From positions 1-64,000 of the forward strand of contig CAJIZZ010000009.1 in NCBI GenBank assembly GCA_905181945.1: DNA of 64,000 nucleotides. The letters run 5' to 3'. The position numbers and the translations under genes are program-made. Source of the DNA: an uncultured Porticoccus sp. GTDB lineage: Bacteria > Pseudomonadota > Gammaproteobacteria > Pseudomonadales > Porticoccaceae. Positions 1 to 64,000 of the stretch are shown here, one piece after another. The first letter of the stretch is position 1. Each line of letters begins with the position of its first letter. The notes under the pieces were generated by a model, which saw only the letters and a list, made by a program, of their open reading frames with translations, ran no database searches and had not been told where the DNA came from.

Positions 1-512
<512 letters not shown>

Positions 513-541
513 TCAAATTCAAAAATCATTTCTAATTAATA

Positions 542-569
542 ATATTGGCCCATTGTCGAAAATTTCAAC
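542..569 (-). promoter_or_regulatory. Sigma-32-like heat-shock promoter of dnaK
   Basis: On the minus strand a GTTGAAA box (563-569) is followed after 13 nt by GCCAATAT (542-549). The sigma-32 consensus is CTTGAAA and CCCCATnT with a 13-15 nt spacer. The spacing is identical to that of the stronger match upstream of grpE. It would give dnaK its own heat-inducible start in addition to read-through from grpE. Inferred from sequence only. Confidence 0.55.
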
Positions 570-597
570 CTTTGCCTTATTATTTCTTTGTTAAATA

Positions 598-1203
598 TTA
601 TTTTTTTTCAGCCCCTGCTACTACAACCATAGCAGGACGAACCAAGCGATCATTCAGGGTGTACCCTTTTTGAAATACATCTACAACCGTATTAGGGATT
701 GATCCAGGCATTTCAAGTATACTCATAGCCTGATGAAGCTCAGGGTCAAACACTTCGCCCTTAGGGTCTATCGGCAACACCTTGTATCGTGCCAAAACGT
801 CCTGAAAGCTTTTTAGTGTAAGCACTACGCCTTCAGCCAAAGACTTAAGATCTTCTTTATTCTGATCAATACTTTGAAGTGCCCGCTCGAGGTTATCGAC
901 AACGGGCAACAGTTCAGCTACAAATTTATCTAATGCGTATTTGTGAGCATTTTGAACATCGCGTTCTGAACGACGCAGAATATTTTGCATCTCCGCCTGA
1001 TTCCGCAAAGATTCATCTTTGGCTTCCAGCAGATCTGCTTCAAGCTTGGCAAGCTGTAGCGATAAATCCGACTCTTCATCAACAATAGGATCTATTGACT
1101 CTGGCTGCTCTGAAGAAACTACTTTAGATTCGTCCGTCACGCCATCGATAGCATCATCAACAACCTCGCCAGATTTTTTATTTTTCTTGCCTGCCACAAA
1201 CAA
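598..1203 (-). CDS. grpE: Nucleotide exchange factor GrpE
   Basis: GrpE is the homodimeric cytoplasmic partner that releases ADP from DnaK. The 201-residue length is normal. The N-terminal third is acidic and disordered-looking. The middle (about residues 50-110) is a charged heptad-rich helix, containing RNQAEMQNILRRSERD, which forms the long dimer coiled coil. The C-terminal beta-domain ends in the typical RLVRPAMVVVAG. An AAGGAGG ribosome binding site lies just upstream of the ATG. It is followed by dnaK on the same strand and preceded by a clear sigma-32 promoter, so it is probably heat-induced. Confidence 0.97.
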   Translation of the reverse strand: MFVAGKKNKKSGEVVDDAIDGVTDESKVVSSEQPESIDPIVDEESDLSLQLAKLEADLLEAKDESLRNQAEMQNILRRSERDVQNAHKYALDKFVAELLPVVDNLERALQSIDQNKEDLKSLAEGVVLTLKSFQDVLARYKVLPIDPKGEVFDPELHQAMSILEMPGSIPNTVVDVFQKGYTLNDRLVRPAMVVVAGAEKK

Positions 1204-1286
1204 CCTCCTTGATACTCACTTTCATTAAATTTAAACCAAGCTAAAATCATACAAAAGCCTAAAGTCTCATCTAGCTATGTATGCTT

Positions 1287-1314
1287 ATATTGGGTCATCA
1301 AAAAAAGTTTCAAG
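1287..1314 (-). promoter_or_regulatory. Sigma-32 heat-shock promoter of grpE-dnaK
   Basis: Minus strand: CTTGAAA (1308-1314), 13-nt spacer, CCCAATAT (1287-1294). The -35 box is a perfect match and the -10 box is near the CCCCATnT consensus of sigma-32 promoters. It lies about 85 nt upstream of grpE, in the divergent gap to recN. The position and the target gene make it convincing. Confidence 0.8.
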
Positions 1315-1386
1315 GGCAGACGCATCAGAAAAATCTGTATAAGATTAACAATATGATCTTCATATTAAATTAACACGAGAACGATT

Positions 1387-3066
1387 TTGCTTTTAACGCT
1401 AATTGTCAAAAATTTTACTTTAGTGGAGTATCTTGAAATAGACTTCAGTAAGGGCATGACTGCCCTAACAGGGGAAACTGGTGCAGGAAAATCTCTGGTA
1501 GTCGATGCGCTATCGATGGCGCTAGGCGACAGGGCAGACACTGAGCAAATCCGAAGCACAGCCGAAAGGGCTGAAGTCTCTGCAGTTTTTGATGTCAGCA
1601 AGGTGCCTCATGCCAAAAAATGGCTCAGTAGCTATGATTTTGATGCTACAGATGATGAATGCGTACTCCGAAGGGTTTTAACGAAAGAAGGTCGGTCCCG
1701 CGGCCATATCAACGGGCAATTAGCCACAATGCAACAGTTGCGGGAGTTCGGGGAAACTCTTATTGATATTCACAATCAGCATGAGCATCAATCACTGCTT
1801 AGGCGCGAAACCCATTGTTATATTTTAGACAATTTTGCTGCTTGCCTTAACCTAACAAAAAAAACCCAAGAGTTTTTTTATCAATGGATTTCTGCTCAAA
1901 AAAAACTCACAAGACTTGAAAGCATGTCTGCAGAAATAGTCGCATCTCGAGAGTTACTTTCTTTTCAGGCTGAAGAACTTGATGAGCTTGGTATTTCTGA
2001 AAATGAGCTAGAGTCACTTGAACAAAAGCAAGTAGTACTTTCAAATGCAGAATCAATAATCACAGACAGCCGATCGCTTCTTCAAATATGCTCGGAAGAG
2101 GATCACTTTAATCTTGAAAAAGCTCTAAATAGCTCTCTGCAAATACTACAAAAAATTCCCACAAAACCAGCTGCTCTGGAGGAAGCTGAAAGATTGCTTG
2201 TGAGCGCGCAAATTGAAATTCAAGAGGCTGGTAGGGAAATTCAGCAACACCTAAATAACTTTAATGCTGAACCAGAAGCACTAAAAAAAATAGAGGCCAG
2301 GCTTAGCGAGGTATATCAATTAGCAAGAAAATATAAAGTCTCGCCAGAAAAACTCTACCTCAAAAATAAAGAATTAAAAGATGCATTAAAAGATCTTTCA
2401 ATAAGTCACGATGAAGAAATACTTCTTAGAAAGCAAACAATCGAACTGCATCAAGATTACCTGACGGCAGCCCAACAGTTGACCAAGAAAAGGAGCTTCG
2501 CAGCCAAAAAACTTGCCGCAGCGATACAAGAGCAACTTGAGCTGCTTTCTATGTCTGGTGCGCAATTTATAACCAATCTCACGCCACTCGCAAATGATAA
2601 GTTTGGTGCGCATGGTCAAGAGAATATTGAATTTCTCATTAGCGCAAATCCAGGAGAGCCAGCGAAAGCTCTTACTCGTGTTGCATCCGGCGGCGAGCTA
2701 TCTCGAATCAGTCTTGCTATTCAAGTAATAGCGGCCAAAAATTCATCTATTCCAACACTCGTATTTGACGAGGTCGATGTAGGAATTGGCGGCGCTACCG
2801 CTGATATAGTAGGAAGAATGCTTCGTCTGCTCGGACATCGAGGTCAAGTCCTTTGCATCACCCATCAACCTCAAGTGGCAGCTCAAGCTCATAACCATAT
2901 GCTTGTAAGTAAAAATACGGAAAAAAATATTACATATAGCAATATAACTACCTTATCTGGCACTGAAATAATACATGAAATTGCACGAATGCTTGGGGGG
3001 ACTAACATTACGACTACAACCTTAAGCCATGCGAAAGAAATGATCGAATCAAATAAAGAAATCTGA
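1387..3066 (+). CDS. recN: DNA repair protein RecN
   Basis: RecN is an SMC-like ATPase that acts in recombinational repair of double-strand breaks. The 559-residue protein has an N-terminal Walker A (GETGAGKS, about residues 30-37), a long central coiled coil (about 150-370), then the ABC signature SGGELSR and Walker B (LVFDEVDVGIGG) near the C-terminus. The start is a TTG codon: the resulting MLLTLIVKNFTLV matches the usual RecN beginning, and no in-frame ATG lies close upstream. It is divergent from grpE and convergent with fur, 15 nt away. No LexA box was recognised upstream by eye. Confidence 0.97.
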   Translation: MLLTLIVKNFTLVEYLEIDFSKGMTALTGETGAGKSLVVDALSMALGDRADTEQIRSTAERAEVSAVFDVSKVPHAKKWLSSYDFDATDDECVLRRVLTKEGRSRGHINGQLATMQQLREFGETLIDIHNQHEHQSLLRRETHCYILDNFAACLNLTKKTQEFFYQWISAQKKLTRLESMSAEIVASRELLSFQAEELDELGISENELESLEQKQVVLSNAESIITDSRSLLQICSEEDHFNLEKALNSSLQILQKIPTKPAALEEAERLLVSAQIEIQEAGREIQQHLNNFNAEPEALKKIEARLSEVYQLARKYKVSPEKLYLKNKELKDALKDLSISHDEEILLRKQTIELHQDYLTAAQQLTKKRSFAAKKLAAAIQEQLELLSMSGAQFITNLTPLANDKFGAHGQENIEFLISANPGEPAKALTRVASGGELSRISLAIQVIAAKNSSIPTLVFDEVDVGIGGATADIVGRMLRLLGHRGQVLCITHQPQVAAQAHNHMLVSKNTEKNITYSNITTLSGTEIIHEIARMLGGTNITTTTLSHAKEMIESNKEI

Positions 3067-3081
3067 TTTAGCGATAGTAAG

Positions 3082-3486
3082 CTATTTTTTTCTTACATAG
3101 AGAACTAGGCTATGGCAAACCAGCTCAAATCCGTTATCAACAGCAATGCTTTTTTGTAGCTCTTCAATTTCAGCGCTATGAAACTCAACCACTTTTCCGC
3201 TATCAACATCAACCATATGATCATGATGGCCGCCGCGTTCAATTTCATAAACCGCAGGGCCATTATCAAAGTTATGTCGCATTACAAGTCCTGCAGTTTC
3301 AAATTGAGTCAAAACACGATACACCGTAGCAATTCCAACATCTTCCCCGGCTTCGATGAGCTGACGATAGATATCGTCGGCGCTTAAATGAGATTCAATG
3401 GAGCTCTCTAAAATGTTTAATATTTTAAGCCTAGGGGCGGTGACTTTTAATCCTGCATCACGTAATTCACTATTTTCGTCATTCAT
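3082..3486 (-). CDS. fur: Ferric uptake regulator Fur
   Basis: Fur is a dimeric Fe(II)-dependent repressor of iron uptake genes. The 134-residue protein has a winged-helix N-terminal half (LKVTAPRLKILNIL, then GIATVYRVLTQFETAGLV) and a metal-binding C-terminal half with GGHHDHMVDVDSGKVVEF. The two CxxC zinc pairs of E. coli Fur are absent, as in pseudomonad Fur proteins. It is divergent from bamE across a 74-nt gap, a conserved neighbourhood in pseudomonads. A TTGATA/TCTATA pair with a 17-nt spacer on the minus strand may be its promoter. No clear Fur box was seen, so autoregulation is not shown. Confidence 0.96.
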   Translation of the reverse strand: MNDENSELRDAGLKVTAPRLKILNILESSIESHLSADDIYRQLIEAGEDVGIATVYRVLTQFETAGLVMRHNFDNGPAVYEIERGGHHDHMVDVDSGKVVEFHSAEIEELQKSIAVDNGFELVCHSLVLYVRKK

Positions 3487-3560
3487 TCCTTTCTAAACCC
3501 TTCTATAGATAGATTGTATTCTGTATTATCAACCGTTGATGTAATAACGGAAACCCCATA

Positions 3561-3971
3561 ATGCATTTATCTGCAAAAATACTATGCTATTTAGTCTTGG
3601 TTCTGGCTATACCTGGATGTTCGAATTTTTCTATGCCAAAAATGCCAACATTCGATCGCAGTCTTATTAAGCTACCGGAAGTATACAAATTTGACATACA
3701 ACAAGGTAACGTCATCGATCAGACTATGATTGATCAGCTCAAACCGGGGATGACGAAATCTCAAGTAAGATTTATTATGGGAACACCACTCGTCGCAGAC
3801 ACCTTCAATCAAGATCGTTGGGATTATTTTTATAGCTTAAATCCAGCAAAGGGCCCAGAGGTTAGAGAAAGAATGGCCATTTTTTTCAAAGAGGACAAAC
3901 TAGTAAGTCTTCGAGGTGATTTTATGCCCAATCCAGAACAGACCGAAGAAACGATTACTCCAGACAGCTAA
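3561..3971 (+). CDS. bamE: Outer membrane protein assembly factor BamE (SmpA/OmlA)
   Basis: This is a small outer-membrane lipoprotein of the BAM complex, which inserts beta-barrel proteins. The protein is 136 residues. A signal peptide ends in the lipobox IPGC (Cys at about residue 20). The SmpA/OmlA domain follows, with [26 protein letters not shown], the DRWDYFYS motif and a conserved [15 protein letters not shown] strand. It lies between fur and rnfH, as in Pseudomonas, and is transcribed away from fur. The convergent gap to rnfH holds an 8-bp inverted repeat but no T-tract terminator. Confidence 0.95.
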
Positions 3972-4083
3972 TCATGGGCTCATGCCACATACAAAACCGG
4001 CTAATATGCTTGGCGACTGGTAAATTCAGTTAAATCTATCTGAGAATAACAAACCCAAGCATCGTATCTGGTCCAGCAATCCT

Positions 4084-4431
4084 TTAGTCTGAACTTTCAA
4101 GATTTCTTATTTTTGACGTGCTGGCCGCTTTTTCTGCGCGACGTCGTCTGATTTCTTTTGGATCAATAATGAGCGGCCTATATATTTCCACCCTATCCAT
4201 CCGCTCAAGCACTTGATCCTTTGGTGGTTTTAAACCTTTGGTGCCAAGCGTTTTCCCAAAAATGCCCATTTTTACATTCTCAATATCTATCTCCGGAAAC
4301 TGCGCGGTAATACCAGATTTTTTGACCGCCTCAAATGCTGTTGTTCCACTAGGAACCTGTAGCTCTATTATCTGCTGTCTCGCTGGCAATGCATAAGCAA
4401 CCTCAACCGGAATTAACTCTTTTTTCGCCAT
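4084..4431 (-). CDS. rnfH: RnfH family ubiquitin-like protein (RatB, UPF0125)
   Basis: A 115-residue small beta-grasp protein of the RnfH/UPF0125 family; its biochemical role is not established. The first 90 residues carry the family pattern: IPVEVAYALPARQQII, then GTTAFEAVKKSGI, VKMGIFGKTLG and DRVEIYRPLIIDPKEIRRRRA. The basic tail is usual. Its ATG overlaps the ratA stop codon by one base (TAATG), so translation of the two is coupled. This gene follows ratA in many gammaproteobacteria, which led to the older toxin-antitoxin proposal for ratAB. Confidence 0.93.
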   Translation of the reverse strand: MAKKELIPVEVAYALPARQQIIELQVPSGTTAFEAVKKSGITAQFPEIDIENVKMGIFGKTLGTKGLKPPKDQVLERMDRVEIYRPLIIDPKEIRRRRAEKAASTSKIRNLESSD

Positions 4432-4865
4432 TAGCCATATACCTCTTTTGCCCTACATGCTAAAGCATCAACAAGATTATTAGCTACTAAAGTAAACAGC
4501 TGGTTTGAGGCTAAACTTACAGAAAAATTATTAAACTCAAACTCCAAATCCAAAGACACTTTGCAGGCATCTTCGTTCAGCGCCTTAAAAGACCACTCTC
4601 CTAAAAATTTGCTGAATGGACCTTCATCTAAAGTCATGCTAATACGCTCTGGTTCATACAAGGTATTATGAGTTGTAAAACTTTGTTGTAGAAAACCTTT
4701 CTTCAAATCCAGTCGAGCCAGCATAAAAGATTTATCTTGCTTGAGAATTTTGGCACCCACACAATTTTTCATATACTCGGGATAACAAGCCACATCATTA
4801 ACTAAATCAAACATCTGTTGCGCCGAGTAGGCCACCAAAGCCGTCCGATTGATGGCTGTCAACAT
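4431..4865 (-). CDS. ratA: RatA family START-like protein (ribosome association toxin / coenzyme Q-binding)
   Basis: This is a 144-residue START/SRPBCC-fold protein. E. coli RatA was described as blocking 70S assembly; the related Coq10 proteins bind ubiquinone, so the true role is open. Family features are AYSAQQMFDLVNDVACYPEYM at the N-terminus and MLARLDLKKGFLQQSF in the middle. A longer frame adds 27 residues, but the chosen ATG gives the family length and overlaps the stop of the upstream symporter gene by one base (TAATG). The symporter, ratA and rnfH are therefore translationally coupled in series. Confidence 0.92.
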   Translation of the reverse strand: MLTAINRTALVAYSAQQMFDLVNDVACYPEYMKNCVGAKILKQDKSFMLARLDLKKGFLQQSFTTHNTLYEPERISMTLDEGPFSKFLGEWSFKALNEDACKVSLDLEFEFNNFSVSLASNQLFTLVANNLVDALACRAKEVYG

Positions 4866-6277
4866 TACGTCATTCTCGGGTAAATACCCATAATAAGCAC
4901 AGCCGCCACAGCCAAAGGCGAGATATATCGTACAGTCCACCGCCAAACACAGGATAATCCTTGATTGTCACCAGATAGTTCCTCTTGAACCATTTTTTCT
5001 TTTACAAACCAACCAATAAAAATTGCCACAAATATCCCCGTTAATGGCAACATGATGTTAGCAGTAATAAAATCTATTAGTTCAAAGAAATTAAACCCAG
5101 CAATTTTTACTTCGGTCCAGATATTAAACGAGAATACGCTACCTAACCCAACAACCCAAGTAACCATGCCCAATAATAAACTTGCTGTGATTCGACTAAA
5201 ACCCTTCGATTCAACCAAGTGGGCTACAGCTGGCTCAATCAGTGAAATTGATGAGCTCCATGCTGCCAGACTGACTAGCACGAAAAAAATAGTTCCAAAA
5301 AATAAACCGCCTAACATATTACCAAAAGCTACGGGTAGGCTAACAAACATTAATCCAGGTCCTGCGCTAGACTCAATACTAGGATTTGCAAAAACAATGG
5401 AAAAAATAACTAACCCTGCGATCAACGCTACCAAGGTATCCAAAACACCTACCATGAGCACATTTGAGAAAACTCCAGTATTGCTTGGCATGTATGCTCC
5501 ATAGACCATCATTGCCCCCATTCCGATGCTTAATGTAAAAAAAGCATGCCCCAGGGCTACCAATACTGACTGCCATGTAAGGGATCCAAAATTAAACCCA
5601 AACAAAAAATTAAAGGCACCAGTGAGATCTCCTTGCTGATAGCCAAATACTAATAAGCCTATCAATAGCAAAAACAAAAGAGGCATCAGGATTTGAGAAG
5701 CCAAGCCCAAGCCTTTATGTATTCCGCACATAACAACAACAACAGTCATCAACATAAATAACGATTGCCAGAAAATCAATTCATTCTTATCTTTCATCAG
5801 GTCATCAAAAATAGTGCCGGCTTGTTCAGCAGTTACATCCTGAAAGACTCCGGAAATCATATATTCGATGTAATTAAGGGCCCAGCCAGCAATGACCGAA
5901 TAATAAGACAATATCATCAGTCCGGCAGAAACACCCATCCAACCAATAACGCCAAAACTTTTGCTCGCACCAGACTCTTTAATTAAATTTCGAATGGTAT
6001 TGATAGGGCTTTGTCTACCCATGCGCCCCAATGTCACCTCAGCAACCATAATTGGGAGAGCTACAATTGCAATGCATGCTATATACACAAGGACAAATGC
6101 ACCCCCACCATTCTCGCCTGCAATATAAGGAAATTTCCAAATATTTCCCAAGCCTACCGCAGAGCCAGTAGCTGCCAGAATAAAAGTCCAACGGCTAGCC
6201 CATGTGCCATGCAGGCTTCCTTGGGTGTTATTTTTATTGTTCTGAGAGGGAGCTTCGGGATGAGAATTTTTCAACAT
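4865..6277 (-). CDS. Sodium-dependent transporter, NSS/SNF family
   Basis: A 470-residue inner-membrane protein with about 11-12 membrane segments, of the neurotransmitter:sodium symporter family (LeuT fold). Members import amino acids or related amines with Na+. The family signature GNIWKFPYIAGENGGGAF lies in helix 1, where Na+ and substrate are bound. The substrate cannot be told. An AGGATTA ribosome binding site precedes the ATG. Its TAA overlaps the ratA start. In Pseudomonas as I recall it, smpB and ratA are direct neighbours, so this gene looks like an insertion into a conserved block. Confidence 0.93.
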   Translation of the reverse strand: MLKNSHPEAPSQNNKNNTQGSLHGTWASRWTFILAATGSAVGLGNIWKFPYIAGENGGGAFVLVYIACIAIVALPIMVAEVTLGRMGRQSPINTIRNLIKESGASKSFGVIGWMGVSAGLMILSYYSVIAGWALNYIEYMISGVFQDVTAEQAGTIFDDLMKDKNELIFWQSLFMLMTVVVVMCGIHKGLGLASQILMPLLFLLLIGLLVFGYQQGDLTGAFNFLFGFNFGSLTWQSVLVALGHAFFTLSIGMGAMMVYGAYMPSNTGVFSNVLMVGVLDTLVALIAGLVIFSIVFANPSIESSAGPGLMFVSLPVAFGNMLGGLFFGTIFFVLVSLAAWSSSISLIEPAVAHLVESKGFSRITASLLLGMVTWVVGLGSVFSFNIWTEVKIAGFNFFELIDFITANIMLPLTGIFVAIFIGWFVKEKMVQEELSGDNQGLSCVWRWTVRYISPLAVAAVLIMGIYPRMT

Positions 6278-6418
6278 TAATCCTGCCTAATTTTTAAAAA
6301 TTTAATTGTACCGACAAATTGGGCGGTTAAAAACCAATCAAGCTACACTATTTATTTTTCATCTTAACATACAAGAAAATCATAGGAGCTTGCTCCGTCA
6401 CTCTCTATAATCATGCTT

Positions 6419-6898
6419 ATGGGAAAACAGCCAAAAAAAATACAGAAAAACCCGATCATTGCTCAAAATAAAAGAGCTCGCCACGACTATCACTTAGAAG
6501 AAAAATTTGAAGCTGGATTAGTCCTGCAGGGATGGGAAGTAAAAAGTTTGCGGGCTGGAAAAGGGCAGCTAGCGGATAGTTTTGTGTTGCTGCAAAATGG
6601 TGAGGCCTATCTCATGGGTACCCATATAGCGCCATTAAATACGGCTTCAACCCACTATGTCACCAATCCTGGTAGAAACAAAAAACTCTTATTGAACAAA
6701 AAAGAACTGTCTCGCTTATTTAATGCCGTTAACCAAAAAGGGCATACATGTGTTGCGTTATCTATATATTGGAAAGGGCACATTGTAAAATGTGAGATTG
6801 CTTTAGCAAAAGGCAAGCAAGCTCATGACAAGCGTGCCTCCGAAAAAGATCATGACTGGCAGCGCCAAAAACAACGAATCATGCGACACAACGTCTAG
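6419..6898 (+). CDS. smpB: SsrA-binding protein SmpB
   Basis: SmpB binds tmRNA and carries it to stalled ribosomes for trans-translation. The 159-residue product shows [20 protein letters not shown], then [24 protein letters not shown] and the family C-terminus KGKQAHDKR...[11 protein letters not shown]. The second in-frame ATG (6419) is chosen because MGKQPKK fits the family; an ATG two codons earlier (6413) is possible. Neither has a good ribosome binding site. It is divergent from the symporter gene, and ssrA follows 77 nt downstream, so the protein and its RNA partner are adjacent. Confidence 0.96.
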
Positions 6899-6962
6899 TC
6901 TAGCTCGTTTTTTAAATTTCTTGCCCAATAACTTACATCAGATTTGTCGATACCTGTGTTAA

Positions 6963-6968
6963 TATAAT
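6963..6968 (+). promoter_or_regulatory. -10 box of the ssrA promoter
   Basis: TATAAT ends 7 nt before the first base of mature tmRNA (6976), the expected distance for a transcription start there. The -35 element is unclear; TTGTCG (6944-6949) lies only 13 nt upstream, shorter than ideal. Transcription may also enter from smpB. Confidence 0.5.
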
Positions 6969-6975
6969 TTCTTAA

Positions 6976-7351
6976 GGGGGCGTTCTGGATTCGACGCCGG
7001 TTACAAAACCCAAGGTGCATGCCGAGATGGTGACCAATCTCGTTAATCCAAAGTCGCAAACTATTAGTTGCCAACGACGACAACTACGCACTCGCCGCCT
7101 AAGAAACGGTAGGGAGCCATCTGACTGGAGCCGTGCTTGTGCGTCCAGAGTCTTTCGGGGCTATCAGGTGTCATACTCATAAGATCGTGATGAAACTTGT
7201 CTGGGGTAGACTCACTAAAAACTTACTGGAATCGTAATTTACGTACCCTGCCAGCCGGGTTGTGAATTATTAAATTAATGACTGAACTAAGCATGTAGAG
7301 CCTTCGGCAGAGGACTGACGGACGCGGGTTCAATTCCCGCCGCCTCCACCA
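6976..7351 (+). ncRNA. ssrA: Transfer-messenger RNA (tmRNA, SsrA)
   Basis: tmRNA rescues stalled ribosomes and tags the unfinished protein for proteolysis. The 5' end (GGGGGCG, 6976-6982) pairs over 7 bp with CGCCTCC (7341-7347), followed by an encoded ACCA. The tRNA-like T arm contains GGTTCAATTCCC (7327-7338), and the 5' part has the conserved TTCTGGATTCGACGCCGG. The tag frame starts at the GCC resume codon (7070) and reads ANDDNYALAA before a TAA at 7100-7102. This is the tag I recall for Pseudomonas. One piece, not permuted. No convincing rho-independent terminator follows. Confidence 0.97.
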
Positions 7352-7384
7352 ATATAGTTAAAGCCCAGTGTATAAGCGCTTCAC

Positions 7385-7750
7385 TTATAGCAAAGATGGA
7401 ATGAGGTAAGCAAAAGTAAGCCCAATAATAAAAAATCCTACTGAAATAAAATAAATAATTAATGATAATTTTTTTGCCTTAGTGCACGCATCCGCTTTTT
7501 TTTCGTCTATAGGGCAAGGCAGATTTTTTGCGCGGTATTGGAGCACTCCAGAAATTACGAGCATCGTAAAAGCACCAATAAATATCTGAGCCTTATATAT
7601 TGAAATAACAACGAGTTGTGGAAATATTGAAAAAAGAGAACTTAGCGCTGCCCCCGCACCAATTGAAACTAGCAACGCAGGTAACGCACAGCAAATAATA
7701 GTTCCGCTACTAGCAAATAAAGATAGGTAGTCTGCTAGCTTATTTTTCAT
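7385..7750 (-). CDS. MerT-like heavy-metal transporter
   Basis: A 121-residue inner-membrane protein with three predicted membrane segments (about 9-35, 45-70 and 95-118). It has the layout of mercuric transporter MerT: a vicinal Cys pair in the first helix (C20-C21, IICCALP) and a second pair in the loop after helix 2 (C79 and C89). It starts 11 nt inside the MerP-like gene, so the two are translationally coupled. No merA reductase and no merR gene are nearby, and the operon is headed by a Cu(I)-type CsoR regulator. The metal moved may therefore be copper rather than mercury; that is inference. Confidence 0.75.
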   Translation of the reverse strand: MKNKLADYLSLFASSGTIICCALPALLVSIGAGAALSSLFSIFPQLVVISIYKAQIFIGAFTMLVISGVLQYRAKNLPCPIDEKKADACTKAKKLSLIIYFISVGFFIIGLTFAYLIPSLL

Positions 7751-8051
7751 TCTCGATCCTAATTTGACTCATAGTGCCAGGAAAAATTTCTATTTTTCGA
7801 ACATCGTAGCCTGCATCATTGATCACTTTCGTAATAAGTTTATTATCAAGCCCATCTTTCGATTCTATAGCGACAAAGTAATTTTCTAGACTAACAAAAA
7901 CATCATCAACGTTATCCGCGGCCCTGAAGCTCTTCTCTATACCTTGTGCGCAAAAAGCGCATACCATACCCAGTACTTCAATTTTTTGAGTCAATGCGTA
8001 GCTATGCACACTGAAAAGTATTATGGCTATTAGAAATATTGTTTTTTTCAT
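7740..8051 (-). CDS. MerP-like periplasmic heavy-metal-binding protein
   Basis: A 103-residue protein with a signal peptide (about residues 1-19, cut near SYA) and one HMA domain. The metal site is GMVCAFC (C31 and C34), the usual GMxCxxC loop. The later INDAGYDVRKI matches the last strand of HMA domains. It probably hands a soft metal ion to the MerT-like protein encoded immediately downstream, whose start it overlaps by 11 nt. It lies 11 nt after the exported unknown protein of the same operon. Confidence 0.82.
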   Translation of the reverse strand: MKKTIFLIAIILFSVHSYALTQKIEVLGMVCAFCAQGIEKSFRAADNVDDVFVSLENYFVAIESKDGLDNKLITKVINDAGYDVRKIEIFPGTMSQIRIENEK

Positions 8052-8062
8052 TAAATACTCTC

Positions 8063-8707
8063 CTAAAATGTATACATGAAATGAAAGGATGCATCTCCAT
8101 CCGTCGATACTCCAACATCCATAAATATGGATTTATTAATCAATCTAAGTGTAGGCGTATATTTAATTTTGTTATTTAGACTATTGATGTTTTTAGTTTT
8201 TAATATGAACCAGGGCTGAATTTCAGTGTACCCTGCTGCATAGAACGAAAAGCCGCCTTCAATTTTGGTTGCATCAAAGTTCTCATGACCAGCTCTTAAG
8301 ACTTGGTGAGAAACCATTCCGTACATTCTTTTGGTCTCATAATCAAACTGCAAGATTGGGCTTAAATAGACATGATGCTCTTTTATGTTATTTTTTTTTA
8401 TGCCTATAAAGCCTGCTCCAGCAAACAGCCATAAATTTGCCTGCGAATTAATAGTATTTTTTCTCATCAATTTTCTTAAATAAAATATTTCTCCTGACGT
8501 TGTGTCATAGCCGTTACCCTTAGCTCTAACAGTCTTTACGCCAAACGACTCCTTAATAGATGAAGCGTAGCTAGACTCAATACTAAAATAATTTTTGCTC
8601 GCTTGAGTCATGCTGGTTGTTGACCCTTTAAAGCTCATCGGTGCTGCATGAATCATAGATTGGTGCGCTGCTAACAGCAAAATAAATATGAAATACAACT
8701 TATTCAT
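8063..8707 (-). CDS. Exported protein of unknown function, possible outer-membrane beta-barrel
   Basis: I do not recognise a family. The 214-residue product starts with a signal peptide (MNKLYFIFILLLAAHQSMIHA). The mature part has many short alternating hydrophobic/polar strands rich in Tyr and Phe, and it ends in FHFMYTF with a C-terminal Phe, as outer-membrane barrels do. There are no cysteines in the mature part, so it is unlikely to bind metal through thiols. The ATG at 8707 overlaps the csoR stop by 8 nt (ATGAATAA), so it belongs to the csoR-merP-merT operon. It may be an outer-membrane channel for the same metal; this is a guess from context. Confidence 0.65.
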   Translation of the reverse strand: MNKLYFIFILLLAAHQSMIHAAPMSFKGSTTSMTQASKNYFSIESSYASSIKESFGVKTVRAKGNGYDTTSGEIFYLRKLMRKNTINSQANLWLFAGAGFIGIKKNNIKEHHVYLSPILQFDYETKRMYGMVSHQVLRAGHENFDATKIEGGFSFYAAGYTEIQPWFILKTKNINSLNNKIKYTPTLRLINKSIFMDVGVSTDGDASFHFMYTF

Positions 8708-9020
8708 GTTTTTCGTCACCAACATACAAAACATTTTTCCCCTTATACAAATTTGTTAGCTCTCGAATTTTTTCTTTCTGAGCATTCTTGTCATTTGACT
8801 GAAAGGCATCAATCACACAGGATTCAAGGTGCTTTTGAAGCATAATTATTTCGAGTGACTGGCAAGCTGAACTCACTGCCCTTAATTGCGTGATAATGTC
8901 AGGGCAATACCTGCCTTCTTCAATCATTTTTTTTATCCCATTCAGCTGACCTATAGCTTTATTCACTCTTGGAATATGTTTTCCATAATCTGGATATTTT
9001 GATTCGCAACAATCTGCCAT
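8700..9020 (-). CDS. CsoR/RcnR family metal-sensing transcriptional repressor
   Basis: An all-helical DUF156 repressor, 106 residues, which leaves DNA on binding metal. Cys39, His64 and Cys68 have exactly the C-x24-H-x3-C spacing of the Cu(I) site of CsoR (Cys36, His61, Cys65 in Mycobacterium), and Tyr38 matches the second-shell Tyr35. RcnR and FrmR types lack the last Cys. The pattern therefore points to Cu(I). The N-terminus also has a CC pair (4-5). It is first in the operon, after a GGGGAAA ribosome binding site and an ATACC/GGTAT palindrome, so autoregulation is likely. Confidence 0.88.
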   Translation of the reverse strand: MADCCESKYPDYGKHIPRVNKAIGQLNGIKKMIEEGRYCPDIITQLRAVSSACQSLEIIMLQKHLESCVIDAFQSNDKNAQKEKIRELTNLYKGKNVLYVGDEKHE

Positions 9021-9047
9021 GGTTTGTTTCCCCTAGTCTAACTAAAA

Positions 9048-9075
9048 TACCTTATACCCCTATATGGTATAGGTA
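9048..9075. promoter_or_regulatory. Probable CsoR operator
   Basis: TATACC (9053-9058) and GGTATA (9066-9071) form an inverted repeat with a 7-nt centre. Outer TACC (9048-9051) and GGTA (9072-9075) extend the symmetry. The C-rich run after ATA and the GGTAT arm resemble known DUF156-family operators. It sits 28-55 nt upstream of the csoR ATG, and on the minus strand a TATAAG box overlaps it, which suits steric repression. Confidence 0.65.
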
Positions 9076-9320
9076 AGTAAATAAAATGCAATTGTAAGTA
9101 AGGCAAGCGCTGAAGAAGAGACTGCTAGCGGCATGTCGGTTAGGAGAGGTGTTAGTCAGTTATCAAGAGTAAGGCGCTAAACAAGAAAGGTAGTGAATAT
9201 AGACAAAGATGTTTGGTTTTCTAGAAGAGGAAATAAAAAGTAGTGATAAAGGTAACAACAACTACATTACCCATACCTGTTAAATGTATACTACATGGTG
9301 GTTACCAAGGGAGGCGTAAG
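9076..9320. other. Non-coding gap between csoR operon and DUF2237 gene
   Basis: About 245 nt between divergent genes. The right end holds a TATACT (9287-9292) that could be the -10 box of the DUF2237 gene, and a GGGAGG ribosome binding site (9310-9315). A GTG at 9243 opens the same frame but has no binding site. Nothing else was recognised. Confidence 0.5.
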
Positions 9321-9749
9321 ATGGAAGAAGGGCATAATGAAACTAAAGAGTTCGCTGGAGGTAATACTTCTCCTAGACAACACCATGAGCAAACAAAAAA
9401 TGTTTTAGGCGGAAAATTGACTTCCTGCTGCAGTGATCCTGTGACTGGCTTTCTAAGGGATGGGTATTGCAATACTAACTTAGCAGATCACGGAACCCAT
9501 GTAGTATGCGCCATCATCACAGATGAGTTTCTGAGGTTTACTAAATCAAGAGGTAACGATCTAGGTACGCCTCTGCCTGAATATCAGTTTCCAGGGCTAA
9601 AAACAGGTGACCGATGGTGTTTATGTGTATTGCGCTGGAAAGAGGCTTATGAGGCTGGTATGGCTCCACTCTTAGATTTTAAGGCAACACATGAGAAGGC
9701 GTTAGAATATATTTCCAGAGATATATTAGAAAAATTTCGAATCGATTAG
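9321..9749 (+). CDS. DUF2237 family protein
   Basis: A 142-residue protein of the DUF2237 family, function unknown. The conserved core begins at NVLGGKLTSCCSDPVTGF and continues through DGYCNT, DHGTHVVCAIITDEFL, PEYQFPGLKTGDRWCLC and KATHEKALEYI. Five or more conserved cysteines suggest metal binding or redox chemistry, unproven. The ATG at 9321 is chosen over a GTG 78 nt upstream because GGGAGG lies 6 nt before it. About 30 polar residues precede the core and are probably disordered. The next gene, on the opposite strand, encodes a DUF2256 protein. Confidence 0.88.
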   Translation: MEEGHNETKEFAGGNTSPRQHHEQTKNVLGGKLTSCCSDPVTGFLRDGYCNTNLADHGTHVVCAIITDEFLRFTKSRGNDLGTPLPEYQFPGLKTGDRWCLCVLRWKEAYEAGMAPLLDFKATHEKALEYISRDILEKFRID

Positions 9750-9789
9750 AAAAAATATCTAGTTATCGATACTGTCTTTTTTATTACAG

Positions 9790-9809
9790 ATCCCTGTCAG
9801 GATTTTTTT
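9790..9809 (+). terminator. Weak rho-independent terminator after the DUF2237 gene
   Basis: ATCC (9790-9793) pairs with GGAT (9800-9803) across a 6-nt loop and is followed directly by seven T residues. The stem is short, but the position 40 nt after the stop codon fits. Confidence 0.4.
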
Positions 9810-9900
9810 AATCAAATACGCTTAGTCAGACCAGCTTTATAGTTTAAGTCCATTGTATGGGTAAGAATGAAACTTTATATAGAAAATAATTTATCTTCAT

Positions 9901-10050
9901 TTATTGAGATTTATTTTTTTCACTCTTGCATTTTATTGAGCAATATCTAACTTCATTCCAAACTTTTTCCCACTTCTTTCTCCAGCTGAATGATCGATTA
10001 CATATAGGACAAACTTTCTGTGGGAGGTGTGTTTTTTTCACTCCTTTCAT
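9901..10050 (-). CDS. Small DUF2256 zinc-ribbon-like protein
   Basis: A 49-residue gene that is easily missed because of its size. The translation has the DUF2256 pattern: [17 protein letters not shown], then [19 protein letters not shown]. The four cysteines (CxxC and CxxxC) should bind one zinc, and the Trp/Lys-rich stretch between them is the family hallmark. The function is unknown. It lies 43 nt after the stop of the AhpD-like gene on the same strand, so it is probably cotranscribed. A weak AAAGG lies 11 nt before the ATG. From memory, DUF2256 genes often lie near photolyase-like genes; none is seen here. Confidence 0.85.
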
Positions 10051-10093
10051 AAATTAATACGCCTTTACCATTATTCTTCCATTCGCCATCCCA

Positions 10094-10648
10094 TTAAACC
10101 GATTTTGTCCATTCGAATTTTTTAAACGGTGCATCTACAGGCGTTTTCGCTAAGTGATTGATGTAGTTAGACATCACTTTCTGAGAGACCCCAAGAATTA
10201 CTTCGAGGATATGGCGGCGAGTAAACCCAGCATTGAGAAATATCTGAACTGTGTCGTTATCCACATTACCTCGGTCGCGAACCACGCTTACTGTAAATGC
10301 GCGCAGAGCCTCTAGTCGGTCGCTGGGTAGTGGTGTTTCGTTACGCAGTGCTTCTGATATGTCATCACTTACACCCATGGATTTAGCTATCGCGGTGTGT
10401 CCAGGAACACAGTAGTGGCATGAGTGTTCAACATTGATTGCCTGCCAGACTACGGTGAGCTCATCCTTGTCAAAACAGGAGTTAACGAAGAGTTCATGAA
10501 TACACTGGTATGCTTCAAGCAGCTCTGGTGATTCAGCCATTACTGCGTGTAGCCTTGGAATCATGCCAAAGGCTTTTTGCGACTGGGCTAACAGTGGTTT
10601 GCTGGCGCTAGGTGCGCTTTCTTCTGTGTGTAAAGTGAATCCAGTCAT
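10094..10648 (-). CDS. Carboxymuconolactone decarboxylase (AhpD-like) family protein
   Basis: A 184-residue all-helical protein of the CMD/AhpD superfamily. The redox motif is E74-H-S-C77-H-Y-C80-x3-H84, the AhpD-type ExxCxxCxxxH site used for peroxidase or disulfide chemistry. True gamma-carboxymuconolactone decarboxylase lacks this cysteine pair, so an alkylhydroperoxidase-like role is more likely. Substrate and partner are unknown. The ATG at 10648 has GGAG 9 nt upstream; a TTG four codons earlier overlaps that site and is rejected. It is divergent from the RND operon over 149 nt and followed by the DUF2256 gene. Confidence 0.87.
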   Translation of the reverse strand: MTGFTLHTEESAPSASKPLLAQSQKAFGMIPRLHAVMAESPELLEAYQCIHELFVNSCFDKDELTVVWQAINVEHSCHYCVPGHTAIAKSMGVSDDISEALRNETPLPSDRLEALRAFTVSVVRDRGNVDNDTVQIFLNAGFTRRHILEVILGVSQKVMSNYINHLAKTPVDAPFKKFEWTKSV

Positions 10649-10797
10649 AGTGTTCTCCAATTCATCAATTTCTCTTCTTTTTTACAGGTTTACCCCGATT
10701 GGAACTATTTTGTATGTACCAGGTTACTATATATACTGAATGAATATTTACTATAAAGCCTGAAGAATACTTTTTTATAATTAAGAGCAGTGCCAAT

Positions 10798-11712
10798 ATG
10801 ATTCACATCACAGCCTTTTTAGTTCTTCTAACACTCATCATCACAGTCTTACCAGTAATGGCAAAAAGATCGTCCCAAGAAGGTCCGACTAGTGTTATTG
10901 TCGCGCCTGTCAAAAAAACTATGCTAACTGATCGAGTGGAAGCATTAGGTACAACCAGGTCAAATGAAATGACCTTAATTACAGCCAATACTGCCGAAAA
11001 AGTGACTGCGATACACTTTCAAGAGGGCCAGGTAGTTAAAACTGGCGATTTGCTAGTAACCCTGCGCCTAGATAAGCGAGCTATTTTAGCGCCCTTTGAT
11101 GGTGTTCTAGGCTTACGGGAGGTGAGCGTAGGTGCGCTAGTCCAACCGGGAGACCCCATCACAACAATTGATGATATCAGTATCATAAAAATTGACTTTG
11201 ATGTGCCATCGATTTTCTTGTCGTTACTACAAAAAGATATGCCGATTACTGGCAAAGTAGCGGCTTTCGGCAACAGAGAATTTGCTGGTAAAATAAAAAC
11301 GATAAATACACGAATCGACCCTATCACAAGAACGATCAAGGTCAGGGCGATCGCTTCCAATAAAGATCGAATTTTAAAGCCAGGCTTGCTAATGAAGGTT
11401 GTCATTATGGCGCATGAGCGTCAGGCGCTACTCATACCTGAAGAAGCCCTCATTAAGCGTGGCGAGAAAAATTTTGTATACATCGTAACCAAAGCTAACA
11501 GCCAGCTAAACGCGCAAGAGATTGGGGTTGAGATTGGATCTAGGATACCTGGTGAGATTGAAATTTTGTCTGGGGTAAAGCAGCACGATCAGGTGATCAC
11601 ACACGGATTGTTAAAAATTAAAGATGGCGCTGAAATTTCCATTCGCGCTATAGAAACAGAAAATACTCCATTAGCTGAACTGTTAATACAAAATGTTCAT
11701 GGTGCGCACTAA
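10798..11712 (+). CDS. RND efflux pump periplasmic adaptor (membrane fusion protein) lacking the alpha-hairpin
   Basis: A 304-residue adaptor for the RND pump encoded next. An N-terminal signal/anchor segment (about 1-22) is followed by both halves of the lipoyl domain, the beta-barrel (IKIDFDVPSIFLSLL, then RIDPITRTIKVRA) and the membrane-proximal domain (LLIPEEALIKRGEKNFVYIV). Normally 50-80 residues of coiled hairpin separate the lipoyl halves. Here GDLLVTLR runs within a few residues into KRAILAPFDGVLG, so the hairpin that contacts TolC is missing. There is no frameshift or gap. Borrelia BesA is a known adaptor without this hairpin. The stop abuts the next ATG. Confidence 0.9.
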   Translation: MIHITAFLVLLTLIITVLPVMAKRSSQEGPTSVIVAPVKKTMLTDRVEALGTTRSNEMTLITANTAEKVTAIHFQEGQVVKTGDLLVTLRLDKRAILAPFDGVLGLREVSVGALVQPGDPITTIDDISIIKIDFDVPSIFLSLLQKDMPITGKVAAFGNREFAGKIKTINTRIDPITRTIKVRAIASNKDRILKPGLLMKVVIMAHERQALLIPEEALIKRGEKNFVYIVTKANSQLNAQEIGVEIGSRIPGEIEILSGVKQHDQVITHGLLKIKDGAEISIRAIETENTPLAELLIQNVHGAH

Positions 11713-14700
11713 ATGTTCCTGTCGGATATTTCTGTTAAACGGCCAGTTTTTGCCTCAGTTATAGCCCTACTATTGGTTTCATTTGGCTTGGTTTCATTTT
11801 CTAATCTCTCCTTACGTGAATATCCCGATATTGATCCACCCGTAGTTTCTATCAGTACAACCTACCAAGGAGCCTCAGCTAATATTGTCGAAACTCGTAT
11901 CACTGAAGTAATTGAAGATAGAATTTCAGGAATTGAGGGTATAAAATTTATCTCATCTAATTCATCTGATGGTCGCTCTCGCATCAATATTGAATTTGAT
12001 ATTAATCGTGATATTGAAGCGGCGACCAACGATGTACGTGATCGTGTTTCTGGAGTAATTGACAATTTACCCGAGGAGGCGGAACCCCCTGATATTCAAA
12101 AAGCAGACTCAAGCGATGATGTTATCTTATGGCTCAATCTCGTAAGTGACAGACTCGACACTATGGAACTTACAGACTATGCCAAGCGATATCTGCAGGA
12201 TCGCTTTTCAGTGCTTCCTGGTGTAGCTCGAGTGCGTATTGGCGGTGGGCTAGAATACTCAATGCGAGTTTGGCTAGATCGCACCCAAATGGCAGCACGA
12301 AACATCACATTTACTGATGTAGAAAATGCGCTAATAAAAGAAAACATCGAACTGCCCGCCGGAAGCATTGAATCAATTAAGACACAATTTACCGCTCGCA
12401 TTGAACGCGCCTATCAATCCCCTGAAGATTTTAAAAAGCTAGTTGTTAGCCGAAATAACAACAATGATCTTGTAAGGCTGGGTGATATAGCTCGTATTGA
12501 AAAAAGTGCAATTGAAAATAGAACTTTTTTCCGCGGCAATGGAATACCAATGATTGGAATTGGGATTGTCAAGCAATCGAAAGCGAACATTATCACTATA
12601 GCTCAGGACGCGATTGATTTAGCAAAACAACTAGGGCCTGACCTGCCTCTTGGCATGGAAATCATCAACTCATACGACACTTCAGTCTTTATACGTAATG
12701 CGGTTACTGCTGTATATAAAACGTTATTTATCACTATCAGTTTGGTTATTTTTGTCATTTACATGTTTCTCGGAAATGCTCGTGCAATGCTTATTCCGGC
12801 AATTACGGTGCCTGTATCTTTAATTGCAACATTTACGGTTTTATATGCCTTCGGTTTTTCAATTAATCTGCTGACATTGCTAGCTATGGTGCTGGCAATT
12901 GGACTGGTCGTTGATGATGCTATTCTGGTATTAGAGAACGTCTCTCGACGCATTGAAGAAGGAGAGCCCCCTCTTACTGCAACCTATAGAGGAACTCGTC
13001 AGGTTGGGTTTGCTATTGTTGCCACCTCGCTAGTACTAATCGCAGTGTTTACGCCGATCACTTTTTTGAAAGGAGATCTAGGAAGACTATTCACTGAATT
13101 TGCCATCGCGATGTCTGTCGCAGTAGCATTTTCAACTGTGGTAGCCCTATCGCTTAGTCCAATGATGGCATCTAAAATCTTAAAAAAAACAGAGCCTAAC
13201 CAGCTGGCTAAGAAAATTGATAGCATCTTCGCAAAGGTCAAATCAGCATACTCATCGCTGTTAGAAAAATTATTAGGTTATCGGATGCTAATGATTGGTG
13301 TTTTTGCTGCTGTTGCGGCATTAGCCATTTTATTTATCAATATCCTTCCATCCGAATACGCACCCAAGGAGGATCGTGGGGCATTCTACCTCATAGTCAC
13401 CGGGCCAGAGGGTGCTAGCTTTCAATACACCAAAGAGTACATGGATGAGATTGAAAAACGCATGCAGCCCTATATTGATAGCGGCGAAATCAGCCGCTCT
13501 TTGGTTAGGGCGCCTCGACAGTTCGGCGCTCTCACGAGCTTTAATGACGGCATAGTGATTGCTGTGCTGAATGACTGGAGTAAGCGCCGTTCAGCTAAGA
13601 TTATCATGGGTGAAATTTCTAAAAATATGAGCGATCTTCCTGGTGTTCGCGCATTCCCTGTCATGCGTCAAGGGTTTGGCCGAGGAACCAAAAAACCTGT
13701 TCAGTTTGTTATTGGCGGTGGCACTTATGAGCAACTAGGAGAATGGCGCGATACTCTGATCAAAAAAATAAATCAAAATAATCCTGGATTAATCGATCTT
13801 GACAGCGACTATAAAGAAACGAAGCCGCAACTACGTATTGTTATCGAAAGAGATCGAGCGGATGACCTAGGAGTGAGCGCGCGCACTATTGGTCGCACGC
13901 TAGAGGCTATGCTGGGATCGCGTCGTGTCACCACCTATATTGATGATGGAGAAGAGTATGATGTGATTCTAGAAGGAGAGCGGTCCAAGCAAAATACTCC
14001 GACAGACTTACAAAATATTTATGTGCGATCTGACAGTACAGGGAGACTAATTCCGCTAGGTAACCTGATTACAATTGAGGAATACGCTGATGCTAGATCA
14101 CTAAATCGCTATAATCGTACGCGCGCTATTACAATTGAGGCCGGACTCAAAGAGGACTATTCGCTAGGAGAAGCTCTATCCTTTATGCGCCAATTAGTGC
14201 GTGAGCACTTACCTGAAACTGCTGTCATCGACTATAAGGGTACCTCGCTGGATTACCAGAAAAGTGGCTCATCGTTACTATTTGTTTTCGCCTTAGGTTT
14301 TGCTGTTGTGCTCTTAGTTTTAGCGGCTCAATTTGAGAGCTATATTCATGCTCTAGTGATTATTTTAACCGTTCCTCTCGCAATTTCTGGAGCGCTAGCG
14401 GGGCTATATTTCACGGGAAATTCTTTAAATGTTTATACGCAAATTGGGCTCATTATGCTGGTTGGCTTGGCAGCCAAGAATGGAATTTTGATTGTTGAAT
14501 TTGTTAACCAGCTACGTGATGAGGGAATGGAATTTTCTAAGGCCTTGATCAGAGCTGCAGAAACCCGTCTGCGTCCGATTGTCATGACATCAATCACAAC
14601 TATGGCGGGCTCTATTCCTCTAATTTTATCTTCCGGAGCAGGGGAAGAGACAAGAAAAGCTATTGGCATAGTGATTTTATTTGGAGTTCTGGCGGCAACA

Positions 14701-14823
14701 TTCTTTACCTTATTTATTGTGCCTATTGCTTATGACTTGCTAGCTCGCAATACCGGCTCTCCAAGAGACGTTGAACGTCAACTAAACCAAGAGATAAAAG
14801 AATTAAATCATCAATCGAGGTAG
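11713..14823 (+). CDS. RND family multidrug efflux transporter permease (HAE1, AcrB-like)
   Basis: A 1036-residue inner-membrane proton/drug antiporter. The layout is that of AcrB: helix 1 (about 10-28), a large periplasmic loop (about 30-330), helices 2-6, a second loop (about 550-850) and six C-terminal helices. The proton-relay pair is in GLVVDDAILVLENV (helix 4). The start MFLSDISVKRPVFA and LREYPDIDPPVVSISTTYQGA are typical. It starts directly after the adaptor stop with no gap. No TolC-type gene and no regulator are adjacent, so the outer-membrane partner, if any, is elsewhere. The substrate is unknown. Confidence 0.96.
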   Translation: MFLSDISVKRPVFASVIALLLVSFGLVSFSNLSLREYPDIDPPVVSISTTYQGASANIVETRITEVIEDRISGIEGIKFISSNSSDGRSRINIEFDINRDIEAATNDVRDRVSGVIDNLPEEAEPPDIQKADSSDDVILWLNLVSDRLDTMELTDYAKRYLQDRFSVLPGVARVRIGGGLEYSMRVWLDRTQMAARNITFTDVENALIKENIELPAGSIESIKTQFTARIERAYQSPEDFKKLVVSRNNNNDLVRLGDIARIEKSAIENRTFFRGNGIPMIGIGIVKQSKANIITIAQDAIDLAKQLGPDLPLGMEIINSYDTSVFIRNAVTAVYKTLFITISLVIFVIYMFLGNARAMLIPAITVPVSLIATFTVLYAFGFSINLLTLLAMVLAIGLVVDDAILVLENVSRRIEEGEPPLTATYRGTRQVGFAIVATSLVLIAVFTPITFLKGDLGRLFTEFAIAMSVAVAFSTVVALSLSPMMASKILKKTEPNQLAKKIDSIFAKVKSAYSSLLEKLLGYRMLMIGVFAAVAALAILFINILPSEYAPKEDRGAFYLIVTGPEGASFQYTKEYMDEIEKRMQPYIDSGEISRSLVRAPRQFGALTSFNDGIVIAVLNDWSKRRSAKIIMGEISKNMSDLPGVRAFPVMRQGFGRGTKKPVQFVIGGGTYEQLGEWRDTLIKKINQNNPGLIDLDSDYKETKPQLRIVIERDRADDLGVSARTIGRTLEAMLGSRRVTTYIDDGEEYDVILEGERSKQNTPTDLQNIYVRSDSTGRLIPLGNLITIEEYADARSLNRYNRTRAITIEAGLKEDYSLGEALSFMRQLVREHLPETAVIDYKGTSLDYQKSGSSLLFVFALGFAVVLLVLAAQFESYIHALVIILTVPLAISGALAGLYFTGNSLNVYTQIGLIMLVGLAAKNGILIVEFVNQLRDEGMEFSKALIRAAETRLRPIVMTSITTMAGSIPLILSSGAGEETRKAIGIVILFGVLAATFFTLFIVPIAYDLLARNTGSPRDVERQLNQEIKELNHQSR

Positions 14824-14895
14824 CCATTCTTATGTTATCTTTTGTAGAATACCCCTACTTTATGAAATATATTTGAATACCATTCCTATCTTAAT

Positions 14896-15534
14896 ATGAA
14901 CTTTGATAAAAAAATATCGTTTGAATTACCTGATGATGCATTTAGTCGGCTGGATGAAACGGCAGATGAAAAATTTTACACCATCCCCAGGTTTGTTGCG
15001 CATATCGACTATAGCGCGATAGATGCTGTCACAAATATCTACCGCAAATATCTGCCTGAAAACGGGGACATTTTAGATCTCATGAGTAGCATGCTATCCC
15101 ATCTGCCAGAGGAAGTAGATTATAAAAGTGTTACCGGCTTAGGTATGAACGAAAGAGAGATGTTTCATAATAAGCAACTGGATACATGGGTGGCTCATAA
15201 CCTCAACGATGACCCCAGTCTTCCCTTTCATGACAACCAGTTTGATGCTGGCATTATATGTGTGTCTATTGACTATCTAACGAATCCAGTAGCCGTACTA
15301 AAAGACATGGGAAGAGCATTAAAAAATGGCGCGCCATTAATTATCACTTATTCAAATCGTTATTTTGAAGCAAAAGCCACGTCAGTCTGGCTGCAGCTCA
15401 ATGATGAACAACGCGGCTATTTAATCAAATCCTTCCTTTCTGAGGCTGATTCTTTTGGAAATATAGAAATCGCCGATTATTCGCCAGAATTTGGTGATCC
15501 GCTGTATGCCGTGATTGCGAAAAATACTGCATAA
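14896..15534 (+). CDS. Class I SAM-dependent methyltransferase (type 11-like)
   Basis: A 212-residue cytoplasmic protein with a Rossmann-like methyltransferase fold. The motif I region is GDILDLMSSMLSHLP (about residues 56-70), less Gly-rich than usual. SLPFHDNQFDAGIICVSIDYL matches motif II/III of methyltransferase type 11, and VLKDMGRALKNGAPLIITYSNRY the later strands. The substrate is unknown. It lies 72 nt after the RND permease in the same direction and could share its transcript, though it is not a usual pump partner. No ribosome binding site is evident before the ATG. Confidence 0.8.
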   Translation: MNFDKKISFELPDDAFSRLDETADEKFYTIPRFVAHIDYSAIDAVTNIYRKYLPENGDILDLMSSMLSHLPEEVDYKSVTGLGMNEREMFHNKQLDTWVAHNLNDDPSLPFHDNQFDAGIICVSIDYLTNPVAVLKDMGRALKNGAPLIITYSNRYFEAKATSVWLQLNDEQRGYLIKSFLSEADSFGNIEIADYSPEFGDPLYAVIAKNTA

Positions 15535-15560
15535 CCAGATCACCAGAAACTAGTCCGCCT

Positions 15561-16931
15561 CTAGCGAATAACCACATACATTGGGCGTCCATTTCGGCTA
15601 ATTTGCAATAAAATTGAACTCTGGCTCAATTTCAATGCTTCACTGAAACTATTGAAATCGGTTACTCTTTTTCTGTTGACTCCAACTATTAGATCTCCTG
15701 GCCTTAATCCAATATATGCAGCTCGAGAATTGGGCTCTAAATCAACAACCATCAAGCCATTGTTGTCTCGACTTGGCTCTACACGAATACCTTCTAATAG
15801 CGGATGCAACTGTCCATCAATAGTACTGGACTGCTGCTTACCAATTCCTACCTGCAGTTTTTTAGCTTTACCTTCACGAATCAAGCTTAACTCCACCTTG
15901 TCTCCCACTCCTTTTATGCCAATCTGACTTCTAAGTTGCCCCCCTGAGCTGGTAGCTCTTCCATCAACAGCAGTAATGACATCACCCGCCTTTATACCCG
16001 CTTCTTCGGCTTCAGAGTCTTCCGCTACACCTGTTATTAGAACCCCTTGCTGGCCATTTTTTAAATCAAACGCTTCACGCAGTTCAGGCGTAATATCTTG
16101 AATAGAAACTCCTAATTGACCTCTCTTTACCTCGCCTGTTGCGAGAATCTGTTCCATGCTCGCTTGAGCCATATTGACAGGGATTGCAAAACCAATACCT
16201 ACATTGCCTCCTGATGGAGCAATAATTGCTGTATTGATACCGATAAGCTCTCCATTCAGACTCACTAGCGCTCCCCCGGAATTTCCTGGATTAATTGATG
16301 CATCGGTTTGGATAAAGTTTTCATAGCCTTCAATCCCCAACCCTGTCCGACCCAAGGCGCTCACTATCCCAGTAGTAACCGTCTGCCCCAAACCAAAGGG
16401 GTTACCTATAGCTACAACAAAATCTCCCACATCTAATTTATTGGAGTCACCCAAACGAACCTCAGCAAGATTTTTGGCGTCGATATGCAAAATAGCAATG
16501 TCCAACTCTGGATCCACACCTTTAATTTCAGCAGTAAATTCTCGTCCATCCGTCAAAGATACACGCACTTCATCAGAATTTTTTATCACATGATGATTTG
16601 TCATAATGATACCTTTTGCGGCATCAACAATAACTCCGGAGCCAGCACTTTGTCGCCTTTTACGAGGCGCTTGTGATTCAGGTCTACGTTTCTGACCCGG
16701 TCTGCTTTGGAAAAAACGCTTAAAAAAGGGATCATTCATTAGTGGATTTTGTGCTTGGCTATTTGTTGAAAATGTAGCGATATTTACCACTGCAGGGTTT
16801 ACCTGCTTTAGCATAGGAGATAGCGAAGGTAGCTTATTTCCAGAAGCATCCGATAAAGGAAACCCAGCATGCGCTGCTGAAAAAAAACAAACAATAAACA
16901 GAAAAAAAGCCAAACGCTTCAGTTGAGACAT
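15561..16931 (-). CDS. Periplasmic Do-type serine protease (DegQ/MucD-like)
   Basis: A 456-residue HtrA-family protease/chaperone acting on misfolded envelope proteins. It has a signal peptide (about 1-22, cut after AAHA), a trypsin-like domain with triad His114 (TNHHV), Asp144 (PELDIAI) and Ser218 (PGNSGGAL), then two PDZ domains (about 280-365 and 390-450). A basic insert (QKRRPESQAPRKRRQ) precedes the core. A longer frame adds 20 residues, but AGGAG lies 6 nt before the chosen ATG. Two PDZ domains and a cleavable signal favour DegP/DegQ/MucD over DegS. Confidence 0.93.
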   Translation of the reverse strand: MSQLKRLAFFLFIVCFFSAAHAGFPLSDASGNKLPSLSPMLKQVNPAVVNIATFSTNSQAQNPLMNDPFFKRFFQSRPGQKRRPESQAPRKRRQSAGSGVIVDAAKGIIMTNHHVIKNSDEVRVSLTDGREFTAEIKGVDPELDIAILHIDAKNLAEVRLGDSNKLDVGDFVVAIGNPFGLGQTVTTGIVSALGRTGLGIEGYENFIQTDASINPGNSGGALVSLNGELIGINTAIIAPSGGNVGIGFAIPVNMAQASMEQILATGEVKRGQLGVSIQDITPELREAFDLKNGQQGVLITGVAEDSEAEEAGIKAGDVITAVDGRATSSGGQLRSQIGIKGVGDKVELSLIREGKAKKLQVGIGKQQSSTIDGQLHPLLEGIRVEPSRDNNGLMVVDLEPNSRAAYIGLRPGDLIVGVNRKRVTDFNSFSEALKLSQSSILLQISRNGRPMYVVIR

Positions 16932-17070
16932 GACTACTCCTAAGTAATTACGATTAAGAGAGCCAAGCCCTCTTAAAAAAAGATTATACAAAAATACTTC
17001 ATATAAGACTAAAGATGTACTAAAAAATTCCGTAAACTATAGTCGATATATTTAAGTAAAGGATACCACA

Positions 17071-18087
17071 ATGCAAGCAGTCGTATTAACAAGCACTAAT
17101 GGCCCCAGCTGTCTGAAAATCAAAGAGGTAGAAACCCCATCTCCTATGCCTGGAGAAGTACGAATAAAGTTGGTTGCATCAGCGCTCAATCGACGCGACT
17201 ACTGGATGACACGAGGCGGTTATCCAGGAACACAGGTGCCTTGCATACCAGGTTCTGATGGAGCAGGGATAATAGATAAAATAGGCGAGGGTGTTAATTC
17301 AAGCTTAATTGGTAAAGAAGTTATTCTGTACCCGGCTAGGGCATGGGGAGAAAATGAAGTTTATTATGGGCCTGATTTTCGTGTTCTTGGAATGCCTGAT
17401 CAGGGCACCTTTGCAGAATTTATTTGCTCCCCCGCAGGAGATGTTCATGCTAAACCAGAACACTTAAACTGGCAGCAAGCTGCAGCTATACCACTTGCTG
17501 GACTTACAGCATGGAGAGCAGTGGTCACACAGGCTGAAATACATTTAGGTCAAAAGGTTTTAGTCACTGGGGCAGGCGGCGGCGTGTCTACGTTTGCCAT
17601 ATTATGGTGCCTGCATCTTGGCGCAGAAGTTTATGTCAGCAGTGGTAGTGCAGAAAAAATTGATGCCGCTAAAGCGCTGGGGGCTACTGGAGCTGAAAAT
17701 TACCAAGATCCGGATTGCTATAAAAAATTACACGAACAATCTGGAGGCTTTAATGCCGTTATTGACAGCGCTGCAGGCGATGCATTAAATAGCGTGCTAA
17801 GCACTCTTCTCCCTGGTGGACGATATGTTTTCTTCGGATCCACGGCCGGTGGACCTCCTGATGGTCTTCCGATGGGCAAACTTTTTTTTAACCATATTCG
17901 TATTCAAGGAACAACCATGGGCAGTAATACTGAGTTCAAAAACATGGTACATTTCCTCAATAGCAATAAGATTAAGCCAGTAATTGATTCTGCATACCCT
18001 TTATCAAAGGCTATTGAAGCGCACATGCAAATGGAAGTATTTGGGCATACGGGTAAAATTATTCTACTCAACGATGCAGTAGGCTGA
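17071..18087 (+). CDS. Zinc-type alcohol dehydrogenase-like / NADPH:quinone oxidoreductase family protein
   Basis: A 338-residue medium-chain dehydrogenase/reductase. The N-terminal GroES-like domain has SALNRRDYWMTRGGYPG and PGSDGAGIIDKIGEGV. The Rossmann domain has VTGAGGGVSTFAI, the dinucleotide-binding turn. The cysteines of the structural zinc are absent and the usual catalytic-zinc ligands are not evident, so a quinone or enone reductase activity is more likely than alcohol oxidation. The exact substrate is unknown. A GGA lies 9 nt before the ATG. It is divergent from the protease gene; xseB follows 60 nt downstream. Confidence 0.85.
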   Translation: MQAVVLTSTNGPSCLKIKEVETPSPMPGEVRIKLVASALNRRDYWMTRGGYPGTQVPCIPGSDGAGIIDKIGEGVNSSLIGKEVILYPARAWGENEVYYGPDFRVLGMPDQGTFAEFICSPAGDVHAKPEHLNWQQAAAIPLAGLTAWRAVVTQAEIHLGQKVLVTGAGGGVSTFAILWCLHLGAEVYVSSGSAEKIDAAKALGATGAENYQDPDCYKKLHEQSGGFNAVIDSAAGDALNSVLSTLLPGGRYVFFGSTAGGPPDGLPMGKLFFNHIRIQGTTMGSNTEFKNMVHFLNSNKIKPVIDSAYPLSKAIEAHMQMEVFGHTGKIILLNDAVG

Positions 18088-18147
18088 CAATTGACTATGT
18101 GTATTAGCTCAGCCACTGCTGCTAATTATATTTTGGAGGACGGCAAA

Positions 18148-18381
18148 GTGAAAGAATCAAAACAACCTATTGATTTTGAAAAAAAAATCAACGAACTAGA
18201 AAAAATAGTAAAAAATATGGAAGAAGGATCCCTAAATCTCGAAGACTCACTAAAATTTTTTGAAGATGGGATTAAAATAACTCGGGAATGCCAGCAGGCA
18301 TTGAAAGATGCAGAATTGAAGGTTGAGATGCTAACTATGGGATCAGGCAAGCTTGAAGCATTTGAGCCTGAGGATAACTAA
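18148..18381 (+). CDS. xseB: Exodeoxyribonuclease VII small subunit
   Basis: XseB is the small helical subunit of exonuclease VII, which degrades single-stranded DNA; the large subunit XseA is not in this window. The 77-residue protein has the conserved DFEKKINELEKIVKNMEEGSL and SLKFFEDGIKITRECQQAL. The start is GTG at 18148, with TTGGAGGA 8 nt upstream; a longer frame from 18091 is not supported. Its TAA overlaps the ispA ATG by one base, so the two are coupled. The order xseB-ispA-dxs is widely conserved in proteobacteria. Confidence 0.94.
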   Translation: MKESKQPIDFEKKINELEKIVKNMEEGSLNLEDSLKFFEDGIKITRECQQALKDAELKVEMLTMGSGKLEAFEPEDN

Positions 18382-19274
18382 TGAGTAACAAGTCTTTTGC
18401 TGATTTTTTGCACTCTTGCCAACAACGAATCGAGCAAAAACTAACTGTCCTTCTGCCTGAAAAAACAGACTCCAGCAATCTGTTGCATGAAGCAATTCGA
18501 TACAGCGTTTTAAATGGTGGTAAGCGTTTACGTCCGGCATTGTCTTATGCTACAGCAGAAGCTTTGGGTGGAGTAACTGAAGACACCGACTTAGTATCTA
18601 TGTCTGTAGAGCTAATTCATGCCTATTCACTCATACATGACGATCTACCATCTATGGACAATGACGCCCTAAGAAGAAATAAACCTACTTGTCATGTTGT
18701 TTTCGGTGAAGCAATCGCAATCCTAGCCGGAGACGCTTTGCAAGCAATGGCATTTGAACAACTCACCAAATTTGATAAAGTTCCCCCTAAAACATCACTT
18801 CAACTGATCGCCTGCCTTGCAAAAGCAGCAGGGGCAGACGGGATGGTTAAAGGGCAAGTCATAGACATATCCTCTGTTAATCAAACATTGACCCTAGAGG
18901 AGCTGGAACTCATGCATCATAAAAAAACTGGTGCGATGATTCATGCTAGCATCATGATGAGCGCACTATCTGCTGGTCTTTCAAATCCATCTGAACTTAC
19001 AGCTCTTAATGCTTACGGCCTATCTATTGGTCTAGCCTTTCAAGTTCAGGACGATATTCTTGATGTTGTCGGAGACACTAAGGCAATAGGGAAAATAGCA
19101 GGTGCGGATGAGGCGTTAAACAAAGCTACCTATGTCCAACTTCTTGGTTTGGATGGAGCCAGAGAAAAAGCCACTCAATTACATACATCAGCAATAAACG
19201 CATTATCAGTTTTTGATGAAAATGCGCAACATCTGAGAGAAGTAGCTGACTATATTATCAGCCGAAAGTACTAA
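18381..19274 (+). CDS. ispA: Farnesyl diphosphate synthase (geranyltranstransferase)
   Basis: IspA condenses isopentenyl diphosphate with dimethylallyl and geranyl diphosphate to make farnesyl diphosphate, the precursor of undecaprenyl phosphate and quinone chains. The 297-residue protein has the first Asp-rich motif DDLPSMDND (87-95), NGGKRLRP (45-52) for diphosphate binding, and the second motif QVQDDILD. The length is normal. Translation is coupled to xseB (TAATG), and dxs, which supplies its precursors, lies 87 nt downstream. Confidence 0.96.
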   Translation: MSNKSFADFLHSCQQRIEQKLTVLLPEKTDSSNLLHEAIRYSVLNGGKRLRPALSYATAEALGGVTEDTDLVSMSVELIHAYSLIHDDLPSMDNDALRRNKPTCHVVFGEAIAILAGDALQAMAFEQLTKFDKVPPKTSLQLIACLAKAAGADGMVKGQVIDISSVNQTLTLEELELMHHKKTGAMIHASIMMSALSAGLSNPSELTALNAYGLSIGLAFQVQDDILDVVGDTKAIGKIAGADEALNKATYVQLLGLDGAREKATQLHTSAINALSVFDENAQHLREVADYIISRKY

Positions 19275-19361
19275 AAGTATTTTAAATTTAAAAATCAAAC
19301 TCGCAGCACTTAAATATAAATTTTGGTGTAGTATTACATCTCAATTTCGGATACCAAATAG

Positions 19362-21263
19362 ATGGCACAAACCTTTAACAATATACCTCTGATTCGACCA
19401 GTAACTCCACTACTCGACAGCATTAACGATCCTTCTGACTTAAGGGGGCTCACGTCGGAACAGCTATTGATATTAGCAGATGAATTAAGAGGTTATCTGC
19501 TATTTAGCGTGGGGCATAGTGGTGGGCATTTTGGCGCTGGACTGGGCACCATTGAGTTAACGATTGCTCTACATTATGTCTTCAATACGCCGGATGATAA
19601 GCTTGTCTGGGATGTTGGACACCAAGCATATCCACACAAAATCCTAACTGGTCGTAGAGAAGAGATACTTTCTGTGCGCAAGGCCAAGGGCTTATCGCCT
19701 TTTCCAAACAGAGAAGAAAGCACTTATGATGCTTTTGGCGCAGGTCACTCAAGCACCTCCATTAGTGCCGCACTGGGTATGGCTCTCGCCTTCAAGCTTA
19801 ATAGCGACACAAAAAAAACTGTCGCCATTATCGGTGATGGTGCTATGACAGCAGGTATGGCATTTGAAGCACTTAATCATACCGCTCATACCGATGCTGA
19901 CCTATTAGTTATCTTGAACGATAACAATATGTCCATCTCACATAATGTAGGAGGTCTCGCTACCTACTTCTCTAAGATATGGTCTAGTCGTTTCTATAAT
20001 ACAATACGCGAAGGAGGCAAAAAAGTTCTGCGAGCGGTACCTGCAGCTTCAGCTTTTGTTAAAAAAACTGAAGTACACTTGAAGGCAATGGTTGCTCCAG
20101 GAATTGTTTTTGAGGAACTCGGGTTTAATTATATAGGGCCCATAGATGGCCATGATGTCCCTCTTTTAATAAAAACATTAAGCAATCTAAAAGCCCTTTC
20201 AAGCCCAATTCTTTTACATACAATCACACAAAAAGGTAAAGGATTTGGACCAGCAGAATCAGATCCTGTTGGCTACCATGCATTAAATAAAATTGAGCCA
20301 AATGTAACTGCTCCCGAAGAAAAAATCTCAACAAAGCCGCCAAAAAAGAAATATCAGCAAATTTTTGGTGACTGGCTGTGCGACATGGCAGCTGAAGATC
20401 CCCTACTTATAGCAATTACACCAGCTATGTGTGAGGGTTCAGGGATGGTTGAATTTTCTCAACGCTACCCAGATCGCTTCCATGATGTTGCTATAGCCGA
20501 ACAACATGCCATTACTTTAGCTGCAGGCCTTGCCTGCGAAAACACAAAGCCTGTAGTTGCAATTTATTCTACTTTCTTGCAACGAGCCTATGATCAGCTC
20601 GTTCATGATGTGGCACTGCAGAATCTTAATGTTTTATTTGCTATAGACCGTGCTGGTCTTGTTGGTGAAGACGGGGCGAGTCATGCAGGGAGTTTTGATA
20701 TCACTTTTCTCCGTTGCATTCCGAATTTAATCATAATGACTCCTTCCAATGAAAATGAAACACGCCAAATGCTTTACACTGGATTTTCTCACAATGGTCC
20801 TGCTGCTGTTCGGTATCCTCGTGGAACAGGCCCAGGAATAGAAATAATTCAAAAAATGACGGCCCTACCTATCGGTAAGGGTAAAATAGTCAGGGAAGGA
20901 AAGCAGCTAGCGATCTTAAATTTTGGAGCTTTACTGGAAACCGCAAGATTGGTCGGAGAGGAGCTGAATGCCACCGTTGCAGATATGCGCTTTGTTAAGC
21001 CATTAGATGCCGCGCTTATAGAAAAACTATCGTCAGAAAATATACTGCTAGTCACAGTTGAGGACAATGCAGTTTTTGGTGGAGCTGGAAGTGCTGTAAG
21101 CGAATGCCTGGCATGCTTAGGTCTTACTACACACGTGTTGCACCTAGGCCTTCCTGACAAATTTATAACTCATGGAAGCCGCGAATATCAACTAGATCTA
21201 GCTGGCTTAGATCAACTAAGTATGAAGCTTTCAATTCAAACTAAACTAAAAGCACTCAATTAA
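19362..21263 (+). CDS. dxs: 1-deoxy-D-xylulose-5-phosphate synthase
   Basis: Dxs joins pyruvate and glyceraldehyde 3-phosphate in a thiamine diphosphate-dependent reaction, the first step of the MEP isoprenoid pathway. The 633-residue protein contains the N-terminal [16 protein letters not shown] and [14 protein letters not shown], the ThDP/Mg motif [16 protein letters not shown]...NDNNMSIS, and the transketolase-type [17 protein letters not shown] with the catalytic Glu. Length and domain order are complete. There is no clear ribosome binding site before the ATG. The gene lies downstream of ispA in the same direction. Confidence 0.97.
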
Positions 21264-21286
21264 AAGACTCACAGAGTGCTCTAACT

Positions 21287-23455
21287 TTAAGAAAAGCCTC
21301 TACCGAATGGTGGTAAATCAGCCAACAGTTGCTTACCATAGCGCCTGGTGATGATTCGTCGATCCAAAATGGTAATCCTACCTGTGTCTTTCTCTGTGCG
21401 AATCAATCTACCACATGCCTGATGTAATCGAATAGATGCCTCAGGCAACATTAAATCCATAAATGGATTGCCCCCCTTCCCTTCTATCCATTCAGATACT
21501 GTTGAATAAATAGGATCATCTGGAACTGAGAAAGGTATCTTGGCAATAATAACATGTCGACAATAACTGCCAGGAAAATCCATGCCCTCAGAAAAACTTG
21601 CTAAGCCAAAAATAACACTACCTTCCCCTTCATCAATAGCTAGTTTATGCCGGCGTACAATTTCTTGATGTCCGTACTGTCCTTGAGTCAGGACAATTTT
21701 TCTATATTCTGATGGTAGCCCTTCTGACACCAAATCCATCTGTCGGCGAGAAGAAAAAAGAACTAAAGTCCCTTCATTCCAATCAATTAATTCTGGCATC
21801 TTTTTAATCAACGCATTCGTATGGCCAGCTGAATCACTTGGGTCAACACCGATATCTGGGATCAACAAAACCCCTGCAGTAGCAAAATCAAAAGCCCCTT
21901 CTACCGCTACGCACTCTGTCTGAGCTGGTAGCCCAGTGCGCTGCTTAAAATTATTAAAACTACTTAATGTTCTTAGTGTAGCTGATGTAAGTATAGCGCC
22001 GTAACACTGCTTCCATAAATTTGCATGAAAAATACCTCCAGCATCTGTTGGTGATGCAGACAAGCAGATATCCAAATTACCCAAATTTGATTGCTCAAGC
22101 GAAATCCAGCGAGCACTAGGAGAGCGCTCAAGGTTATTCTTAAGCTTGCCGTCTTTCTTAGAACCAATATCAGTATTTGCGCTTTGTGCGTAGCTTTTCC
22201 ACAATCTCTGGACCGCCTCAACTCTACTCTGCCAAACTCCTACTTGCTGAAATAATTGCTCTAGATCTACTTGTGGAAGAGGGAAATGAGGCTCATCCAT
22301 AGCCTCTCCCAGACTATCCGACAATGTTTTAATTAAGGCAGCTAATGTATTGAATTCTTCTGACACATGCCCAGCAATCTCTCTTATCTCGCCTCCTGGG
22401 TCACCTCCGGGGAAACACCAAGAAGGTGTCTCATTATCCGTATTATTTAAAAATTTTTCGAAGATAGGATAACTTAATCCTAATAATGTTTCAGATGCCC
22501 CGGCCGCCTTACCTATTTTTTCTAGACGCTTCTGGATATCTGGGGTCTGCAAAAAAAGCGCCAATTTTCCAGCTATTTGCTTCTTGACTTGACCTAACCA
22601 ATTCATAGTATTTTTTAGACGGCACTGACTCGAGAAATGATTTAGCGCTGTCGCGCCTATTCGATGAGCCTCATCAAAAATATATATAGTGTCCTCGGGA
22701 GCAGGCAAAATTACCCCACCGCCCAAGGCTAAATCAGCCATCACTAAATCATGGTTGGCAACAATACATTCAGATTTCTCTAGCTCATCTCTGGCCTTGA
22801 AAAAACAGCACTCTGTAATATATCGACAACGCCTCCCTGTGCATTGGCGTCGATCTACTGTCAGCGGGCGCCAATCTACATCTTCCAAAACATCGGACCA
22901 GCTATCCCTGTCTCCCAGCCAACTACCTTCTTTCAGGGACTGATCCATAGCACGATAACTTTCTATGATATTAGCCGTTGGATTAAAAGTGATCTCATCC
23001 TCAAACAAAAATGCGCCGGCATCCTTTGCTTGCGCGGTATCAAGGCATTGCTCTAACTTAAGGGGGCAAAGATATCGCCCGCGACCTTTAACAAGACTAA
23101 CACTGTAGTCCCATCCTGCACTTTCCAATAACAAGGGGATGTCTTTATTAACCAACTGCTCTTGCAGCGCAACCGTTCCAGTAGCAATAACTACTTGTTT
23201 TCCTAGCAGCCTGGCCAAAGGGAGTGTCGATAACAAATAGGCAATTGTTTTGCCTGTCCCTGTGCCTGCTTCAACTACACAAATACCATCATCAGAAATT
23301 TTGCATCCTTCTTCATCCTGCTTAACGCTGCCTATGGTATTAGCGATAGCTGCGATCATTTGCTTTTGCCCAAGTCTTGGCTGCAAACTATTGCCCTCTA
23401 AAAACTGACGATAGCCTTGCTGAATCTCTTCTTTTATTGCGTCATCTATCGGCAT
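21287..23455 (-). CDS. DinG-family ATP-dependent DNA helicase (DinG/YoaA-like)
   Basis: A 722-residue XPD-like superfamily 2 helicase, 5'-3', with an iron-sulfur cluster. Walker A is EAGTGTGKT (about 62-70) and the DEAH box is IFDEAH. Between them lie RGRYLC and QCTGRRCRYITECC, whose cysteines should hold the 4Fe-4S cluster. The C-terminal helicase half has LFSSRRQMDLV, GLASFSEGMDFPG and HQACGRLIRT. Such enzymes resolve R-loops and damaged replication structures. DinG and YoaA cannot be separated with confidence here. It is convergent with dxs, 23 nt away. Confidence 0.92.
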   Translation of the reverse strand: MPIDDAIKEEIQQGYRQFLEGNSLQPRLGQKQMIAAIANTIGSVKQDEEGCKISDDGICVVEAGTGTGKTIAYLLSTLPLARLLGKQVVIATGTVALQEQLVNKDIPLLLESAGWDYSVSLVKGRGRYLCPLKLEQCLDTAQAKDAGAFLFEDEITFNPTANIIESYRAMDQSLKEGSWLGDRDSWSDVLEDVDWRPLTVDRRQCTGRRCRYITECCFFKARDELEKSECIVANHDLVMADLALGGGVILPAPEDTIYIFDEAHRIGATALNHFSSQCRLKNTMNWLGQVKKQIAGKLALFLQTPDIQKRLEKIGKAAGASETLLGLSYPIFEKFLNNTDNETPSWCFPGGDPGGEIREIAGHVSEEFNTLAALIKTLSDSLGEAMDEPHFPLPQVDLEQLFQQVGVWQSRVEAVQRLWKSYAQSANTDIGSKKDGKLKNNLERSPSARWISLEQSNLGNLDICLSASPTDAGGIFHANLWKQCYGAILTSATLRTLSSFNNFKQRTGLPAQTECVAVEGAFDFATAGVLLIPDIGVDPSDSAGHTNALIKKMPELIDWNEGTLVLFSSRRQMDLVSEGLPSEYRKIVLTQGQYGHQEIVRRHKLAIDEGEGSVIFGLASFSEGMDFPGSYCRHVIIAKIPFSVPDDPIYSTVSEWIEGKGGNPFMDLMLPEASIRLHQACGRLIRTEKDTGRITILDRRIITRRYGKQLLADLPPFGRGFS

Positions 23456-23579
23456 TATGTTCCATTTGATCAGTAAATACAGGGATCAGAGAAGATTGTA
23501 ACAGTAGGGGTAGGGTCTCTAAAGGATTTTAAGTAAAAGTAAACCAGACCAACCTCTTGCGAGCAGAAAAGTAAGTTCT

Positions 23580-24731
23580 CTATAGGGATCCGCGGCGGGC
23601 TATTTTTTGAGAAACAGGATTTGCATACATTTCGAGAACAATTTTTTGAGCCTCAGGGGCAATAGAATTGATGCGTTGATTAAACTCATGAGTTATTTTC
23701 ACCCAATCGCAATCAATCTCTGTAAGCATAATGTCAGTTTCGTTAGTGGACTTATATAATTTATAGTATGCCAATAAGTTGGTGGCATGCAGCTTGTAAT
23801 TACTAATAATTTGCTGATCCATTGCAAGTGCTGCATCATCTGCAGACGTATAATCTGCCACCAGGGGTTCTCCAAAAGAAACATGCACTGCGCCTTTCCG
23901 GCCAACAATACCTTGATATATGCTAAAAAAATCTTCATGTTCATTTTTTTCATAGCTGCCGTTTGTTCTTTTTTCTAGGAGCTCCAGCCCTTTTTCTGCA
24001 TCAAGGGGGTCAAATTCATACGAAATAGCCACAGGAACCACATTAAGCTCTTGTAAAGCATTTCCAAAGGTTTGGTCTTTTTGCTTACTGAATGTCAGCA
24101 TTTTTAACAATGCAGGCTCTGTCTTATCCATGCCATTCTTTGCTCGACCTTCCCGTTGAGCAATCCATACTGAAGATTTATCTTCAGCTAACGAAGAACG
24201 AATGTACCGCGATAACTGCATTAACGCTGTCATCTTTTCACGTCTCCCTACAACTGATCGCTTAACAACAAAACTTTTATTCACTCGCGCCAGATCAGAT
24301 ACAAATTGTTTAGTTAAAAGATTGTCTCCTATCGCAATTCTTACACTGTCCCTACCATCGTCAAGCAAGGCTACATTAACGAAAGCAGGATCCATCGCTA
24401 TATCACGGTGATTGCTGATGAAGAGGTATGGTGTATTGCGGTCCAATTTTTCAAGACCGGTGACCGTTAAAACACTACCAATTTCTACTAATAGGTTACC
24501 GAAACTCTCTCTTATAGCACTATGAAGATGACTAACTGTTCGCATCTTTGAGAAAGAAGAGCGCAATGTATAAGAAATAACTGGGCGTACCAACCAAGGA
24601 GCCCAACGACGTAACCTTGGATACTTGATTGACAAAAGAGTGTCTATAAATTCTCGGTTCTTTGCCAGCCTAGACAAAACAGCAACCACCTCACTATCGT
24701 AATAGTGTCTGATATCATCAAATTCATTCAT
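23580..24731 (-). CDS. PlsC-like glycerol/phospholipid acyltransferase
   Basis: A 383-residue acyltransferase-family protein. The core begins at LFISNHRDIAMDPAFVN (about residues 103-119). This resembles the PlsC motif I, but the spacing from His to the downstream Asp is five residues rather than the usual four. VWIAQREGRAKNG fits the glycerophosphate-binding motif III (EGxR-like), and VVPVAISYEFDP the motif IV proline. No obvious membrane helix is present. It probably transfers acyl groups to a glycerolipid; the exact acceptor is unknown. It stands alone between a DinG-like helicase and pyrB on the same strand. Confidence 0.8.
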   Translation of the reverse strand: MNEFDDIRHYYDSEVVAVLSRLAKNREFIDTLLSIKYPRLRRWAPWLVRPVISYTLRSSFSKMRTVSHLHSAIRESFGNLLVEIGSVLTVTGLEKLDRNTPYLFISNHRDIAMDPAFVNVALLDDGRDSVRIAIGDNLLTKQFVSDLARVNKSFVVKRSVVGRREKMTALMQLSRYIRSSLAEDKSSVWIAQREGRAKNGMDKTEPALLKMLTFSKQKDQTFGNALQELNVVPVAISYEFDPLDAEKGLELLEKRTNGSYEKNEHEDFFSIYQGIVGRKGAVHVSFGEPLVADYTSADDAALAMDQQIISNYKLHATNLLAYYKLYKSTNETDIMLTEIDCDWVKITHEFNQRINSIAPEAQKIVLEMYANPVSQKIARRGSL

Positions 24732-24788
24732 AGTTAAAATGGCTTTTTTTATTAAATGGGAATTACTGCGGAACTTTCCTTGTGGAGG

Positions 24789-25820
24789 CTAACGGAGATT
24801 ATGCCAAGGCACATCAGACGAATTTTTTTCTACCAAATGAACCACATCAAGAGTCATGGCAAATAAGGCCATACGGACCAATAAACCATTATCCGTCTGA
24901 CGAAAAATGGCCAGACTTGGATTACCATCAAGATCTATATCCAGCTCATTCGCCTCCTCTCTGGAGTCCCTAGGCAATGGATGCATAATGACAGTATTGG
25001 GCTCACAGTGGGCGGTATAAATTGCTTGATTTAACCTAAATTTACCTCGGTATAAATCAGCCTCATCCTTGCTAGTAAATCGCTCTTCTTGAATTCTAGT
25101 TGAATAAACAATATCTACGTGGGATATACTGGATTCAATTTTTTCTGACTCTATTACAGATAAACCCTTACTTCTCATATCTTCTACAATGTTTTTTGGC
25201 ATAGCTAGGTCTTTAGGGGACACCAGTTGCACGGAAATATTGTTAAACAGCATCAACAATTTACTGAGAGAATGCACTGTCCTTCCATGCCTCAAATCAC
25301 CAATCATAGCGATGCGAAGCCCATCAATCTTTCGTCCCAAGCCCTTCAATTCTTTTTCAATTGTATATAAATCAAGCAATGCCTGGCTAGGGTGCTCATT
25401 GCTGCCATCGCCACCGTTTATGACTGGAACCCGGCTACTCTTTGCAAAATCTGCAACTGAATCAGGTTCAGGGTGCCGCATACAGATAATATCGCTGAAG
25501 CCGGACAATACTCTTGCTGTATCGTGCAAGGATTCTCCTTTTGCTAAAGCAGAAGACTCAAATCCAACAGTTTCCCTTACATCGCCACCCAAAAGATTAA
25601 AGGCACTACCGAAACTGATACGAGTTCTGGTGCTTGCCTCAAAAAACATGTTGCCAAGAATTGCCCCTTCTAGAACACGGGTTCTTTTTTGCCTCTGAGC
25701 GTAAGGCTCCATATGATTTGCCACATGAAAAATAGTATCAATATCAGCTCTTTCGAATTGACTAACAGAGAGAATACTTGCGCCTTCAAATTTCACTTTT
25801 CCCTCACAACTAATGCCCAT
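24789..25820 (-). CDS. pyrB: Aspartate carbamoyltransferase catalytic chain
   Basis: PyrB makes N-carbamoyl-L-aspartate from carbamoyl phosphate and aspartate in pyrimidine synthesis. The 343-residue protein has the carbamoyl-phosphate motif FFEASTRTRISF, the loop lysine in ALAKGESL, MRHPEPDSV, GDGSNEHPSQALLDLYTI and HPLPRDSR. It is some 30 residues longer than E. coli PyrB, partly through an acidic stretch after HPLPRDSR and a C-terminal tail. No pyrI or pyrC gene is adjacent, so it is not in the usual pyr operon here. No leader attenuator was recognised. Confidence 0.94.
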   Translation of the reverse strand: MGISCEGKVKFEGASILSVSQFERADIDTIFHVANHMEPYAQRQKRTRVLEGAILGNMFFEASTRTRISFGSAFNLLGGDVRETVGFESSALAKGESLHDTARVLSGFSDIICMRHPEPDSVADFAKSSRVPVINGGDGSNEHPSQALLDLYTIEKELKGLGRKIDGLRIAMIGDLRHGRTVHSLSKLLMLFNNISVQLVSPKDLAMPKNIVEDMRSKGLSVIESEKIESSISHVDIVYSTRIQEERFTSKDEADLYRGKFRLNQAIYTAHCEPNTVIMHPLPRDSREEANELDIDLDGNPSLAIFRQTDNGLLVRMALFAMTLDVVHLVEKNSSDVPWHNLR

Positions 25821-25863
25821 GTATACTTATTTTAGCGACTTTTCCGTATTCGAACCAGCATCT

Positions 25864-27291
25864 TTATTTGACGTGCAGTTCGCCCAGGATGTCTCGACCC
25901 CAATCTTTTAAAGACAGCAAAATATTGCAGTCTTGCTCTGAGAGCTTTTCTGCTGAAAGCAGTTCGTCTATCCTTGAGAAATAACTCTCCAAGGATAGCT
26001 GTCCCCCTACGATATCAGTTAATCTCTTGAGGCGCATATTTTTCCAAACAGTTTGCTCTTGCAAACTCAAAGAATCAGGATAATTTTTTGCCCTATAGAG
26101 GAATATTAATTCTTGGTAGCGTTTATCTCGAAAAAGTATGCTATTAGCTGTGAGTTCTTGGGGGGACGCCTCTCTCGCTATTGGCAGTAATTTTTTATCA
26201 GAATTATCAATGAATCCTTGATATAAAGACCTCTCAGGGTCATCGCTATTCTCAAACACACGCATAGCGTAAACTGCCTGCAATTTCGAGGCCAGATTAT
26301 TTTTTAATAGCAGTTGGAGATTACTCTCACACTGCTCAAGCGATATTCCTAAGCGTTTCGCGACTAAGCTATCTATCAGTTTAGCTGTGGCTACCACAGG
26401 ACATTTGTTGACCTCTATGGTTAAAACTGAAAGCTTTTCCTGGTCACTCTTTCGAAAAAATAAACGCTGATAGATCTCCTTTACTGAAAGCTCCAAAAGA
26501 GGCTCTAGATCGCCCATCAGATTAAAGCAGATAATAGAATTCTTGTTAGTGGGATGGAGTGCCAACGACAACATTAAAGTCGTATAATAGTTTTCCTTTG
26601 GAAGCTTTCCAGATACATGCAAGAATGGCTTGCGCTGACGAACATCAATCAGCTCCATCACCTTATCTTTAAATCGAAGCTGATATACATAATCATATAG
26701 TTTTGGTTGATTGGTCATCACTAGCTTAGCCACATTAATTGTAGCCAGTACATCAGACAAAGCATCGTGAGCAGACTCATGATCAATCCCGTTAGCCTGA
26801 GTCAAACTAGTCAGCTTAAAACAAGGGGAGCCGTCATTTTTAACTGGCCACTCAATTCCGTCTGGTCTCAACGCTCGAGATAGACGAAGTAGATTTAAAA
26901 TATCCCACCTAGAATTCCCATTTTCCCATTCTCGGGAATAAGGGTCATAAAAATTACGATAAAGGGTGTATCGAGTAAACTCATCATCAAATCCAATGCT
27001 GTTGTATCCGACCCCACATGTATTGGGAAAAGATAGCTCTTGAAGCACCTTTTGAATAAATTCTTTTTCTGGGATTCCTTTTTCTAAAGCTATCTGTGGG
27101 GTAATCCCTGTGACTAGACAAGCTTCAGGTGACGGCAATCGATCAATCGGAGGGTAACAATAAATAGTTAATGGCTCACCAATTACTTCTAACCTTTCAT
27201 TGGTTCTAATCCCAGCAAATTGTGATATGCCATCGCGACTTGGATCTAATCCAAATGTTTCATAATCATACCAGTAAAGACTATTGGCCAT
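25864..27291 (-). CDS. sbcB: Exodeoxyribonuclease I
   Basis: ExoI is a processive 3'-5' exonuclease on single-stranded DNA, used in mismatch repair and recombination. The 475-residue product begins YWYDYETFGLDPSRDGISQFAGIRT, the first DEDDh exonuclease motif (Asp and Glu of DYETFG). VGYNSIGFDDEFTRYTLYRNFYDPY is motif II, and ANGIDHESAHDALSDVLAT carries the His and Asp of motif III. The ATG at 27291 has AGGA 7 nt upstream; the longer frame adds 17 residues that do not belong to the family. It is the third minus-strand gene of a loosely spaced run with fumarase and pyrB. Confidence 0.96.
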   Translation of the reverse strand: MANSLYWYDYETFGLDPSRDGISQFAGIRTNERLEVIGEPLTIYCYPPIDRLPSPEACLVTGITPQIALEKGIPEKEFIQKVLQELSFPNTCGVGYNSIGFDDEFTRYTLYRNFYDPYSREWENGNSRWDILNLLRLSRALRPDGIEWPVKNDGSPCFKLTSLTQANGIDHESAHDALSDVLATINVAKLVMTNQPKLYDYVYQLRFKDKVMELIDVRQRKPFLHVSGKLPKENYYTTLMLSLALHPTNKNSIICFNLMGDLEPLLELSVKEIYQRLFFRKSDQEKLSVLTIEVNKCPVVATAKLIDSLVAKRLGISLEQCESNLQLLLKNNLASKLQAVYAMRVFENSDDPERSLYQGFIDNSDKKLLPIAREASPQELTANSILFRDKRYQELIFLYRAKNYPDSLSLQEQTVWKNMRLKRLTDIVGGQLSLESYFSRIDELLSAEKLSEQDCNILLSLKDWGRDILGELHVK

Positions 27292-27379
27292 GAAAATTCC
27301 TAGTTGTTCGCATAGAAAACCAAAAAAAACAGCGCCTATCAATAAACATTATTGTCAATAGAAGCTGGATCGGAATAAC

Positions 27380-28900
27380 TTATTCTCCAAGCTTCAACGC
27401 ATGCTCTTCAATTTTTGTTTTCCAAATCTCTGGTCCAGTACGATGTACTGATTCACCATTTGTGTCTACAGCCACCGTAACAGGCATATCAACAATCTCA
27501 AATTCATAAATTGCCTCCATACCAAGATCTTCAAAAGCCACCACTTTGGCGCCAATAATAGCTTTCGACACCAAATAGGCGGCTCCACCAACAGCCATCA
27601 AGTAAATAGCTTTGTGATCCCTAATGGCATCAATTGCACTTGGGCCCCTTTCGGCCTTGCCGATCATTCCAATAAGACCAGTTTTTTCAAGCAAGGTACG
27701 CGTGAACTTATCCATTCGCGTTGCAGTTGTTGGTCCTGCTGGGCCAACAATCTCTTCCCTTACGGGGTCAACTGGACCCACGTAATAAATAAATCGTCCG
27801 GTCATATCAACAGGCAGTTTTTCGCCATCAGTAATCATTTCAACAATACGCTTATGGGCAGCATCTCTTCCAGTTAATATTTTTCCTGAGAGGAGTATGG
27901 TTTCACCTGGCATCCAATCCAATAAATCATTTTTGGTGACTTTACCTAAGTCAACTTTTCTAACACTATCACCTATCTCCCATGAAATTTTTGGCCAGTC
28001 TTCAATATTAGGTGGTGTTTGCTTTGCTGGGCCTGACCCATCAAGAGTGAAGTGAGTATGGCGCGAAGCGGCACAATTAGGAATCAGAGCAACAGCCTTG
28101 TTGGCTGCATGAGCAGGAAAGTCTTTGACCTTAACATCCAAAACAGTAGTCAATCCTCCTAATCCTTGAGCGCCGACTCCGAGATCATTAACCTTTTTAA
28201 ATAACTCCAACCGAAGTTCTTCTGCACGAGATGACGGTCCTCTATCTTGGAGTTCTTGTATATTGATAGACTCCATTAGTGACTCTTTAGCCAAGAGCAT
28301 TGCTTTTTCTGCTGTACCACCAATACCAATACCAAGCATTCCGGGAGGACACCAACCAGCACCCATTTTGGGAACTTCCTGCAATACCCAATCTACCACT
28401 GAGTCAGAGGGGTTCAGCATAGCAAATTTAGACTTTGCCTCAGATCCTCCTCCTTTTGCAGCCACATCAATAACTAATTTATTGCCGGGAACAATTTCAT
28501 AGCTAATAACCGCAGGTGTGTTGTCGCCGGTATTTCTTCGCGCGCCGTCAGGATCAGCTAATATAGATGCTCGCAATAAATTATCTGGATGATTATACGC
28601 CTGCCTAACCCCCTCATTAATCATATCGGTAACACTCATACTACCTTGCCATTGAATATCCATACCCACCTTCATGAATACATTCACTATACCGGTATCC
28701 TGACAAAGCGGCCGATGTCCCATAGCGCACATACGAGAGTTAATTAGTATCTGAGCCATGGCGTCTTTAGCTGCCTGAGATTCTTCTCTTTCATAAGCGC
28801 GATGAATCGCTTGTATAAAGTCAAGTGGGTGGTAATAAGAAATAAACTGCAGTGCATCGGCAATGCTTTCTATAAGGTCGTCTTGACGGATCACAGTCAC
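27380..28900 (-). CDS. Fumarate hydratase class I (iron-sulfur)
   Basis: This enzyme converts fumarate to malate in the citric acid cycle using an oxygen-sensitive 4Fe-4S cluster. The 506-residue protein has three cysteines in the expected contexts: HRPLCQDTG (Cys66), GWCPPGMLGIGIGG and PNCAASRHTHF. GPTTATRMDKF lies in the C-terminal beta-domain. The start is read as GTG at 28900: GGGAGAG lies 6 nt upstream and the product begins (M)TVIRQDDLIESIADAL, as in pseudomonads. An ATG five codons earlier overlaps that binding site. It is a single-chain FumA/FumB type, not the split form. Confidence 0.94.
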   Translation of the reverse strand: MTVIRQDDLIESIADALQFISYYHPLDFIQAIHRAYEREESQAAKDAMAQILINSRMCAMGHRPLCQDTGIVNVFMKVGMDIQWQGSMSVTDMINEGVRQAYNHPDNLLRASILADPDGARRNTGDNTPAVISYEIVPGNKLVIDVAAKGGGSEAKSKFAMLNPSDSVVDWVLQEVPKMGAGWCPPGMLGIGIGGTAEKAMLLAKESLMESINIQELQDRGPSSRAEELRLELFKKVNDLGVGAQGLGGLTTVLDVKVKDFPAHAANKAVALIPNCAASRHTHFTLDGSGPAKQTPPNIEDWPKISWEIGDSVRKVDLGKVTKNDLLDWMPGETILLSGKILTGRDAAHKRIVEMITDGEKLPVDMTGRFIYYVGPVDPVREEIVGPAGPTTATRMDKFTRTLLEKTGLIGMIGKAERGPSAIDAIRDHKAIYLMAVGGAAYLVSKAIIGAKVVAFEDLGMEAIYEFEIVDMPVTVAVDTNGESVHRTGPEIWKTKIEEHALKLGE

Positions 28901-28977
28901 TTGAAACTCTCCCATAAAATTATTTTAGTACGAGCCCAAAATATCAACACCTTCTTTTAGGCTGATCAATCGGCTCA

Positions 28978-29703
28978 TTAAGGCTTACCGCCTAACCGCT
29001 CTTTTAGTTGCTGTATTTCACGATTAACGCTGAGTCGATGCGCGTCAATTGCTTTAACTGCTTTCTCGTTATCAGTTATACGAGCATTAAGGCCTGCTAT
29101 AGATAGCCCTCGAATTTGGGCTACTAAGTCACTTATCTCTGACTTAGCAGCCAGAGAAGACACCACCATAGTGTTCACTGTCTTGGTAGATTTATCTAAC
29201 TTATCAGTCATGCTAGTAAGCTCTTTTTTCTGACTTGCTGTCAAAGTTTTTAGCTTTTCTAAAGCGATACCTTGCAACTTGATCTTTTCTTGCTGCTGGC
29301 TAATATTTTTTCTATTTTTATCATAAGCAATAGCCCATAACTTTCTTATTTCAGACCAATGCTTCACTAAGGTAGATTCTTGCGCTCCAAGTCTTGTAAC
29401 TAGCAGCTCCCCCGACTGATCAAGCGACTCATCTGTGGAAATAATTTTAGCTTCAAGCTCATTGAAGCGATCCTGTAAGCGCGCTAATTGCAGCTCCTGG
29501 GATATAAACAAATAGCCCACAATCAACGTAATAAAAAAAAGTATTTTATAGCCGTTAGAGCTTAATGATGCAAGGATGCTGCTTACTTTACTAGGCTCAC
29601 TCCCCTTGGAAGAAGCTTGATTAGCATAAGCTTTTCCTCTGCCTATCCTTTCATCGCTTTCAGGCACAATGGAATCGATCCTATTAAAATCATCATTACT
29701 CAT
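28978..29703 (-). CDS. Single-pass membrane coiled-coil protein of unknown function
   Basis: I do not recognise a family. The 241-residue product has an N-terminal polar region of about 50 residues, one membrane segment (GYKILFFITLIVGYLFI, about 51-67) and then a long heptad-rich helix region to the end. The orientation, with the coiled coil in the periplasm, is likely but not proven. The ATG giving MSNDDFNRIDS is preceded by GAGGGTG; a longer frame adds 23 residues without support. It sits upstream of the fumarase gene with a 77-nt gap. The form is reminiscent of cell-envelope scaffolds or tether proteins. Confidence 0.6.
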   Translation of the reverse strand: MSNDDFNRIDSIVPESDERIGRGKAYANQASSKGSEPSKVSSILASLSSNGYKILFFITLIVGYLFISQELQLARLQDRFNELEAKIISTDESLDQSGELLVTRLGAQESTLVKHWSEIRKLWAIAYDKNRKNISQQQEKIKLQGIALEKLKTLTASQKKELTSMTDKLDKSTKTVNTMVVSSLAAKSEISDLVAQIRGLSIAGLNARITDNEKAVKAIDAHRLSVNREIQQLKERLGGKP

Positions 29704-29856
29704 ATTTTGGACACCCTCGCAAAAAGATTTAGCTGTTACAGGATCAGAATTTAGATTATACGCTATAGGCATAAAAACTGGCCATCAAGCAGATTTTTTT
29801 AATCTCTTAATTTTTGGCATATCGCTGCCATCACGCCTAAAAATAAAATTCTAGAA

Positions 29857-29887
29857 AAAAAAAGCCCTGAATTTCAGGGCTTTTTTT
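29857..29887 (-). terminator. Rho-independent terminator, T-rich on both strands
   Basis: GCCCTGA (29864-29870) and TCAGGGC (29874-29880) form a 7-bp stem with a 3-nt loop, flanked by A-runs on the left and seven T on the right. On the minus strand it lies 22 nt after the end of the PuuD-like gene and terminates it. Confidence 0.85.
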
Positions 29888-29908
29888 AACTTGAGAAGGC
29901 AAAATACT

Positions 29909-30547
29909 TTAACAAAAATAAAGTACACCAAATAACACAGCTGTTAGCGTCAAGCTACCATGTATAACGCCCTTCACTGAAGCCATTGGCCCCTGTTTGC
30001 CGATCAGGCCATTAATTTCCAGTGCTGCAATAATCACCAAACAGATCATTAAATCCAGTCCACCCACAGCAGTACCGTAACCACTTCCACCCCATTGAGC
30101 CCCATGAGGACTGGCCAGCATACCGAAGACCATAGGTGCAGAAAACAACACATTGGTCCTAGATGCTAAAAGAGCTTTAGCGCCATTTTTGGCGACATCG
30201 CCTTCTTTCATTCCAAGTGCTATTTGCTGCGCAGGCCAAATCACCAGCCAGACATTCAAGAACATCAGAGTTCCCATGGTAGAACCAATCACAATTGAAT
30301 TATTAAACTGATGGTTATGCGAAAGTCCGCCGAGTAGCACTATCCCAGAAATAAAAGTAAACATGGCGCCCCAGCGGAACCACCAAAGTGCACTTGGTGC
30401 CAACTTAGATTTTGCATCAGCCAATGCCTCAGGCGTTGCCTGTTTAAAGTAACCGCCTTGAACAAAATTAAAATAATAGAGCATCCCGATCCATGTGATG
30501 CCAAACAACAGATGACCCCATCGAACGAGAAAGTTAAAAAATTCCAT
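29909..30547 (-). CDS. Urate hydroxylase PuuD N-terminal-like membrane protein
   Basis: A 212-residue inner-membrane protein with about six membrane segments. The beginning, FNFLVRWGHLLFGITWIGMLYYFNFVQGGYF, matches the N-terminal domain of PuuD (urate oxidase N-terminal family), with a buried His and Trp. Full PuuD carries a C-terminal cytochrome c domain with CxxCH; none is present here. No purine genes are near, so a urate role is uncertain and the family name should be taken as descriptive. It has its own terminator and stands alone on its transcript. Confidence 0.7.
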   Translation of the reverse strand: MEFFNFLVRWGHLLFGITWIGMLYYFNFVQGGYFKQATPEALADAKSKLAPSALWWFRWGAMFTFISGIVLLGGLSHNHQFNNSIVIGSTMGTLMFLNVWLVIWPAQQIALGMKEGDVAKNGAKALLASRTNVLFSAPMVFGMLASPHGAQWGGSGYGTAVGGLDLMICLVIIAALEINGLIGKQGPMASVKGVIHGSLTLTAVLFGVLYFC

Positions 30548-30653
30548 ATCTATATCCTTAGTATCAAATTGACAGCTAGTATTTTATATACCTAAAACTA
30601 TAGCCTGTTCTGAAGACCCCTTCAATAAAGTACTCGATATTAGTACACAAACT

Positions 30654-30681
30654 CCAAACAAAAAGCCCCGAAATTCGAGGC
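30654..30681 (-). terminator. Rho-independent terminator after groL
   Basis: On the minus strand GCCTCG (30676-30681) pairs with CGGGGC (30665-30670) across a 5-nt loop with one T-G pair. A T-run (TTTTTG) follows. It lies 27 nt after the groL stop codon. Confidence 0.8.
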
Positions 30682-30707
30682 TTTGAGTTCATTCTTGTGG
30701 GGTGAGC

Positions 30708-32414
<1,707 letters not shown>

Positions 32415-32450
32415 CTACCTAATACAAAGTAGAATAAGTTACATTAACTG

Positions 32451-32744
32451 TTAGCTAACCATAACTGCTTTGATGTCATTTTCACCAAGAATAACCAGTT
32501 CTTCTCCGTCGATCTCAATAGTATCACTACCGGCATACTTACCAAAAACAACTATATCTCCGAGCTTTACGTCTACTGGGCGCACCTCACCACTGTCTAA
32601 GACTTTGCCAGATCCTACAGCAATCACAGTGCCTTGATTTGGCTTTTCCTTAGCAGAACCAGGCAACAAAATACCGCCTGCAGTTTTTTCTTCTTCTTCC
32701 TTTCGACGAACAACAACGCGGTCGTGTAGGGGGCGAATTTTCAT
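32451..32744 (-). CDS. groS: Co-chaperonin GroES (10 kDa)
   Basis: GroES is the heptameric lid of GroEL. The 97-residue product begins [27 protein letters not shown], with the mobile loop that contacts GroEL, and has [11 protein letters not shown] and [11 protein letters not shown]. The ATG at 32744 is chosen over one two codons upstream, since GGAG lies 8-9 nt before it and MKIRPL is the normal start. First gene of the groSL operon, under a sigma-32-like promoter (32854-32882). Confidence 0.98.
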
Positions 32745-32853
32745 TAGCATTCTCCAACTGTTATGTAAGGCCTCATGAAATATCTAAACTATATTCAACG
32801 AGACCAATTTATAAAAAATCTATTAAAACTGGTTTGCACTGAAGCAACCTTAT

Positions 32854-32882
32854 ATATGGTGTCACGATCTAATCATTTCAAG
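32854..32882 (-). promoter_or_regulatory. Sigma-32 heat-shock promoter of groSL
   Basis: Minus strand: CTTGAAA (32876-32882), 14-nt spacer, CACCATAT (32854-32861). Both boxes fit the sigma-32 consensus, and the four bases before the -35 region are also C-rich (CCCCTTGAAA). It lies about 110 nt upstream of groS, in the gap after fxsA. No CIRCE element was seen. Confidence 0.78.
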
Positions 32883-32899
32883 GGGCAGTATAAAAATTT

Positions 32900-33355
32900 T
32901 TATTTATCTTCGCCCTCTCTCCAATATTCAGCATCTATGGCTTTTCCCTTATTATGAATCATATCATTGCCTGGCTGCTCTCGGGTAAAGCTTTGGCCAT
33001 AACTCCTAACAAAAAATTTTGACACTAACCCTGATAAAAAATACATTCTAAGTCTTGGCACTAAACCGGCAAATCCTAGAAGATCAGTGGCAAACCCTGG
33101 GACCACCAACAAAGCACCGCTAAGCGCAATAATAACAGCTTCGATCATCTCTTGGGCAGGCAGGCCTCCGGCATTCATTTTTTTGCGGGCGCGGGAAAAA
33201 GCTTCTACACCTTGTTGTCTCAGCAAAGAAACCCCTATTCCAGCTGTTAGCAACACAAGACCAATGGTGGGCAAGGAGCCAATTTCATTACCAACTTTGA
33301 TTAGCAGCGAGATTTCTGCAATAGGCGCAACAACAACAAAGATTAGGTACTTCAA
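32900..33355 (-). CDS. fxsA: FxsA family membrane protein
   Basis: A 151-residue inner-membrane protein of the FxsA family; in E. coli it relieves phage T7 exclusion by F plasmid, and its cell role is unknown. The family pattern is PIAEISLLIKVGNEIGSLPTI, LLRQQGVEAF and ALLVVPGFATDLLGFAGLVP, with 3-4 membrane segments and a polar tail. The start is a TTG codon with AAGGA 9 nt upstream; no ATG is suitably placed. In E. coli too, fxsA lies next to groESL. Confidence 0.93.
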   Translation of the reverse strand: MKYLIFVVVAPIAEISLLIKVGNEIGSLPTIGLVLLTAGIGVSLLRQQGVEAFSRARKKMNAGGLPAQEMIEAVIIALSGALLVVPGFATDLLGFAGLVPRLRMYFLSGLVSKFFVRSYGQSFTREQPGNDMIHNKGKAIDAEYWREGEDK

Positions 33356-33378
33356 AGTACTAGTTCCTTATGGAAATT

Positions 33379-34695
33379 TTAAGTTGCATGACCCGCTTTT
33401 TTCCACAGCATCCAAGACAAGACTATTGCAGGTATGCCCATTAGTGCAGCATAGGTAAAAAATACCTGGTAGCTAGTAGCATCGACTATGATACCAGAAA
33501 AACCACTAAAGAATTTACCCGGCAAAGTCATCAATGAGGTAAAAAGCGCATACTGCGTGGCGGTGAAGGCGCGATTAGTCAGGCTGGATAAATAAGCAAT
33601 GAAAACAGCTCCTGCAAATCCACCGCTAATATTATCGGCACTTATTGCCATCACTAGTCCATTAATGTCATGCCCCATATTTGCCAAATTTACAAACAAT
33701 AAATTAGTAACTGCCGTTAATCCAGCCGCCAGCAGCAAAGGTCTATGAGCACCATAACGGACAACACACAGGCCGCCCAAAAATGCTCCTAGCAGCGTCA
33801 TAAAAAAACCAAATATTTTGCTAATACTAGCAATTTCAGTCTTGGTAAAACCCATATCTAGATAAAACGGGTTAGCCATAATGCCCATCGCAATGTCACT
33901 AAGACGGAACACGGCAATAAACGTCAAAATTATTAATGCATAAGAGCCATTCCTTTTAAAAAACTCGATAAACGGAGCCATGAAAGCAACCTGAAACCAA
34001 TGAATCAAACGATCCCATTTTCCTGTCTTTTCTGACTTTATTGACTTAGGCTTATCTTTATCATCTCGAGCAGGTTCAGGGATAACAAGAACAGTGCCAA
34101 TGCCAACAAACATCAAAGCAGCCATAAAAAAATATGCAGTGTTCCAGCTATATATATCTGCTATATAGAACGCTCCCGCTCCTGCAACAAGCATCGCTGA
34201 GCGATAGCCAAACTGATAACCTGCAGCCAGTGCTCCCTGTATCTCGTCTGCTGCTGATTCAATACGAAAAGCATCGATAGCGACATCTTGAGTCGATGAT
34301 GAAAAAGCAACTATCACTGCGCATATTGCGAAATTTGACAAGGAAGCCTTTGGGTCGACCAATACCATGGCAACCAACCCAAGCATAATCCCCAGCTGCC
34401 CCATCAAAATCCAACTTCGTCGTTGGCCGAATTTCTCAGTTAGCCAAGGGATCCGTATGCGATCAACAACTGGTGCCCAAAAAACTTTGATAGAGTAGGT
34501 TATTCCCACCCACCCAAAAAATCCAATACTGCTCCTACTGACATCCAGATCCTGAAGCCAAGCGGTTAGTGTGCTAAATACAAGCAAAAGGGGTAGCCCG
34601 GCAGAGAAACCCAAGAACAACATCCTAACTACTTCTGGTCGACTATAAACTCGAAGCGCCTCACCCCAACTTCTAGTACCTTGTTGGAATTTCAT
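33379..34695 (-). CDS. ampG: AmpG-like muropeptide MFS permease
   Basis: A 438-residue inner-membrane MFS transporter with about 12-14 segments that imports anhydro-muropeptides (GlcNAc-anhMurNAc peptides) for peptidoglycan recycling. AmpG-type sequence includes the start region MLFLGFSAGLPLLLVFSTLTAWL, then KVFWAPVVDRIRIPWL, FGQRRSWILMGQ and VAFSSSTQDVAIDAFRIE. ampD, which acts on the imported product, lies 2.1 kb away in the same window. It stands upstream of fxsA on the same strand (23-nt gap) and is divergent from the ABC transporter genes. Confidence 0.9.
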   Translation of the reverse strand: MKFQQGTRSWGEALRVYSRPEVVRMLFLGFSAGLPLLLVFSTLTAWLQDLDVSRSSIGFFGWVGITYSIKVFWAPVVDRIRIPWLTEKFGQRRSWILMGQLGIMLGLVAMVLVDPKASLSNFAICAVIVAFSSSTQDVAIDAFRIESAADEIQGALAAGYQFGYRSAMLVAGAGAFYIADIYSWNTAYFFMAALMFVGIGTVLVIPEPARDDKDKPKSIKSEKTGKWDRLIHWFQVAFMAPFIEFFKRNGSYALIILTFIAVFRLSDIAMGIMANPFYLDMGFTKTEIASISKIFGFFMTLLGAFLGGLCVVRYGAHRPLLLAAGLTAVTNLLFVNLANMGHDINGLVMAISADNISGGFAGAVFIAYLSSLTNRAFTATQYALFTSLMTLPGKFFSGFSGIIVDATSYQVFFTYAALMGIPAIVLSWMLWKKAGHAT

Positions 34696-34800
34696 TTAAT
34701 ATTTCCTTCGCGGTCAGCACGTTATACTGTCAAAAATTTCAATTAAAAAGATTTATACCCTAACAGATAACACTAATGATGCTATACACTTAATTACTAT

Positions 34801-35700
34801 ATGACAGCCATCCTTGAAGTCTTCAATTTAACAAAATCTTTTCGCTCTTTAAGGGCAGTTGATGACGTGTCTTTCGCAATACCCAAAGGGTCATGCTGCG
34901 GGCTGCTCGGCCCTAATGGCGCAGGAAAAACTACAACCATTGAGATCATTGAAAATATCAAACAAGCTACCTCTGGAAAGATTTTATATAAAGGAAAATT
35001 GCGTGATAGTCAGTTCTCGTCAGAGACAGGTATTCAATTTCAAACAACGGCGCTAATGGATTACCTTAAAACTCGAGAGGTTCTTAAGCTTTTTTCAAAA
35101 CTGTATCGTCATACACAGTCTATCGATGATCTGATTGAAATATGCCAACTTGAAGAATTCCTAGAAACTTACGCTACAAAACTTTCTGGGGGTCAACGGC
35201 AACGGTTACTTTTGGCGATTGCTTTGGTGAACGATCCGGAAATACTATTTTTGGACGAACCTACAACTGGTCTAGATCCTCAAGCAAGACGGAATTTCTG
35301 GACACTGATTCGAAATATCAAAAAGCGTGGGAAAACTGTACTTTTAACTACACATTATATGGAAGAAGCTGAGTTACTGTGCGATCAACTTGTCATAATG
35401 GATCAAGGGAAAGTTATAGCTGATGGCTCCCCAAGTGCTCTTCTGAAAAAAAACTTTAACCATAGTTATGTTTGCCTTGATCGGGAAGATTTTAATAACG
35501 CACACGACTCCAGTCACATCAATTGCATCTCGAGCCCTATAGAGATACGCGAAGACTGCATCGCAATTCCTACCAATGACGTAGAAAAAACTTTATCGGA
35601 ACTAATATCCAAAAATATCACCCTGCAATCACTACAAGTAAGGAAGCCCTCTCTTGATGACTTATTTTTAAAGCTAACTGGGCACCATTTAAGGGAGTAA
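34801..35700 (+). CDS. ABC-2 type transporter, ATP-binding protein
   Basis: A 299-residue ATPase of the DrrA/YadG type. It shows Walker A GPNGAGKT (37-44), the ABC signature LSGGQ (128-132), Walker B LFLDEP (149-154) and the switch His in TTHYMEEAE. A C-terminal extension of about 75 residues ends in the RKPSLDDLFLKLTG motif common to ABC-2 exporters. It probably drives export of a lipid, polysaccharide or drug through the permease encoded 9 nt downstream. The substrate is unknown. No ribosome binding site is visible before the ATG. Confidence 0.94.
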   Translation: MTAILEVFNLTKSFRSLRAVDDVSFAIPKGSCCGLLGPNGAGKTTTIEIIENIKQATSGKILYKGKLRDSQFSSETGIQFQTTALMDYLKTREVLKLFSKLYRHTQSIDDLIEICQLEEFLETYATKLSGGQRQRLLLAIALVNDPEILFLDEPTTGLDPQARRNFWTLIRNIKKRGKTVLLTTHYMEEAELLCDQLVIMDQGKVIADGSPSALLKKNFNHSYVCLDREDFNNAHDSSHINCISSPIEIREDCIAIPTNDVEKTLSELISKNITLQSLQVRKPSLDDLFLKLTGHHLRE

Positions 35701-35709
35701 TCTGAAATA

Positions 35710-36765
35710 ATGAAGCAAATTTTTGCATTATGGATGGCTAGAAACAGGGAATATTATCGAGACAAGGGCTCCCTATTTTGGTCTTTTATAGCAACCCCTC
35801 TCATAGTAATTATACTGGCCCTAGCTTTTTCGTCTGAGAGCCAAAAAATATTTCACGCTGGGGTGCTTAGTATCGCACCAACTGCAGTCGATGCCTCTAA
35901 GCTAATACCAACAATATCATCTGGTATTTTTTCAAATGAACCCACCATTGAGGTCATAGCATATACAGATTTTGAAAATGCTATCAGCAAAGTACGACTC
36001 CATGAGCTGGACATATTCGTCGACCCAGGCGAGGCGAGGCGCTACTGGGTAAACCCTGAATCGGAAAAAGGGTTATTGTTAGAAAAACTGATGCTTGCAG
36101 ATAAATCACAGTCAGCTAATCTTCAAATTCTTTGGCAGCGCCAAGAGATCAAGGGCCAAAAAATACGCTATATAGACTGGGTAATTCCGGGTATTTTGGC
36201 AATGAACATCATGTTTAGCGGGTTATGGGGGATTGGCTATGTCATTGTCCGTTATCGTAAAAATGGAGTCCTTAAGAGGCTACAGGCTACTCCTCTAAGT
36301 GCATGGAAATTCTTAGTCTCGCAAGCATTATCTAGGCTGTTCATCATGCTTGCAGTAACCACGATTGTATTTATTTCTTGCGATTTATTCATTGATTTCA
36401 TGATGATAGGTAGCTACTTGCTGCTGCTCATCATAGCTATAACTGGTAATCTGGCAATTATAAGTATGTCGCTACTTATGGCTGCTCGAACGTCTAGTGA
36501 GGACTTAGCAAATGGTATGCTTAACCTTATCAGCTTTCCCATGTTACTTCTTTCAGAATTATGGTTTTCTCTTGACGGTGCCCCTCAATGGCTTCAAGAA
36601 TTCTCGCAAATTCTCCCACTGACACATTTAGTGAAAGCATCCAGAAGCGTTATGCTAGAAGGTGCAAATTTTTATGACATCGCCCCACAGTTGGCCATCT
36701 TGGGTTTGATGACCGTCATATTTATAACACTTGCAGGGGTGTTGTTTCGTTGGGATCAAGACTAG
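35710..36765 (+). CDS. ABC-2 type transporter, permease protein
   Basis: A 351-residue permease. It has one N-terminal membrane segment (about 25-43), an extracytoplasmic domain of about 120 residues (to about 160), then five segments to the end. WVIPGILAMNIMFSGLWGIGYVIVRYRKNGVLKRLQATPLS is the typical ABC-2 membrane motif. The ATPase gene ends 9 nt upstream, so the two form one transporter. The operon ends here: ampD follows convergently after 28 nt. Confidence 0.92.
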   Translation: MKQIFALWMARNREYYRDKGSLFWSFIATPLIVIILALAFSSESQKIFHAGVLSIAPTAVDASKLIPTISSGIFSNEPTIEVIAYTDFENAISKVRLHELDIFVDPGEARRYWVNPESEKGLLLEKLMLADKSQSANLQILWQRQEIKGQKIRYIDWVIPGILAMNIMFSGLWGIGYVIVRYRKNGVLKRLQATPLSAWKFLVSQALSRLFIMLAVTTIVFISCDLFIDFMMIGSYLLLLIIAITGNLAIISMSLLMAARTSSEDLANGMLNLISFPMLLLSELWFSLDGAPQWLQEFSQILPLTHLVKASRSVMLEGANFYDIAPQLAILGLMTVIFITLAGVLFRWDQD

Positions 36766-36793
36766 AAATACTAAGCTGATTTTCACACAAAAC

Positions 36794-37339
36794 TTAAACA
36801 TTAAGAGCTGAAAGATAGCGTTTCCAGTTAAAGGAAGGGCCTGGATCGGTTTTACGTTCAGGTGCTATATCAGAATGTCCGACGATACGGTTCCGTGTCA
36901 CCAAAGGGTAGCATGTCATCACATCTCTGGTGACGCTAACAAGAGTTTGGTATTGCTTATCAGTATAGGGAGTGTTGTCAGCGCCGATCAGTTCGATTCC
37001 AATGGAAAAGTCATTGCAATTCTCATCACCTTCAAAAAATGACTTGCCGGCATGCCATGCGCTGTCATTTAATCCTACAAATTGTATCAATTCGCCCTTA
37101 CGACCAATCAGTAGGTGCGGGGAAACATGCAGATTAGAGATTTTCTTAAAATACGGATCTATGCTCACGTCTAAGCTATTTAAAAAAAAATCACAGACAT
37201 AATTGCTATCAAACTGGTCTGGCGGCAAACTAATATTGTGAATAACCAAAAGAGAGACTTTTGCTCCATTTGGGCGATCACTGCAATTTGGCGATGGTTC
37301 AGATCGGGCTCCAGTATGCCAGCCATTAGAATTGATCAT
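36794..37339 (-). CDS. ampD: 1,6-anhydro-N-acetylmuramyl-L-alanine amidase AmpD
   Basis: AmpD is a cytoplasmic zinc amidase that cleaves the peptide from anhydroMurNAc during peptidoglycan recycling. The 181-residue protein has the first zinc His in SLLVIHNISLPP, SPHLLIGRKGELIQFV, the catalytic SIGIELIGAD, and the other ligands in VGHSDIAPERKTDPGPSFNW (His and Asp). The length matches the family and there is no signal peptide. It acts downstream of AmpG, also in this window. ampD next to nadC is a common gammaproteobacterial arrangement. No ampR or ampC is seen. Confidence 0.95.
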   Translation of the reverse strand: MINSNGWHTGARSEPSPNCSDRPNGAKVSLLVIHNISLPPDQFDSNYVCDFFLNSLDVSIDPYFKKISNLHVSPHLLIGRKGELIQFVGLNDSAWHAGKSFFEGDENCNDFSIGIELIGADNTPYTDKQYQTLVSVTRDVMTCYPLVTRNRIVGHSDIAPERKTDPGPSFNWKRYLSALNV

Positions 37340-37436
37340 TAGTGGTTGTCCAGAAATTAATTGATCTTGAGATTTTAAAATTCACTATCTACATACTAAG
37401 TAGCTAACAATAAAAGACTTTCTTAAAAAAACATAC

Positions 37437-37450
37437 ATGCAATTTTGCAT
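37437..37450. repeat. Short perfect palindrome between ampD and nadC
   Basis: ATGCAA and TTGCAT flank a TT centre. The surrounding 228-nt gap is AT-rich, with no small gene seen. The palindrome may be a regulator site or chance in AT-rich DNA. Confidence 0.3.
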
Positions 37451-37510
37451 TAAATAAAAACAATATAAAACATGCTCCGTCATATTGCTAATATGGGCCC
37501 TATGGGGTCT

Positions 37511-37537
37511 TTAACACAGCAGTTGTGCTGATATAAT
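37511..37537 (+). promoter_or_regulatory. Possible nadC promoter with overlapping inverted repeat
   Basis: TTAACA (37511-37516) and TATAAT (37532-37537) lie 15 nt apart. The spacer is an inverted repeat: CAGCA, GTTG, TGCTG (37517-37530). A regulator bound there would block RNA polymerase. The spacer is shorter than the ideal 17 nt. The nadC start is 31 nt downstream. Confidence 0.4.
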
Positions 37538-37567
37538 ATCTATAAAAATGGATGAAATATTTTTGAT

Positions 37568-38407
37568 ATGCTGAACAACAAAAAACTCACGGAAGACATT
37601 AAAATTAGTGTTGCTAGATCCTTAATCGAAGATATTGGTGACGGCGATATTACGGCTCAGCTAATTCCAAGTAGCACCATGTCTAACGCCTTTGTTGTTA
37701 CTAGAGATCCAGCTGTTCTTTGTGGCCAAGCATGGTTCAACGAAGTATTCCGCCAACTAGATCCTCATATAAAAATAGAATGGCTTGCTGAGGATGGAGA
37801 ATCGCTAGAACCAGAACAAATTGTATGCAGGCTCAAAGGCTCTGCTCGCAGTATACTAACAGGAGAAAGGGCGGCTCTTAATTTCCTTCAAACCTTATCA
37901 GGCACAGCTACCACTGCTCGAGAGTATGCCAAATTAACATCAGAAATTGATGTAACAATTCTTGATACTCGCAAAACAATACCTGGCTTGAGGCTAGCAC
38001 AAAAATACGCTGTGGTGGTTGGTGGTTGCCAAAATCATCGTATGGGGCTGTATGACGCCTTTTTGATCAAAGAAAATCATATAACTGCCTGTGGCGGAAT
38101 AAAATCTGCCGTTCTAAAAGCTAGAGAGATTTCTCCGGAAAGGTCAATAGAGGTAGAAGTAGAAACGATTTTGGAGCTTCAAGAAGCCTTAACGGCAAAC
38201 GTAGACATGGTAATGTTAGATAATTTTGATCCTAATATGATCAAGCAAGCAATTACCATGAATGCAGGAAAAATCAAGTTAGAAGTCTCGGGAAATATAG
38301 ACACAATCAATATTACCCAAAAAGCTATACCTGGCATAGACTATCTTTCATCTGGGGGTTTAACTAAAAACTGTCAAGCCATAGATTTTTCTATGAGGTT
38401 AATATAA
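37568..38407 (+). CDS. nadC: Nicotinate-nucleotide diphosphorylase (carboxylating)
   Basis: NadC makes nicotinate mononucleotide from quinolinate and PRPP, a step of NAD synthesis. The 279-residue protein has LSGTATTAREY, LDTRKTIPGLRLAQKYAV, the quinolinate-binding NHRMGLYDAFLIKENH, VEVE, MLDNF and the end motif ISSGGLT in the form LSSGGLT. The residue before QNHR is Cys where most members have Gly (VGGCQNHR), a small oddity. The stop codon overlaps the coaE ATG (TAATG). In pseudomonads pil genes separate nadC and coaE; none is present here. Confidence 0.96.
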   Translation: MLNNKKLTEDIKISVARSLIEDIGDGDITAQLIPSSTMSNAFVVTRDPAVLCGQAWFNEVFRQLDPHIKIEWLAEDGESLEPEQIVCRLKGSARSILTGERAALNFLQTLSGTATTAREYAKLTSEIDVTILDTRKTIPGLRLAQKYAVVVGGCQNHRMGLYDAFLIKENHITACGGIKSAVLKAREISPERSIEVEVETILELQEALTANVDMVMLDNFDPNMIKQAITMNAGKIKLEVSGNIDTINITQKAIPGIDYLSSGGLTKNCQAIDFSMRLI

Positions 38408-39018
38408 TGAGTTTTTTTGTTGGGCTCACAGGGGGCATTGGTAGCGGTAAAAGTACTGCAGGAAACTACTTCAAACAGCTGGGTATAGACGTAGTCAACG
38501 CAGATATTGTGGCGCGAAATATAGCAAAGAAAGACTCTATATTCCATATCAAAATCGCCGACTATTTTGGTAAAAAAAGTCTACTTTTGGACGGGAACTT
38601 GGACCGAGCATTTATACGTAAAGAAATATTTGAGACTCCAGAAAAAAAAGTATGGTTGGAGACTCTTTTGCATCGCCCCATTCGGAAAGAGATCATTGAT
38701 CTTCTCACACTATCTGCTAGCTCATACACAGTGCTCGAGTCACCGCTATTAGTGGAGACAGGTCAACACAAACTAATGGATAGAATCCTAGTCATAGATG
38801 TGCCAGAAAGCCTGCAAGTTCAACGCACCTCAAAGCGTGATGGCGGCGAAAAAAACACTGTGCAGTCAATTATTAGCTCTCAAATGCAACGCTCAGAAAG
38901 ACTAGAATTTGCTAATGACATTGTTGACAATACTAGCGATATTAAGGCGCTCAAAATAAAAATAGATGGACTCCATGAGCTTTATTTGACCTTGGCAACA
39001 CAAAAAAATGTTCAATAA
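38407..39018 (+). CDS. coaE: Dephospho-CoA kinase
   Basis: CoaE phosphorylates dephospho-CoA to coenzyme A, the last step of the pathway. The 203-residue protein starts FFVGLTGGIGSGKSTAGNYF with the P-loop (GGIGSGKST). It continues with VVNADIVAR, where the Asp binds the substrate, and VLESPLLVETG. RTSKRDGG is the lid-region motif. The length is normal. It is translationally coupled to nadC by a one-base overlap and followed by yacG, whose product is a known neighbour of CoaE. Confidence 0.95.
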   Translation: MSFFVGLTGGIGSGKSTAGNYFKQLGIDVVNADIVARNIAKKDSIFHIKIADYFGKKSLLLDGNLDRAFIRKEIFETPEKKVWLETLLHRPIRKEIIDLLTLSASSYTVLESPLLVETGQHKLMDRILVIDVPESLQVQRTSKRDGGEKNTVQSIISSQMQRSERLEFANDIVDNTSDIKALKIKIDGLHELYLTLATQKNVQ

Positions 39019-39047
39019 AAAGATACTAAAGAAGGAAAAATGACAGC

Positions 39048-39278
39048 ATGAAAGAATTAAGCGGCAATAAAAAAATTACCTGCATCGACTGCCCTACATG
39101 CAAAATTAAAGTTACTTGGAACGAAGAGTCGTCCTATAGGCCTTTTTGCTCAACGCGTTGTAAACAAATCGATCTTGGTGAATGGGCTTCGGAAGGTTTT
39201 AGTATTCCAGGGAATCCTGCTATACAGGGGCTTGAAGAGCCAGGTATAACTGATAGGGATGACACAACCCATCACTAG
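39048..39278 (+). CDS. yacG: DNA gyrase inhibitor YacG (zinc-binding)
   Basis: A 76-residue zinc protein that inhibits DNA gyrase in E. coli. The finger is CPTC...FCSTRC (C-x2-C, then C-x3-C) followed by [16 protein letters not shown], the family hallmark. An extra CxxC half (CIDC) precedes it by three residues. The acidic tail is normal. An AAGGA ribosome binding site lies about 8 nt before the ATG. It is last in the nadC-coaE-yacG run. Its TAG and the stop of the convergent mutT gene share the palindrome CTAG. Confidence 0.94.
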
Positions 39279-39673
39279 CAGGGTAAAAATGTCTGGAGTT
39301 TATCTACAATCAGCCTATTTGCCTCAGGAAACTGGTACTGATTCAATTGATCAATAGAAACCCAGGCAATAGTTTGTCCTTCATTTCCTCTAGCGTTGCC
39401 AGTAAATTTTTCCACCATCCATACATCTAAAATAATAGAACGCTCTGGGTATTCATGCTCAAGCTTAATAAAAGGTCTCATTTCAAGAACAGAAATAGCC
39501 AGCTCCTCCTTTAGTTCTCGGAACAACCCCTCAGTCGGTGTTTCGTCTCTTTCTATCTTGCCGCCAGGAAACTCCCAAAAACCTCCCTGAGGTTTATTAT
39601 CAGGCCTTTTGGTAATAAGTATTTTTTTATTTTTGGCCCAAATAACTGCTGCAACCACGTAAATTTTAAGCAC
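39275..39673 (-). CDS. mutT: Nudix hydrolase, MutT-like (8-oxo-dGTP diphosphatase)
   Basis: A 132-residue Nudix enzyme; MutT clears 8-oxo-dGTP from the nucleotide pool. The Nudix box is [22 protein letters not shown], a full match except that the usual Gly after EE-x is Ala (EELAI). The start [17 protein letters not shown] and GGFWEFPGG are typical of MutT. The start codon is GTG overlapping the argJ TAG by one base, so it is coupled to argJ. Another Nudix substrate is possible, but the position beside argJ-secA matches mutT of pseudomonads. Confidence 0.9.
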
Positions 39674-40890
39674 TAGCTACGATATTCTGCATTGATCTTA
39701 ATATAATCATAAGATAAATCAGTCGTATAGATTTCTTCCGCTGCATGACCGCGATTCAGAATAATATTTATAGAAAAAAAATCTTTAGACATAACTTCTT
39801 GACCAAGAGATTCTAGGTAACTCTGAGCTCTTCCACCCTTTTCAGCTATAAGAATGTTATCTAAATAAACCTCTATGCCATCAACATTCAGATCAGAAAG
39901 ACCAGAGTATCCTATTGCTGCAAGAATTCTCCCCCAATTAGGATCTGAAGCAAACAAAGCGGTTTTTACCAACGGGGATTCAGCTACAGCATATGCCACC
40001 TTCAGACACTCAGGCTCATCCTTACCTGCAGATACCTTTATTGTCACAAATTTAGTAGCGCCCTCTCCATCCTGAACAACTTGTTGAGCCAAAGCAATAA
40101 ACAATTCTTTCAGGCAAGCCAAAAACTTATCCATGTCCTTGGCGGACAATTCTGATACATCAACACCAGAAGCCCCAGTTGCTACTAAAATGGCGCAATC
40201 ATTTGTCGACATGTCGCCATCGACAGTAATCCGGTTAAATGAGTGCTCGGTCATACTAGCAAGTATATTTTTTAGTAACTCTTGTTCTATCACTGCATCG
40301 GTAGCCACGTAAGCCAACATAGTAGCCATATTGGGCCTTATCATTCCTGAGCCTTTTGTGATCCCTGTGATTGTAATTTTTTTTCCAGAAAAGTCTAACT
40401 GGACACTTGCACCTTTAGGGCGGGTGTCTGTTGTAAGGATGGACCTTGCGGCTTCGTCCCAACTGGTTGCAGAAAGTGATGCGTATGCTAAAGGCAACGC
40501 TGAAATAATTTTTTGTACTGGCAAATATTCTCCTATAACACCCGTAGAGAAAGGCAACACAGCTCTCTCATCAACTCTAGTTATTGCTGCAAGAGCCTGG
40601 CATATAGACTCAGCATCCTTTCTTCCTTGATCCCCAGTTCCTGCGTTTGCATTACCAGTATTTATAACCAGATAACGACATTGGGTCGAATAAATATTCT
40701 CTTTTGAGATTTGCACTGGTGCTGCGCAAAACGCATTTGTTGTGAACACCCCCGCAATAGAGCTTCCATCTATCATTTCCATCACAATCAAGTCTTTTTT
40801 ACCTGAAGTCTTGACGCCAGCGCTTGCTATACCTAGCCTAAAGCCTGGCACAGGATGCATTTCAGGAAAATAATCTTTGCCTACCGCCAT
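39673..40890 (-). CDS. argJ: Glutamate N-acetyltransferase / amino-acid acetyltransferase ArgJ
   Basis: ArgJ recycles the acetyl group from N-acetylornithine to glutamate in arginine synthesis. The 405-residue precursor self-cleaves before the Thr of NMATMLAYVATDA into alpha and beta chains. Further features are GIASAGVKTSGKKDL at the start, INTGNANAGTG and GEGATKFVTI. GAGGAA lies 5 nt before the ATG. The gene follows secA by 79 nt and is followed by coupled mutT. The full bifunctional activity cannot be told from sequence. Confidence 0.96.
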   Translation of the reverse strand: MAVGKDYFPEMHPVPGFRLGIASAGVKTSGKKDLIVMEMIDGSSIAGVFTTNAFCAAPVQISKENIYSTQCRYLVINTGNANAGTGDQGRKDAESICQALAAITRVDERAVLPFSTGVIGEYLPVQKIISALPLAYASLSATSWDEAARSILTTDTRPKGASVQLDFSGKKITITGITKGSGMIRPNMATMLAYVATDAVIEQELLKNILASMTEHSFNRITVDGDMSTNDCAILVATGASGVDVSELSAKDMDKFLACLKELFIALAQQVVQDGEGATKFVTIKVSAGKDEPECLKVAYAVAESPLVKTALFASDPNWGRILAAIGYSGLSDLNVDGIEVYLDNILIAEKGGRAQSYLESLGQEVMSKDFFSINIILNRGHAAEEIYTTDLSYDYIKINAEYRS

Positions 40891-40969
40891 GATTTCCTCG
40901 CTATATTTTTCTAGGCAACATAACTGAGTTAAGCTAATCCAAATAGCATAAAAAATGTGTATAATTAAT

Positions 40970-43681
40970 TCATTGGTTCAATTTACCATGACATTGTTTA
41001 AATTTCTTTCCGCTACCACAAGGGCAAGTATCGTTTCTTCCTACTTTTTCAGCTGATCGAACAAACGGCTTACCCTGAGAAAACTTTTTAGTAGCTCCGC
41101 TTGATGTTTTGGATTCGCCAATTGCTGAGACCCTATCATGGTTCATTTCGAGTTTTTGTCGTTGCTGAGCCTCTATTTTAGAACGCTCTATTTGTTCGAT
41201 ATCCTCACGATCACGAACTTCAGCCTTACTTAAGAAATGAATGGTCTCTACCTTGATGTTTTCTAGCATTTGTTGAAATAATTCAAACGATTCACGCTTG
41301 TATTCTTGTCGAGGATTCTTTTGCGCATATGCGCGCAAATTTATCCCTTGCCGCAAATGGTCCATACGAGAAAGATGCTCTTTCCATAGGGTATCTAATA
41401 CCTGCAACATTACCTGTCTTTCAATGACACGAATATTTGCGCCAATTGCAGAGGCTTTTTCCTCGTAGACATCTTTAGCTTTTTGCTGAATTCTTAATCG
41501 AACTCCTTCTTCATTCAAAAGTTCATCATTATCCAGCCACTTTTGCAATTCTACCTGCAGCTTAAATTCTGATGCGAAATGATTTTCTAGGCCAGCAACA
41601 TCCCACTGTTCTGCCAAACTTTGTGGAAGGATGTAATAACTTATTGATATGTCAATAACATCAGACATTATACTAGCAATAACTTCGCTAATGTCCTCTT
41701 CCACCAACAACTCATCCCTCTGTTGGTAAATTACCTGCCGCTGATCGTTAGCAACGTCATCAAATTCAAGCAAATTTTTACGCATATCGTAATTTCTGCC
41801 TTCAACTTTCTTTTGAGCTTTTTCGATAGCACTTGTCACCATCCGATGTTCGATCGATTCCCCTTTTTCCATTCCCAGAGATCGCATCATATTTTTAACT
41901 CCATCCGATGCGAACAAGCGCATCAATGGGTCCTCCAGCGACAAATAAAATCGCGATACACCGGGATCACCTTGCCTACCAGCTCTACCTCGCAGCTGGT
42001 TATCAATACGTCGAGATTCATGCCGCTCAGTACAAAGTATATGGAGCCCGCCAGCGGCAATAACTACATCATGGCGGACTTTCCATTCATTCTTGATTAG
42101 CTGTATTTGAGCCTGAGTAGGATTTTTTAGCTCTGCAACAATTGCTTCCCAGCTCCCTCCAAGAACTATGTCTGTTCCTCTACCAGCCATGTTAGTTGCG
42201 ATTGTGACTGTTCCAGGCTGCCCTGCTTGAGCGATAATTTGCGCTTCTTTTTCATGGTGTTTTGCATTCAGCACCTGATGGGGAATTTTTACCTTCTCTA
42301 ATCTTGATGCCATTTCTTCTGAGCTTTCGATGGTAGCTGTTCCAACTAATACTGGGGAATTTTTCTCAATACATGACCTGATGTCTGCAACAACAGCATC
42401 ATATTTCTCATCTGGTGTAAGGTAAATCAAGTCATTAAGATCTACTCTAGCTACTGGTAAATTTGTTGGTATCACCACAACAGGGAGTCCATATATTTGG
42501 TGGAACTCATAGGCTTCAGTATCGGCTGTCCCTGTCATGCCTGATAATTTGTCATAGAGACGGAAATAATTTTGAAAAGTCGTCGATGCCATTGTTTGGC
42601 TTTCGCTCTGAATAACAACATCTTCTTTGGCCTCTATGGCTTGATGAAGACCCTCTGATAATCGACGCCCAAGCATTGTTCTTCCTGTATGCTCATCAAT
42701 CAACACAACCTGCTTATCTTGTACAATATATTCAACATCCTTGCTGAACAAGTGGTGCGCCTTGAGTGCTGACTGGACATGATGAAGCAGTGACAGATTG
42801 ATTGCGTTATATAGGCTGTCTCCCTCTTGAAGTAAGCCTTCACTTTCAAGCAAGGACTCTATTTTACAGTGCCCATTTTCTGTTAGTTCTATTTGCCTTA
42901 TTTTCTCATCAATAATAAAATCACCCTGATTTTCCTCAGAATGAAGAACAAGAGTCGAAATTAATTTATTAATTTTTTGGTATAAAGCAGAACTATCCTC
43001 AGCAGTTCCTGAGATAATAAGTGGTGTTCTGGCCTCATCAATAAGGATTGAATCCACTTCATCAATAACAGCAAAATTTAGGCCTCTCTGTAACTTATCC
43101 TCGAGACGTAAGACCATATTATCGCGAAGATAATCAAAACCAAATTCGTTATTTGTGCCAAAAGTAACATCCGCTTGATATGCTTTTATTTTTTCCTCTG
43201 GAGACAAGCCAGAGGAAATAACTCCGACACCCATACCTAAAAATTGATATATAGGTGCCATCCATTCAGCATCGCGATTAGCTAGATAGTCATTCACAGT
43301 AACAATATGCACACCTCTTCCAGATAAAGCATTAAGGTATGTTGGCAAAGTTGCCATTAGCGTTTTACCTTCACCTGTTCGCATTTCTGAAATTCGACCT
43401 TCATGAAGAACCACACCTCCTATCATTTGGACATCAAAATGACGCAAGCCTAAAGTACGCTTAGCTGCTTCTCGCACAACAGCAAACGCCTCGGGTAGCA
43501 GCTGGTCCAGGGATAACCCTTTCTCATAATTTTTCTGAAATTCTTTAGTCTTAAGTCTTAAGTCTTCATCTGGTAAAACAGAAAATTTTTCCTCAAAACT
43601 ATTAATACGATCTACAACCTTTCGTATTCTTTTGATTTCTCTATCATTTTTACTACCAAAAAGTTTTGCCAAAAATTTCAT
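40970..43681 (-). CDS. secA: Preprotein translocase motor subunit SecA
   Basis: SecA is the ATPase that pushes preproteins through SecYEG. The 903-residue protein has Walker [36 protein letters not shown], the second nucleotide fold [15 protein letters not shown] and [12 protein letters not shown], and the C-terminal zinc motif [14 protein letters not shown] for SecB and lipid contact. The ATG two codons inside the longest frame is chosen since GGA lies at a better distance. There is no secM gene between lpxC and secA, unlike Enterobacteriaceae, so SecM-type arrest control is absent. Confidence 0.98.
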
Positions 43682-43853
43682 TATCATTCCAGGATATATA
43701 AGACTAGACGTTTAATTGCACAAGAATAAAAGTAGGGCATGCGGCTCAGATAAGCTATCGAATAGTTCGGTGAATGCTGCTCTCGATTTGCTGTAGTTAT
43801 TTTTTAAAAAAATAGCATCCATGGCAGCTGCCAAATCATTATATAGGAAAATT

Positions 43854-44768
43854 TTATGCCGTCAGCAAAGGCTTCGTGTAGGAAATTGGTGCTTCATCGT
43901 CATCACCCTCAAAGGTCACTATTTCCCAAGCATCTTTCCGGGCAATCAATTCTCTAAGCAACGAATTATTGAGTCCATGGCCAGACTTATAGCCAATATA
44001 CTCACCAATTAAGCTATTTCCTAGCAAATACAAATCACCGATAGCATCCAAAATTTTATGCTTAACAAATTCGTCCTCATAGCGTAAGCCGTCTTCATTT
44101 AACACCTGAAATTCGTCTACGACAATAGCATTATCCATACTGCCACCACGTGCTAGACCCTGAGATCTCAGATATTCTATTTCATGCATAAAACCGAAAG
44201 TGCGGGCACGACTAATCTCTTTTACAAAAGAGGTGGTAGAAAAATCAACTGATGCCTGCAATGTTCGATTATTAAAAGCCGGATGATCGAAATCAATAGA
44301 AAATTCTACCTTGAAACCGTTAAACGGCTTGAAGGAAGCAGTTTTATCTCCATCTGAAACACTTATTGGTTTCTTTATTCGTATAAATCGTTTTGGCTTA
44401 TTTTGCTCTTTTATCCCTGCTGACTGAAGTAAAAAAACAAAAGGACTTGCACTACCATCCATAATAGGAACTTCTGGAGCCGTAACATCAATGATAGCGT
44501 TATCAATCCCAAGACCAGCCAGAGCTGCCAACAAATGCTCGACTGTTGAAACACGAACTTCTCCCTTCGTAAGAGTCGTAGAAAGCATCGTATCACCAAC
44601 ATTTTCAGCTGATGCCTGTATTTCCACCATAGGGCTTAAATCAGAACGTCGAAATACAATCCCGGTATCCTCCGGAGCCGGGCGGAGAGTCAGAAAAACT
44701 TTCTCGCCGGTATGCAAACCAATTCCAGTGGCGCGGATCATATTATTCAATGTTCGCTGCTTAATCAT
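43854..44768 (-). CDS. lpxC: UDP-3-O-acyl-N-acetylglucosamine deacetylase LpxC
   Basis: LpxC is the committed step of lipid A synthesis, a cytoplasmic zinc deacetylase. The 304-residue protein begins [24 protein letters not shown] and has the first zinc His in [10 protein letters not shown] and the other ligands in [10 protein letters not shown] (His and Asp). [13 protein letters not shown] is near the end. It lies downstream of ftsZ, as in most gammaproteobacteria, with a 194-nt gap that holds a weak ftsZ terminator. The tail ending in LLTA could take part in FtsH control; not shown. Confidence 0.98.
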
Positions 44769-44885
44769 CTTTTACTATTATCCGGGATACTTTCTCTATG
44801 GTAGGTCTGTTGACTTTGATGGCAGAAACCCAATTATTTAGTTAGATGCATACAAAAATATTGATCGGCGCAAATCATAATTCAA

Positions 44886-44912
44886 ACTAAAAATCGTCAA
44901 GCTCAATTGACG
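44886..44912 (-). terminator. Possible terminator after ftsZ
   Basis: CGTCAA (44895-44900) and TTGACG (44907-44912) form a 6-bp stem with a 6-nt loop. On the minus strand ATTTTTAG follows. It lies 51 nt after the ftsZ stop and 118 nt before lpxC. The short T-run suggests incomplete termination. Confidence 0.5.
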
Positions 44913-44962
44913 TACGAAATCAACGATCTTTTTAAAGTGTCACCCTAGAATAATACACTACC

Positions 44963-46135
44963 TTAATCTGCCTGACAGCGTAAAAATGCTGGAATATCGA
45001 GATAATCATCCGAATCAGATCCTGATTTCACATTCAGCCCATCCTCCGATAAGCTACCTTCTTTTCGAAGTACGGCTGGTCGTTCGAATTCAGTGTAATC
45101 TGTATCTCCATTTTTTGTCACCTTTACACTCTCGATTGGTTTTGTGTTATCCGCCATTTTGATAGAGGACTTTTGGCTATCAGACATAGTTAAGCCTGTA
45201 GCGACAACTGTGACTCTAATTGCTTCTCCTAATGATGGGTCAATCACGGTACCCACCACAGTCGTAGCGCTGTCAGCTGCAAAATTATGTACAGTCTCTA
45301 AAACATCATTAAACTCACCCAATGAAAGATCTGGTCCAGCTGTTATGTTAACCAAGATGCCTCTCGCGCCCTGTAAATTAATGTCTTCCAGCAGAGGGCT
45401 ACGAATAGCTTTTTCAGCAGCTTCACGCGCCCTATCTTCCCCTATTGCCTCACCTGTTCCCATCATAGCTTGACCCATCTCAGACATCACTGTTCGCACA
45501 TCAGCGAAATCTACGTTAATCATGCCAGGTCGTATTATCAAATCAGCAATCCCCTGAACAGCACCCAGCAAGACATCATTTGCTGCGCTAAATGCCGCAA
45601 GCACGCTAGTGGAGCGACCCAGCACCTGCAGCAGTTTCTCATTTGGCACAGTGATAAGAGAATCTACCTTATCTTTAAGTTCTTTTAGGCCTTCTTCTGC
45701 CACTGACATTCTCATTTTTCCTTCCCAGATAAAAGGGCGTGTAACAACCGCAACTGTAAGGATCCCTAACTCTCTAGCCACGTCTGCAACGATAGGTGCA
45801 GCTCCAGTTCCAGTCCCCCCACCCATTCCAGCGGTAATAAAAACCATGTCAGCACCACGCAAAACATCGGAAATTCTCTCACGATCCTCCATTGCGGCCT
45901 GACGACCTACATCTGGATTGGCTCCCGCACCCAATCCCTTTGTGAGTCCACTTCCTATCTGTAAAATTGTGGCGTCAATATCCTTAAGCGCCTGAGCATC
46001 AGTATTGGCACATATAAATTCAACTCCAGTAACACCGCTTACGATCATATGTCTTAAGGCATTGCCTCCTCCTCCTCCAACACCTACTACCCTGATTTCT
46101 GCACTATCTGGTGTATTATCCACGATCTGAAACAT
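44963..46135 (-). CDS. ftsZ: Cell division protein FtsZ
   Basis: FtsZ is the tubulin-like GTPase that forms the division ring. The 390-residue protein has VGVGGGGGNALRHM, the GTP signature GMGGGTGTGAAP, NVDFADVRTVMSEMG and the C-terminal peptide DIPAFLRCQAD that binds FtsA and ZipA. The usual TRPFxFEG loop reads TRPFIWEG here, and the following helix (SVAEEGLKELKDK) also differs from pseudomonad FtsZ. A GAGGGG ribosome binding site lies 9 nt before the ATG. It is the last division gene of the cluster, 41 nt after ftsA. Confidence 0.98.
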   Translation of the reverse strand: MFQIVDNTPDSAEIRVVGVGGGGGNALRHMIVSGVTGVEFICANTDAQALKDIDATILQIGSGLTKGLGAGANPDVGRQAAMEDRERISDVLRGADMVFITAGMGGGTGTGAAPIVADVARELGILTVAVVTRPFIWEGKMRMSVAEEGLKELKDKVDSLITVPNEKLLQVLGRSTSVLAAFSAANDVLLGAVQGIADLIIRPGMINVDFADVRTVMSEMGQAMMGTGEAIGEDRAREAAEKAIRSPLLEDINLQGARGILVNITAGPDLSLGEFNDVLETVHNFAADSATTVVGTVIDPSLGEAIRVTVVATGLTMSDSQKSSIKMADNTKPIESVKVTKNGDTDYTEFERPAVLRKEGSLSEDGLNVKSGSDSDDYLDIPAFLRCQAD

Positions 46136-46176
46136 AACGATTACCCCTCGTTTAGCTTTAATTAAAAATAAAATAT

Positions 46177-47415
46177 TTACAAACTATCTTGAAACCACCC
46201 TTTCACTGTCTCCATGAAGCTTCTACCATCACCCTTAGCGGTTTTGCCTGACAATGATCCTTCTGATAATTGCTGCATTCCATAGAGCAGCAACCCAACG
46301 CCAGTAGAATAAATAGGATTATCAACGATATCAGTTAACCCTCTAACGTTTTGAGGGGACCCGATCCTAACCGGCATATGAAAAATTTCTTCCGCCAGCT
46401 CGACAACGCCCTCCATTTTAGATGTACCTCCTGTAAGCACCATTCCAGCAGCCACCAAATTTTCAAATCCGCTGCGACGTAACTCTGCTTGAACCAAAGA
46501 AAATAATTCTTCATATCTTGGTTCAACCACTTCCGCCAGAGCCTGGCGAGATAAATCGCGCGGAGGCCTATCTCCGACACTAGGAACCTTTATGGTCTCC
46601 TCAGGAGCGGTTAACTTTGCCAAAGCACACGCATATTTAATTTTTAATTCTTCCGCATGAGCAGTTGGAGTTCTTAACGCATGAGCGATATCGTTAGTCA
46701 CTTGATCTCCGGCAATAGGTATCACTCCTGTATGGCGAATCGCTCCATCATAAAAAATTGCGATATCAGTAGTTCCTCCACCTATATCCACCAAGCAGAC
46801 CCCTAGCTGCTTTTCGTCTTCCGTTAAGACGGCATAGCTTGATGCGAGCTGCTCCAGAATAATGTCGTCAACCTCGAGACCGCATCTACGAATACACTTT
46901 TTTATATTTTGAGCGGCATTTGCTGCGCAGGTTACAAGATGCACTTTTGATTCCAGTCGCACACCGGACATACCTAAAGGCTCGCGCACCCCTTCTTGAT
47001 TATCAATAATATATTCTTGGGGTAGCACATGAAGAATTTCTTGATCGGCGGGGATAGCAACTGCTCGAGCGGCATCAATAACACGCTCTATATCTAAAGG
47101 CAAAACTTCTCGATCGCGAATCGCAACAATGCCATGGGAATTCAAGCTGCGAATATGACTTCCGGCGATTCCCACAAAAACAGAGTTGATGTTACACCCC
47201 CCCATTAGTTCGGCCTCTTCAATAGCTCGCTGTATCGAATGAACAGTAGCCTCAATATTAATGACCACTCCTTTCTTTAGACCGGAAGACATCTGCAGTC
47301 CAGTTCCCACTATCTCTAGGAAACCTTCAGGGCTCACCGCTCCTACAATAGCTGCAACTTTTGATGTCCCAATATCTAAACCAATTATTAACTGCTCTTC
47401 GTTCGAACTAGTCAT
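46177..47415 (-). CDS. ftsA: Cell division protein FtsA
   Basis: FtsA is an actin-like ATPase that anchors FtsZ to the membrane. The 412-residue protein has the phosphate loop GLDIGTSKVAAIVG (residues about 13-26), SVFVGIAGSHIRS in the 1C subdomain, LVDIGGGTTDIAIF and VLTGGTSKMEG. The C-terminal helix ETVKGWFQDSL is the amphipathic membrane-targeting sequence. The length is normal. It lies between ftsQ and ftsZ on the minus strand with gaps of 111 and 41 nt. Confidence 0.98.
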   Translation of the reverse strand: MTSSNEEQLIIGLDIGTSKVAAIVGAVSPEGFLEIVGTGLQMSSGLKKGVVINIEATVHSIQRAIEEAELMGGCNINSVFVGIAGSHIRSLNSHGIVAIRDREVLPLDIERVIDAARAVAIPADQEILHVLPQEYIIDNQEGVREPLGMSGVRLESKVHLVTCAANAAQNIKKCIRRCGLEVDDIILEQLASSYAVLTEDEKQLGVCLVDIGGGTTDIAIFYDGAIRHTGVIPIAGDQVTNDIAHALRTPTAHAEELKIKYACALAKLTAPEETIKVPSVGDRPPRDLSRQALAEVVEPRYEELFSLVQAELRRSGFENLVAAGMVLTGGTSKMEGVVELAEEIFHMPVRIGSPQNVRGLTDIVDNPIYSTGVGLLLYGMQQLSEGSLSGKTAKGDGRSFMETVKGWFQDSL

Positions 47416-47526
47416 CTTTTGACCTCATGTTTACCTTCTATGTCTAGGTTTACTGTTGCTCGCTATAAAACATACGTGGCAATTTTTCTTACACCCTTAA
47501 GCTTGCATCTATCACATCGATGATTT

Positions 47527-48309
47527 TTATTTCCATTTCACTGCAACGCCATTTTCGTAACGCATATCTATACTCGCCACATCGGTGCTCTTGGTCTGTA
47601 ATTCAGACGCCCATACAATTAAGAATCGACGCACTTTTGCTATGATCTGATCATGACCAATTAAAAGCTCTAAACCATTTGACAAGGTCAACCACCAAAC
47701 TCCACGGTCGTCCCTCTTTAATTCCATAATTTTCAAACTTGCTGGCTGCAACAACAAAGCAACTTCGCGATAAGTTTTCATCAGCAGGCCTTCCGAATAT
47801 TCTTCTCCTTGCAATAAAGGCAAATGCAACAAGTTACTATTATTTTCGATCTGTAATATTTCCCCTTGGTTATTTAAGAAACTGTCTTTTCCCCAACGAG
47901 CAACTGGAGTCTCCTCTACTACTTTTATCTCTATGTCTCCCAGCCACTTTCGCCTAACAGTAGCGCTTTCTATCCATGAGCGTGATTCCAGAAGAGCTGC
48001 GATTGTAGTCAAATCTAGGCTGAGGAATCCTTTATCGGAGACTAGCGGAACCACTGATTCTTCAATTTCTTTTTTGCTTATATTACTAAATATGCCCATT
48101 ACCGAAACATTCTTAATGGGGACATCAAAAGCAATAAAGAGGTGCCTGCCTCCCCAGATTATAACGACAAAGACTACCACCAAGGGCAACAGTGCTAGCC
48201 TCCTAAAAAGCCAATCCAAAAGATTGCGCAACAAGAAAAAGTGTTCTTGTATCTTTGTTGCCCTAATCTCATTACGATTAATTGCCGTGTTCATTTTTAA
48301 GACATCCAT
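47527..48309 (-). CDS. ftsQ: Cell division protein FtsQ
   Basis: FtsQ is a single-pass inner-membrane protein that links early and late division proteins with FtsB and FtsL. The 260-residue product has a cytoplasmic N-terminus, one membrane segment (about 36-58, LALLPLVVVFVVIIWGG), a POTRA domain (IKNVSVMGIFSNISKKEIEESV) and a beta domain (WIESATVRRKWLGDIEIKVVEETPVARWG). The start is uncertain: an ATG five codons later is also possible. It lies 21 nt after ddl, in the usual ddl-ftsQ-ftsA order. Confidence 0.94.
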   Translation of the reverse strand: MDVLKMNTAINRNEIRATKIQEHFFLLRNLLDWLFRRLALLPLVVVFVVIIWGGRHLFIAFDVPIKNVSVMGIFSNISKKEIEESVVPLVSDKGFLSLDLTTIAALLESRSWIESATVRRKWLGDIEIKVVEETPVARWGKDSFLNNQGEILQIENNSNLLHLPLLQGEEYSEGLLMKTYREVALLLQPASLKIMELKRDDRGVWWLTLSNGLELLIGHDQIIAKVRRFLIVWASELQTKSTDVASIDMRYENGVAVKWK

Positions 48310-48330
48310 CTTGAGTTAAAAAAATAATCA

Positions 48331-49266
48331 TCATAAAGAGCTGTCCAGAATCTTTAGGGCCAGCTCATCGAAATTATATCCGGCGGCAACAGCAGCTATT
48401 GGCATCAGACTGTGATCAGTCATCCCAGGGACAGTATTTACCTCCAATAAAAAAAACTCTCCGTCTGAATTAGACATTATATCTACGCGCCCCCAACCAC
48501 TACAGCCGATACTTGTAAAAGCTTCTACTGCTAAATTTGTAAGTAATTTCTCTTCTTCGACGCCTAATCCACACGGGCACTTATAAATAGTGTCATTTGC
48601 AAGATATTTTGCGGTGTAATCATAAAATGTGTGATTTGTCTCAAGTTTGATGGAAGGAAGCGTCTCTTCGCCCAATATCGCAACGGTATATTCCGATCCT
48701 TCAATCCATTCCTCGGCAATCACAATATCATCGAACTTTGAAGCAATTTTCCATGCCTGCTCTAAAGACTTAGGATCACTAGCCTGACTCATACCTAAAC
48801 TCGAACCTTCTTGCGAGGGCTTGACTATCACCTTGCCACCCAATTTTCTAAGCGTTTTGTTCCAGTTCGTTTTTTTATCCAGCACGGCAAAATTTGGCGT
48901 AGGTAAACCAATACCCTGCCAAAATTGCTTACTATGCAATTTATCCATTGCTAATGCTGATGCCAAAACCCTGCTCCCAGTATAAGGCAGCCCGGAAAAC
49001 TGCAAGGCACCTTGGAGGCTTCCATCCTCTCCTCCAGGCCCATGCAACATAATCACTGCTCTGCTTAACTGATACTCAGGCAATCGCTGCAAAAAATCCC
49101 CATCAACATCAATAAGCACAACATCTACGCCAGATCTAATCAGGGACTCCGACATAAACTTCCCAGACAATAGGGAAATTTCCCTCTCAGCTGACATACC
49201 ACCAAACAGCACCCCAACTCGACCATACTTTGTCTTCATTGACTGGCTTATTATCATTTTTTTCAT
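48331..49266 (-). CDS. ddl: D-alanine--D-alanine ligase
   Basis: Ddl makes D-Ala-D-Ala for the peptidoglycan stem, an ATP-grasp enzyme. The 311-residue protein has VLFGGMSAEREISLLSG, MLHGPGGEDGSLQGAL, GSRVLASALAMDKLHSK, VKPSQEGSSLGM and the metal-binding end LLEVNTVPGMTDHSL. The DdlB-type position between murC and ftsQ is standard. GGG lies about 12 nt before the ATG. Confidence 0.97.
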   Translation of the reverse strand: MKKMIISQSMKTKYGRVGVLFGGMSAEREISLLSGKFMSESLIRSGVDVVLIDVDGDFLQRLPEYQLSRAVIMLHGPGGEDGSLQGALQFSGLPYTGSRVLASALAMDKLHSKQFWQGIGLPTPNFAVLDKKTNWNKTLRKLGGKVIVKPSQEGSSLGMSQASDPKSLEQAWKIASKFDDIVIAEEWIEGSEYTVAILGEETLPSIKLETNHTFYDYTAKYLANDTIYKCPCGLGVEEEKLLTNLAVEAFTSIGCSGWGRVDIMSNSDGEFFLLEVNTVPGMTDHSLMPIAAVAAGYNFDELALKILDSSL

Positions 49267-49276
49267 CTAGCGAACC

Positions 49277-50698
49277 CTATATTAACCTTGCATCTGCAAG
49301 TATTTTTACAAGTCTGCCGACACTCCCTGCACCCTGGGTAACCAAAATATCTCCAGCCTGGAGTATGTCTCCAAGGACTTCCTGAACATCATCAACACTA
49401 CAAACATAAATAGGGTCGACTAAGCCTCTTTGTCTTATGCTGCGACAGAGTGTTCTGCTGTCTGCCCCGGGAATTTCATTCTCACCTGCCGCATAAACCT
49501 CTAGTAATAACAACGCATCACAACTAGACAACACTTGAACAAAATCTTCGAAAAGATCACGAGTGCGTGTGAAACGATGAGGCTGAAACACCATCACTAA
49601 CCGCCTTTTTGGCCAACCTTCCCTTATTGCCTTAATGACAGCCGAGACCTCTCGTGGGTGATGTCCATAATCGTCCACTAGCATCACAGTCCCGCTATCT
49701 ATGGGGTATTCGCCATAAATCTCAAAACGTCGACTGACTCCTTGAAACTCCAATAAGGCCTTTTTGATTGCCTTATCAGAAACCCCCTCATCAATAGCAA
49801 CAGTGATAGCGGCGGCGGCATTTAAGATATTATGAGCGCCCGGAATATTCATCTCAACAGATAGAGGGCCGACCCCATTAGGTCTATGTAGATCAAAATA
49901 ACTGTACTGCTGATTAACAGACATATTCTGAATACGATAGTCTGCATCCTCAGAGAAACCATAAGTAAGAATAGGTCTTGAAATATCAGGCAGCATTGCT
50001 TTAATCACAGGATCATCAATACATAAAACAGCTAACCCGTAAAAAGGCAGGTTATGAAGAAAGGCTAAAAAGGTTTGCTTTAACTTATTAAAGTCAAAAT
50101 CATAAGTTTCCATATGATCCGCATCAATGTTGGTTACTATCGCAACCATAGGCTGTAGATGCAAAAAAGAGGCATCGCTTTCATCGGCTTCCGCTACAAA
50201 ATAAGGGCTTACGCCCAATCCAGCATTAGCATTCACTGCTTTTACGAGCCCCCCAACAACAAAAGTTGGGTCTTTGTCACCTGCAGCCAAAATAGCGGCC
50301 AATAGACTGGTGGTTGTAGTTTTTCCATGCGTTCCTGCAACAGCAATACTGTGACGATAGCGCATTAACTCTGCTAACATTTCCGCACGAGAGACTACAG
50401 GAATCCTGAGAGTTCGAGCGCCAGTTACCTCTGGGTTATCATGTGTCACAGCCGAAGATATGACGACGACATCAGCACTTTTAATATTTTCTACCGTATG
50501 ACCCAATTGCACGCTTGCACCCAATTTTTCTAATCGGAGTATATTACCGTTCATCGCTAGATCTGAACCAGAAACCTTGTACCCTTGGTTGATCAGAACT
50601 TCTGCTACTCCACTCATTCCGCTGCCCCCAATACCAACAAAATGTATGCATTTCATCCTTCGCATTTCAGGTATAAAATAATTTATCTCGTTACTCAT
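49277..50698 (-). CDS. murC: UDP-N-acetylmuramate--L-alanine ligase
   Basis: MurC adds L-Ala to UDP-MurNAc, the first amino-acid step of peptidoglycan precursors. The 473-residue protein has the N-terminal [18 protein letters not shown], the ATP motif [23 protein letters not shown] and [10 protein letters not shown]. The ATG at 50698 overlaps the murG stop (ATGA) and has GGAGG upstream; a longer frame adds five residues without support. No murB follows, as in pseudomonads. Confidence 0.97.
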
Positions 50699-51771
50699 GC
50701 TACCTCCATACAAATATCGACCACTAGGTCAGTAGCGTCTACTTTTGCCAATCGTCTTGAATTGATTGCCATAGAGATTAAATTACTTCGATCCCCTAAC
50801 CACTCATTTAAGATTGATGCCAACCCCTCGGTTGTTAAGTCTGACTCCTTAATCATAATTGCAGCTCCATGCTGCACGAGCCATTCGCCATTTCGAGTTT
50901 GGTGATCGTCAACTGCGTAAGGGAAAGGTATTAAGAGCGCCCCGATACCTACTGTAGTCAGCTCTGAGATTGTTAGTGCACCTGCCCTGCAAATAACTAC
51001 ATCGGCCCATTTATAAGCTCCAGCCATATCAGCTATAAACGGCTCCACAGTAATCTTGAAACCAGCATTCTTGTATGCATTCTTAGTATTTTTTAAATGT
51101 TTTTTACCAGACTGATGTCTAACCTCAAACCAATGAGGCTTCCCTATAGTAGCTAGCGCTAAAGGAATTTGATGATTAATTGTTATCGCACCAAGGCTCC
51201 CACCTAATACTAAGATCCTTAAAGGGTGAGTCTCTCTATTAGAACTAAGTAGCGGCGACTGCAGTGCAATAATTTCACTGCGAACTGGATTTCCAACCCA
51301 CTCACCCTGAGTGAGTGTATTAGGGAAAGCAGTTAGGACTCGGTTAGCAACTTTAGCTAACAGCTTATTAGTAGTCCCTGCAATTGCATTTTGCTCGTGA
51401 ATAACCAATGGTAGCCCAAGTATTCGAGCAGCAATGCCGCCGGGTCCTGACACAAAACCACCTAGACCTAAAATAACATCTGGGGACTCTTTGCGGATTA
51501 CAGCCAGAGTCTGGAATATAGCCCTGACTATAATATAAGGCGCCCTCAACCACTTCATTATTCCAGCGCCCCTTAGCCCTTCTACATCGATATAATCAAT
51601 AGGGAAATTTTTAGCTGGAACCAGCTCCATCTCGATACCTGCGCGAGTACCGAGCCACGTAACAGCAATATTTTTGCTCCTTAATACCTCCGCCACTGAC
51701 AGAGCAGGAAAAATATGTCCGCCAGTACCTCCGGCCATTATCATCACCTTATTACATCTCTGCTCTATCAC
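50695..51771 (-). CDS. murG: UDP-N-acetylglucosamine--lipid I GlcNAc transferase MurG
   Basis: MurG is a peripheral inner-membrane glycosyltransferase that turns lipid I into lipid II. The 358-residue protein shows [47 protein letters not shown] and the donor-site [15 protein letters not shown]. The reading frame starts with GTG at 51771, inside the end of ftsW. A GTG or ATG eight or nine codons later would also give a normal start; which is used is unclear. Its TGA overlaps the murC ATG. Confidence 0.97.
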
Positions 51772-52930
51772 GCCTCACCCGCTTTCCTGTCTCTCGAGTA
51801 TCACCTACTTCTGAGCTAATTTTCAAAACCAACACCACCATCGCAATACAAACAAGAAGGCTACTCCCGCCATAACTAATAAAAGGTAACGTTAGTCCTT
51901 TTGTAGGTAGTAATCCTGAAGTAACGCCTATATTAATAAATGATTGCATTGCCAAAAGCATGGCAATACCAATACAACTGTAAGTGGCAAACCAATCTTT
52001 ACTTTTCATCGCTTGACGGGCTATATGCAATATCCGATGCACCAACAGCGCATACAAAAATACGACTAATGTAACGCCAACTAATCCAAATTCTTCAGCA
52101 TAAATGGAAAAAATAAAATCAGTATGAGCCTCAGGCAAATAGTGAAGTTTTTGCACGCTCTTACCTAAACCAGCCCCCAACCATTCTCCTTGACCAAAAG
52201 CCATCATTGAGTTTGTTATTTGATAACCAGAATCTCCAGGGTCTAACCAAGGATTCATAAATGTCTTTAAGCGCTCCCATCTGTACTGCTCCATAATGGC
52301 AACATAAGATAAGCCAGCAGCAGCTAAAATGGATATTATGCCAAATTGCCAAAGAGCAACTCCCGCAATAAATAACATACAAAAAACTGTGGCACTTATG
52401 ACTACCATAGATCCATAATCTGGCTCAAAAAATAAAAGAATAATCACTAATCCAACCACAACTAAAGGTTTAAAGACGCTCCTCCATTCGGCTCTAAGTT
52501 GCTCTTGATGACGCTCCAAATAACCCGCCAGAAACAAAATGACAGTAAATTTAGCTACCTCTGCAGCTTGCAGATTAAAGGGTCCAAGAGAGATCCAACG
52601 CTTACTTCCATTGATCTCCGGTGTAAATAGAACTACCAGCAGTAGCAAAACTGTAACTATGAACAATGGGGGGGAGAGTCGGTACCAAATTCGCGAAGGT
52701 GCGGCTAGAATGATGGCGGCTGTAATCATGCCAAGCACAAGAAATATTAAATGTCGCTTAAGGTAATAAAAGCCATCGCCATACTCAACCTGAGCATGAC
52801 TAATTGAAGCGGAATAAATCATCACTAAGCCAATCGTAAGAATAGCCAGCATTGCAAATAAGAGGGGTTGATCTATGCATTGCAGAGAACGCAAAAAACC
52901 TTCCCTCGGCTGCAGCGGTCTTGAATTCAT
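51752..52930 (-). CDS. ftsW: Division-specific peptidoglycan glycosyltransferase FtsW
   Basis: FtsW is a SEDS-family polytopic membrane protein that polymerises septal glycan from lipid II with FtsI. The 392-residue protein has about ten membrane segments. SEDS features are KRWISLGPFNLQAAEVAKF, FFEPDYGSMVVI, YQITNSMMAFGQGEWLG, LPEAHTDFIFSIYAEEFG and LPFISYGGSSLLV. The catalytic Asp-type residue lies in the LPEAHTDF loop region of the family. The ATG overlaps the murD stop (ATGA), and its own end overlaps the murG start. Confidence 0.97.
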   Translation of the reverse strand: MNSRPLQPREGFLRSLQCIDQPLLFAMLAILTIGLVMIYSASISHAQVEYGDGFYYLKRHLIFLVLGMITAAIILAAPSRIWYRLSPPLFIVTVLLLLVVLFTPEINGSKRWISLGPFNLQAAEVAKFTVILFLAGYLERHQEQLRAEWRSVFKPLVVVGLVIILLFFEPDYGSMVVISATVFCMLFIAGVALWQFGIISILAAAGLSYVAIMEQYRWERLKTFMNPWLDPGDSGYQITNSMMAFGQGEWLGAGLGKSVQKLHYLPEAHTDFIFSIYAEEFGLVGVTLVVFLYALLVHRILHIARQAMKSKDWFATYSCIGIAMLLAMQSFINIGVTSGLLPTKGLTLPFISYGGSSLLVCIAMVVLVLKISSEVGDTRETGKRVRRDRAEM

Positions 52931-54282
52931 CTCAAATCCTCTACTGCGCAGATGAATTTCTCACCCCTATCTTCAAAATCAGCAAACATATCAAAACTTG
53001 AGCATCCCGGGGACAACAAAACAATGTCTCTCAGCTGTGCAATTTCGCAAGATGCTCTTACTGCACACTCAATACTTATTGCATAAATAGTGTCTATTTT
53101 TCCAGAAACAGCATTACCTATTTCAGATGCGGCTTCGCCTATTAATACAAGCTGCTTAACCGTCCCAGTTAGCGCAGTGGAGAGGGCTGAAAAATCTTGT
53201 GCTTTCCCTTGGCCGCCAGCAATCAAAATTATATTATTACAGCCAAGCCCTTTAATGGCTGCCAAAGTAGCGCCTAAATTTGTTGCCTTAGAATCGTTGA
53301 TATAAGTTACGCCATTTAGAACTCTTATTGTCTGGCATCGATGAGGCAGCCCGGTAAATTGACGCAATACTTGTAACATTGACCTCAAGGGAAAATTTAC
53401 TGCTGAGCCTAAGGCTAAAGCAGCAAGAGCATTGCTTGTATTGTGCAATCCTTTTATTCCAAGTTCGCTTTCAGGCATTAATTTCTCAAATTCATAAGTC
53501 AGCCATGATTGACCGTCATCTCCAGAAACTAACCCAAAACCATTAAAATCTGAGCGGTCAAGGCCAAAGCTCCATGTTTTTACTTTGTCTCCAACTAGTG
53601 GCGCACTAAGCCTATCATTCCGGTTAACTATCACCTGGCGAGCCCCATTAAAAATCCGATGCTTGGCCTGATGGTAATCAAGTAATGTTTTGTAGCGATC
53701 CATATGATCTGCACTAACATTAAGCACTACTGCTACTTCAGCACACAGACTGCCAACAGACTCTAGCTGAAAACTTGATAACTCTAAAACATAAAGCTGC
53801 GCATTCTGATCAAGCAATTCAAGCGCAGGCGTCCCTAGGTTCCCGCCAATACCCACCGAACGACCTGCAGCAGTACACATCTCTCCCACTATTGTAGTGA
53901 CAGTACTTTTGCCATTTGAGCCTGTAATAGCAATAATAGGAGCCTTAGCAGATCGAGAAAATAATTCAATATCATTTATTACTGGGATATTTAACTCGAT
54001 CGCAGTTTGAATAGCTGGAATTTGCCTAGACAGTCCAGGGCTAAGGATGATCTCATCAGCATTCTTAAAGCTATCAGTAGCGAGCTCTCCTAGCGATATT
54101 GATATGTCTGGAAACTCGGCCTTAAACTGTTCAAGCAAAGGGGGGTTTTGGCGAGTATCTAACATCACAAAATGTTGCCCCAATTGAGACAGGTGTCGAG
54201 CCACAGAAAATCCTGTAACACCAATACCTACTACCATTTTGAGCTTATTGCTTGCTATTAACTGCCTCATTGGTAAATCCAT
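52927..54282 (-). CDS. murD: UDP-N-acetylmuramoyl-L-alanine--D-glutamate ligase
   Basis: MurD adds D-Glu to UDP-MurNAc-L-Ala. The 451-residue protein has GIGVTGFSVARHL, the ATP motif ITGSNGKSTVTTIVGEM, the carbamylated-Lys region, LELSSFQLES, NDSKATN and LLSPGCSSFDMFADFEDRGEKF. An ATG four codons after the first may be the real start, since a GGA lies 8 nt before it. It follows mraY by 7 nt and is coupled to ftsW. Confidence 0.97.
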   Translation of the reverse strand: MDLPMRQLIASNKLKMVVGIGVTGFSVARHLSQLGQHFVMLDTRQNPPLLEQFKAEFPDISISLGELATDSFKNADEIILSPGLSRQIPAIQTAIELNIPVINDIELFSRSAKAPIIAITGSNGKSTVTTIVGEMCTAAGRSVGIGGNLGTPALELLDQNAQLYVLELSSFQLESVGSLCAEVAVVLNVSADHMDRYKTLLDYHQAKHRIFNGARQVIVNRNDRLSAPLVGDKVKTWSFGLDRSDFNGFGLVSGDDGQSWLTYEFEKLMPESELGIKGLHNTSNALAALALGSAVNFPLRSMLQVLRQFTGLPHRCQTIRVLNGVTYINDSKATNLGATLAAIKGLGCNNIILIAGGQGKAQDFSALSTALTGTVKQLVLIGEAASEIGNAVSGKIDTIYAISIECAVRASCEIAQLRDIVLLSPGCSSFDMFADFEDRGEKFICAVEDLR

Positions 54283-54289
54283 TCTCTTG

Positions 54290-55372
54290 CTACCTAAGCT
54301 TCAGTGTTACCAAGCCAAGCAATACCAGCATGGCCGTGATAATCCAAAATCTAACGATGACACGAGGTTCGGGCCAACCTTTTAATTCAAAGTGATGATG
54401 AATTGGAGCCATACGGAAAATTCGACGACCAGTTAACTTGAAAGAAGCTACTTGCATCATCACCGATACTGCCTCCATAACAAAAATGCCACTCATGATA
54501 AAAAAAACAATTTCATGTCTAGTTATTACCGCCACAACACCTAAGGCTGCGCCCAAAGATAATGATCCAACATCTCCCATAAAAATTTGAGCAGGGTACG
54601 TGTTAAACCAGAGGAACCCCATACCGGCACCAACAAGCGCCGCACAAAACACCCCCACCTCTCCAGCACCAGGCACATAAGGAATATGCAAATATTCTGC
54701 AAACTCTATATGTCCTACCAAATAACCTATTAGCCCCAAGGCACTGCCAATTAAGACTATAGGCATAATAGCCAAACCATCTAAGCCATCCGTAAGATTT
54801 ACCGCATTACTGCTGCCGACAATTACAAAATAAGTGAGCACGATATAAAACATACCTAGCGGCAACGCTATATCCTTAAAGAAAGGAACTATTAGCTCGT
54901 TTTCAACACCAATACCGCCTATCTTATAAAGAATAACTGCAACTATAATTCCTACCAATGACTGCCAAAAATACTTCCATTTAGCCAAAATACCTTGAGA
55001 GTTGTTTTTAATCACCTTTCGGTAATCATCGACCCAGCCAATAATTCCAAACAAAAAAGTCGTCAGCAGCACTATCCAAACATATGGATTAAGAAGATCT
55101 GACCAAAGAAGCGTACTAGTAAAGATAGAAAAAAGTATCAATACCCCGCCCATGGTTGGTGTTCCAGTCTTGACTAGATGGCTAGCAGGGCCATCACTCC
55201 TAACTGACTGCCCAATCTGAAGGTAAGTCAGACGACGGATCATCCACGGCCCAAAAATCAATGAGATTCCTAAAGAGGTTAGTGCAGCCATGACTGCTCG
55301 GACAGTTATATACTGCACTACGCCAAAGCCAGTAAAATACTGCGTTAAGTGGTCAGCTAGCCAGACAAGCAT
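54290..55372 (-). CDS. mraY: Phospho-N-acetylmuramoyl-pentapeptide-transferase MraY
   Basis: MraY is an inner-membrane enzyme with about ten segments that makes lipid I from UDP-MurNAc-pentapeptide and undecaprenyl phosphate. The 360-residue length is standard. Motifs are GTPTMGG, the active-site WVDDYRK and [10 protein letters not shown], then [10 protein letters not shown] and [19 protein letters not shown]. The ATG follows the murF TAA without a gap, so the genes are tightly coupled. Confidence 0.98.
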
Positions 55373-56752
55373 TTAGGTCTCCCCTAATTTTTTTATCAAC
55401 TGGGATATGTCGTCCATAGCCATGAATCTTGACCCTTTTACCAGGATAGCTGATCCGAAATCAAGCACACCTGAGTTTAAGAATTCACTGCTATTTAAAT
55501 AATCAATCAATTCTTGCTTGCTTTTAAAGTGCTGACCACTTTGACCAAATTCTCTGGCAGCATAAAAAGAAAGAGGGCCAAGGGCTAAAAGAATATCCAC
55601 GCCTTTATTTAATGCGTAGCTGCCTATATCAGCATGTAGGGAGACCTCATCATCACCAAGCTCTGCCATATCACCCAATATTAAGACATGAAGACTGCGG
55701 ATCTCCACAAGGCTATCAATGGCTGCTTTTACTGAACCCGGGTTTGCATTATAGCTATCATCAATACAAGTGACTCCAGAAGGTAGCTCCTCAAGATTCA
55801 TTCTGCCTGGTATCTGCTTTAGATGATTCAGACCGTCCACAATAGAGGACATTGAAGCACCTGCCGCATAAGAACAAGCTGCTGCTGCAATCGCGTTTAC
55901 AACATTGTGCTTCCCGCTTAAAGTAAGAGATATGGCTGATTCTCCCTCAGGAGTAACTAAAATAAAGCTATAGCTGCCGTTTTCTTTTAAGACAAGATTC
56001 TTGGCAGTAAAGTCGGCATGAGCCTTATTGATCGAAAAATTCAAGACCCTTGCGTTTGTTGATTCATGCCACATCTGAGCATAACTTTCATCAAGGTTGA
56101 TAACTGCAGTATCTCCGGCAGAGAGATTCCTGTAGATCTCACCTTTCGCTTTAGCAATATCACTAAGAGTGCCAAAACTTTCAAGATGTGCAGGCAAAAT
56201 ATTGTTTACTAAAACAACATTCGGTTTAGTAAAACTACAGAGATAATCTATATCTCCATTAGCTCTTGCACCCATTTCAATTACCGCATAATTATGTTCA
56301 CAGCGAATCTCCATCAAGGTACGAGGAACTCCAATTTCATTATTTAGATTTCCTTTTGTGAACAATACCGATCCCGTCTTGCTGAGAATAGCTGCAATCA
56401 TCTCTTTAACTAAAGTTTTCCCGCAGCTTCCTGTTATAGCAATTAAACATCCATTAAGATGCTTACGATTAACTGCAGCAATCTGTCCTAGCGCCTTAGT
56501 TGTGTCGGGAACCACCCACTGACTCATGACTAGGTCGCTCATTGGACGCTCAACCACCAATCCGCTTGCTTGAGATGAAATCAACGAAATAAATTCATGT
56601 CCATCAAATTTCTCTCCTTTGAGAGCAACAAATAATTGACCTTTCTTTAAACTACGACTGTCTGTCGATACAGACTGAAAATGGCAATCTGGGTACATAA
56701 TTGTTCCGCCGTATTCTAGAGCCATTTTCGAGAGCATTAATGTATTTATCAA
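55373..56752 (-). CDS. murF: UDP-N-acetylmuramoyl-tripeptide--D-alanyl-D-alanine ligase
   Basis: MurF attaches D-Ala-D-Ala to complete the pentapeptide. The 459-residue protein has VSTDSRSLKKGQLFVALKGEKFDGH, the P-loop ITGSCGKTLVKEM (family GSxGKT), IEMGARANGDIDYL and DDSYNANPGSVKAAI. The start is read as TTG at 56752: AGGAGG lies 9 nt upstream and it directly follows the murE stop. An ATG five codons on is the alternative. The stop abuts mraY. Confidence 0.96.
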   Translation of the reverse strand: MINTLMLSKMALEYGGTIMYPDCHFQSVSTDSRSLKKGQLFVALKGEKFDGHEFISLISSQASGLVVERPMSDLVMSQWVVPDTTKALGQIAAVNRKHLNGCLIAITGSCGKTLVKEMIAAILSKTGSVLFTKGNLNNEIGVPRTLMEIRCEHNYAVIEMGARANGDIDYLCSFTKPNVVLVNNILPAHLESFGTLSDIAKAKGEIYRNLSAGDTAVINLDESYAQMWHESTNARVLNFSINKAHADFTAKNLVLKENGSYSFILVTPEGESAISLTLSGKHNVVNAIAAAACSYAAGASMSSIVDGLNHLKQIPGRMNLEELPSGVTCIDDSYNANPGSVKAAIDSLVEIRSLHVLILGDMAELGDDEVSLHADIGSYALNKGVDILLALGPLSFYAAREFGQSGQHFKSKQELIDYLNSSEFLNSGVLDFGSAILVKGSRFMAMDDISQLIKKLGET

Positions 56753-58291
56753 CTAGCCACCCCTCCTCTGTAGAGCCAGACTGGCCTCGACTTGGTCGCT
56801 AAAAGGTATCATTTTATGTCCAGTAAACTGATACAGCTCATGCCCCTTTCCGGCGATTAAAACAATATCCTTCTTGGTCGCAGACTGAACAGCAAAATCA
56901 ATAGCCTTTCTTCTATCTGGAATCACATGAACGGACGATCGATCAGTCTTTGCCTCAGAAATGACATCGGAAAGAATCTCATTAATAATCGTTTCCGGGC
57001 TCTCCCCGCGAGGATTGTCGCTTGTCACAACAACCTGATCTGCTAACTGGCTAGCAATATTGCCCATTTTTGGCCGTTTAGCTTTGTCCCGGTCACCCCC
57101 GCACCCAAACACACACCATAATTTTCCATGACAAAATTGCTGTAAAGTCTCTAGTGTATTTTTTAAAGCATCCGGAGTATGAGCAAAATCTACCACAATC
57201 GCTGGTTCAGAAATTTTGACATCACCAGAGTCACCCAAACTAGAAACAATCTCCATTCGCCCTGGCACTCCGGTAAGTTGAGGAATCAGTCTTATAGCCT
57301 CCTCGAAAACCAATCCTTGGGAGCAAGCAGCTCCAACGACAGCTAGCAAATTGAGCAAATTAAACCTACCGATAAGCTGGCTCTTGAGCATACCATTGCC
57401 CCAAGGGGTGCAAATATTCGCCTCAATGCCTGACACTGATAGACTTACATCCTTAGCGTAGATAGCCGCGCTTGGATTCATTAAAGAGAAAGTAAACACA
57501 TTTACGGACGAGGGTAACTCTTTAGTTATCTCTAGACCGACAGGATCATCCTCGTTAATCACAGCGGTCTGCAGATCAGGCATGTTGAATAGCTGCTTCT
57601 TAGCGGCAGCGTAGTTTGTAAAATCGCCATGATAATCTAAATGGTCATGGCTCAAATTAGTAAATATGGCCGTATCAAACAATAGACCATGAACCCTAAA
57701 TTGACTGAGGCTATGAGAAGATACCTCCATAACTGCTTTACTTATATTGTGGTACACAAAGCTAGCCAGAACCGCCTGAAGAGTAATAGGATCCGGTGTC
57801 GTTATCCCTTCACCACTTAGCTCAGATATTCCATTCTTTACGCACCCGTAACCCAAAGTCCCGATAACTCCAGCAGGATTACCTGTAAGGCTAAATAGCT
57901 GTGCCAATAGGTGCGTGCAAGTGGTTTTTCCGTTAGTTCCAGTCACGCCAGTCAGTGCTATGTTATGAGATGGATCAGAATAAAAACGTCCAGAAATTTC
58001 ACTTATTTTCTTATTCAAGCTTGGTATCGGTATTACTCTGTCATGCTCTTGAAGGAAAATTCCGTCTGCATGAGCAAGCACGACTTCTGCGCCAGCCTTA
58101 AGTGATGACTGAATATGATCTCGTCCATCGTGTGAAAACCCAGGGACCGCAATAAATAAATCGCCACTTTCAACCAGTCGACTATCGAGACAGAGACCAG
58201 AAATCTTCAAATTGATTAACTCTTCAGGAAACAAAACCTCTGGCATCAAGCTTCCTAGACTTCGGGTAATTGGCCTATTCAATACCGCCAT
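56753..58291 (-). CDS. murE: UDP-MurNAc-tripeptide synthetase MurE (meso-diaminopimelate-adding)
   Basis: MurE adds the third residue of the stem peptide. The 512-residue protein has GLCLDSRLVESGDLFIAVPG, GVTGTNGKTTCTHLLAQ, EVSSHSLSQ, HTPDALKNTL and the specificity motif DNPRGESP. The Arg of DNPR indicates diaminopimelate rather than lysine. The ATG at 58291 overlaps the ftsI TGA (TGATG) with GGAGGTGA upstream; a TTG one codon earlier is rejected. Confidence 0.97.
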   Translation of the reverse strand: MAVLNRPITRSLGSLMPEVLFPEELINLKISGLCLDSRLVESGDLFIAVPGFSHDGRDHIQSSLKAGAEVVLAHADGIFLQEHDRVIPIPSLNKKISEISGRFYSDPSHNIALTGVTGTNGKTTCTHLLAQLFSLTGNPAGVIGTLGYGCVKNGISELSGEGITTPDPITLQAVLASFVYHNISKAVMEVSSHSLSQFRVHGLLFDTAIFTNLSHDHLDYHGDFTNYAAAKKQLFNMPDLQTAVINEDDPVGLEITKELPSSVNVFTFSLMNPSAAIYAKDVSLSVSGIEANICTPWGNGMLKSQLIGRFNLLNLLAVVGAACSQGLVFEEAIRLIPQLTGVPGRMEIVSSLGDSGDVKISEPAIVVDFAHTPDALKNTLETLQQFCHGKLWCVFGCGGDRDKAKRPKMGNIASQLADQVVVTSDNPRGESPETIINEILSDVISEAKTDRSSVHVIPDRRKAIDFAVQSATKKDIVLIAGKGHELYQFTGHKMIPFSDQVEASLALQRRGG

Positions 58292-60060
58292 CAAATATCA
58301 CCTCCAAATCTTATCGGACTTGGCTTAGCACTCAACGCAACAGCTCTATCGCTGACTACTACTTTTGGTGCGACCATTAACACCCTAAGAGCTCTCTCTG
58401 TAACATTCGCATACACTGGTCCAGCCACCTGACCTCCAGTATGCCCGCCCACTTTAGGATCATTTATGATCACCACTGTCACTAGACGCGGTTTATCTGC
58501 TGGCACTATGCCTGCAAATAATGCAACGTATCTCTTATCATCATATCCTCCCGCTACATTTTTATAAGCAGTGCCTGTCTTCCCGGCCACGTCATAAGTA
58601 TAAATAGCTGCTTTCTCTGCGGTCCCTCCTTTACGAGTGACACCTGTCATCATTTGGCGAACTATAGCAACTAGTTCTGCATCCACCACCTGCTCTCCTT
58701 CTAGAATTTTATCTGTTTTTAATAGCGTAATTGGTCTTTTTAATCCATCAGATGCCAAAACTGCATAGGCTTGAGCAATCTGTAAGGCTGAGGCATTCAA
58801 GCTATATCCAATTGCAAAATTTGCTCTTTCTAGTCTCATCGATTTTTTATGTACAGGCAGTGTTCCTGGGCTTTCACCTGCGACACCCGTCCCAACAACC
58901 TGTCCAAAACCTACGCGTGAAAATAAATCATGCATATCTTCTGGATCGACAGCTAGACCTAATTTTATAGCGCCAACATTACTGGACTTCTTGAGTAAAT
59001 CGGCAAGACCAATCTCCCCATAATTACGCTCATCCTTTATTCTTTTTTTGTCTACCTGTATGTAGCCAGGATTTGTATCAATAATTGATTCAGCGAATAT
59101 CTTGCTGTTCTCCATGGCTGCCAAAACAGTGAAGGGCTTAACGGTCGATCCCGGTTCAAATAAATCTAAAACTGCTCTATTGCGAGCCCCTTTATTTAAA
59201 GCATCAGAGCTTAATTTTTTCCTATCATTGGGATTGTAAGATGGCTGACTTGCCATTGCTAAAATTTCCCCAGTGTGCACATCAAGCACTACAATTGATC
59301 CAGAAGTCGCCTGATGCCTAACAACAGCGTCTTGTAATTCAGTGTAAGCTTTGTGCTGGAGCCTCATATCAATACTTAAGGCTATAGCTTCGCCAGGCTT
59401 AGCATTACGCTCCACCCCCAGATCTTTGATCACGTTGCCCCTTCGATCCTTTAGTAATTTTTTTCGCCCAGGGACACCGGCTAGCGTGCTGTCATATGAC
59501 GATTCAATGCCCTCCTGACCTTTCTCCTTGTCATCAGTGATTCCGACTATCTGAGACATCACCTCGGCTGCAGGATAAAAGCGCTTATATGTTTTTTCTC
59601 CATAAATACCAGGTATTTTCCAGGCAAGAATTTTTTCAGCTACAGCAGGAGGCAAAAAATTTCTTGCCTTCAAAACCATATATGGTCTTTTGGCATACCT
59701 CAAAACTCGTTTCTTCAAGCTTGCGCTAGTTACTGATAAATGCTCAGCCAACTCAGAAAATTTAGGATGATTGACATCTACTAGCCGAGGATCCGCTACC
59801 AGCTGTACTACAGGGCTACTTATTGCAAGCGGTTCGCCGTGCCTGTCGGTAATAACTCCACGATAAGCAGGGATGACTTCCCTACGAACCATTTTTTTTG
59901 AGACTTTTCCTTGAAGAAATTCATAGCCTTTATCTACATCAGACAACACCTGCAGTCCAGCAATATGCCAAATTAGTGCTACTGGTAATATTAGGAGCGC
60001 AGTCATCACTAACGCATAGCGCCAGCGAGAAACAGTCAACTTATTTTGCTTTAGTTTCAC
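58291..60060 (-). CDS. ftsI: Peptidoglycan D,D-transpeptidase FtsI (PBP3)
   Basis: FtsI cross-links septal peptidoglycan together with FtsW. The 589-residue protein has one N-terminal membrane segment (about 13-32), a pedestal domain (RGVITDRHGEPLAIS) and a transpeptidase domain with SxxK in EPGSTVKPF, SxN in KKSSNVGA and the KTG box in AGKTGTAYK. The start codon is GTG with GGAAGAG upstream. The gap to ftsL is 32 nt; the stop overlaps murE. It is a beta-lactam target. Confidence 0.97.
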   Translation of the reverse strand: MKLKQNKLTVSRWRYALVMTALLILPVALIWHIAGLQVLSDVDKGYEFLQGKVSKKMVRREVIPAYRGVITDRHGEPLAISSPVVQLVADPRLVDVNHPKFSELAEHLSVTSASLKKRVLRYAKRPYMVLKARNFLPPAVAEKILAWKIPGIYGEKTYKRFYPAAEVMSQIVGITDDKEKGQEGIESSYDSTLAGVPGRKKLLKDRRGNVIKDLGVERNAKPGEAIALSIDMRLQHKAYTELQDAVVRHQATSGSIVVLDVHTGEILAMASQPSYNPNDRKKLSSDALNKGARNRAVLDLFEPGSTVKPFTVLAAMENSKIFAESIIDTNPGYIQVDKKRIKDERNYGEIGLADLLKKSSNVGAIKLGLAVDPEDMHDLFSRVGFGQVVGTGVAGESPGTLPVHKKSMRLERANFAIGYSLNASALQIAQAYAVLASDGLKRPITLLKTDKILEGEQVVDAELVAIVRQMMTGVTRKGGTAEKAAIYTYDVAGKTGTAYKNVAGGYDDKRYVALFAGIVPADKPRLVTVVIINDPKVGGHTGGQVAGPVYANVTERALRVLMVAPKVVVSDRAVALSAKPSPIRFGGDI

Positions 60061-60092
60061 TCAACACTCTTCCTGGCAGTTATCTAAAATAC

Positions 60093-60371
60093 CTATGGAG
60101 AAACGACTATAAATTCATCTTGCCGAGGAGCTCGCATTTGCAGTTCATCTATTGCCTTGTTCTCAATATTAATCAATGAGGTGTAAGAACTTTTTTCTAA
60201 TAAGTACTTTCCCCACATCTCCTGCAAAATGTTTGACTCTCCCTCGAGAGTTGACAGTTGGCTAGCAAGCAGCCGGCAAGCATTGCTGACATGGACCACA
60301 GAAAGCGCACAAAAAATCACACTAATCCAGAAAACTAACAACCAGGATGTAATTTTTAGCCCAGATAGCAT
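60093..60371 (-). CDS. ftsL: Cell division protein FtsL
   Basis: FtsL is a small bitopic protein that forms a complex with FtsB and FtsQ. The 92-residue product has one membrane segment (about residues 8-28, WLLVFWISVIFCALSVV), then a leucine-zipper-like helix (RLLASQLSTLEGESNILQEMW) and a polar end. The ATG at 60371 is chosen because AGGA lies 6 nt before it; an upstream TTG and ATG in the same frame are less well placed. Position between rsmH and ftsI is diagnostic, since sequence conservation of FtsL is low. Confidence 0.93.
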   Translation of the reverse strand: MLSGLKITSWLLVFWISVIFCALSVVHVSNACRLLASQLSTLEGESNILQEMWGKYLLEKSSYTSLINIENKAIDELQMRAPRQDEFIVVSP

Positions 60372-60394
60372 AATCATTCCTATGTTAATCAAAG

Positions 60395-61330
60395 TTATAT
60401 CAGCTTTTCTGCAATTCGCATCACAGCGCTCCTGGCTCTTACATTGTCCTTAATCTCTAAGCCACTTGGCTTAACTATCTTTCCTATCGAACGCAAACGC
60501 CTAACAATATCTTTTTCCATAACAGGTAGGCCTCTAGGTATAGCCTTCCCTTTCTCCTGATCACGAATAAATCTTTTTACAATACGATCCTCAAGAGAAT
60601 GGAAGCTAATAATGACCAATCGGCCACCCACTGCCATAATTTCTAAAATATCAGGCAACACGCTCTCAAGATCTTTTAGCTCTTGATTAATAAAAATTCT
60701 GATGCCCTGAAAAGCTCTTGTTGCTGGATGCTTATCTTTCTCCCAAGCCGGGTTAGCTTCTTTAACGATTGCTGCAAGTTGCCCAGTACGTGTTATTGGC
60801 TTATCGGCACGAGCAGCAGCAATTGCACGAGCGATACGCTTGGAATATCGCTCTTCACCGTAGTCTTTTAAAACCTGAGCTATATCATTCTCTTTTGCTG
60901 TCGAGAGCCATTCGGCGGCACTAATCCCACAACTTGGATTCATGCGCATGTCAAGCGGACCATCTCGCAGGAAACTAAATCCTCTTATGGGGTCATCAAT
61001 CTGAGGGGATGAAACACCCAAATCTAGGAGCACCCCACTTACTGTTCCCTCATGCTGTTTCTCTGTTATCAGTTTACGAATATCTGCAAACGAAGCTTGC
61101 TTTATCTCAAAACGAGCATCCTTAGAAAATTTCTTTTTCGCCACCTCGCAAGCTTTCGGATCTTTGTCTACCGCCATCAAACTTCCAGTCTCGCTTAGCT
61201 GAGACAATATCAGTGCCGCGTGCCCGCCTCGGCCAAATGTCCCATCGATATACAAACCATCGGGATTAGTAATAAGCGCCTCAACTGCTTCTTTTAACAA
61301 AACAGCCTTATGTCCCACCTCTACTGACAT
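60395..61330 (-). CDS. rsmH: 16S rRNA (cytosine(1402)-N(4))-methyltransferase RsmH
   Basis: RsmH (MraW) methylates N4 of C1402 in 16S rRNA; RsmI, also in this window, methylates the 2'-O of the same base. The 311-residue protein has HKAVLLKEAVEAL, the SAM motif YIDGTFGRGGHAALIL, LDLGVSSPQIDDPIRGFSF, DMRMNP and the late motif IISFHSLEDRIVKRF. It begins 10 nt after mraZ. The 3' end is close to ftsL. Confidence 0.98.
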   Translation of the reverse strand: MSVEVGHKAVLLKEAVEALITNPDGLYIDGTFGRGGHAALILSQLSETGSLMAVDKDPKACEVAKKKFSKDARFEIKQASFADIRKLITEKQHEGTVSGVLLDLGVSSPQIDDPIRGFSFLRDGPLDMRMNPSCGISAAEWLSTAKENDIAQVLKDYGEERYSKRIARAIAAARADKPITRTGQLAAIVKEANPAWEKDKHPATRAFQGIRIFINQELKDLESVLPDILEIMAVGGRLVIISFHSLEDRIVKRFIRDQEKGKAIPRGLPVMEKDIVRRLRSIGKIVKPSGLEIKDNVRARSAVMRIAEKLI

Positions 61331-61340
61331 AAAATTCTAC

Positions 61341-61796
61341 CTATAATGAAATAGACTGCATTTCTTCCGGTATCTTTAAGTCATCGCTAGCTTCAGCTAA
61401 CCAGCTGTCTCTTCCTCTATTCCAGCTGCTCTCACTCCACAGCTCAAATCGATGGCGCTGCCCCACTAGCATTAATTTTTTCTCTAACTCGGCATACTGC
61501 CTCAATTCTGGTGGAATCAGAATTCGCCCACTAGTGTCAAGACTGACCTCTCTCGCATGGCCAATCAAAATTCTTTGTAGCTTTCGTGTGGTTGAATTAA
61601 AGGACGGAAGAGCTGCAATTTGCGTTTCTATTGCTTCCCATTCATGCAGGGGATAGATCAACAGGCATTTATCTTGTATATCAATAGTAATGACGAGACT
61701 TCCGCCGCATATTTCGGTTAAAACATCACGATATCTTGAAGGCATTGCCATACGCCCTTTGATATCGATATTGATTTCATTGCTGCCTCTGAACAC
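61341..61796 (-). CDS. mraZ: Transcriptional regulator MraZ
   Basis: MraZ is a ring-forming AbrB-like DNA-binding protein that represses its own dcw promoter in E. coli. The 151-residue product has two repeats of the SpoVT/AbrB type: FRGSNEINIDIKGRMAMPSRYR and REVSLDTSGRILIPPELRQYA. The start is GTG at 61796, giving MFRGSNEIN, the usual beginning; GGA lies 8 nt upstream. A TTG four codons earlier is less likely. Three 10-nt-spaced repeats upstream form the expected MraZ operator. Confidence 0.96.
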   Translation of the reverse strand: MFRGSNEINIDIKGRMAMPSRYRDVLTEICGGSLVITIDIQDKCLLIYPLHEWEAIETQIAALPSFNSTTRKLQRILIGHAREVSLDTSGRILIPPELRQYAELEKKLMLVGQRHRFELWSESSWNRGRDSWLAEASDDLKIPEEMQSISL

Positions 61797-61828
61797 TTTT
61801 CTATCCAACCTTATTTGCTAATCATCAG

Positions 61829-61858
61829 AACCACTTTTATCCACTTTACCCCACTTTT
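61829..61858 (-). promoter_or_regulatory. MraZ operator (three direct repeats)
   Basis: On the minus strand AAAGTGG occurs three times at exact 10-nt spacing (plus-strand CCACTTT at 61831, 61841 and 61851). E. coli MraZ binds TGGG-type repeats spaced by 10 nt. The repeats cover the expected transcription start of the promoter at 61862-61889, as a repressor site should. Confidence 0.85.
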
Positions 61859-61861
61859 GTA

Positions 61862-61889
61862 ACTATATGCTCAAGAAAGTCAAAGTCAA
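61862..61889 (-). promoter_or_regulatory. Sigma-70 promoter of the dcw cluster
   Basis: Minus strand: TTGACT (61884-61889), 16-nt spacer, TATAGT (61862-61867). Both are close to consensus. The predicted start, near 61855, falls inside the MraZ repeats and about 60 nt before the mraZ GTG. Confidence 0.75.
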
Positions 61890-62112
61890 GGCAAAATAAA
61901 GCCCACCAATAAAGAAAATTTGGATAAAACTCAATAACTTGCGACTAGCGAATAAAATACAGGGGCGCTAAATAGGATATAATGAAGAAAAACATATAGC
62001 TAGAAATATCAGTTAAAGTGATTCTTTAACTAATAAGCAAGAAAGCTAATTTCATCAAGAATTGAAAGGTTCACTGCTAAGAAAAATCGGCATAGAACTA
62101 TGCATTACTTAA
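61890..62112. other. AT-rich gap between the dcw promoter and rnpB
   Basis: About 220 nt without a credible coding frame, RNA gene or repeat. It follows the rnpB terminator and precedes the mra promoter, so it is probably a plain spacer. Confidence 0.5.
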
Positions 62113-62156
62113 GCTCAAAAAGAGAGACTAACCTCTGGTATTGCCAGAGGTTAGTC
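62113..62156 (-). terminator. Rho-independent terminator of rnpB
   Basis: A perfect 13-bp inverted repeat (62126-62138 and 62144-62156) has a 5-nt loop. On the minus strand it is followed by TCTCTCTTTTTGAG. It begins only 2-3 nt after the mature 3' end of RNase P RNA. Confidence 0.88.
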
Positions 62157-62157
62157 A

Positions 62158-62539
<382 letters not shown>

Positions 62540-62545
62540 GCGCAT

Positions 62546-62575
62546 AGATTACCATGAAATAATCAGTTGCTTAAA
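62546..62575 (-). promoter_or_regulatory. Probable rnpB promoter
   Basis: Minus strand: TTTAAG (62570-62575), 18-nt spacer, TAATCT (62546-62551). The -10 box ends 7 nt before the 5' G of the mature RNA, as needed if the RNA starts there. The -35 match is modest. Confidence 0.5.
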
Positions 62576-62629
62576 AATTATTTTTATAAAAATCTCACTT
62601 AAGGTTGCTAAAAAATTCTCTCGGCTGGT

Positions 62630-63466
62630 TTATTGCTTAAGAGAGAGAGCTAAGGCGTATAATTCGTTCTTTTGGTAGCCGGTAATTTTTGCAGCCAATA
62701 AGGCGGCTTGCTTCAAAGATACTTCGTCCAACAGTATCGCTAACACTCGCCTGGCCTCAGCAGTGTCTGGATCTTTTTCTGAGGGACGAACCCCTTCTAA
62801 TACAACAACTATCTCGCCTTTTTGTTGGTTTTTATCTTCTTCTACCTGCACTAAAACTTTCATCAGAGATCCAGACAAAAAAGTCTCATAGGTTTTTGTT
62901 AATTCTCTAGCGATTACTACTTGGCGAGCTCCACCAAACACATTCACCATATCGGTCAGAGTTTCTAGTATTCTATGTGGGGCCTCATAAAAAATTAAAG
63001 TCCTAAATTCTTCAGCAACACTTTCAAATTTTGCAACACGAGCAGATGATTTGGCTGGAGGGAATCCTTCAAAAATAAACCGATCACTAGGCAAGCCTGA
63101 TACACTAATTGCAGCAATAAGAGCGCAAGATCCAGGTATAGGGACTACTTTTAGACCTTTATCTCTAACAATTTTTACTAACCTATAGCCAGGATCAGAA
63201 ATCAAAGGGGTTCCGGCATCAGAAATTAGAGCTACAGAATTTCCACGCAAAAGCATATCGACAATAGTGTTAATTTGTTTATTATCACTATGGTCATGAT
63301 AAGAAACCATAGGGGTTTTTATGCCAAAATGTCTGAATAAGCGACTGCTGCGCCTAGTGTCTTCAGCCGCCACTAAATCAACGGTATGGAGAACATCCAC
63401 AGCACGAGGTGCCATGTCTCCCATATTACCTATAGGTGTTGCTACTATATATAACTCACCCACCAT
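62630..63466 (-). CDS. rsmI: 16S rRNA (cytidine(1402)-2'-O)-methyltransferase RsmI
   Basis: RsmI adds the 2'-O-methyl group on C1402 of 16S rRNA, complementing RsmH. The 278-residue protein is a tetrapyrrole-methylase-fold enzyme: LYIVATPIGNMGDMAPRAV, AAEDTRRSSRLF, LISDAGTPLISDPGYRLV, PGSCALIAAIS (usual form PGPSA), and EAPHRILETL. The ATG at 63466 gives MVGELYIVATPIGN; a longer frame begins five codons earlier. It is divergent from lpoA with 14 nt between the two starts. Confidence 0.96.
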   Translation of the reverse strand: MVGELYIVATPIGNMGDMAPRAVDVLHTVDLVAAEDTRRSSRLFRHFGIKTPMVSYHDHSDNKQINTIVDMLLRGNSVALISDAGTPLISDPGYRLVKIVRDKGLKVVPIPGSCALIAAISVSGLPSDRFIFEGFPPAKSSARVAKFESVAEEFRTLIFYEAPHRILETLTDMVNVFGGARQVVIARELTKTYETFLSGSLMKVLVQVEEDKNQQKGEIVVVLEGVRPSEKDPDTAEARRVLAILLDEVSLKQAALLAAKITGYQKNELYALALSLKQ

Positions 63467-63480
63467 AAGAAACGACACCA

Positions 63481-64000
63481 ATGTTTAGAGTTCAAGTTAC
63501 AACCATCTTGTGCTTTATAGCATTACTAGCGTCAGGCTGCTCGCAAATTTCTATTTTAAATATTGGGGAAAAATATTTTCCGCAAGAGGTTCAGTCTTAT
63601 TCGGACGAAAAAGTATCGAAATATAGCGATACTCAAAACAAAATTGCAGTTTTACTTCCACTAAGCGGCGCACAAAAAAAAGCAGGTGATGCGATACAAA
63701 GCGGTTTTCTTGCTGCCTTATATAGAGCTAAGGAAAACAAAGAGCAAGTACCTCAAGTTCAATTTTATGATACAGAAAATATGATGGATGTAGTTAATCT
63801 TTATACTCAGGCTGTAAATGACGGTGCACAGTTAGTTCTTGGACCGGTAAAAAAAGACAATGCTTTCCAATTTTTAGCATTAAAGAGAATTCCAGTTCCA
63901 ATTATCACGCTAAATTATATGGGAGAACTAACATCACCAAGAAGAAATATTTTTCAATTTGGTCTCTCCGTAACAGATGAGAGTCGTGAGATTGCCAGCA
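63481..64000 (+). CDS. lpoA: Penicillin-binding protein activator LpoA, N-terminal part
   Basis: LpoA is an outer-membrane lipoprotein that stimulates PBP1A. About 173 residues are visible; the gene runs past the right edge. The signal peptide ends in the lipobox LASGC (Cys at about residue 20). From about residue 55 a periplasmic-binding-protein-like domain begins (IAVLLPLSGAQKKAGDAIQSGFLAALY), the LpoA C-domain fold. The N-terminal helical (TPR-like) domain of E. coli LpoA is missing: only about 35 residues separate the lipobox from the binding fold, so this is a short form. It is divergent from rsmI, as in E. coli and Pseudomonas. Confidence 0.9.
   Translation, partial: MFRVQVTTILCFIALLASGCSQISILNIGEKYFPQEVQSYSDEKVSKYSDTQNKIAVLLPLSGAQKKAGDAIQSGFLAALYRAKENKEQVPQVQFYDTENMMDVVNLYTQAVNDGAQLVLGPVKKDNAFQFLALKRIPVPIITLNYMGELTSPRRNIFQFGLSVTDESREIAS

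Follow-up and report, generated by a model that had tools for sequence, protein, structure and literature searches.

A four-gene cassette in the genome of an uncultured Porticoccus sp. looks like a so far undescribed means of handling copper excess in abundant ocean-surface bacteria. Judging from the sequences compared, it is conserved among streamlined marine bacteria and more widespread than the window (the whole stretch of 64,000 nucleotides that was analysed) could reveal by itself. We lean towards reading it as a copper-induced tolerance module that uses a MerT-MerP-barrel route and substitutes for the Cu(I) ATPase CopA. No published description of the cassette was found in the literature searched, which covers few subscription journals or preprints.

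Gene content of the cassette

A preliminary description of this region had listed four overlapping or nearly touching minus-strand genes, and all four open reading frames are present within positions 7385-9020. The features are, in the order of transcription:

9055..9069, minus strand: predicted CsoR operator TACCATATAGGGGTA, exactly matching the pattern TAC-X9-GTA and lying some 35 nt ahead of csoR
8700..9020, minus strand: csoR, a DUF156/CsoR-family repressor (PF02583) with the Cu(I) fingerprint Y38-C39, H64, C68 and E87
8063..8707, minus strand: exported protein, predicted outer-membrane beta-barrel (AlphaFold2/Foldseek) of no known family, with a signal peptide at about residues 1-21 and a C-terminal Phe
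7740..8051, minus strand: MerP/CopZ-like periplasmic HMA protein with a signal peptide and a GMVCAFC (CxxC) motif, its NCBIfam scores below cut-off
7385..7750, minus strand: MerT-like inner-membrane permease with three predicted helices, C20-C21 in helix 1, and C79 and C89 in the loop between helices 2 and 3

The csoR stop overlaps the ATG of the exported gene by 8 nt, an 11-nt gap separates the exported gene from the merP-like gene, and the merP-like and merT-like reading frames overlap by 11 nt.

The predicted exported barrel

The exported protein had been described as belonging to no recognised family, and it indeed has no credible match in Pfam or NCBIfam. Its AlphaFold2 model, a confident one (mean pLDDT 82, pTM 0.72), contains 13 strands, and together with the signal-like helix and the terminal Phe this predicted structure points to an outer-membrane barrel, as the preliminary description had suspected; the non-barrel structure that would have spoken against an outer-membrane component did not appear. 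Nearly all Foldseek matches to the model are outer-membrane barrels, the first being the 12-stranded porin KdgM (E 6.8e-5). The motifs RPISY, GDWETRR, YGDLHTW and a C-terminal MYRF typify the relatives of the barrel and are weaker in the window copy.

KdgM/NanC-type porins import acidic sugars. They resemble the predicted barrel in size and fold, but share only 8-9% sequence identity with it and are not part of a metal operon. Another possible comparison is with PcoB/CopB, an outer-membrane barrel encoded alongside copper genes. Here too a barrel accompanies copper genes, by analogy, but the window barrel has no Pfam match to any copper barrel family, and among the Foldseek matches listed there are no copper proteins, the KdgM/NanC type ranking first.

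Distribution and origin

The barrel gene occurs in 31 of the 112 genomes of the window's own family. In its genus the window's genome alone carries it (0 of 16 congeners). At all 31 family loci merP directly follows the barrel gene; merT comes next except where the contig stops, and is usually followed by csoR. Searched with the window barrel as a single sequence, the named genomes gave no match, while an alignment-based scan with the family profile returned 141 barrel relatives, of which 80 were kept. These belong to SAR86, SAR92/Porticoccaceae, OM182, K189A, the PS1 alphaproteobacterium IMCC14465, the sponge symbiont AqS3 and others, and nearly all of the named-genome loci have the order barrel-merP-merT-csoR. 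A class-wide sample added nine cassette genomes from eight other families, and a phylum-wide sample almost nothing more. No barrel relatives were found on plasmids, where a weak MerT match in Variovorax was the only hit, or on viral contigs. Altogether, barrel, merP and merT are adjacent, usually with csoR, in more than 100 loci, and the recurrence of this adjacency rules out a chance grouping.

The order in the window, csoR-barrel-merP-merT, is common to two genomes of another family (loci L139 and L140), and the most distant trios (L168, L169 and L171) have no adjacent csoR. With modest support (88/79), the window MerT is placed outside the group formed by SAR86 and SAR92. The G+C content of the cassette is 35.9%, and no other stretch of this size in the whole window has a lower one (the mean is 41.7, sd 1.7). 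Since the cassette is also absent from the congeners, these sequence features suggest that it was acquired by transfer in this genome.

A tmRNA gene (ssrA) lies at 6976-7351 of the window on the plus strand, with 34 bp between its end and that of merT. The 3' ends of ssrA genes are common integration sites. An att-flanked island at ssrA was considered but is not supported, there being no second copy of the tmRNA 3' end in the window or the genome. The G000 genome is 1.33 Mb long and rated 100% complete, most congeners having about 2.0-2.7 Mb, and this suggests genome reduction.

The regulator and its predicted operator

The window CsoR belongs to the DUF156 family (PF02583, E 1.3e-23, 83.6 bits against a cut-off of 22.8), and its closest solved structures are copper CsoR proteins, with that of S. 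lividans (4adz) at E 5.9e-12. The spacing that had been read from the sequence as typical of Cu(I)-sensing CsoR is exact, C39-x24-H64-x3-C68, and with the second-shell Tyr and Glu the protein has the complete set of residues of the Cu(I)-sensing branch. Among 88 distinct cassette CsoRs, C39, H64 and C68 are conserved to at least 99%, and with Y38 and E87 the range is 98-100%. CsoR repressors are let go from DNA by an excess of Cu(I), so that the genes that they control are switched on at high copper.

The published CsoR operator motif is 5'-TACX9GTA-3' (PMC3902906), and the predicted operator, which lies within the interval 7385-9075, fits this pattern, including its G-tract. In relatives in which csoR is the last gene, the motif sits on the barrel gene instead. 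A site with at least 10 of 12 matching positions was found in 78 of 79 loci as against 22 of 1580 shuffles, a count that overstates the independence of the loci because shuffling does not remove their shared ancestry. In 102 of 121 loci the CsoR-like site contains or touches the in-frame start codon of the barrel gene. A later start would destroy the signal peptide, and the start must therefore lie in or at the operator, which leaves no room for a ribosome-binding site. It is thus likely that in these relatives the message is leaderless from the barrel start. Scans for terminators and promoters gave counts near chance.

The MerP-like and MerT-like proteins

The GMxCxxC motif of the MerP-like protein and the MerT-type architecture of the permease are present, but neither protein reaches the family cut-offs. 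The MerP-like protein matches the HMA family PF00403 under the cut-off (E 3.5e-4) with its GMxCxxC motif intact, and in NCBIfam it is closer to the copper chaperone CopZ (E 2e-10) than to MerP (E 4e-6), all of these scores being below cut-off. Its CxxC is conserved in 100% of 113 sequences. The window MerT-like copy has no match to the Pfam MerT family (PF02411), and the best relative scanned reaches 20.9 bits against a cut-off of 32.9; "MerT-like" therefore denotes a distant relationship. No relative with a solved structure was found. The protein nevertheless has the MerT architecture, with three helices (long ones in the predicted model, which is of low confidence), a pair of Cys in the first helix and two more in the loop, and the four Cys are conserved to 99-100% (n=104).

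Characterised MerT and MerP proteins of mer operons carry Hg(II) inward. The cassette resembles these operons in its small three-helix carrier with a helix-1 Cys pair and two further Cys in the loop between helices 2 and 3, and in the adjacent gene for an exported HMA partner with a CxxC. Unlike them, it has a MerT under the Pfam cut-off, neither MerA nor MerR, control by CsoR, and a constant outer-membrane barrel partner, and it occurs mostly in genomes without CopA. The absence of merA and merR, pointed out earlier for the window, extends to the relatives: MerA over cut-off was found in none of 46 cassette genomes (the window's own and 45 others), so that the homologues show no linkage to merA; the cassette also has no MerR. 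This, and the conservation of a copper-type CsoR with its operator, makes it very improbable that the MerT and MerP homology marks a relict of resistance to mercury or another thiophilic metal, that is, a mer operon that has lost merA; strong conservation across several families is not that of a decaying relict.

A different possibility is that the cassette only sequesters copper in the periplasm, where MerP and the barrel would bind it while MerT equilibrates thiols with no net export. Most MerP relatives have a His-rich N-terminal stretch ahead of the HMA domain, and there is no visible source of energy to drive export, both of which would suit such a role. However, the four fully conserved Cys of MerT argue for real transport, and a single-site binder would have a small capacity. 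We regard sequestration alone as quite improbable.

Relation to CopA and other pumps

Scored with TIGR01511 over cut-off, CopA-type ATPases are present in most genomes sampled. In the window's family, 2 of the 31 genomes with the cassette have one, compared with 44 of the 81 without it (Fisher p 1e-6); in the class sample, which spans many families, the corresponding counts are 1 of 10 and 210 of 264 (p 9e-6). Further cassette genomes have CopA in 2 of 38 cases. The window's own genome has the cassette and no CopA, while 13 of its 16 congeners have CopA and no cassette. The association is weak in the largest genus (about 2/17 versus 7/33), both CopA and cassette are present in G031, G036, G383, G499 and G606, and many genomes without CopA also lack the cassette. 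Streamlining of the genomes and their common descent, and not replacement, could account for the association. Draft incompleteness inflates the absence of CopA, yet the single-contig genomes G450, G695 and CP097973 (G491) also have none. Heavy-metal RND pumps over cut-off are present in 4 of the 46 cassette genomes. In the window, a membrane fusion protein and an RND pump form an efflux pair near the cassette at 10798-14823, the pump scoring below the heavy-metal RND cut-off.

The closest known arrangement with the same control is the csoR-copZA operon, which shares with the cassette a CsoR with Cu(I) ligands, a TAC-X9-GTA operator and an HMA protein of copper-chaperone type. It differs in that the window cassette encodes no CopA ATPase, having a MerT-like carrier and a barrel in the place of the pump, and in that its HMA protein is exported and not cytosolic.

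Proposed role of the cassette

A link to copper and to CsoR regulation, already proposed in the preliminary description, is well supported on sequence grounds. Copper would also be the physiological metal, as indicated by the CsoR ligands with their Tyr and Glu, by the operator, by the absence of MerA, and by one distant locus (L171) in which merT-merP-barrel adjoins CusF, a multicopper oxidase of the copper-resistance type and an outer-membrane efflux protein.

The direction of transport is a separate matter. The same description had considered uptake or relocation. Relocation of the metal across the envelope is possible, whereas uptake fits poorly: excess Cu(I) releases CsoR and the cassette is found mostly in genomes without CopA, which makes tolerance, export or sequestration the better readings. 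Since characterised MerT proteins bring Hg(II) inward, import is nevertheless the main rival, and MerT/MerP homology taken alone tells against export, as does the absence of a visible energy source for it. Copper acquisition or allocation would have copper enter through the barrel, MerP collect it, and MerT pass it to the cytosol or to cuproenzyme assembly, in a habitat very low in copper. The resemblance of the barrel to small passive porins would agree with this, as would the PepSY_TM protein encoded next in many SAR86 loci and the ZnuD-like TonB receptors near a minority, proteins of both kinds being often found with metal uptake. However, a system that CsoR turns on at copper excess is regulated in the opposite sense to uptake, the cassette takes the place of an efflux pump rather than accompanying one, and the homologous trio at L171 lies within a copper-resistance cluster. 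We therefore consider acquisition unlikely.

For the copper-tolerance module that we favour, we propose the following sequence of events. Apo-CsoR would repress the operon from the TAC-X9-GTA operator, until an excess of cytosolic Cu(I) binds C39, H64 and C68 and releases it. The MerT-like carrier, with its Cys pairs in helix 1 and in the 2-3 loop, would then exchange Cu(I) with the CxxC of the MerP-like protein in a thiol relay. MerP and its dedicated barrel would thus take copper out of the cytosol and then out of the periplasm, with the barrel either completing the passage or binding the metal at the outer membrane. In streamlined marine bacteria such a module would stand in for CopA. The outward direction, the lack of an energy-coupled pump, and the passage of copper through or to the barrel are parts of this scheme that we infer. 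In its most specific form, which we put forward tentatively and hold to be doubtful as a whole, the cassette would export copper without an ATPase, by way of the MerT-like carrier, a periplasmic HMA shuttle and the barrel. It would replace the near-universal CopA in the abundant SAR86 and SAR92 and be switched on by CsoR through an operator at the start codon of a message that is probably leaderless.

SAR11 has been reported to lack a CopA-type ATPase (PMC4771312). As streamlined marine lineages lose CopA, the cassette offers a concrete candidate for a copper-handling route in SAR86, SAR92 and their relatives. It also indicates that carriers of the Mer type have apparently been turned to a task other than mercury transport, and in marine metagenomes a MerT/MerP annotation should not be taken as mercury resistance.

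Variant cassettes and neighbouring genes

At L157, L158 and L161, merP/merT pairs occur with other outer-membrane-like proteins and no csoR. L160 combines such a pair and another outer-membrane-like protein with a MerR-type regulator, and L159 has a MerR-type regulator, a PF13557 barrel and DUF411. Because merP/merT pairs recur with other outer-membrane-like proteins and regulators, the MerT-MerP-barrel trio may represent a general route for metals through the envelope in which the regulator can be exchanged.

In many SAR86 cassettes and in L139 and L140, a gene for a PepSY_TM-like membrane protein follows csoR directly (with a 4-nt overlap) or lies close to it (L103, 7660-8319, and 19 other loci); this protein is a candidate fifth component. 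The ZnuD-like receptors were rejected as part of the module, since no more than about a dozen of the 121 loci have one in the vicinity; they hint at another metal in those genomes.

In L041 (6747-7319; same record as L059) two adjacent csoR-like reading frames follow merT, the first of which is a weak match and perhaps a decayed duplicate. L162 (4741-5001 and downstream, genome G018) has a cassette-type csoR standing alone, and near it a merT remnant that carries a stop, apparently a decaying second copy. In L170 a MAPEG-family gene (6872-7294) is inserted between merP and merT.

Follow-up and report, generated by a model that had tools for sequence, protein, structure and literature searches.

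A hairpin-free RND periplasmic adaptor in an uncultured Porticoccus sp. and a further hairpin-free set in small-genome gammaproteobacteria

The alpha-helical hairpin of RND periplasmic adaptors is held to dock the adaptor to TolC and to unlock TolC. An adaptor gene followed by a permease gene in an uncultured Porticoccus sp. appeared to lack it. Is the hairpin truly absent, do relatives lack it as well, and how could such a pump be joined to the outer membrane? Below, the window denotes the whole stretch of DNA that was analysed, 64,000 nucleotides in length.

The adaptor gene and its predicted fold

The adaptor ORF is open with its frame intact, and the permease gene begins at the base right after its stop codon, so that the pair is organised as an operon with an RND permease (Table 1). 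Promoter and terminator scans were not clearly richer than shuffles. Profile TIGR01730 matches the adaptor with 188 bits (cut-off 94.9), which identifies it as an RND periplasmic adaptor, and Pfam also places it among these. Its N-terminus is a signal or anchor sequence with no cysteine within residues 1-30. The PF00364 match (residues 67-124) bridges the join of the lipoyl halves. The protein is not a biotinyl/lipoyl carrier, in which a single lipoyl domain, with a modified lysine in its turn, is the whole protein, since barrel and membrane-proximal domains follow.

Table 1. Features of the adaptor-permease pair, positions counted in the window
Feature	Position	Strand	Evidence
RND periplasmic adaptor without alpha-hairpin, 304 aa	10798..11712	+	ORF, TIGR01730, AlphaFold2 model
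Lipoyl (barrel-sandwich) domain, first half, residues about 61-89	10978..11064	+	alignment; PF13533 68-89
Turn RLDK, four residues (90-93), replacing hairpin	11065..11076	+	alignment, linker lengths, AlphaFold2
Lipoyl domain, second half, residues about 94-126	11077..11175	+	PF00364, alignment, AlphaFold2
Adaptor segment 3' of lipoyl halves	11176..11655	+	Pfam, conserved-column comparison, AlphaFold2
RND (HAE1-type) permease, full length, 1036 aa	11713..14823	+	PF00873 964 bits, residues 4-1010
Permease docking subdomain DN, residues 183-267, normal constraint	12259..12513	+	residual test
Permease docking subdomain DC, residues 706-801, normal constraint	13828..14115	+	residual test

In the alignment with orthologues, the join reads ...GDLLVTL up to the junction and RLDKRAILAPFDG... 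after it, and the same stretch in orthologues reads ...VLVEM-TSAEE...(coiled coil)...ATRS-RLADRLILAPFDG. Between fixed lipoyl positions, the linker counts 10 residues in the window adaptor, against 68-69 for the listed adaptors with a hairpin. The gap amounts to 59 residues, that is 177 nt, and is in frame. Hairpin length is near-constant among the listed rows of the ortholog group (56-57 on a scale on which the window adaptor scores -2). Because of this constancy, and because the gap coincides at either end with the lipoyl/hairpin boundary, it is more than a chance result.

The remaining turn, L-R-L-D-K-R-A (window 11047-11091), resembles the DKA turn of E2 lipoyl domains. This likeness is probably a coincidence, as lipoylation is unlikely for an exported protein.

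The fold was predicted with AlphaFold2 from the window adaptor aligned with 15 relatives. In the resulting model (mean pLDDT 87) the longest helix has 6 residues, and the four-residue turn connects strands 85-89 and 94-97. When the same sequences were supplied with a hairpinned relative first, helices 112-140 and 146-171 (29 and 26 residues) were predicted; the setup thus shows a hairpin where one is present. The alpha-helical hairpin with tip motif that marks a canonical tip-to-tip adaptor is therefore missing from the window adaptor. The first-pass annotation had read the two lipoyl halves as joined by only a few residues, in an intact frame and beside a full-length pump gene. All of this holds, and the hairpin elsewhere in the protein that would have spoken against such a reading is not found in the model. 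The gene is thus confirmed as a genuine RND periplasmic adaptor without the TolC-docking hairpin.

To judge constraint, 25 hairpinned orthologues were used for a regression of adaptor identity, hairpin excluded, on the identity of the permease. The window adaptor has a mean residual of -0.30 sd (others range from -0.82 to +1.03) and keeps 39 of 42 conserved columns. The permease docking domain, with DN and DC boundaries carried over from AcrB with the help of sequence motifs, has a residual of -0.51 sd, within the range of the others. Since constraint is relaxed neither in the rest of the adaptor nor in the docking domain, decay of the pump is unlikely, although such tests give no date, and a very recent deletion or an assembly error would look alike. 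The earlier description of the locus as a designed form rather than decay is accordingly upheld as to constraint; that the form is settled does not follow from one genome of the species.

It is very improbable that the deletion is a recent loss-of-function allele, disabling a pump whose decay has yet to begin. Constraint cannot distinguish this case if the event is recent, and the genome (1.33 Mb) is smaller than most of the genus (1.2-2.7 Mb). Against it, one random deletion in three keeps the frame and few would have both ends at domain boundaries; the fold is also predicted to be intact. Hairpin loss through genome shrinkage alone was rejected, since other small genomes (for example G797, 1.0 Mb) keep the hairpin.

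Hairpinned relatives and the hairpin-free family f188

Orthologues of the window adaptor (G004, G006, G471, G472, G421 and G038) occur in the same adaptor-permease gene pair. Their permeases are 60-66% identical to that of the window over the full length, and their adaptors, with the hairpin excised, about 40-52%. Unlike the window adaptor, all of them possess a hairpin, which is constant in length and in most carries an R-x3-L-type tip motif. The first-pass annotation had proposed a survey of adaptor lengths in relatives. Among the matches listed from 17 genus, 112 family and 392 order genomes, no other hairpin-free adaptor was found, and the complete adaptors at the loci examined contain the hairpin. 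The permease closest to the window's is that of G038. The adaptor of this genome gave a contiguous local match and was considered as hairpin-free, yet its frame, cut at the 5' end by the contig, holds a full hairpin; the family of G038, searched as well, was represented by one genome and added nothing.

The genes that directly flank the window operon did not recur beside the orthologues examined. Elsewhere in the window, a small cluster of metal type lies at 7385-9020 on the minus strand, with a CsoR/RcnR-family repressor (PF02583), an unknown 223-aa protein, a secreted HMA-domain protein and a MerT-like small membrane protein. A tmRNA (6976-7351, tag ANDDNYALAA) is located just downstream of smpB (6413-6898).

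At class level, 369 genomes were searched with a hairpin-less profile built from the two lipoyl halves. Among the matches listed, two were contiguous over the full span (ORFs of 305 and 308 aa), and both belong to one distant gammaproteobacterial family, f188. Three other contiguous-looking class matches (G797, G579 and G790) were rejected, hairpins being present. The class and order searches capped the candidates scored in each genome and listed the best matches, so further hairpin-free cases may exist.

Within f188, hairpin-free adaptors occur in 23 of 25 genomes (loci L194-L218 and L222-L233; genomes G626, G833 and G850-G871), which are 0.7-1.2 Mb in size. Their frames measure 302-311 aa, apart from two of 225 and 193 aa; one of these is clearly cut off by a contig end. 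Two loci were read through: in both, a 1008-aa permease follows the adaptor, and their GC content is 30-31%. A search with HlyD_3 found no second adaptor in f188 genomes; the sole extra match above cut-off, a weak one in G865, was rejected as the lipoyl domain of a 2-oxoacid dehydrogenase E2. A TolC-family protein is present in every f188 genome, one each and two in one genome. Taken together, the 23 of 25 genomes, the single type of adaptor detected and the TolC found throughout indicate that a hairpin-free adaptor can be fixed beside TolC.

The f188 adaptors resemble that of the window in the missing hairpin, the adaptor-permease operon, the length of about 304 aa and the HAE1-type permease. 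They differ in the linker (14 residues versus 10), and the permeases are 41-44% identical. A tree built from the N-terminal part of the permease shows f188 as one clade (100/100). The window permease groups with that of G038 (99/90), and these two are joined next by hairpinned members of the family of the window genome (99/90). Judging from this placement and from the differing linker lengths, hairpin losses in the window lineage and in f188 are best read as separate.

These surveys also bear on the chance that 177 nt present in the organism were lost in sequencing or assembly. Such an artefact would suit a singleton, seen in one genome of its species while other adaptors of the ortholog group are hairpinned. 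It is nevertheless improbable: the gap is in frame with both ends at a domain boundary, the window contains no ambiguous base N, the operon lies within a contig of 125 kb, and the hairpin-free state is fixed in f188.

TolC partners and the possible working of the pump

A search for a cognate TolC-like gene, also suggested by the first-pass annotation, yielded one TolC-family protein in the whole genome of the window. It is encoded outside the window, on contig C5, adjoining waaA and a NUDIX/phosphodiesterase/parE cluster; no outer-membrane factor was found in the neighbourhood of the window operon. Like E. coli TolC, this protein has both hairpin-docking tip motifs (FEVGLT... and AGTRN...), and it keeps Tyr and Arg at the positions of E. 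coli residues 362 and 367, so that its primary gate is not disrupted in the BesABC manner. As VGL and GTR are retained, the protein lacks the adaptation to a hairpin-free partner that f188 TolCs may have.

The latter, unlike the TolC of the window genome, lack the first tip motif and the gate arginine. VGL is absent from all 11 proteins in which the first tip could be read, and 12 of 12 examined have another residue (Tyr in 11, Asn in 1) where E. coli TolC has Arg367. In NCBIfam they match TIGR01844 (TolC family) best; the three proteins tested score below its cut-off. With an identity of only about 16-25% to the TolC of the window genome, these changes could also be due to lineage divergence of the f188 proteins, and hairpinned controls were few. 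BesC, the partner of hairpin-free BesA, has a disrupted gate according to reviews (PMC4446572, PMC8277102).

A second RND pair of the window genome resides on contig C17 (L038 14814-19002). Its adaptor (351 aa) retains the hairpin, and no outer-membrane factor was found beside it. With two adaptors in the genome, one of them hairpinned, a mixed ring can be imagined in which the hairpin-free adaptor alternates with the C17 adaptor as supplier of docking arms, in the manner of the two-adaptor pump TriABC. We consider this quite improbable, since an identity of only about 26% between the two permeases makes shared adaptors unlikely, and since f188 genomes showed no second adaptor.

The best explanation, to which we give roughly even chances, is a functional RND pair whose adaptor lost its hairpin by an in-frame deletion of 177 nt, independently of other cases, and which contacts TolC in the BesABC manner. 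The adaptor would still encircle the permease funnel as a ring. The permease docking domain and the lipoyl ring would touch the TolC tip directly and so pass substrate on to TolC. Armless contact of this kind was proposed for BesABC by Greene et al. (PMC3807786). The TolC may keep its hairpin-binding motifs because it would also serve the second RND pump with its hairpinned adaptor. Counted against this explanation are the single genome, the normal constraint, which is equally expected after a very recent deletion or an assembly error, the VGL and GTR motifs kept by the TolC of the genome, and the operon without outer-membrane factor, unlike besCAB.

That last point would also fit a pump which, the hairpin being really lost, works independently of TolC between inner membrane and periplasm, with an adaptor that only stabilises or activates the permease; so would a TolC that is encoded on another contig and whose motifs suit the hairpinned adaptor of the other pump. 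HAE1 pumps, however, take substrate mostly from the periplasm and the outer leaflet, so emptying it into the periplasm would be close to futile, and we regard this alternative as unlikely. Armless contact with TolC is favoured over it by the unrelaxed constraint on the permease docking domain and by the hairpin-free state fixed beside TolC in f188, where the adaptor is retained and every genome has a TolC.

Comparison with known systems

AcrA and MexA (AcrAB-TolC, MexAB-OprM) share the TIGR01730 adaptor fold with the window adaptor. In contrast to it, they possess the hairpin, on which their tip-to-tip docking depends. The hairpin loss of the window adaptor has arisen separately in a whole family of tiny-genome bacteria, and the textbook way of joining RND pumps is therefore probably not the only one. 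We suggest, with some reserve, that small-genome gammaproteobacteria have repeatedly, at least twice, arrived at a simplified tripartite pump by losing the hairpin, and that f188 TolCs are self-opening, in convergence with BesABC. If so, such a TolC needs no hairpin for unlocking, its primary-gate arginine being lost in f188. The window deletion, a minimal one in a gammaproteobacterial pump that is ordinary in other respects, and f188 together offer natural material for testing whether an RND permease and a lipoyl ring alone can couple to TolC.

In the papers searched, we found no description of hairpin-free adaptors in small-genome gammaproteobacteria, the f188 set included. Hairpin-free RND adaptors as such are already known from BesA, from other spirochetes and, rarely, from proteobacteria such as Legionella (Greene 2013, PMC3807786), BesA so far having been the odd exception that is hard for tip-to-tip models (PMC4446572).

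The precedent named in the first-pass annotation, BesA of Borrelia, is well chosen. It ranks first in a Foldseek search with the model of the window adaptor (E 4.8e-19), being its nearest solved structure, and phmmer also matches the two proteins (residues 29-282). BesA of the Borrelia burgdorferi BesABC pump (PDB 4KKS/4KKT/4KKU) likewise consists of lipoyl, barrel and membrane-proximal domains, with a short loop between the lipoyl halves in place of a hairpin, at about 23% identity. The loop of BesA is nine residues long, Cys26 is a site of lipidation, and the TolC homologue BesC is encoded in the same operon (PMC3807786). The window pair differs in its four-residue turn, in the missing N-terminal cysteine and in an operon without outer-membrane factor. 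The window adaptor is thus a new, independent hairpin-free member, with the shortest join among those seen here.
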